The notes under the pieces: model-generated
What the model saw: the letters and a program-made list of their open reading frames with translations, nothing else
Told to the model about the DNA's origin: nothing
The model's database searches: none
DNA from: Candidatus Sumerlaeota bacterium
Lineage (GTDB): Bacteria > Sumerlaeota > Sumerlaeia > JAFGJS01
NCBI GenBank assembly: GCA_016928995.1
Contig: JAFGJS010000095.1
Span: forward strand, 1-13,030
Length of the DNA: 13,030 bases
Reading direction: 5' to 3'
Shown here: positions 1-13,030 of the stretch, in pieces
Numbering within the stretch: position 1 is the stretch's first letter
Layout of the letters: each line of letters begins with the position of its first letter
Made by a program: the position numbers and the translations under genes

Positions 1-161
1 ACGCTTGGCTTCGCCACGCCAGCAGTTGTATTCTCAAAGAACACGTGACCACCCCGTGGGGGGGGCACTTGGAAGTTGAATCCGGGACTGATTTTACGCC
101 ATGGAAATGCTATATTTAATGATTACAAAATGTTGCGGTAATTCTCAATTCTTTTTTCATA

Positions 162-190
162 CGATCCAGTTTATCCTGTCAATTCTGTTT
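162..190. repeat. decayed copy of the intergenic repeat arm
   Basis: This 29-base stretch lies just beyond the lpxA stop codon. It matches the right arm of the inverted repeat at 2724-2752 at about 20 of 29 positions and shares the core ATCCTGT. It contains two imperfect TCCTGT/TTCTGT words. No partner arm is obvious nearby, so it looks like a half element or a degraded copy. The rest of 1-161 shows no gene; it holds a run of Gs around 58-66 and nothing else I can identify. Confidence 0.5.
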
Positions 191-195
191 AAATA

Positions 196-972
196 TCATT
201 TATGTCCGCAGATGCCGCGTTGGCTGTTGGCGATGAAATCGGCGATGTGGCGGACTTCGTCGCAGTCGGCCTCGGCTTGCAGCCGCTCGATCGCTTGCGG
301 TGTGGTAAGGCCGGAGTGGTAGAGCGTTTTGTAGGCGCGGCGGATTTTTTTGCGCACATCGGGCGAAAGACCAGAGCGTTTGAGTCCAACGACATTGAGT
401 CCGACGACTTCCGAGTCGCCGACGAGCATCATGTACGGCGGCACGTCGCGGTTGACGCGCGAGACGCCGCCGACCATGGCCAGCGAGCCGATGCGCGAGA
501 ATTGATGGATCGCGACGAGGCCGCTGATGAACGCGCCGTCCTCCACCGTGACATGACCGGCGGCCAGCGAGCATGAGGCGATGGTGACGCGGTTGCCGAT
601 GTGGCAGTCGTGCGCTACGTGCGATTGATGCATGAAAAAACACTTGTCGCCGATGGTGGTCTTCTGGCCCTCGGCGAACGAGGCGTGGATGATGCACTGT
701 TCGCGGAAGGTGTTGCCGGCGCCGATCTCGACATAGGCGGGCGTGCTGGGATCATAGGCGGTATGCTGCGGCCAATGGCCGATCACGGCGCCCATGTGCA
801 CCAGATTGTCGGGGCCCATGGTAGTGTGGCCGGTGATGTAGGCGTTGGCCCAGATCTGGCAGCGGTCGCCGATGGTCACATGCTCGTCGATTACGGCGTT
901 CGGACCGATGGTCACGTCCTCGCCGATTTTGGCGTTGGGGTGGATCACTGCGGAGGGGTGAATCGTATTCAT
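196..972 (-). CDS. lpxA: acyl-ACP--UDP-N-acetylglucosamine O-acyltransferase (LpxA)
   Basis: This enzyme transfers a 3-hydroxyacyl chain from acyl carrier protein to UDP-GlcNAc in the cytoplasm, the first step of lipid A synthesis. The 258-residue length fits the family. The first ~190 residues are hexapeptide repeats of the left-handed beta-helix (for example VIHPNAKIGEDVTIGPNAVI at 9-28). The HVAHDC motif at 118-123 supplies the catalytic His121 (E. coli His125). AGH at 138-140, IHQF at 155-158, MVGG and DVPPY are all conserved. A helical C-terminal domain follows, with GLKRSG at 196-201. An AGGA sequence lies about 10 bases before the ATG. The gene is not beside lpxD, fabZ or lpxB as in proteobacteria; it follows the HD hydrolase gene after 128 bases and has its own likely promoter. 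The call is very secure. Confidence 0.96.
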   Translation of the reverse strand: MNTIHPSAVIHPNAKIGEDVTIGPNAVIDEHVTIGDRCQIWANAYITGHTTMGPDNLVHMGAVIGHWPQHTAYDPSTPAYVEIGAGNTFREQCIIHASFAEGQKTTIGDKCFFMHQSHVAHDCHIGNRVTIASCSLAAGHVTVEDGAFISGLVAIHQFSRIGSLAMVGGVSRVNRDVPPYMMLVGDSEVVGLNVVGLKRSGLSPDVRKKIRRAYKTLYHSGLTTPQAIERLQAEADCDEVRHIADFIANSQRGICGHK

Positions 973-1004
973 CGTTGGAGTCCTGTCTTGAATATGGATG
1001 CGCG

Positions 1005-1033
1005 ACTCTAATTTGCGGGCGAACGACGGTCAA
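1005..1033 (-). promoter_or_regulatory. likely sigma70-type promoter of lpxA
   Basis: On the minus strand, TTGACC (1033-1028) is followed by 17 bases and then TAGAGT (1010-1005). These match the -35 consensus at 5 of 6 positions and the -10 consensus at 4 of 6. The lpxA start codon lies about 30 bases downstream of the -10 box. This suggests that lpxA can be transcribed separately from argC and the HD gene. It is judged from consensus only. Confidence 0.45.
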
Positions 1034-1100
1034 GAGGAGTTGTGCTGTTGTAGGGATTGAATGCAGTCCAGTGCGATTGCAGAAATTGTGGCGTTCGCCG

Positions 1101-1526
1101 TCAGGGATTGCGCGTGAGATAAAGCCAGGCTTGATGATAGCGCTCCAGGCGCTGCTGATCTTTCTCGGTTTTGGTGCAGATGCGGCGCAGGTCCATATTG
1201 TCATGCAGGTCGGCGAGTTTGATCTGCTTGCCCAGCGGATTTTGTGCGGAGCGCTTGACGAAGTCCATGTAGTCCTCGCCGTCGCGACGGGAGACGGCGT
1301 CCACGGCTTGCACTACGAATTCTGTAAAGCCCGCCTGTCGTAAGTCGTCCAGCGTAGTCGTGCTGTCCTCCACGACGTCGTGAAGCACGGCGGCGATGCG
1401 CCCTTCATTGGTCTGCATGTGCAGCATCACGCGCAAGGGATGGAGGATATACGGCTGGCCCTGCCGGTCCATCTGTCCCTCGTGGGCCTTGGCGGCGATT
1501 TGAATCGCTTTGTCGAGAGTGGACAT
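1101..1526 (-). CDS. small stand-alone HD-domain hydrolase, SpoT/MESH1-like
   Basis: This 141-residue protein resembles the N-terminal hydrolase domain of RelA/SpoT proteins, which removes pyrophosphate from (p)ppGpp. No synthetase or TGS domain is present. The visible metal-ligand and catalytic set is His29 (ILHP), His49-Asp50 (VLHD), Glu53-Asp54 and Asp106 with Asn110 (KLADLHDNMD). These match the H...HD..ED...D...N pattern of Rel hydrolases, although KLADRLHNM of Rel reads KLADLHDNM here. I chose the ATG at 1526 because AAAGGAG lies 6-8 bases before it; an in-frame ATG 15 bases upstream has no such site. The gene starts 20 bases after the argC stop, so the two are probably co-transcribed. 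The likely role is alarmone hydrolysis or another nucleotide pyrophosphohydrolase activity; the substrate is inferred. Confidence 0.8.
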   Translation of the reverse strand: MSTLDKAIQIAAKAHEGQMDRQGQPYILHPLRVMLHMQTNEGRIAAVLHDVVEDSTTTLDDLRQAGFTEFVVQAVDAVSRRDGEDYMDFVKRSAQNPLGKQIKLADLHDNMDLRRICTKTEKDQQRLERYHQAWLYLTRNP

Positions 1527-1546
1527 GTTCGCTCCTTTCATGCGCG

Positions 1547-2569
1547 TCAGAGCAAGCCGGCGGTCTCTTCAATCCCGAGCATGGCGTTCATCACCTGCAC
1601 AGCCTGGCCGGAGGCGCCCTTGATCAGGTTGTCGAGCGCGCTGACCACGATCAGGCGGTTTGTGCGCGGATCGAGCATCAGGCCGATGTCGCAGAAGTTC
1701 GTCATCGCCACGTCTTTGGTGCGCGGCGATTGCCCTGGCGGCAGCAGGCGGATGAATGGTTCATCGCCGTAACGCTGTTGATAGACGGTATAGATTTCCG
1801 GCAGCGTCATCGGGCGCGTGAGCTGCAGATAAATCGTGCTGAGGATGCCGCGATACATCGGCGCAAGATGCGGGACGAAGAGGATCTGCACCGATTCGCC
1901 AGCCAGATCGCTGAGCGTCTCTTCAATCTCCGGCTGATGACGATGCGTGGCGACTTTATACGCCATCATGGATTCGTCCGCTTCGCAGAAGTGCGTCGTG
2001 TCGCTTGGCGTGCGTCCCGCGCCGCTGACGCCCGACTTGCTGTCGCTGATGATCGAGGCGCGGTCGATCCAGTCTGCGGCGATGATCGGCGCAAGGGGGA
2101 GCAGCACGCTGGTCACATAGCAGCCGGGAACGGCGACGAGGCGCTTGCCTTTGAGTTGATCGCGATAAATCTCCACAAGCCCATACGGCGCTTCGTCGTT
2201 CAGCTCAGGCGCAATGTGCTTGATGCCGTATGTCTTTTCATAGGTCGCCAAATTGCGGAAGCGGAAGTCGGCGCTGAGATCGGCGACCTTCACGCCACGC
2301 TTGGTCATCTCCAAGGCATATTCCGCGCCTGCCATGTGCGGCATGGTGAGGAAGACGAAATCGCAGGCTTCGGCGATGCGATCGCAGTCGATCGGTTCGA
2401 TTGGCACGCCGCACTGACCGCGCAATTGCGGATGGTAGACGGCCGGATCCTCTGGCGCCTCGACGCGCGCGGCGAGCATGGCGATTTCAGTTTCGGGGTG
2501 GCGCAGCAGGATGCGGATGAGCTCCCCGGCGGTGTAGGCTTTTGCTCCGATGATGCCGACTTTGATCAT
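1547..2569 (-). CDS. argC: N-acetyl-gamma-glutamyl-phosphate reductase (ArgC)
   Basis: This enzyme makes N-acetylglutamate semialdehyde with NADPH, the third step of arginine synthesis. At 340 residues it has the normal length of the type 1 family. The N-terminal Rossmann motif is VGIIGAKAYTAGELIRILLR (4-23); most homologues have G-x-x-G-Y-T-G here, so the AKAYTAG version is slightly unusual. VADLSADFR (95-103) and PYGLVEIYR (128-136) are typical. The nucleophile is Cys150 in VPGCYVTS, where the usual motif is PGCYPT. SGVSGAGRTP and HRHQPEIEE follow. AGGAG lies about 13 bases before the ATG. Upstream is the inverted-repeat element, then rpsI; rplM-rpsI-argC is a gene order I recall from some other phyla, such as Geobacter. 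The rpsI terminator probably separates argC from the ribosomal transcript. Confidence 0.95.
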   Translation of the reverse strand: MIKVGIIGAKAYTAGELIRILLRHPETEIAMLAARVEAPEDPAVYHPQLRGQCGVPIEPIDCDRIAEACDFVFLTMPHMAGAEYALEMTKRGVKVADLSADFRFRNLATYEKTYGIKHIAPELNDEAPYGLVEIYRDQLKGKRLVAVPGCYVTSVLLPLAPIIAADWIDRASIISDSKSGVSGAGRTPSDTTHFCEADESMMAYKVATHRHQPEIEETLSDLAGESVQILFVPHLAPMYRGILSTIYLQLTRPMTLPEIYTVYQQRYGDEPFIRLLPPGQSPRTKDVAMTNFCDIGLMLDPRTNRLIVVSALDNLIKGASGQAVQVMNAMLGIEETAGLL

Positions 2570-2601
2570 GATGCGAGAATCGCTCCTGAGAGAAAGAATT
2601 T

Positions 2602-2779
2602 AACGCAAAGCGAAGGCGCAGAGATTCATTTTTTTTGACAGGATGAACGGGATTGACTGGATTACAAGAAAAACCTGTTTATTACGTTCATCAGCATAGT
2701 GCGGATACACTATGAAAAACAAATAATCCGGTTAATCCTGTATATCCTGTCATAAAAATATCAGTTTGCGGCGCCTTCG
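2602..2779. repeat. nested inverted-repeat element between argC and rpsI
   Basis: Three levels of symmetry share one centre. The outer arms are CGAAGGCGC at 2611-2619 and its exact complement at 2771-2779. The middle arms, 2636-2664 and 2724-2752, are complementary at 24 of 29 positions and contain the words GACAGGAT and GGATTA. The inner hairpin has a perfect 7-base stem, CATAGTG (2695-2701) and CACTATG (2708-2714), with a 6-base loop. The left end is built of a short CGCAAAG/CGAAGG/CGCAGAG word pattern. No reading frame is supported inside. The element fills most of the 2570-2920 gap and lies directly upstream of the argC ribosome binding site. It resembles the dispersed short repeats common in some environmental genomes. 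Confidence 0.7.
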
Positions 2780-2860
2780 TGATTCCATGATGATTTTATT
2801 TGTTTATGGATACTGAAACCCTAGCGATCCTGGTTTGGGTCTGCAAGGGGAGATTCCGCG

Positions 2861-2900
2861 CAAAAGAAAACCGCGCCCGGAGTTTCGATCCGGGCGCGGC
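2861..2900 (-). terminator. Rho-independent terminator of rplM-rpsI
   Basis: A perfect 10-base stem, CCGCGCCCGG at 2871-2880 with CCGGGCGCGG at 2890-2899, encloses a 9-base loop. Read on the minus strand, the stem is followed by TTTTCTTTTG (2870-2861). It lies about 20 bases beyond the rpsI stop codon, where a terminator for the ribosomal operon is expected. Confidence 0.9.
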
Positions 2901-2920
2901 CTGTAAAGTTTGCTTGCGGT

Positions 2921-3319
2921 TTAGCGTTTGCTGAACTGGAACCGCTTGCGGGCTTTCGGCTGCCCGGGTTTCTTGCGTTCCTTGCATCGCGCGTCCCGGG
3001 TGAGGAATCCGGCCGTCTTCAGCGATGAGCGGAAGGCGGGATTCACTTCGAGCAGCGCTCGCGAAATGCCCTGGCGGATGGCGCCGGCCTGGCCGGTGGT
3101 GCCGCCGCCGCGCACGGTGATGACGAAGTCATACTTGCTCAGGGTGTGGGTTTCCTTCAGGGGTTGCTTCACCACCGCTTCACACGCGGGCAGTCCGTGG
3201 AAGTATTCCTCAAGCGGCTTTTTATTGATCGTGATTTTGCCGCGTCCGTTCGGTCGGAGAAAAACCCGCGCTACGGAGTTTTTACGCCGTCCCAGGCCGT
3301 TGTATTGCTCGATCGCCAT
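2921..3319 (-). CDS. rpsI: 30S ribosomal protein S9
   Basis: S9 is a small-subunit protein whose C-terminal tail reaches the P-site tRNA. The protein has 132 residues, as expected. [20 protein letters not shown] (9-28) is the family N-terminal signature. [20 protein letters not shown] (69-88) is the conserved core, followed by [20 protein letters not shown]. The basic tail ends in FQFSKR, the standard S9 terminus. GAGG lies about 11 bases before the ATG. The gene starts 23 bases after rplM, the near-universal L13-S9 pair, and is followed by a strong terminator. Confidence 0.98.
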
Positions 3320-3342
3320 GTTTCAATCGTCCTCGTTTTCGT

Positions 3343-3774
3343 TTATTCAATAGTCAGTTCAACGGGTTTTTGAGCCAGATGTTTGTGCTCGGATCCGCAA
3401 TACACGCGAAGGTTTTTCTGCATCGCGCGCCCCAAGCGGTTTTTGGGCAGCATGCCGTTGACGGCGAAAGTGATGACTTGCCGCGCGTCTTTTTGCATCA
3501 GCTTGCCCGCGGTGATTTCTTTGATTCCGCCGGGATATCCCGAATGCCGGTAGTATTTTTTGTCGGCGAGTTTTTTGCCGGTCAAGCGGACTTTATCCGC
3601 ATTGACGACAATAACGTGGTTACGCGGGTTGATATGCGGTGTGAAATCAGGCTGATTCTTGCCTTGGATCACCGCCGCGACACGCGTCGCCAGCCGGCCG
3701 AGAATCTGATTTTCCGCGTCGATAATGTACCACTGCTCCTGCATCGACTCTTGGGTCGGCATGAAAGTGCTCAT
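3343..3774 (-). CDS. rplM: 50S ribosomal protein L13
   Basis: L13 binds 23S rRNA early in assembly of the large subunit. I chose the ATG at 3774, which gives 143 residues starting MSTFMPTQES, because it aligns end to end with E. coli L13 (MKTFTAKPET). A TTG 18 bases upstream would add six residues with no family support, and the GGAG next to it serves as the ribosome binding site of the ATG, with a rather long 12-base spacer. The motifs WYIIDAENQILGRLAT, NADKVRLTGKKLADKKYY, HSGYPGGIK, VNGMLPKNRLGRAM and LRVYCGSEHKH are all typical. It is the first gene of the rplM-rpsI operon, with its own promoter. Confidence 0.98.
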   Translation of the reverse strand: MSTFMPTQESMQEQWYIIDAENQILGRLATRVAAVIQGKNQPDFTPHINPRNHVIVVNADKVRLTGKKLADKKYYRHSGYPGGIKEITAGKLMQKDARQVITFAVNGMLPKNRLGRAMQKNLRVYCGSEHKHLAQKPVELTIE

Positions 3775-3801
3775 GGCTGCGTCTTGCTCCAAATTCTAAA
3801 G

Positions 3802-3828
3802 TTCCGCCTCATTTTTGTCAGAGAGGAA
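3802..3828 (-). promoter_or_regulatory. hairpin in the rplM leader
   Basis: In the leader between the promoter and the rplM start, TTCC-TC (minus strand, 3828-3823) can pair with GAGGCGGAA (3810-3802) with a one-base bulge and an A-rich loop. L13 is known to regulate its own operon in E. coli, so a leader hairpin is of interest. Any link to L13 binding here is only inferred. Confidence 0.25.
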
Positions 3829-3834
3829 GTGGCA

Positions 3835-3862
3835 AGAATAAAGACGCATGCGGCAAAGTCAA
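3835..3862 (-). promoter_or_regulatory. likely sigma70-type promoter of rplM-rpsI
   Basis: On the minus strand, TTGACT (3862-3857) is followed by 16 bases and then TATTCT (3840-3835). These match the consensus at 5 of 6 and 4 of 6 positions. The implied leader is about 50-55 bases long. The position, upstream of the first gene of a ribosomal operon in a divergent intergenic region, fits well. Confidence 0.5.
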
Positions 3863-3940
3863 GGGCAAAAATGACCTTTTTTGAACGTTTTTGGATGTCT
3901 GGCATTGCAGGTATTGATCGCAGGGAAGCGATCTTAAAGC

Positions 3941-3972
3941 TTGCATGCTTCCTTGAAACCGCCTAGTATACT
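3941..3972 (+). promoter_or_regulatory. possible promoter of the PilT-like gene
   Basis: TTGCAT (3941-3946) is followed by 17 bases and then TAGTAT (3964-3969). TATACT at 3967-3972 overlaps it as an alternative -10 box. The 8-base palindrome AGTATACT is part of this site. The leader to the start codon at 4092 would be about 115 bases. The rest of this 317-base divergent gap shows no gene. Confidence 0.28.
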
Positions 3973-4091
3973 AAAGATGAGGTTTTGTAGATTGGCGTTC
4001 GGTGCTATACGGTTGTCATGAGGTTCTGCTTCCAACAGGTCCAGATCATGTAGCGGTCGGTTCGATTGTGAGCGACAGGAGGGATTTTCCG

Positions 4092-5525
4092 ATGAAAATC
4101 AAGCAGTTGCTGCAGGAAATGGTGCGCTTGGGGGGGACGGATCTGCATATCATGGCGGGCATGCGACCGGCGATCCGTGTTCAACGGCAGCTGATTCCGG
4201 TGCAACAATCTCTGGATCTGTCGGCAGAGGACGCTCGTGAGATCATCTACGAAATGCTGACGCCCGAGCAGATCGAGATGTTCGAATCCGATCCGGAGCA
4301 CCGCAACGATATGAATATCGCGCTGAGCGTGCCGCAGCTGGGGCGTTACCGGATGAATCTCTATCGTCAGCGGGGGACGACGGCTGTCTCAATCCGCTCG
4401 CTGCCGATGGAGGTGCCGACGTTGGAATCATGCAACTTGCCGCCGGTGGCCGAGGAATTCGTGCAGGCGCGCCGGGGGCTGGCCTTGATCACCGGCCCGG
4501 CCCGTTCCGGCAAGTCCACAACGCTCGCGGCCCTGATCAATGAGATCAACGAACTGCGCGCGCTGCATATCATCACGATTGAGAATCCGATTGAGTATCT
4601 GCACAATTGCCGCAAGTCGTATGTCAGCCAACGGGAAGTGGGGCGCAATGGCGACACGCGTTCGTTCAAATTGGCGCTGGAATCCGCGATGCATCAGGAT
4701 CCTGACATCATTCAACTGGGCAATCTTGATGATTTTGATCTGGCGGAGATGGCTCTGACCGCAGCGGACAGCGGAGTGCTGGTTTTCGCCACTCTGTCCA
4801 CGGTGTCCGTGGCGCAGACGCTGAGCCGGATTGTGGACATCTTCCCGCAGGAGAAACATCAGCAGGTCTTGACGAGTCTGGCGGACAACCTGGTAGGAGT
4901 GATTTCGCATATGCTGCTGCCGCGCGCAGGCGAGGCGGGATACGTGTTGGCGGCGGAGGTGCTGAGGGCGAACACGATGGCGCGCGACGCCATCCGGCAC
5001 AATCGGCTGGAGGGAATTTATCCGACGCTGAGCCAGTCGATGGATGATGCGTTTATTGATCTGGCGCGGAAGAAAATGGTCGATTATGAGACCGTGGCGC
5101 CATACATTCGCAGCGATTCGACGCATCGCAAGATTCAGACGCTGCTGGGTGTGAGTCGTCCGATCACGAGTTTCACCGGCAACCTGACGCCGCTGCCGAT
5201 CGAACCGCCGGGCGCCACATCCGGCGTACATGCGCGTCCAGGCTCGTCGCCTAACGTATATAACCGTTCCGGTTCGTCGCCGAATGTGCAGACGCGTCCG
5301 CCTTCGTCTCCCGATGTGCGCTCTCGCCCAGCTTCATCGCCCGATGTGCGCGTGCGTCCGGGGACTCCGCCCAAACCGGCGATGGATCCTGCGCCCGAAC
5401 CCACACCCGCAAAAAAGCCGGCGCCGGCGTGGCCGGATGGCGCTTCTCATGAGGCGGGGCATTATACGCCCTCAGGGCGCTATGTGATTCCCCCATGGGA
5501 GAAAAACCGCAAACCATCATCTTAA
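4092..5525 (+). CDS. PilT/GspE-family ATPase homologue with degenerate catalytic motifs and a repeat tail
   Basis: Residues 1-355 align by eye along their length with PilT, the hexameric ATPase that retracts type IV pili. The N-terminal domain has GGTDLHIMAGMRPAIRV (14-30) and RYRMNLYRQRGTTAVSIRSL. The Walker A motif GPARSGKS (135-142) is intact. The other motifs are altered: the Asp-box TIEDPIE reads TIENPIE (Asn165). The Walker B region GEMRD reads GNLDD (210-214), which replaces the catalytic Glu with Asn211 and the Arg with Asp213. The His-box GTLHT reads ATLST (Ser236). Residues 370-477 form a Pro/Ser-rich tail with five 10-residue repeats. I chose the ATG at 4092 because CAGGAGGG precedes it; an ORF start at 4002 has no site. 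No other pilus gene is nearby. It may bind ATP but hydrolyse it poorly, perhaps as a regulatory partner of a true PilT. Confidence 0.85.
   Translation: MKIKQLLQEMVRLGGTDLHIMAGMRPAIRVQRQLIPVQQSLDLSAEDAREIIYEMLTPEQIEMFESDPEHRNDMNIALSVPQLGRYRMNLYRQRGTTAVSIRSLPMEVPTLESCNLPPVAEEFVQARRGLALITGPARSGKSTTLAALINEINELRALHIITIENPIEYLHNCRKSYVSQREVGRNGDTRSFKLALESAMHQDPDIIQLGNLDDFDLAEMALTAADSGVLVFATLSTVSVAQTLSRIVDIFPQEKHQQVLTSLADNLVGVISHMLLPRAGEAGYVLAAEVLRANTMARDAIRHNRLEGIYPTLSQSMDDAFIDLARKKMVDYETVAPYIRSDSTHRKIQTLLGVSRPITSFTGNLTPLPIEPPGATSGVHARPGSSPNVYNRSGSSPNVQTRPPSSPDVRSRPASSPDVRVRPGTPPKPAMDPAPEPTPAKKPAPAWPDGASHEAGHYTPSGRYVIPPWEKNRKPSS
5226..5375 (+). repeat. five tandem 30-base (10-residue) repeats within the PilT-like gene
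   Basis: Five in-frame units of 30 bases encode VHARPGSSPN, VYNRSGSSPN, VQTRPPSSPD, VRSRPASSPD and VRVRPGTPPK (residues 379-428). The protein pattern is V-x-x-R-P-x-S-S-P-N/D. The DNA copies have diverged, most at third codon positions. This suggests an older expansion held at the protein level. Confidence 0.85.
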
Positions 5526-5567
5526 TCGTAAAAACATCAGGAATGTCCATCTTTTATGCGCAATATA

Positions 5568-5588
5568 ACGCTTGATTAAATCAAGCGT
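5568..5588. other. perfect 21-base palindrome between the PilT-like gene and def
   Basis: ACGCTTGATT and AATCAAGCGT flank a single central A. A run of nine Ts begins 11 bases later (5599-5607), too far away for a standard terminator. It may still terminate the PilT-like transcript weakly, or it could be an operator upstream of def. The sequence alone does not decide. Confidence 0.5.
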
Positions 5589-5678
5589 CATGCCAGTGTT
5601 TTTTTTTACAGTTTTCCTTGGCATAAGGGAAGGCCGGGCGGTATTGGTTGTTAAAGACAACGATCAGGAGCAGGTGTC

Positions 5679-6275
5679 ATGGCGAATTTAAAAGTGGCCC
5701 GCCTGGGGCATCCTGTGTTGCGGGAGCTGTCCCGTCCCGTCGAGCCGCAGGAATTGCAATCCGACGAGATTCAGCGTTTGATTGACGATATGATTGAAAC
5801 GATGCGGGAGCAGGACGGCGTCGGACTGGCTGCGCCGCAAGTGCATTGCCCTTTACGGCTGGTCGTGTATGAAATCCTTCCGGAGAATCCGCGCTATCCC
5901 AAGGCCGGTGAATGCGGCTTGCGCGTGCTGGTGAATCCGAAAGTCGAGCCGTTGGGGGAGGAGTTGGAATTGGATTGGGAGGGCTGTCTGTCCATACCGG
6001 GATTGCGCGGCGTGGTTCCCAGGGCTATGCGCGTGAAGGTTGAGGCGCTGGACCGGCAAGGACAGCCGGTCAGTTTTGAAGCCGAACGATTCGAATCCCG
6101 GGTGGTTCAGCATGAGATCGATCATCTGAATGGAATCGTTTACCTTGATCGCATGGCGGATCTGCAGACATTGTGCTACCAGGAAGAATGCATGCGCCAC
6201 TGGATCGTGGACGAAGAGGACGACGACGAGGAAGCGGAAGAGCCTCATATGGAGCGAAGCGTAGCGGAAGAATAA
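5679..6275 (+). CDS. def: peptide deformylase
   Basis: This metalloenzyme removes the formyl group from the N-terminal methionine of new proteins. All three family motifs are present: GVGLAAPQV (47-55) with Gln54, EGCLS (101-105) with the metal ligand Cys103, and QHEIDHLNG (144-152) with ligands His145 and His149 and the catalytic Glu146. The protein has 198 residues; most of the family has about 165-185. The extra length is a very acidic C-terminal tail (178-188 nearly all Glu/Asp) ending in MERSVAEE. CAGGAG lies about 8 bases before the ATG. The gene stands alone rather than beside fmt, and has a terminator right after it. The call is very secure; the role of the tail is unknown. Confidence 0.97.
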   Translation: MANLKVARLGHPVLRELSRPVEPQELQSDEIQRLIDDMIETMREQDGVGLAAPQVHCPLRLVVYEILPENPRYPKAGECGLRVLVNPKVEPLGEELELDWEGCLSIPGLRGVVPRAMRVKVEALDRQGQPVSFEAERFESRVVQHEIDHLNGIVYLDRMADLQTLCYQEECMRHWIVDEEDDDEEAEEPHMERSVAEE

Positions 6276-6321
6276 AGTTTGCACCAGCCGCGATCGGATG
6301 CGGCGAATAGATCATAATCGT

Positions 6322-6351
6322 GAGCGCAGTTTTCACCACTGCGCTCTTTTT
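6322..6351 (+). terminator. Rho-independent terminator after def
   Basis: A perfect 8-base stem, GAGCGCAG (6322-6329) with CTGCGCTC (6339-6346), encloses a 9-base loop. Five Ts follow immediately. It lies about 46 bases after the def stop codon. Confidence 0.88.
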
Positions 6352-6390
6352 CATTGATCGCAAGAGGCGGATCGATCAAGCTGCAATGTC

Positions 6391-6912
6391 ATGATGAGAC
6401 AAGCAATCTCTATTTTTGCGGTTTATCTGCTGCTGATGCTGGCGCTGATCGCGCTGGATCGCTATCCAGCGTTGAATGATGCGTTCAGCCATCTTGCCTT
6501 GGTGCTGACGGCCTACGTCGGTCTGCGATGGAATGAGTATTGGGGCATGGCGTTCGGTCTGATCGCCGGATTCACGCTGGCGTTGCTGGATGGCGGCGGA
6601 CTGACGCCGTTGATCGCGGGATGCATGGCAGTGGGTTGGCTGGCGGCGTTGATGGCGACGCAAGTGGACACGCATTATCTGCCCACGCAACTGGCGGCGC
6701 TGTTTATCTTGCTGGCTCCGGCGGGATGGGCGATTCCCTGGCTCCGGCGAGGAAGCATCGAACATGTCGGCGTGATCCAGCCAATCGCCGGTCTGATCAT
6801 GGCGCTTGTCGTGGCCGGCGTTTGCTTCCCGGCGATGGATCGCGCGCTGCATCCCCCGCGCGGCATGCAAACCGATCCGCTGGATTATCCCGCCAACCAC
6901 CGCGCGAAATGA
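6391..6912 (+). CDS. small polytopic membrane protein, MreD-like
   Basis: This 173-residue protein has about five or six hydrophobic segments, near 5-22, 32-45, 51-68, 72-90, 98-116 and 128-148, and a polar C-terminal tail of about 25 residues. The pattern AYVGLRWNEYWGMAFGLIAG (41-60), followed by a second helix ending LLDGGGL, resembles MreD, the membrane partner of MreB/MreC in rod-shape control and cell-wall synthesis. MreD is weakly conserved and no mreB or mreC is visible here, so the name is only a suggestion. The start codon at 6391 has no convincing ribosome binding site; an ATG at 6386 is out of frame and stops at once. The def terminator lies upstream, so it probably has its own promoter, which I could not identify. 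Confidence 0.6.
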   Translation: MMRQAISIFAVYLLLMLALIALDRYPALNDAFSHLALVLTAYVGLRWNEYWGMAFGLIAGFTLALLDGGGLTPLIAGCMAVGWLAALMATQVDTHYLPTQLAALFILLAPAGWAIPWLRRGSIEHVGVIQPIAGLIMALVVAGVCFPAMDRALHPPRGMQTDPLDYPANHRAK

Positions 6913-6926
6913 ATCGCTTCAATTCA

Positions 6927-6960
6927 TTGAACGCAGAGCCGCAGAGCACGCGGAGATTGA
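6927..6960. repeat. CGCAGAG-type intergenic repeat, left copy
   Basis: The word CGCAGAG recurs with small changes (CGCAGAG-CCGCAGAG-CACGCGGAGA). It resembles, on the opposite strand, the repeat at 7307-7345, so the two copies bracket the 6913-7303 gap in inverted orientation. It starts about 15 bases after the stop codon of the MreD-like gene. Confidence 0.55.
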
Positions 6961-7024
6961 GTTCATCGTGTTTGCAGCACATATTGCGCGTTTCACAATT
7001 GAAATGGAGTTTACACTCGAAATT

Positions 7025-7117
7025 GGCCCCCTGCGGGGACCATAAAACTTTATCAAGTCATCCACGGGTTCCCTATGGTCACCCGCGGCTATTCGTATTT
7101 GGCCCTCGTTGAGGGCC
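7025..7117. repeat. cluster of three hairpins in the repeat-rich gap
   Basis: The first hairpin is CCCC/GGGG around a TGC loop, with a GG/CC extension and one bulge (7025-7041). The second is CCACGGGT (7062-7069) with ACCCGCGG (7081-7088), with one mismatch and an 11-base loop. The third is a perfect GGCCCTC (7101-7107) with GAGGGCC (7111-7117) around GTT. The remainder of 6961-7303 holds no supported gene. The arrangement resembles REP-like dispersed hairpin elements. No transposase is present. Confidence 0.5.
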
Positions 7118-7303
7118 GCATGCCCTATCCTTAACTTGAGCATCCCTCGAAAGTTTGTTAAATATTGGTCAGCGGTCACAGCCGGGGGCGGTTGTGCCAC
7201 ATTTTTCAGAAACCGCTATTACTTTCGAGAAATGCTATATCCACTGCGGAAAGTTGGAGATGCGTGATCCTACCCAAAAAAGCACAACAGTTTTTGAGAA
7301 GTT

Positions 7304-8521
7304 TCAGAGCTCGTTCTCTGTGCCCTCTGTGATCTCTGTGGTGAATTGTTTGCGCGTTTTGCGGCTGCCGTCGTAGATTTCGTAAGACAGCAGACGGCAT
7401 TCAAGATCCGCGTTGTGAAAAATGGTTCGCTTCGACGTGCGCAGCCCTACGCACTTGCCGAGTTCAAGGTTGCCGGTGAAAATGTGGCATTGCCAGCCGG
7501 AGCATTGCTGTTTGAAAAAGTCGCCGATGCGCTTGTACTCCTCGCGCAACGCATCGGTATGCCCCAGCCGCACGCCGTATTCGGGATTTACCGCTAACGT
7601 CCCCGGCGGATCGGGCAGCGGTGTTTCGGCGAAATCGCAAACATGGAACTCAATGCAGTGCTCTACTCCGGCTGTCTGCGCATTGTGGCGCGCCGCGACG
7701 ATGGCGTGAGGATCATGGTCGGATGCGATGACCGGCGCCGGAGTTTTTTTCACGGTTTGACGGCGCGCCTGGGCTCGCAGCGCCTCCCATTTATTTTTCT
7801 CAAAGCCGGTCACGTGCATGAAGCCGAAATTTCCGCGCAGCAGCCCCGGCGCGCGATTCAACGCGAGCAACGCTCCTTCAATCGCCAGCGTGCCGCTGCC
7901 GCACATCGGATTCACCAGCGGCCGCTCGCCGTCATATCCCGCCGCCATGAGGATTCCAGCGGCCAGCGATTCGCGCAACGGCGCGGTGTGAGGACGTTTG
8001 CGGTATCCGCGATCCGTAAGTTTTTCGCCGCTGGCGTTCAACCAGACTTCGGCGCGAGAGCCTTGCCAGCGCAGCCAAAGCACGGCGCCGTTACGTTCCG
8101 GACCGGAATCCGGGCGATGGCCGCATTGGCGTTGCATCCGGTCGGCCACGGCGTCTTTCACAACCAAACTGGGATACATCTGGTTGTCGATCGTGGGATG
8201 CTTCACATTGGAAGTCACGGTGAAATATCCATCCGGCGGCAGCCATTCCTCCCAAGGCAAGCGTAGCGTCGCCTGGAACAAATCGTCGGGGCCATCGCAA
8301 GGAAATGCGGCGAGACGCAGCATCACGGCATACGCCGTGCGCAGATGCAGACTCAACCGCATCGCGTCGTCCAGATTTCCGCGCACCCCGGCGCCGGCCG
8401 GAGATTGTTCGGTGATTTTATAACCCAATGCGGCGATTTCCTGCTCCAGATAGGGCGCCAGCCCCGGTGCGCACGTGCAAAACAGCGGCCGGCTGGCGGT
8501 CCAGGAGGCATGGCATTCCAG
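7304..8521 (-). CDS. RlmL/YpsC-type THUMP-domain rRNA guanine-N2 methyltransferase
   Basis: This family methylates a guanine of 23S rRNA using S-adenosylmethionine. Homology begins near 8488 with PLFCTCAPGLAPYLEQEIAA, the usual N-terminus. No ATG, GTG or TTG lies in frame there; the first usable one, TTG at 8428, would cut off this region. I set the start at the in-frame CTG at 8521, but it is uncertain. Counting from the TTG, a THUMP region covers about 50-140 and the methyltransferase domain 147-355. The SAM-binding motif is NPMCGSGT (173-180). The catalytic motif normally reading NPPYG is NPEYG (281-285). The last 13 residues, FTTEITEGTENEL, come from a dispersed DNA repeat. The gene begins just after the GGDEF-EAL gene and may share its transcript. 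Confidence 0.88.
   Translation of the reverse strand: MECHASWTASRPLFCTCAPGLAPYLEQEIAALGYKITEQSPAGAGVRGNLDDAMRLSLHLRTAYAVMLRLAAFPCDGPDDLFQATLRLPWEEWLPPDGYFTVTSNVKHPTIDNQMYPSLVVKDAVADRMQRQCGHRPDSGPERNGAVLWLRWQGSRAEVWLNASGEKLTDRGYRKRPHTAPLRESLAAGILMAAGYDGERPLVNPMCGSGTLAIEGALLALNRAPGLLRGNFGFMHVTGFEKNKWEALRAQARRQTVKKTPAPVIASDHDPHAIVAARHNAQTAGVEHCIEFHVCDFAETPLPDPPGTLAVNPEYGVRLGHTDALREEYKRIGDFFKQQCSGWQCHIFTGNLELGKCVGLRTSKRTIFHNADLECRLLSYEIYDGSRKTRKQFTTEITEGTENEL
7307..7345. repeat. CTCTGTG-type intergenic repeat, right copy, overlapping a gene end
   Basis: CTCTGTG-like words recur here with small changes (TTCTCTGTGCCCTCTGTGAT, then CTCTGTGGTGAA). Repeats of the form CTCTGTG-CCTCTGTG-GTGAA are widespread between genes in some environmental bacteria, from memory. 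This copy forms the 3' end of the methyltransferase coding region and is inverted relative to 6927-6960. Confidence 0.65.
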
Positions 8522-8555
8522 CGCGCCAGACGCGCGGTCTCGCGTTCGAGCGGAT

Positions 8556-11500
8556 TTATTGCGGCGTGATGAATTGATGGCCGGACTCCAATAGTTTGGT
8601 GGCTTCTTCCGCGCAGATAGGCTGGGAGAAAGTGTATCCTTGAGCGTATTCGCAACCGAGCCGTCGCAGCAGTTCGATGATGCCGTCTTGCTCCACGCCC
8701 TCAGCCACGACGTTCATGCCCAGGTTATGCGCCAGGCTGACGATGGTGGAGAGCATCATGCTGCCGTCGTTTCTGAGATGCGCGCCGGAAAGGAAAGATC
8801 GGTCGATTTTCAATGTGTCGAAAGGCAGGTGGTGCAGTTTGCTCAGCGAAGAATATCCTGTCCCGAAATCGTCGATGCAGAGCTGGATCCCGCGTTGCTT
8901 GATCTGATTGAGCAACTCCAGCACGATCTCCTCATGCTCCATGATCACGCTTTCCGTGAGTTCCATTTTCAGGAGCGCCGGATCCAGTTCGGCGCTCTTC
9001 AATATATCGTCGAGCTGAGCGAGCATGTCCGACTGCAGGAGCTGGCGCGTGGAGATATTGACGCTGATGCTCGGAGCGCGTTCGCCGAATTGACGGCGCC
9101 AATCGGCGGCGGTCAGGCTGGCCTGTTGCAACACGAGCATGCCCAGCGGCAAAATGACGCCGGTTTCCTCGGCCAGCGGAATGAATTCGTTCGGCATCAC
9201 AATGTCGCCCTTGGGATGCTGCCAGCGGAGCAGCGCTTCGAAACTGACGATGCGGCCGTCATGCAAGTCCACGATGGGCTGGTAATAAACCTCGAATTCG
9301 AGACGTTCGATGGATTTGCGCAGTTCGGTTTCCATACGGAGGAAATCGCGGACCGTTTCCCGCATCTCGCTGTCGAACTCCACGCGCTGGGCCTTGCCCA
9401 GGAGCTTGGCCCGATGCATGGCCGTGTCGCCGTCGCGCAGGATGTCTTCCGGGTTGTCATATTGCCCGGCGCAGAACGCGATGCCGATGCTGGTGTTGAC
9501 GAAGATCTCATGGCCTCGTACGTCAAACGGCTTGGACATCGCCGTTTGCATGCTTTCCGCGAGTTCGCGCGCCTCGCCGGGAAGCTGGAGGTCTTCCAGC
9601 AGCATGGCGAATTCGTCCCCCTCCAGGCGCGCGCATAAATCGCCGGGGCGGGAGATGTTCTTCATCCGCCGCGCGAAGTCCACCAGCAATTGATCCGCGA
9701 TGCTGTGCCCGAGGCTGTCGGTTACGATTTTAAAGCGGTCAATGTCGATGAACAGCACAGCGAACATGCTGTTCTTGATCCGCTTGGAGCGGTCCAGCGA
9801 GCGCTGCAAGTGCTCCATGAAGAGCAGGCGGTTGGCCAGGCCGGTGAGCCGGTCATGAAAAGCGTGATGTTGCAGTTGCTCTTCCGCCAGTTTGCGTTCC
9901 GTGATGTCGCGCAAGGATCCCGCCATGCGGACAGGCCGCCCATTGTCTTCGAAAATCGCCTCGCCGCGCGCAACGGTCCAGCGATACGATGAATCCTTAT
10001 GGCGCATGCGGGCTTCGGCTTCGAAATGCGGCGTCATCTGCTTCAGGTGCGTGTCGAGTTTCAAGCGCAGATCCACGACGTCGTCCGGATGGACGCGGGA
10101 GAGCCAATCTTCCAGCGTTTCGCCGATCTCGTCCGGCTCCAGTCCGAACATCTCTTTCCAGCGTGACGAGTAGTATACGACGCCCGTCTCCAGGTTCCAG
10201 TCCCAGAGTCCATCATTGGCCCCGCGCGAGGCCAGCGCATAGCGCTCTTCGCTTTCACGCAGCGCCTTTTCCTGCTGTTTGCGCTCCGTCAGGTTCTGCA
10301 CGATGATCTGAACCGCGCTGGCGCCTTCGTAAAGGATCGGAATCAACGTCGCTTCCACATCCAGGATGTTGCCGTCTGGTCTGAGCAGCTGGCACTCCAA
10401 CTCCTGCGAAAAAACGGATTGATGCGGATTGTTCGTCATTTCCAGGAGATGCTCCAGCATCTGCGCATACTGTTTGTGGCACGATGGATGGATCCATTCC
10501 TGAAAATCTTTGTTGATGATGTCGGTGTGCGTGCGGGCGTTGAGCATTTTGATCGCGCTGCGGTTAGCGAATGCGATCTTATGATCTTGCAGGACGAACA
10601 TGGCCATCGGCGACATTTCCACGAGTTGGCGGTAGCGCGTTTCGCTCTCGCGCAGCGCCTCCTCCGCCTCTTTCAAGTCGGTCATGTCAATGTCGAGGGT
10701 GTAAATGTTGATGTCGCCTTGCGTCGTCTGCAGCATTTCGTGGCTGGAATAAACGCAAACCAGCGATCCATCCTTGCGTTTCAGGTCGATCTCGCCAGTG
10801 GGCAGCCGTTCGCCGTTCTTGATCCAGTTTTCGATGCCGGTCAGCACGCGGTTTTTATGCCGTTCGGGGACGATCAGATCCTCGACCTTTTGCCCGAGCG
10901 CTTCGACTTTCGTGTAACCGTAAAGATTTTCACAGGCCTTGTTCCAGAAATTGATCCGGTGGCGCCGGTCGAAGCCATAGACGCCGATTTTGGGGATGTA
11001 TTCCATCAGGGTGCGGAAGCGGCGCTCGCTTTCATGCAGCGCTTGCAATCCGCGTTGACGCTCGATTTCCGCGCCGGCCCGCAGGGCGAAGAGCTTGACG
11101 ATCGACGTGGTGTCCTGGGAATCGGGGAGCGGATCGTCGTGCATGACGGAGAGCATGCCGAGCGGCTGGCCTTGCGAGTCGGTGAGCAGCGCGCCGGAAT
11201 ACGCCTGGATGCGCAGACGCCCCAGCAGATCGTCCTCGGGAAAGTGATTCCACACTTCATGGGTGTAATGCACGGCTCGATCAGAGAGCAGGCGTTTGAC
11301 CGGCGAGCGGGCGACGGAGAAGTTGAAGTCTTCCGCCAGGCTGCCCTGATTCCAGAACGCGAGCGTTCGGAGCTCCTTCTGGTGACTGTCGCGAAATTCC
11401 GCGATGATGCAATAATTCGCCTGCAATGCGCGGGCCAGCGTGCCGGCCAATGAACGAAAGAAACTTTTACCCGTGCTCGCGGCGGTGCTTTCCAGGATAT

Positions 11501-11876
11501 GATGGAGCATCCGCTCATGCTGGCGCGATTGGGTTAAGTCGCGGTATATCACGATCTGAATCGACGGATCGCCGGAGGCCGCAAAGGTTTTCGCGCGCAC
11601 GATCAGCGTCTTGCCGTTGGGGCAACGCAAGCGTTTTTCAGAAAATTGACCGGCCGTGCCATCGGTCTCTGGATCCCGCTCTTCGCCCCAGGCCTGTTTC
11701 GCTGTTTTCCCCACGAGGCTGTGAACCGGTTGGCCGACCATCAAGGCCATGGGCGGATTGCAATAAAGGATGCGCCCCTGCAGATCAAAGCCGACGACGC
11801 CGTCCGGCATCGATTCATAAATCAAGCCCAGCAGTTCGGACGGCGGCATATCATTATTCACTAAATCGTTGTTCAT
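8556..11876 (-). CDS. PAS-GAF-PAS-PAS-PAS-GGDEF-EAL cyclic-di-GMP signalling protein
   Basis: This 1106-residue protein makes or breaks cyclic di-GMP. The rough domain order is PAS (13-115), GAF (135-275), PAS (283-405), PAS (411-530), PAS of the PAS_3 type (541-664, ending GSLRDITERK), GGDEF (665-840) and EAL (850-1095). No membrane segment is visible, so it should be a cytoplasmic sensor. The GGDEF signature reads EGDEF (752-756); an inhibitory-site RxxD (RPGD, 743-746) stands five residues before it. The EAL domain has its key residues: FEALLRW (879-885), NIS, ELTES (972-976), DDFGTGYSS (1002-1010), KIDRSF, AEGVEQ and QGY. Phosphodiesterase activity is therefore likely; cyclase activity is uncertain. 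The ATG at 11876 has no strong ribosome binding site. It diverges from the CsgG-like lipoprotein gene. Confidence 0.93.
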   Translation of the reverse strand: MNNDLVNNDMPPSELLGLIYESMPDGVVGFDLQGRILYCNPPMALMVGQPVHSLVGKTAKQAWGEERDPETDGTAGQFSEKRLRCPNGKTLIVRAKTFAASGDPSIQIVIYRDLTQSRQHERMLHHILESTAASTGKSFFRSLAGTLARALQANYCIIAEFRDSHQKELRTLAFWNQGSLAEDFNFSVARSPVKRLLSDRAVHYTHEVWNHFPEDDLLGRLRIQAYSGALLTDSQGQPLGMLSVMHDDPLPDSQDTTSIVKLFALRAGAEIERQRGLQALHESERRFRTLMEYIPKIGVYGFDRRHRINFWNKACENLYGYTKVEALGQKVEDLIVPERHKNRVLTGIENWIKNGERLPTGEIDLKRKDGSLVCVYSSHEMLQTTQGDINIYTLDIDMTDLKEAEEALRESETRYRQLVEMSPMAMFVLQDHKIAFANRSAIKMLNARTHTDIINKDFQEWIHPSCHKQYAQMLEHLLEMTNNPHQSVFSQELECQLLRPDGNILDVEATLIPILYEGASAVQIIVQNLTERKQQEKALRESEERYALASRGANDGLWDWNLETGVVYYSSRWKEMFGLEPDEIGETLEDWLSRVHPDDVVDLRLKLDTHLKQMTPHFEAEARMRHKDSSYRWTVARGEAIFEDNGRPVRMAGSLRDITERKLAEEQLQHHAFHDRLTGLANRLLFMEHLQRSLDRSKRIKNSMFAVLFIDIDRFKIVTDSLGHSIADQLLVDFARRMKNISRPGDLCARLEGDEFAMLLEDLQLPGEARELAESMQTAMSKPFDVRGHEIFVNTSIGIAFCAGQYDNPEDILRDGDTAMHRAKLLGKAQRVEFDSEMRETVRDFLRMETELRKSIERLEFEVYYQPIVDLHDGRIVSFEALLRWQHPKGDIVMPNEFIPLAEETGVILPLGMLVLQQASLTAADWRRQFGERAPSISVNISTRQLLQSDMLAQLDDILKSAELDPALLKMELTESVIMEHEEIVLELLNQIKQRGIQLCIDDFGTGYSSLSKLHHLPFDTLKIDRSFLSGAHLRNDGSMMLSTIVSLAHNLGMNVVAEGVEQDGIIELLRRLGCEYAQGYTFSQPICAEEATKLLESGHQFITPQ

Positions 11877-12110
11877 GATGTAAAGTCGATGCGGCAGCGC
11901 CGCCTGCTCGTTTTATTGGGATTTTCGCTACGTCCCGAACAACGGCTGTTGCCGGGGTTATCCCGTTTTTTTCATGCAACTCGTGCTCGTTTTGTGAACG
12001 ATCAAAACCGATCTAATACCTCTTTTAATATGAACTTGCCAGCAAAAAAACTCATCTCGTTTCATGATTTGAAGCTCGGATAAATTTTAAGCAGATCGAT
12101 CATCTTATAC

Positions 12111-12145
12111 TTGATCTTGATTATTCAAAAAAATAAAGATAGCAT
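12111..12145 (+). promoter_or_regulatory. possible promoter of the CsgG-like lipoprotein gene
   Basis: TTGATT (12117-12122), a 17-base spacer and TAGCAT (12140-12145) give 4 of 6 matches each. TTGATC (12111-12116) with TAAAGA (12134-12139) is an overlapping alternative. The AT-rich stretch from about 12000 to 12140 is the only promoter-like part of this 317-base divergent gap. I see no gene in the gap and no clear promoter for the minus-strand gene. Confidence 0.25.
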
Positions 12146-12193
12146 TGAGTTGCTTTCTTGAATTGAGACAGACAGCAGGCATGGAGGCAGAAG

Positions 12194-13030
12194 ATGTTGC
12201 ATACTCTATTGATTCAAAATTCGTTACGGCGCTTTTTCGTTATTGCGCCGTCGCTGGCGCTGATCGTCAGCGCGCTGGCGCTTTCCGGTTGCAGCACGGT
12301 CCGCGTCAATGTGGCGCGCGTCGCTCCGCCCAGATACGACATCCCAGCGGGCAAGCGTCTTGCCGTGATGGATTTTCAGTCGTTCAGCCGTGCGCCGAAC
12401 AGCGGCAAAGCCGTGTCCAATCAGCTTGTGGCGCATCTCGCGCAGAGCGGACACTATCGAATGATCGAACGCTCGCAGATCGCCAAGGTGATCGAGGAAC
12501 AGAAGTTTTCCGAAACCGATTTTGTGGATTCCTCGCGCGTCAATCAAATCGGGCGCATCCTCGACGTGGAGTACGTGATCATCGGCGAAGTCACGGCGTA
12601 TGACGTGGAGGACGACCGCACTCTTGAACAACGCACGAAATATGTCCCCTATACATATACCGATTCCAATGGTAATTCCGCTGTCGCCACACGTCCTCAG
12701 GAATATCAGGTTGAAGTTGTGGTGCGGCGCGGAACCGTAGCCGCCAACGTCCGCATGCTCGATGTGCAGACGGGCGAGATCATTGTCTCTGACAACGTGG
12801 AGCAAAGCTTCAATCAACGCGCGGAGGGAGCGCAGAAAGGATCGCTGCCCAGTTTCGACAAAATTCTTTCCGATCTTGCGTTTAATTCCACGATGGATTT
12901 CGCCAATGAAATCGCGCCGCACCTGGTGCGGGAGGTCAAGACGCTTGAATACGGCAAGACGCCTACGGTGAAGCAGGGCGTGTTGCAAGCGCAAAATGAG
13001 CGTTGGGACGATGCGATCCGCACCTGGGAA
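12194..13030 (+). CDS. lipoprotein with a CsgG-like domain (3' end outside the window)
   Basis: The frame from ATG 12194 stays open for 279 residues to the window end, so the gene is partial. GGAGG with a 6-base spacer decides the start. A signal peptide (RR at 12-13, hydrophobic 14-30) ends in the lipobox LSGC, so Cys33 should be lipidated. Residues 54-240 resemble CsgG and related outer-membrane or periplasmic lipoproteins: KRLAVMDFQSF (54-64), a helix with LAQSGHYRMIERSQI (82-96), ILDVEYVIIGEVTAYDVE (122-139) and VRMLDVQTGEIIVSDNVEQS (186-205). A polar loop near 145-170 is specific to this protein. The last residues (QGVLQAQNERWDDAIRTWE) look like the beginning of a tetratricopeptide repeat. 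CsgG forms the curli secretion pore, but many homologues have unknown roles and no curli genes are visible. Confidence 0.82.
   Translation, partial: MLHTLLIQNSLRRFFVIAPSLALIVSALALSGCSTVRVNVARVAPPRYDIPAGKRLAVMDFQSFSRAPNSGKAVSNQLVAHLAQSGHYRMIERSQIAKVIEEQKFSETDFVDSSRVNQIGRILDVEYVIIGEVTAYDVEDDRTLEQRTKYVPYTYTDSNGNSAVATRPQEYQVEVVVRRGTVAANVRMLDVQTGEIIVSDNVEQSFNQRAEGAQKGSLPSFDKILSDLAFNSTMDFANEIAPHLVREVKTLEYGKTPTVKQGVLQAQNERWDDAIRTWE

Follow-up and report, generated by a model that had tools for sequence, protein, structure and literature searches.

A PilT-family protein with a degenerate catalytic site and a conserved IPPWE tail in Candidatus Sumerlaeota

A pilT-like gene between ribosomal protein genes and def

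The window analysed here is an entire contig (C139, 13,030 nucleotides) of a draft Candidatus Sumerlaeota genome of 4.55 Mb and 92% completeness. Its plus strand carries, at 4092..5525, a coding sequence for a PilT-family protein of 477 amino acids plus stop, with a degenerate catalytic site and a C-terminal tail; the assignment rests on the sequence itself, a score of 316.3 bits against TIGR01420, the Pfam domain T2SSE and a predicted PilT fold. A Shine-Dalgarno-like AGGAGGG, read from the sequence (4077..4083, plus strand), lies 8 nt upstream of the ATG at 4092. A preliminary description of this DNA had placed the gene at 4092-5201 and considered its length preserved. That interval covers the conserved core only; the true end is at 5525, 107 codons further on, and the length has changed both by this 107-residue tail extension and by a deletion of about seven residues near residue 314.

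The upstream neighbours are rplM-rpsI, divergent on the minus strand, and the downstream neighbour is def (peptide deformylase). In the interval before def, a perfect 9-bp hairpin is followed, after a gap of 10 nt, by nine T (5568..5607, plus strand; fold z -2.9). It is low in GC and was not called by a terminator scan, and may be a weak terminator. The 13,030-nt window yielded no further pilus gene, which agrees with the preliminary description that the gene stands apart from any pilus cluster; it is alone between rplM/rpsI and def.

Hydrolysis residues are lost and putative interface residues kept

As a reference we took 50 alignment columns with an invariance of 97% or more across 53 canonical PilT-family proteins. 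Each of the 53 departs at no more than four of these columns, most at none or one. The window protein departs at 15: S16T, G32R, D75N, T137A, G138R, D165N, R201H, E211N, R213D, T217L, T227S, H229V, H236S, Q273H and the Met at about position 314. Substitution on this scale is far beyond chance. A sequencing error or frameshift behind the motif loss was rejected, as the frame is single and open and the substitutions are scattered.

The motifs of the window protein (P0001) read GPARSGKST, TIENPIE, DPDIIQLGNLDD and ATLST. By sequence and column comparison, all on the plus strand, the Walker A motif GPARSGKS (4494..4517) keeps Lys141 and has T137A and G138R; the P-loop, previously called intact, is so in its lysine and not in these two residues. 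The Asp box TIENPIE (4575..4595) keeps Glu164 and Glu168 and has Asn for Asp165. The Walker B region HQDPDIIQLGNLDD (4692..4733) carries R201H, R213D and E211N, the last at the catalytic glutamate, and the His-box region SGVLVFATLST (4770..4802) carries H229V and H236S. The alignment also shows R87 (4350..4352, plus strand) and R102 (4395..4397, plus strand) to be retained. These are the putative equivalents of two arginine fingers, which are donated to the neighbouring subunit, and both positions are invariant in 36 of 36 aligned sequences. Work on PilB assigns catalysis to E395, the Walker-B Glu, and Mg2+ binding to the Asp-box Glu, with R271 and R286 reaching the nucleotide of the neighbour (PMC5424180); we equate R271/R286 with R87/R102 from their shared 15-residue spacing and their invariance.

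The altered TIED, GEMRD and GTLHT motifs and the retained Lys141 reported in the preliminary description are all really present, but two of its labels were interchanged: TIED belongs to the Asp box, and GEMRD contains the catalytic Glu after Walker B (PMC5424180, PMC6762196). The preliminary description also understated the extent of the loss, which takes in R201H, R213D, H229V, T217L, T227S, Q273H, T137A and G138R as well. TIEN was rejected as a sign of lost catalysis, being common in canonical PilT proteins of other phyla: it occurs in 81 of 200 fetched relatives, a fraction inflated by the use of TIENPIEY among the search patterns, and 62 of the 81 are otherwise canonical. Within the host's class, TIEN is unique to the window protein.

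With E211, R213, H229 and H236 gone and E164, R87 and R102 in place, the residues predicted to hydrolyse the protein's own nucleotide are lost, while those predicted to bind nucleotide and to serve the neighbour are kept. It is very improbable that the protein is still an ATPase, working through its substituted residues or a remodelled active site. Such activity would fit the intact Walker A Lys and Asp-box Glu, but the catalytic Glu, the Walker-B Arg and both His-box His residues were lost together. A single change at E204 or R206 of PilT (E211 and R213 here) disables PilT alone, and Ala at the Glu or at a His is by itself inactivating (PMC6762196, PMC12607626).

Family membership, fold and tail

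The TIGR01420 (PilT/PilU) score falls narrowly below the NCBIfam cut-off of 319.1 bits, and all other family models match far more weakly. The same model gives 441.8 bits for an intact paralogue in the host (L002) and 336.1 bits for a degenerate relative in genome G009, both described below. AlphaFold2 predicts a normal two-domain PilT subunit, with pLDDT above 90 across most of residues 1-352, and the top Foldseek matches are PilT and PilU, as are all solved-structure relatives; this prediction agrees with the preliminary description, which took the overall fold to be preserved. In phylogenetic trees the protein lies inside the PilT radiation, nested in a subfamily with support of 85/97, or 99.9/100 when a member from genome G110 is added. 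Among the Walker A Lys, Asp-box Glu, Walker-B Glu/Arg and His box, only the first two are kept. A close known likeness, in fold (Foldseek E 3e-39, about 39% identity) and in sequence family, is Geobacter metallireducens PilT4 (PDB 6OJX/6OK2). The window protein resembles PilT4 in its Walker A Lys, Asp-box Glu and arginine fingers; it differs in lacking the catalytic Glu, the Walker-B Arg and the His-box His, and in having a Pro-rich tail with an IPPWE tag.

The tail begins with a disordered Pro/Ser-rich linker (5190..5453, plus strand; pLDDT below 50) in which about four RPxSSPxV-like repeats can be made out by eye; they were not detected as DNA repeats. In the AlphaFold2 model residues 367-454 are disordered and the end of the tail is partly ordered. 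There lies the tag GRYVIPPWEK (5475..5504, plus strand), which sequence comparison finds in all tailed members of the subfamily.

An intact tailed paralogue in the same genome

The preliminary description proposed a search of the host genome for canonical pilT and pilB. This yielded eight PilT-type genes, the window copy included, and ten GspE/PilB-type matches; the seven other PilT-type genes have their GExRD and HT motifs in place. The closest of the seven, L002 (G000:C17:14877-15950, minus strand, 42% identity), retains every motif. Three features unite it with the window gene: the FExDPxxR insertion after FE, a second insertion after REVG, and a tail rich in Pro, which in L002 ends in GRTVIPPWEQQ. 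L002 adjoins a gene whose product carries a prepilin N-methylation motif. When the 4.5 Mb host genome was searched with a DNA pattern for the IPPWE tag, only the window gene and L002 had it at a C-terminus. The other two matches are a PrmA-like protein and a short frame, and the idea of the tag as a more general signal was rejected. The host's class shows a strong expansion of PilT/GspE-type ATPases, with 8 to 21 matches per genome at E 0.001 in the 39 genomes surveyed.

The host also has 16 PilC-type domain matches on about 8 loci, which indicates several filament systems. These loci would offer targets for a homohexamer that passively caps or locks a platform protein and keeps hold of the filament base with no active ATPase partner; the fold and interface residues, both retained, are compatible with such a ring. 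Against this, dead PilT is known to function only alongside an active partner (PMC6762196), and we regard a passive cap as decidedly improbable.

Distribution of the IPPWE-tailed subfamily

We define the IPPWE-tailed PilT subfamily by the FExDPxxR insertion, a REVGxxxDT insertion and a C-terminal xIPPWE(K/Q). The window protein has all three and scores 605 bits against the subfamily profile, on which non-members reach at most about 435 bits. Across 39 genomes of the class, five full-length genes score 605-678 bits, against at most 423 bits for all other PilT proteins. Members occur in 5 of the 39 genomes: the full-length genes are the two in the host, one intact gene each in G002 and G011, which belong to one family, and one degenerate gene in G009. 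The fifth genome, G016, is of the same genus as G009 and has its degenerate gene in two pieces, the N-terminal half joined to pilB on contig C179 and the C-terminal half running from base 1 of contig C135. At G016:C179 (L161:9403-10632) the PilT N-half passes in-frame into the C-half of PilB at TIEDPIEY, and the PilT C-half is found at G016:C135:1-624 (L166). A genuine PilT-PilB fusion was rejected; with the absent C-half opening a separate contig at base 1, this is most likely an assembly chimera at a shared motif.

A wider search of 386 genomes found one further member, in G110 of another phylum, intact and with no tail. The tail thus seems to have been gained within the host's class. The genus of G009 and G016 has no tailed intact paralogue, and G002 and G011 have the intact copy only, with no degenerate one; the intact and dead paralogues are thus not an obligate pair.

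Purifying selection on a second degenerate member

The degenerate protein of G009 (L131) has lost 13 of the 50 near-invariant columns, with K141R, E211Y, R213G, D214T, H229L and H236T among the changes. Like the window protein, it lacks E211, R213, H229 and H236 and keeps E164, R87 and R102, yet the replacements in the two proteins differ at almost every lost catalytic position. Its gene comes after coaBC, a canonical pilT and udg, all on one strand and closely spaced, a neighbourhood that suggests a motor-related context in that genus.

Between G009 and G016 the N-terminal halves are identical at 163 of 166 positions (dN/dS 0.010-0.020) and the C-terminal halves at 183 of 208 (dN/dS 0.06-0.09). 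For the same two species, the adjacent canonical pilT gives 0.027-0.035 and udg about 0.10. Twelve of the 25 differences in the C-half fall in the last 45 residues, that is, in the linker and tail, although the end, AIPPWEKQP, is the same in both save for one A to V immediately before it. Six fall in the Walker-B/His-box stretch, including Tyr versus Ser at the former catalytic-Glu position, a difference that fits a protein no longer under selection for catalysis. The low dN/dS shows that the dead PilT is a selected protein, maintained by strong purifying selection, at least in this genus; the estimate comes from the G009/G016 pair.

This result bears on whether the window gene is a decaying duplicate, a pseudogene in progress whose frame happens still to be open. 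Its branch is long (0.84, against about 0.2-0.6 in canonical subfamily members), and it is a single copy in one species with no close relative, as decay might leave it. Set against these points are the intact 477-codon frame with a good ribosome site, the survival of 35 of the 50 near-invariant residues, both arginine fingers and the C-terminal tag, and the purifying selection on a comparable member in another genus. Decay is in our judgement quite improbable.

A stand-alone nucleotide sensor or regulator, which would bind nucleotide through Walker A and signal through the IPPWE tag to a non-motor partner with no ATPase ring, also seems unlikely. It would suit the orphan position of the gene away from pilus genes in the window and the long disordered linker with a conserved tag at its end, and there is precedent in PilB, which signals to EPS production (PMC11656802). 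Yet both degenerate members conserve the two arginine fingers, which have a role only where one subunit meets another, and the tag is carried by intact members too, so that it is not specific to dead copies. Moreover, in the sister lineage under selection Arg takes the place of the Walker A Lys, and nucleotide binding may not be the property that is conserved.

Shared or separate origin of the degenerate copies

In maximum-likelihood trees the window protein and the G009 copy group together, with SH-aLRT/bootstrap support of 82/83 on the full alignment and 57/76 without the motif columns, values that fall to 42/58 and 70/54, respectively, with G110 added; long branches could attract one another in these trees. 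None of the AU tests rejects independent origins. Lost positions overlap at 7 of the 50 columns between the window protein and the G009 copy, against 3.9 expected (p 0.036), which is weak evidence either way. The preliminary description had suggested a tree to see whether proteins with these substitutions form a conserved clade; the other degenerate members have different ones, and common descent with them is weakly supported. For the two degenerate copies we favour a single origin, which is not proven. A recent duplication of L002 is disfavoured, with AU p of 0.038 on the full alignment and 0.071 without the motif columns; with G110 as outgroup the values are 0.075 and 0.18.

A possible structural companion of an active motor

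PilT motors have been studied as rings of identical active subunits together with an active accessory protein, PilU. The window protein may be a hydrolysis-dead, PilT-family structural companion of an active PilT-type motor, a reading to which we give about an even chance. It draws on the loss of residues for hydrolysis in cis while the trans-acting fingers R87 and R102 stay, and on the precedent of ATPase-dead PilT in Vibrio cholerae together with PilU-like density beneath PilT. Also in its favour are the shared losses and the purifying selection in L131, whose gene is packed behind a canonical pilT and udg. The preliminary description had likewise proposed a nucleotide-binding, hydrolysis-poor protein under selection; as judged from sequence this is still the best reading, with the selection itself seen in the member from another genus.

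The protein would bind ATP or ADP with no turnover and assemble with PilT-type subunits. It could enter a mixed ring and contribute its arginine fingers to the site of the adjacent subunit, or form an inactive ring that stacks against an active one. The assembly could couple, brake or tune the retraction of a pilus or pseudopilus, and the IPPWE tag presumably takes both paralogues to one common docking partner. Retention of the arginine fingers fits a mixed ring; the reported failure of PilT and PilU to mix speaks for stacked rings. The reports of PilT and PilU without mixed hexamers (PMC12607626, PMC6762196) also count against a companion role as such, as do the lack of obligate pairing of intact and dead paralogues in the G009/G016 genus, G002 and G011, and the place of the gene between rplM/rpsI and def, outside a pilus cluster.

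In V. cholerae, inactive PilT still lets PilU drive retraction (PMC6762196), and cryo-ET shows a PilU-like density under PilT (PMC13142100). In Pseudomonas aeruginosa, E204A PilT fails to restore motility, even with PilU (PMC12607626); the outcome of a dead PilT therefore depends on the system. PilU (PDB 9N32, Pseudomonas) is, like the proposed companion, a second PilT-type protein thought to work only with another PilT. The window protein resembles it in structure (Foldseek) and by a phmmer match, but PilU keeps the catalytic motifs that the window protein has lost. The case resembles the ATPase-dead PilT made in the laboratory, which supports PilU (PMC6762196). PilT of V. cholerae MO10 offers a natural Walker-B Arg change, R206S (R213D here), and works only with PilU (PMC6762196); it differs in being one recent change in a strain, as against 15 changes in a deep lineage.

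More broadly, a lineage of dead PilT-family subunits may have arisen once, ahead of the divergence of two families in the class, and persisted as a non-motor part of a type IV filament motor, recruited through IPPWE together with an active paralogue; we hold this view only tentatively and think it somewhat more apt to be wrong than right. Dead PilT supporting PilU is known from engineered mutants, and we found no description of a natural PilT pseudo-ATPase in the open-access literature searched, although one may exist elsewhere. If real, a dead PilT maintained in nature would mean that the non-catalytic role of PilT is exploited in evolution by itself, and would provide a natural test of the shares of structural coupling and ATP turnover in retraction.

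Other degenerate PilT-like proteins and other genes in the window

Two Lachnospiraceae genes (L062:39-1088 and L070:8001-9050) encode PilT-like proteins with Arg for the Walker A Lys, GMINT for GEMRD and no His-box His, apparently an independent change. Like the window protein they have lost the catalytic Glu and the His box, and they lie near an intact pilT; unlike it, they belong to a different part of the PilT family and have no IPPWE tail, which makes them a parallel case and not orthologues. From these genes, catalysis appears to have been lost in PilT paralogues more than once. Several catalytic positions are also altered in PilT-like proteins at L103, L087, L106 and L109, from Riflebacteria and rumen or clostridial MAGs.

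Three further genes of the window lie on the minus strand. At 8556-11876 is a 1106-residue multi-PAS, GGDEF and EAL protein, a candidate c-di-GMP enzyme or sensor. At 7304-8428 is a predicted stand-alone THUMP-methyltransferase that resembles N-terminal RlmKL, its start overlapping the reading frame of the region downstream of the EAL protein. At 1101-1541 is a 146-residue HD-domain protein that matches only the hydrolase part of RelA/SpoT and may be a small alarmone hydrolase.
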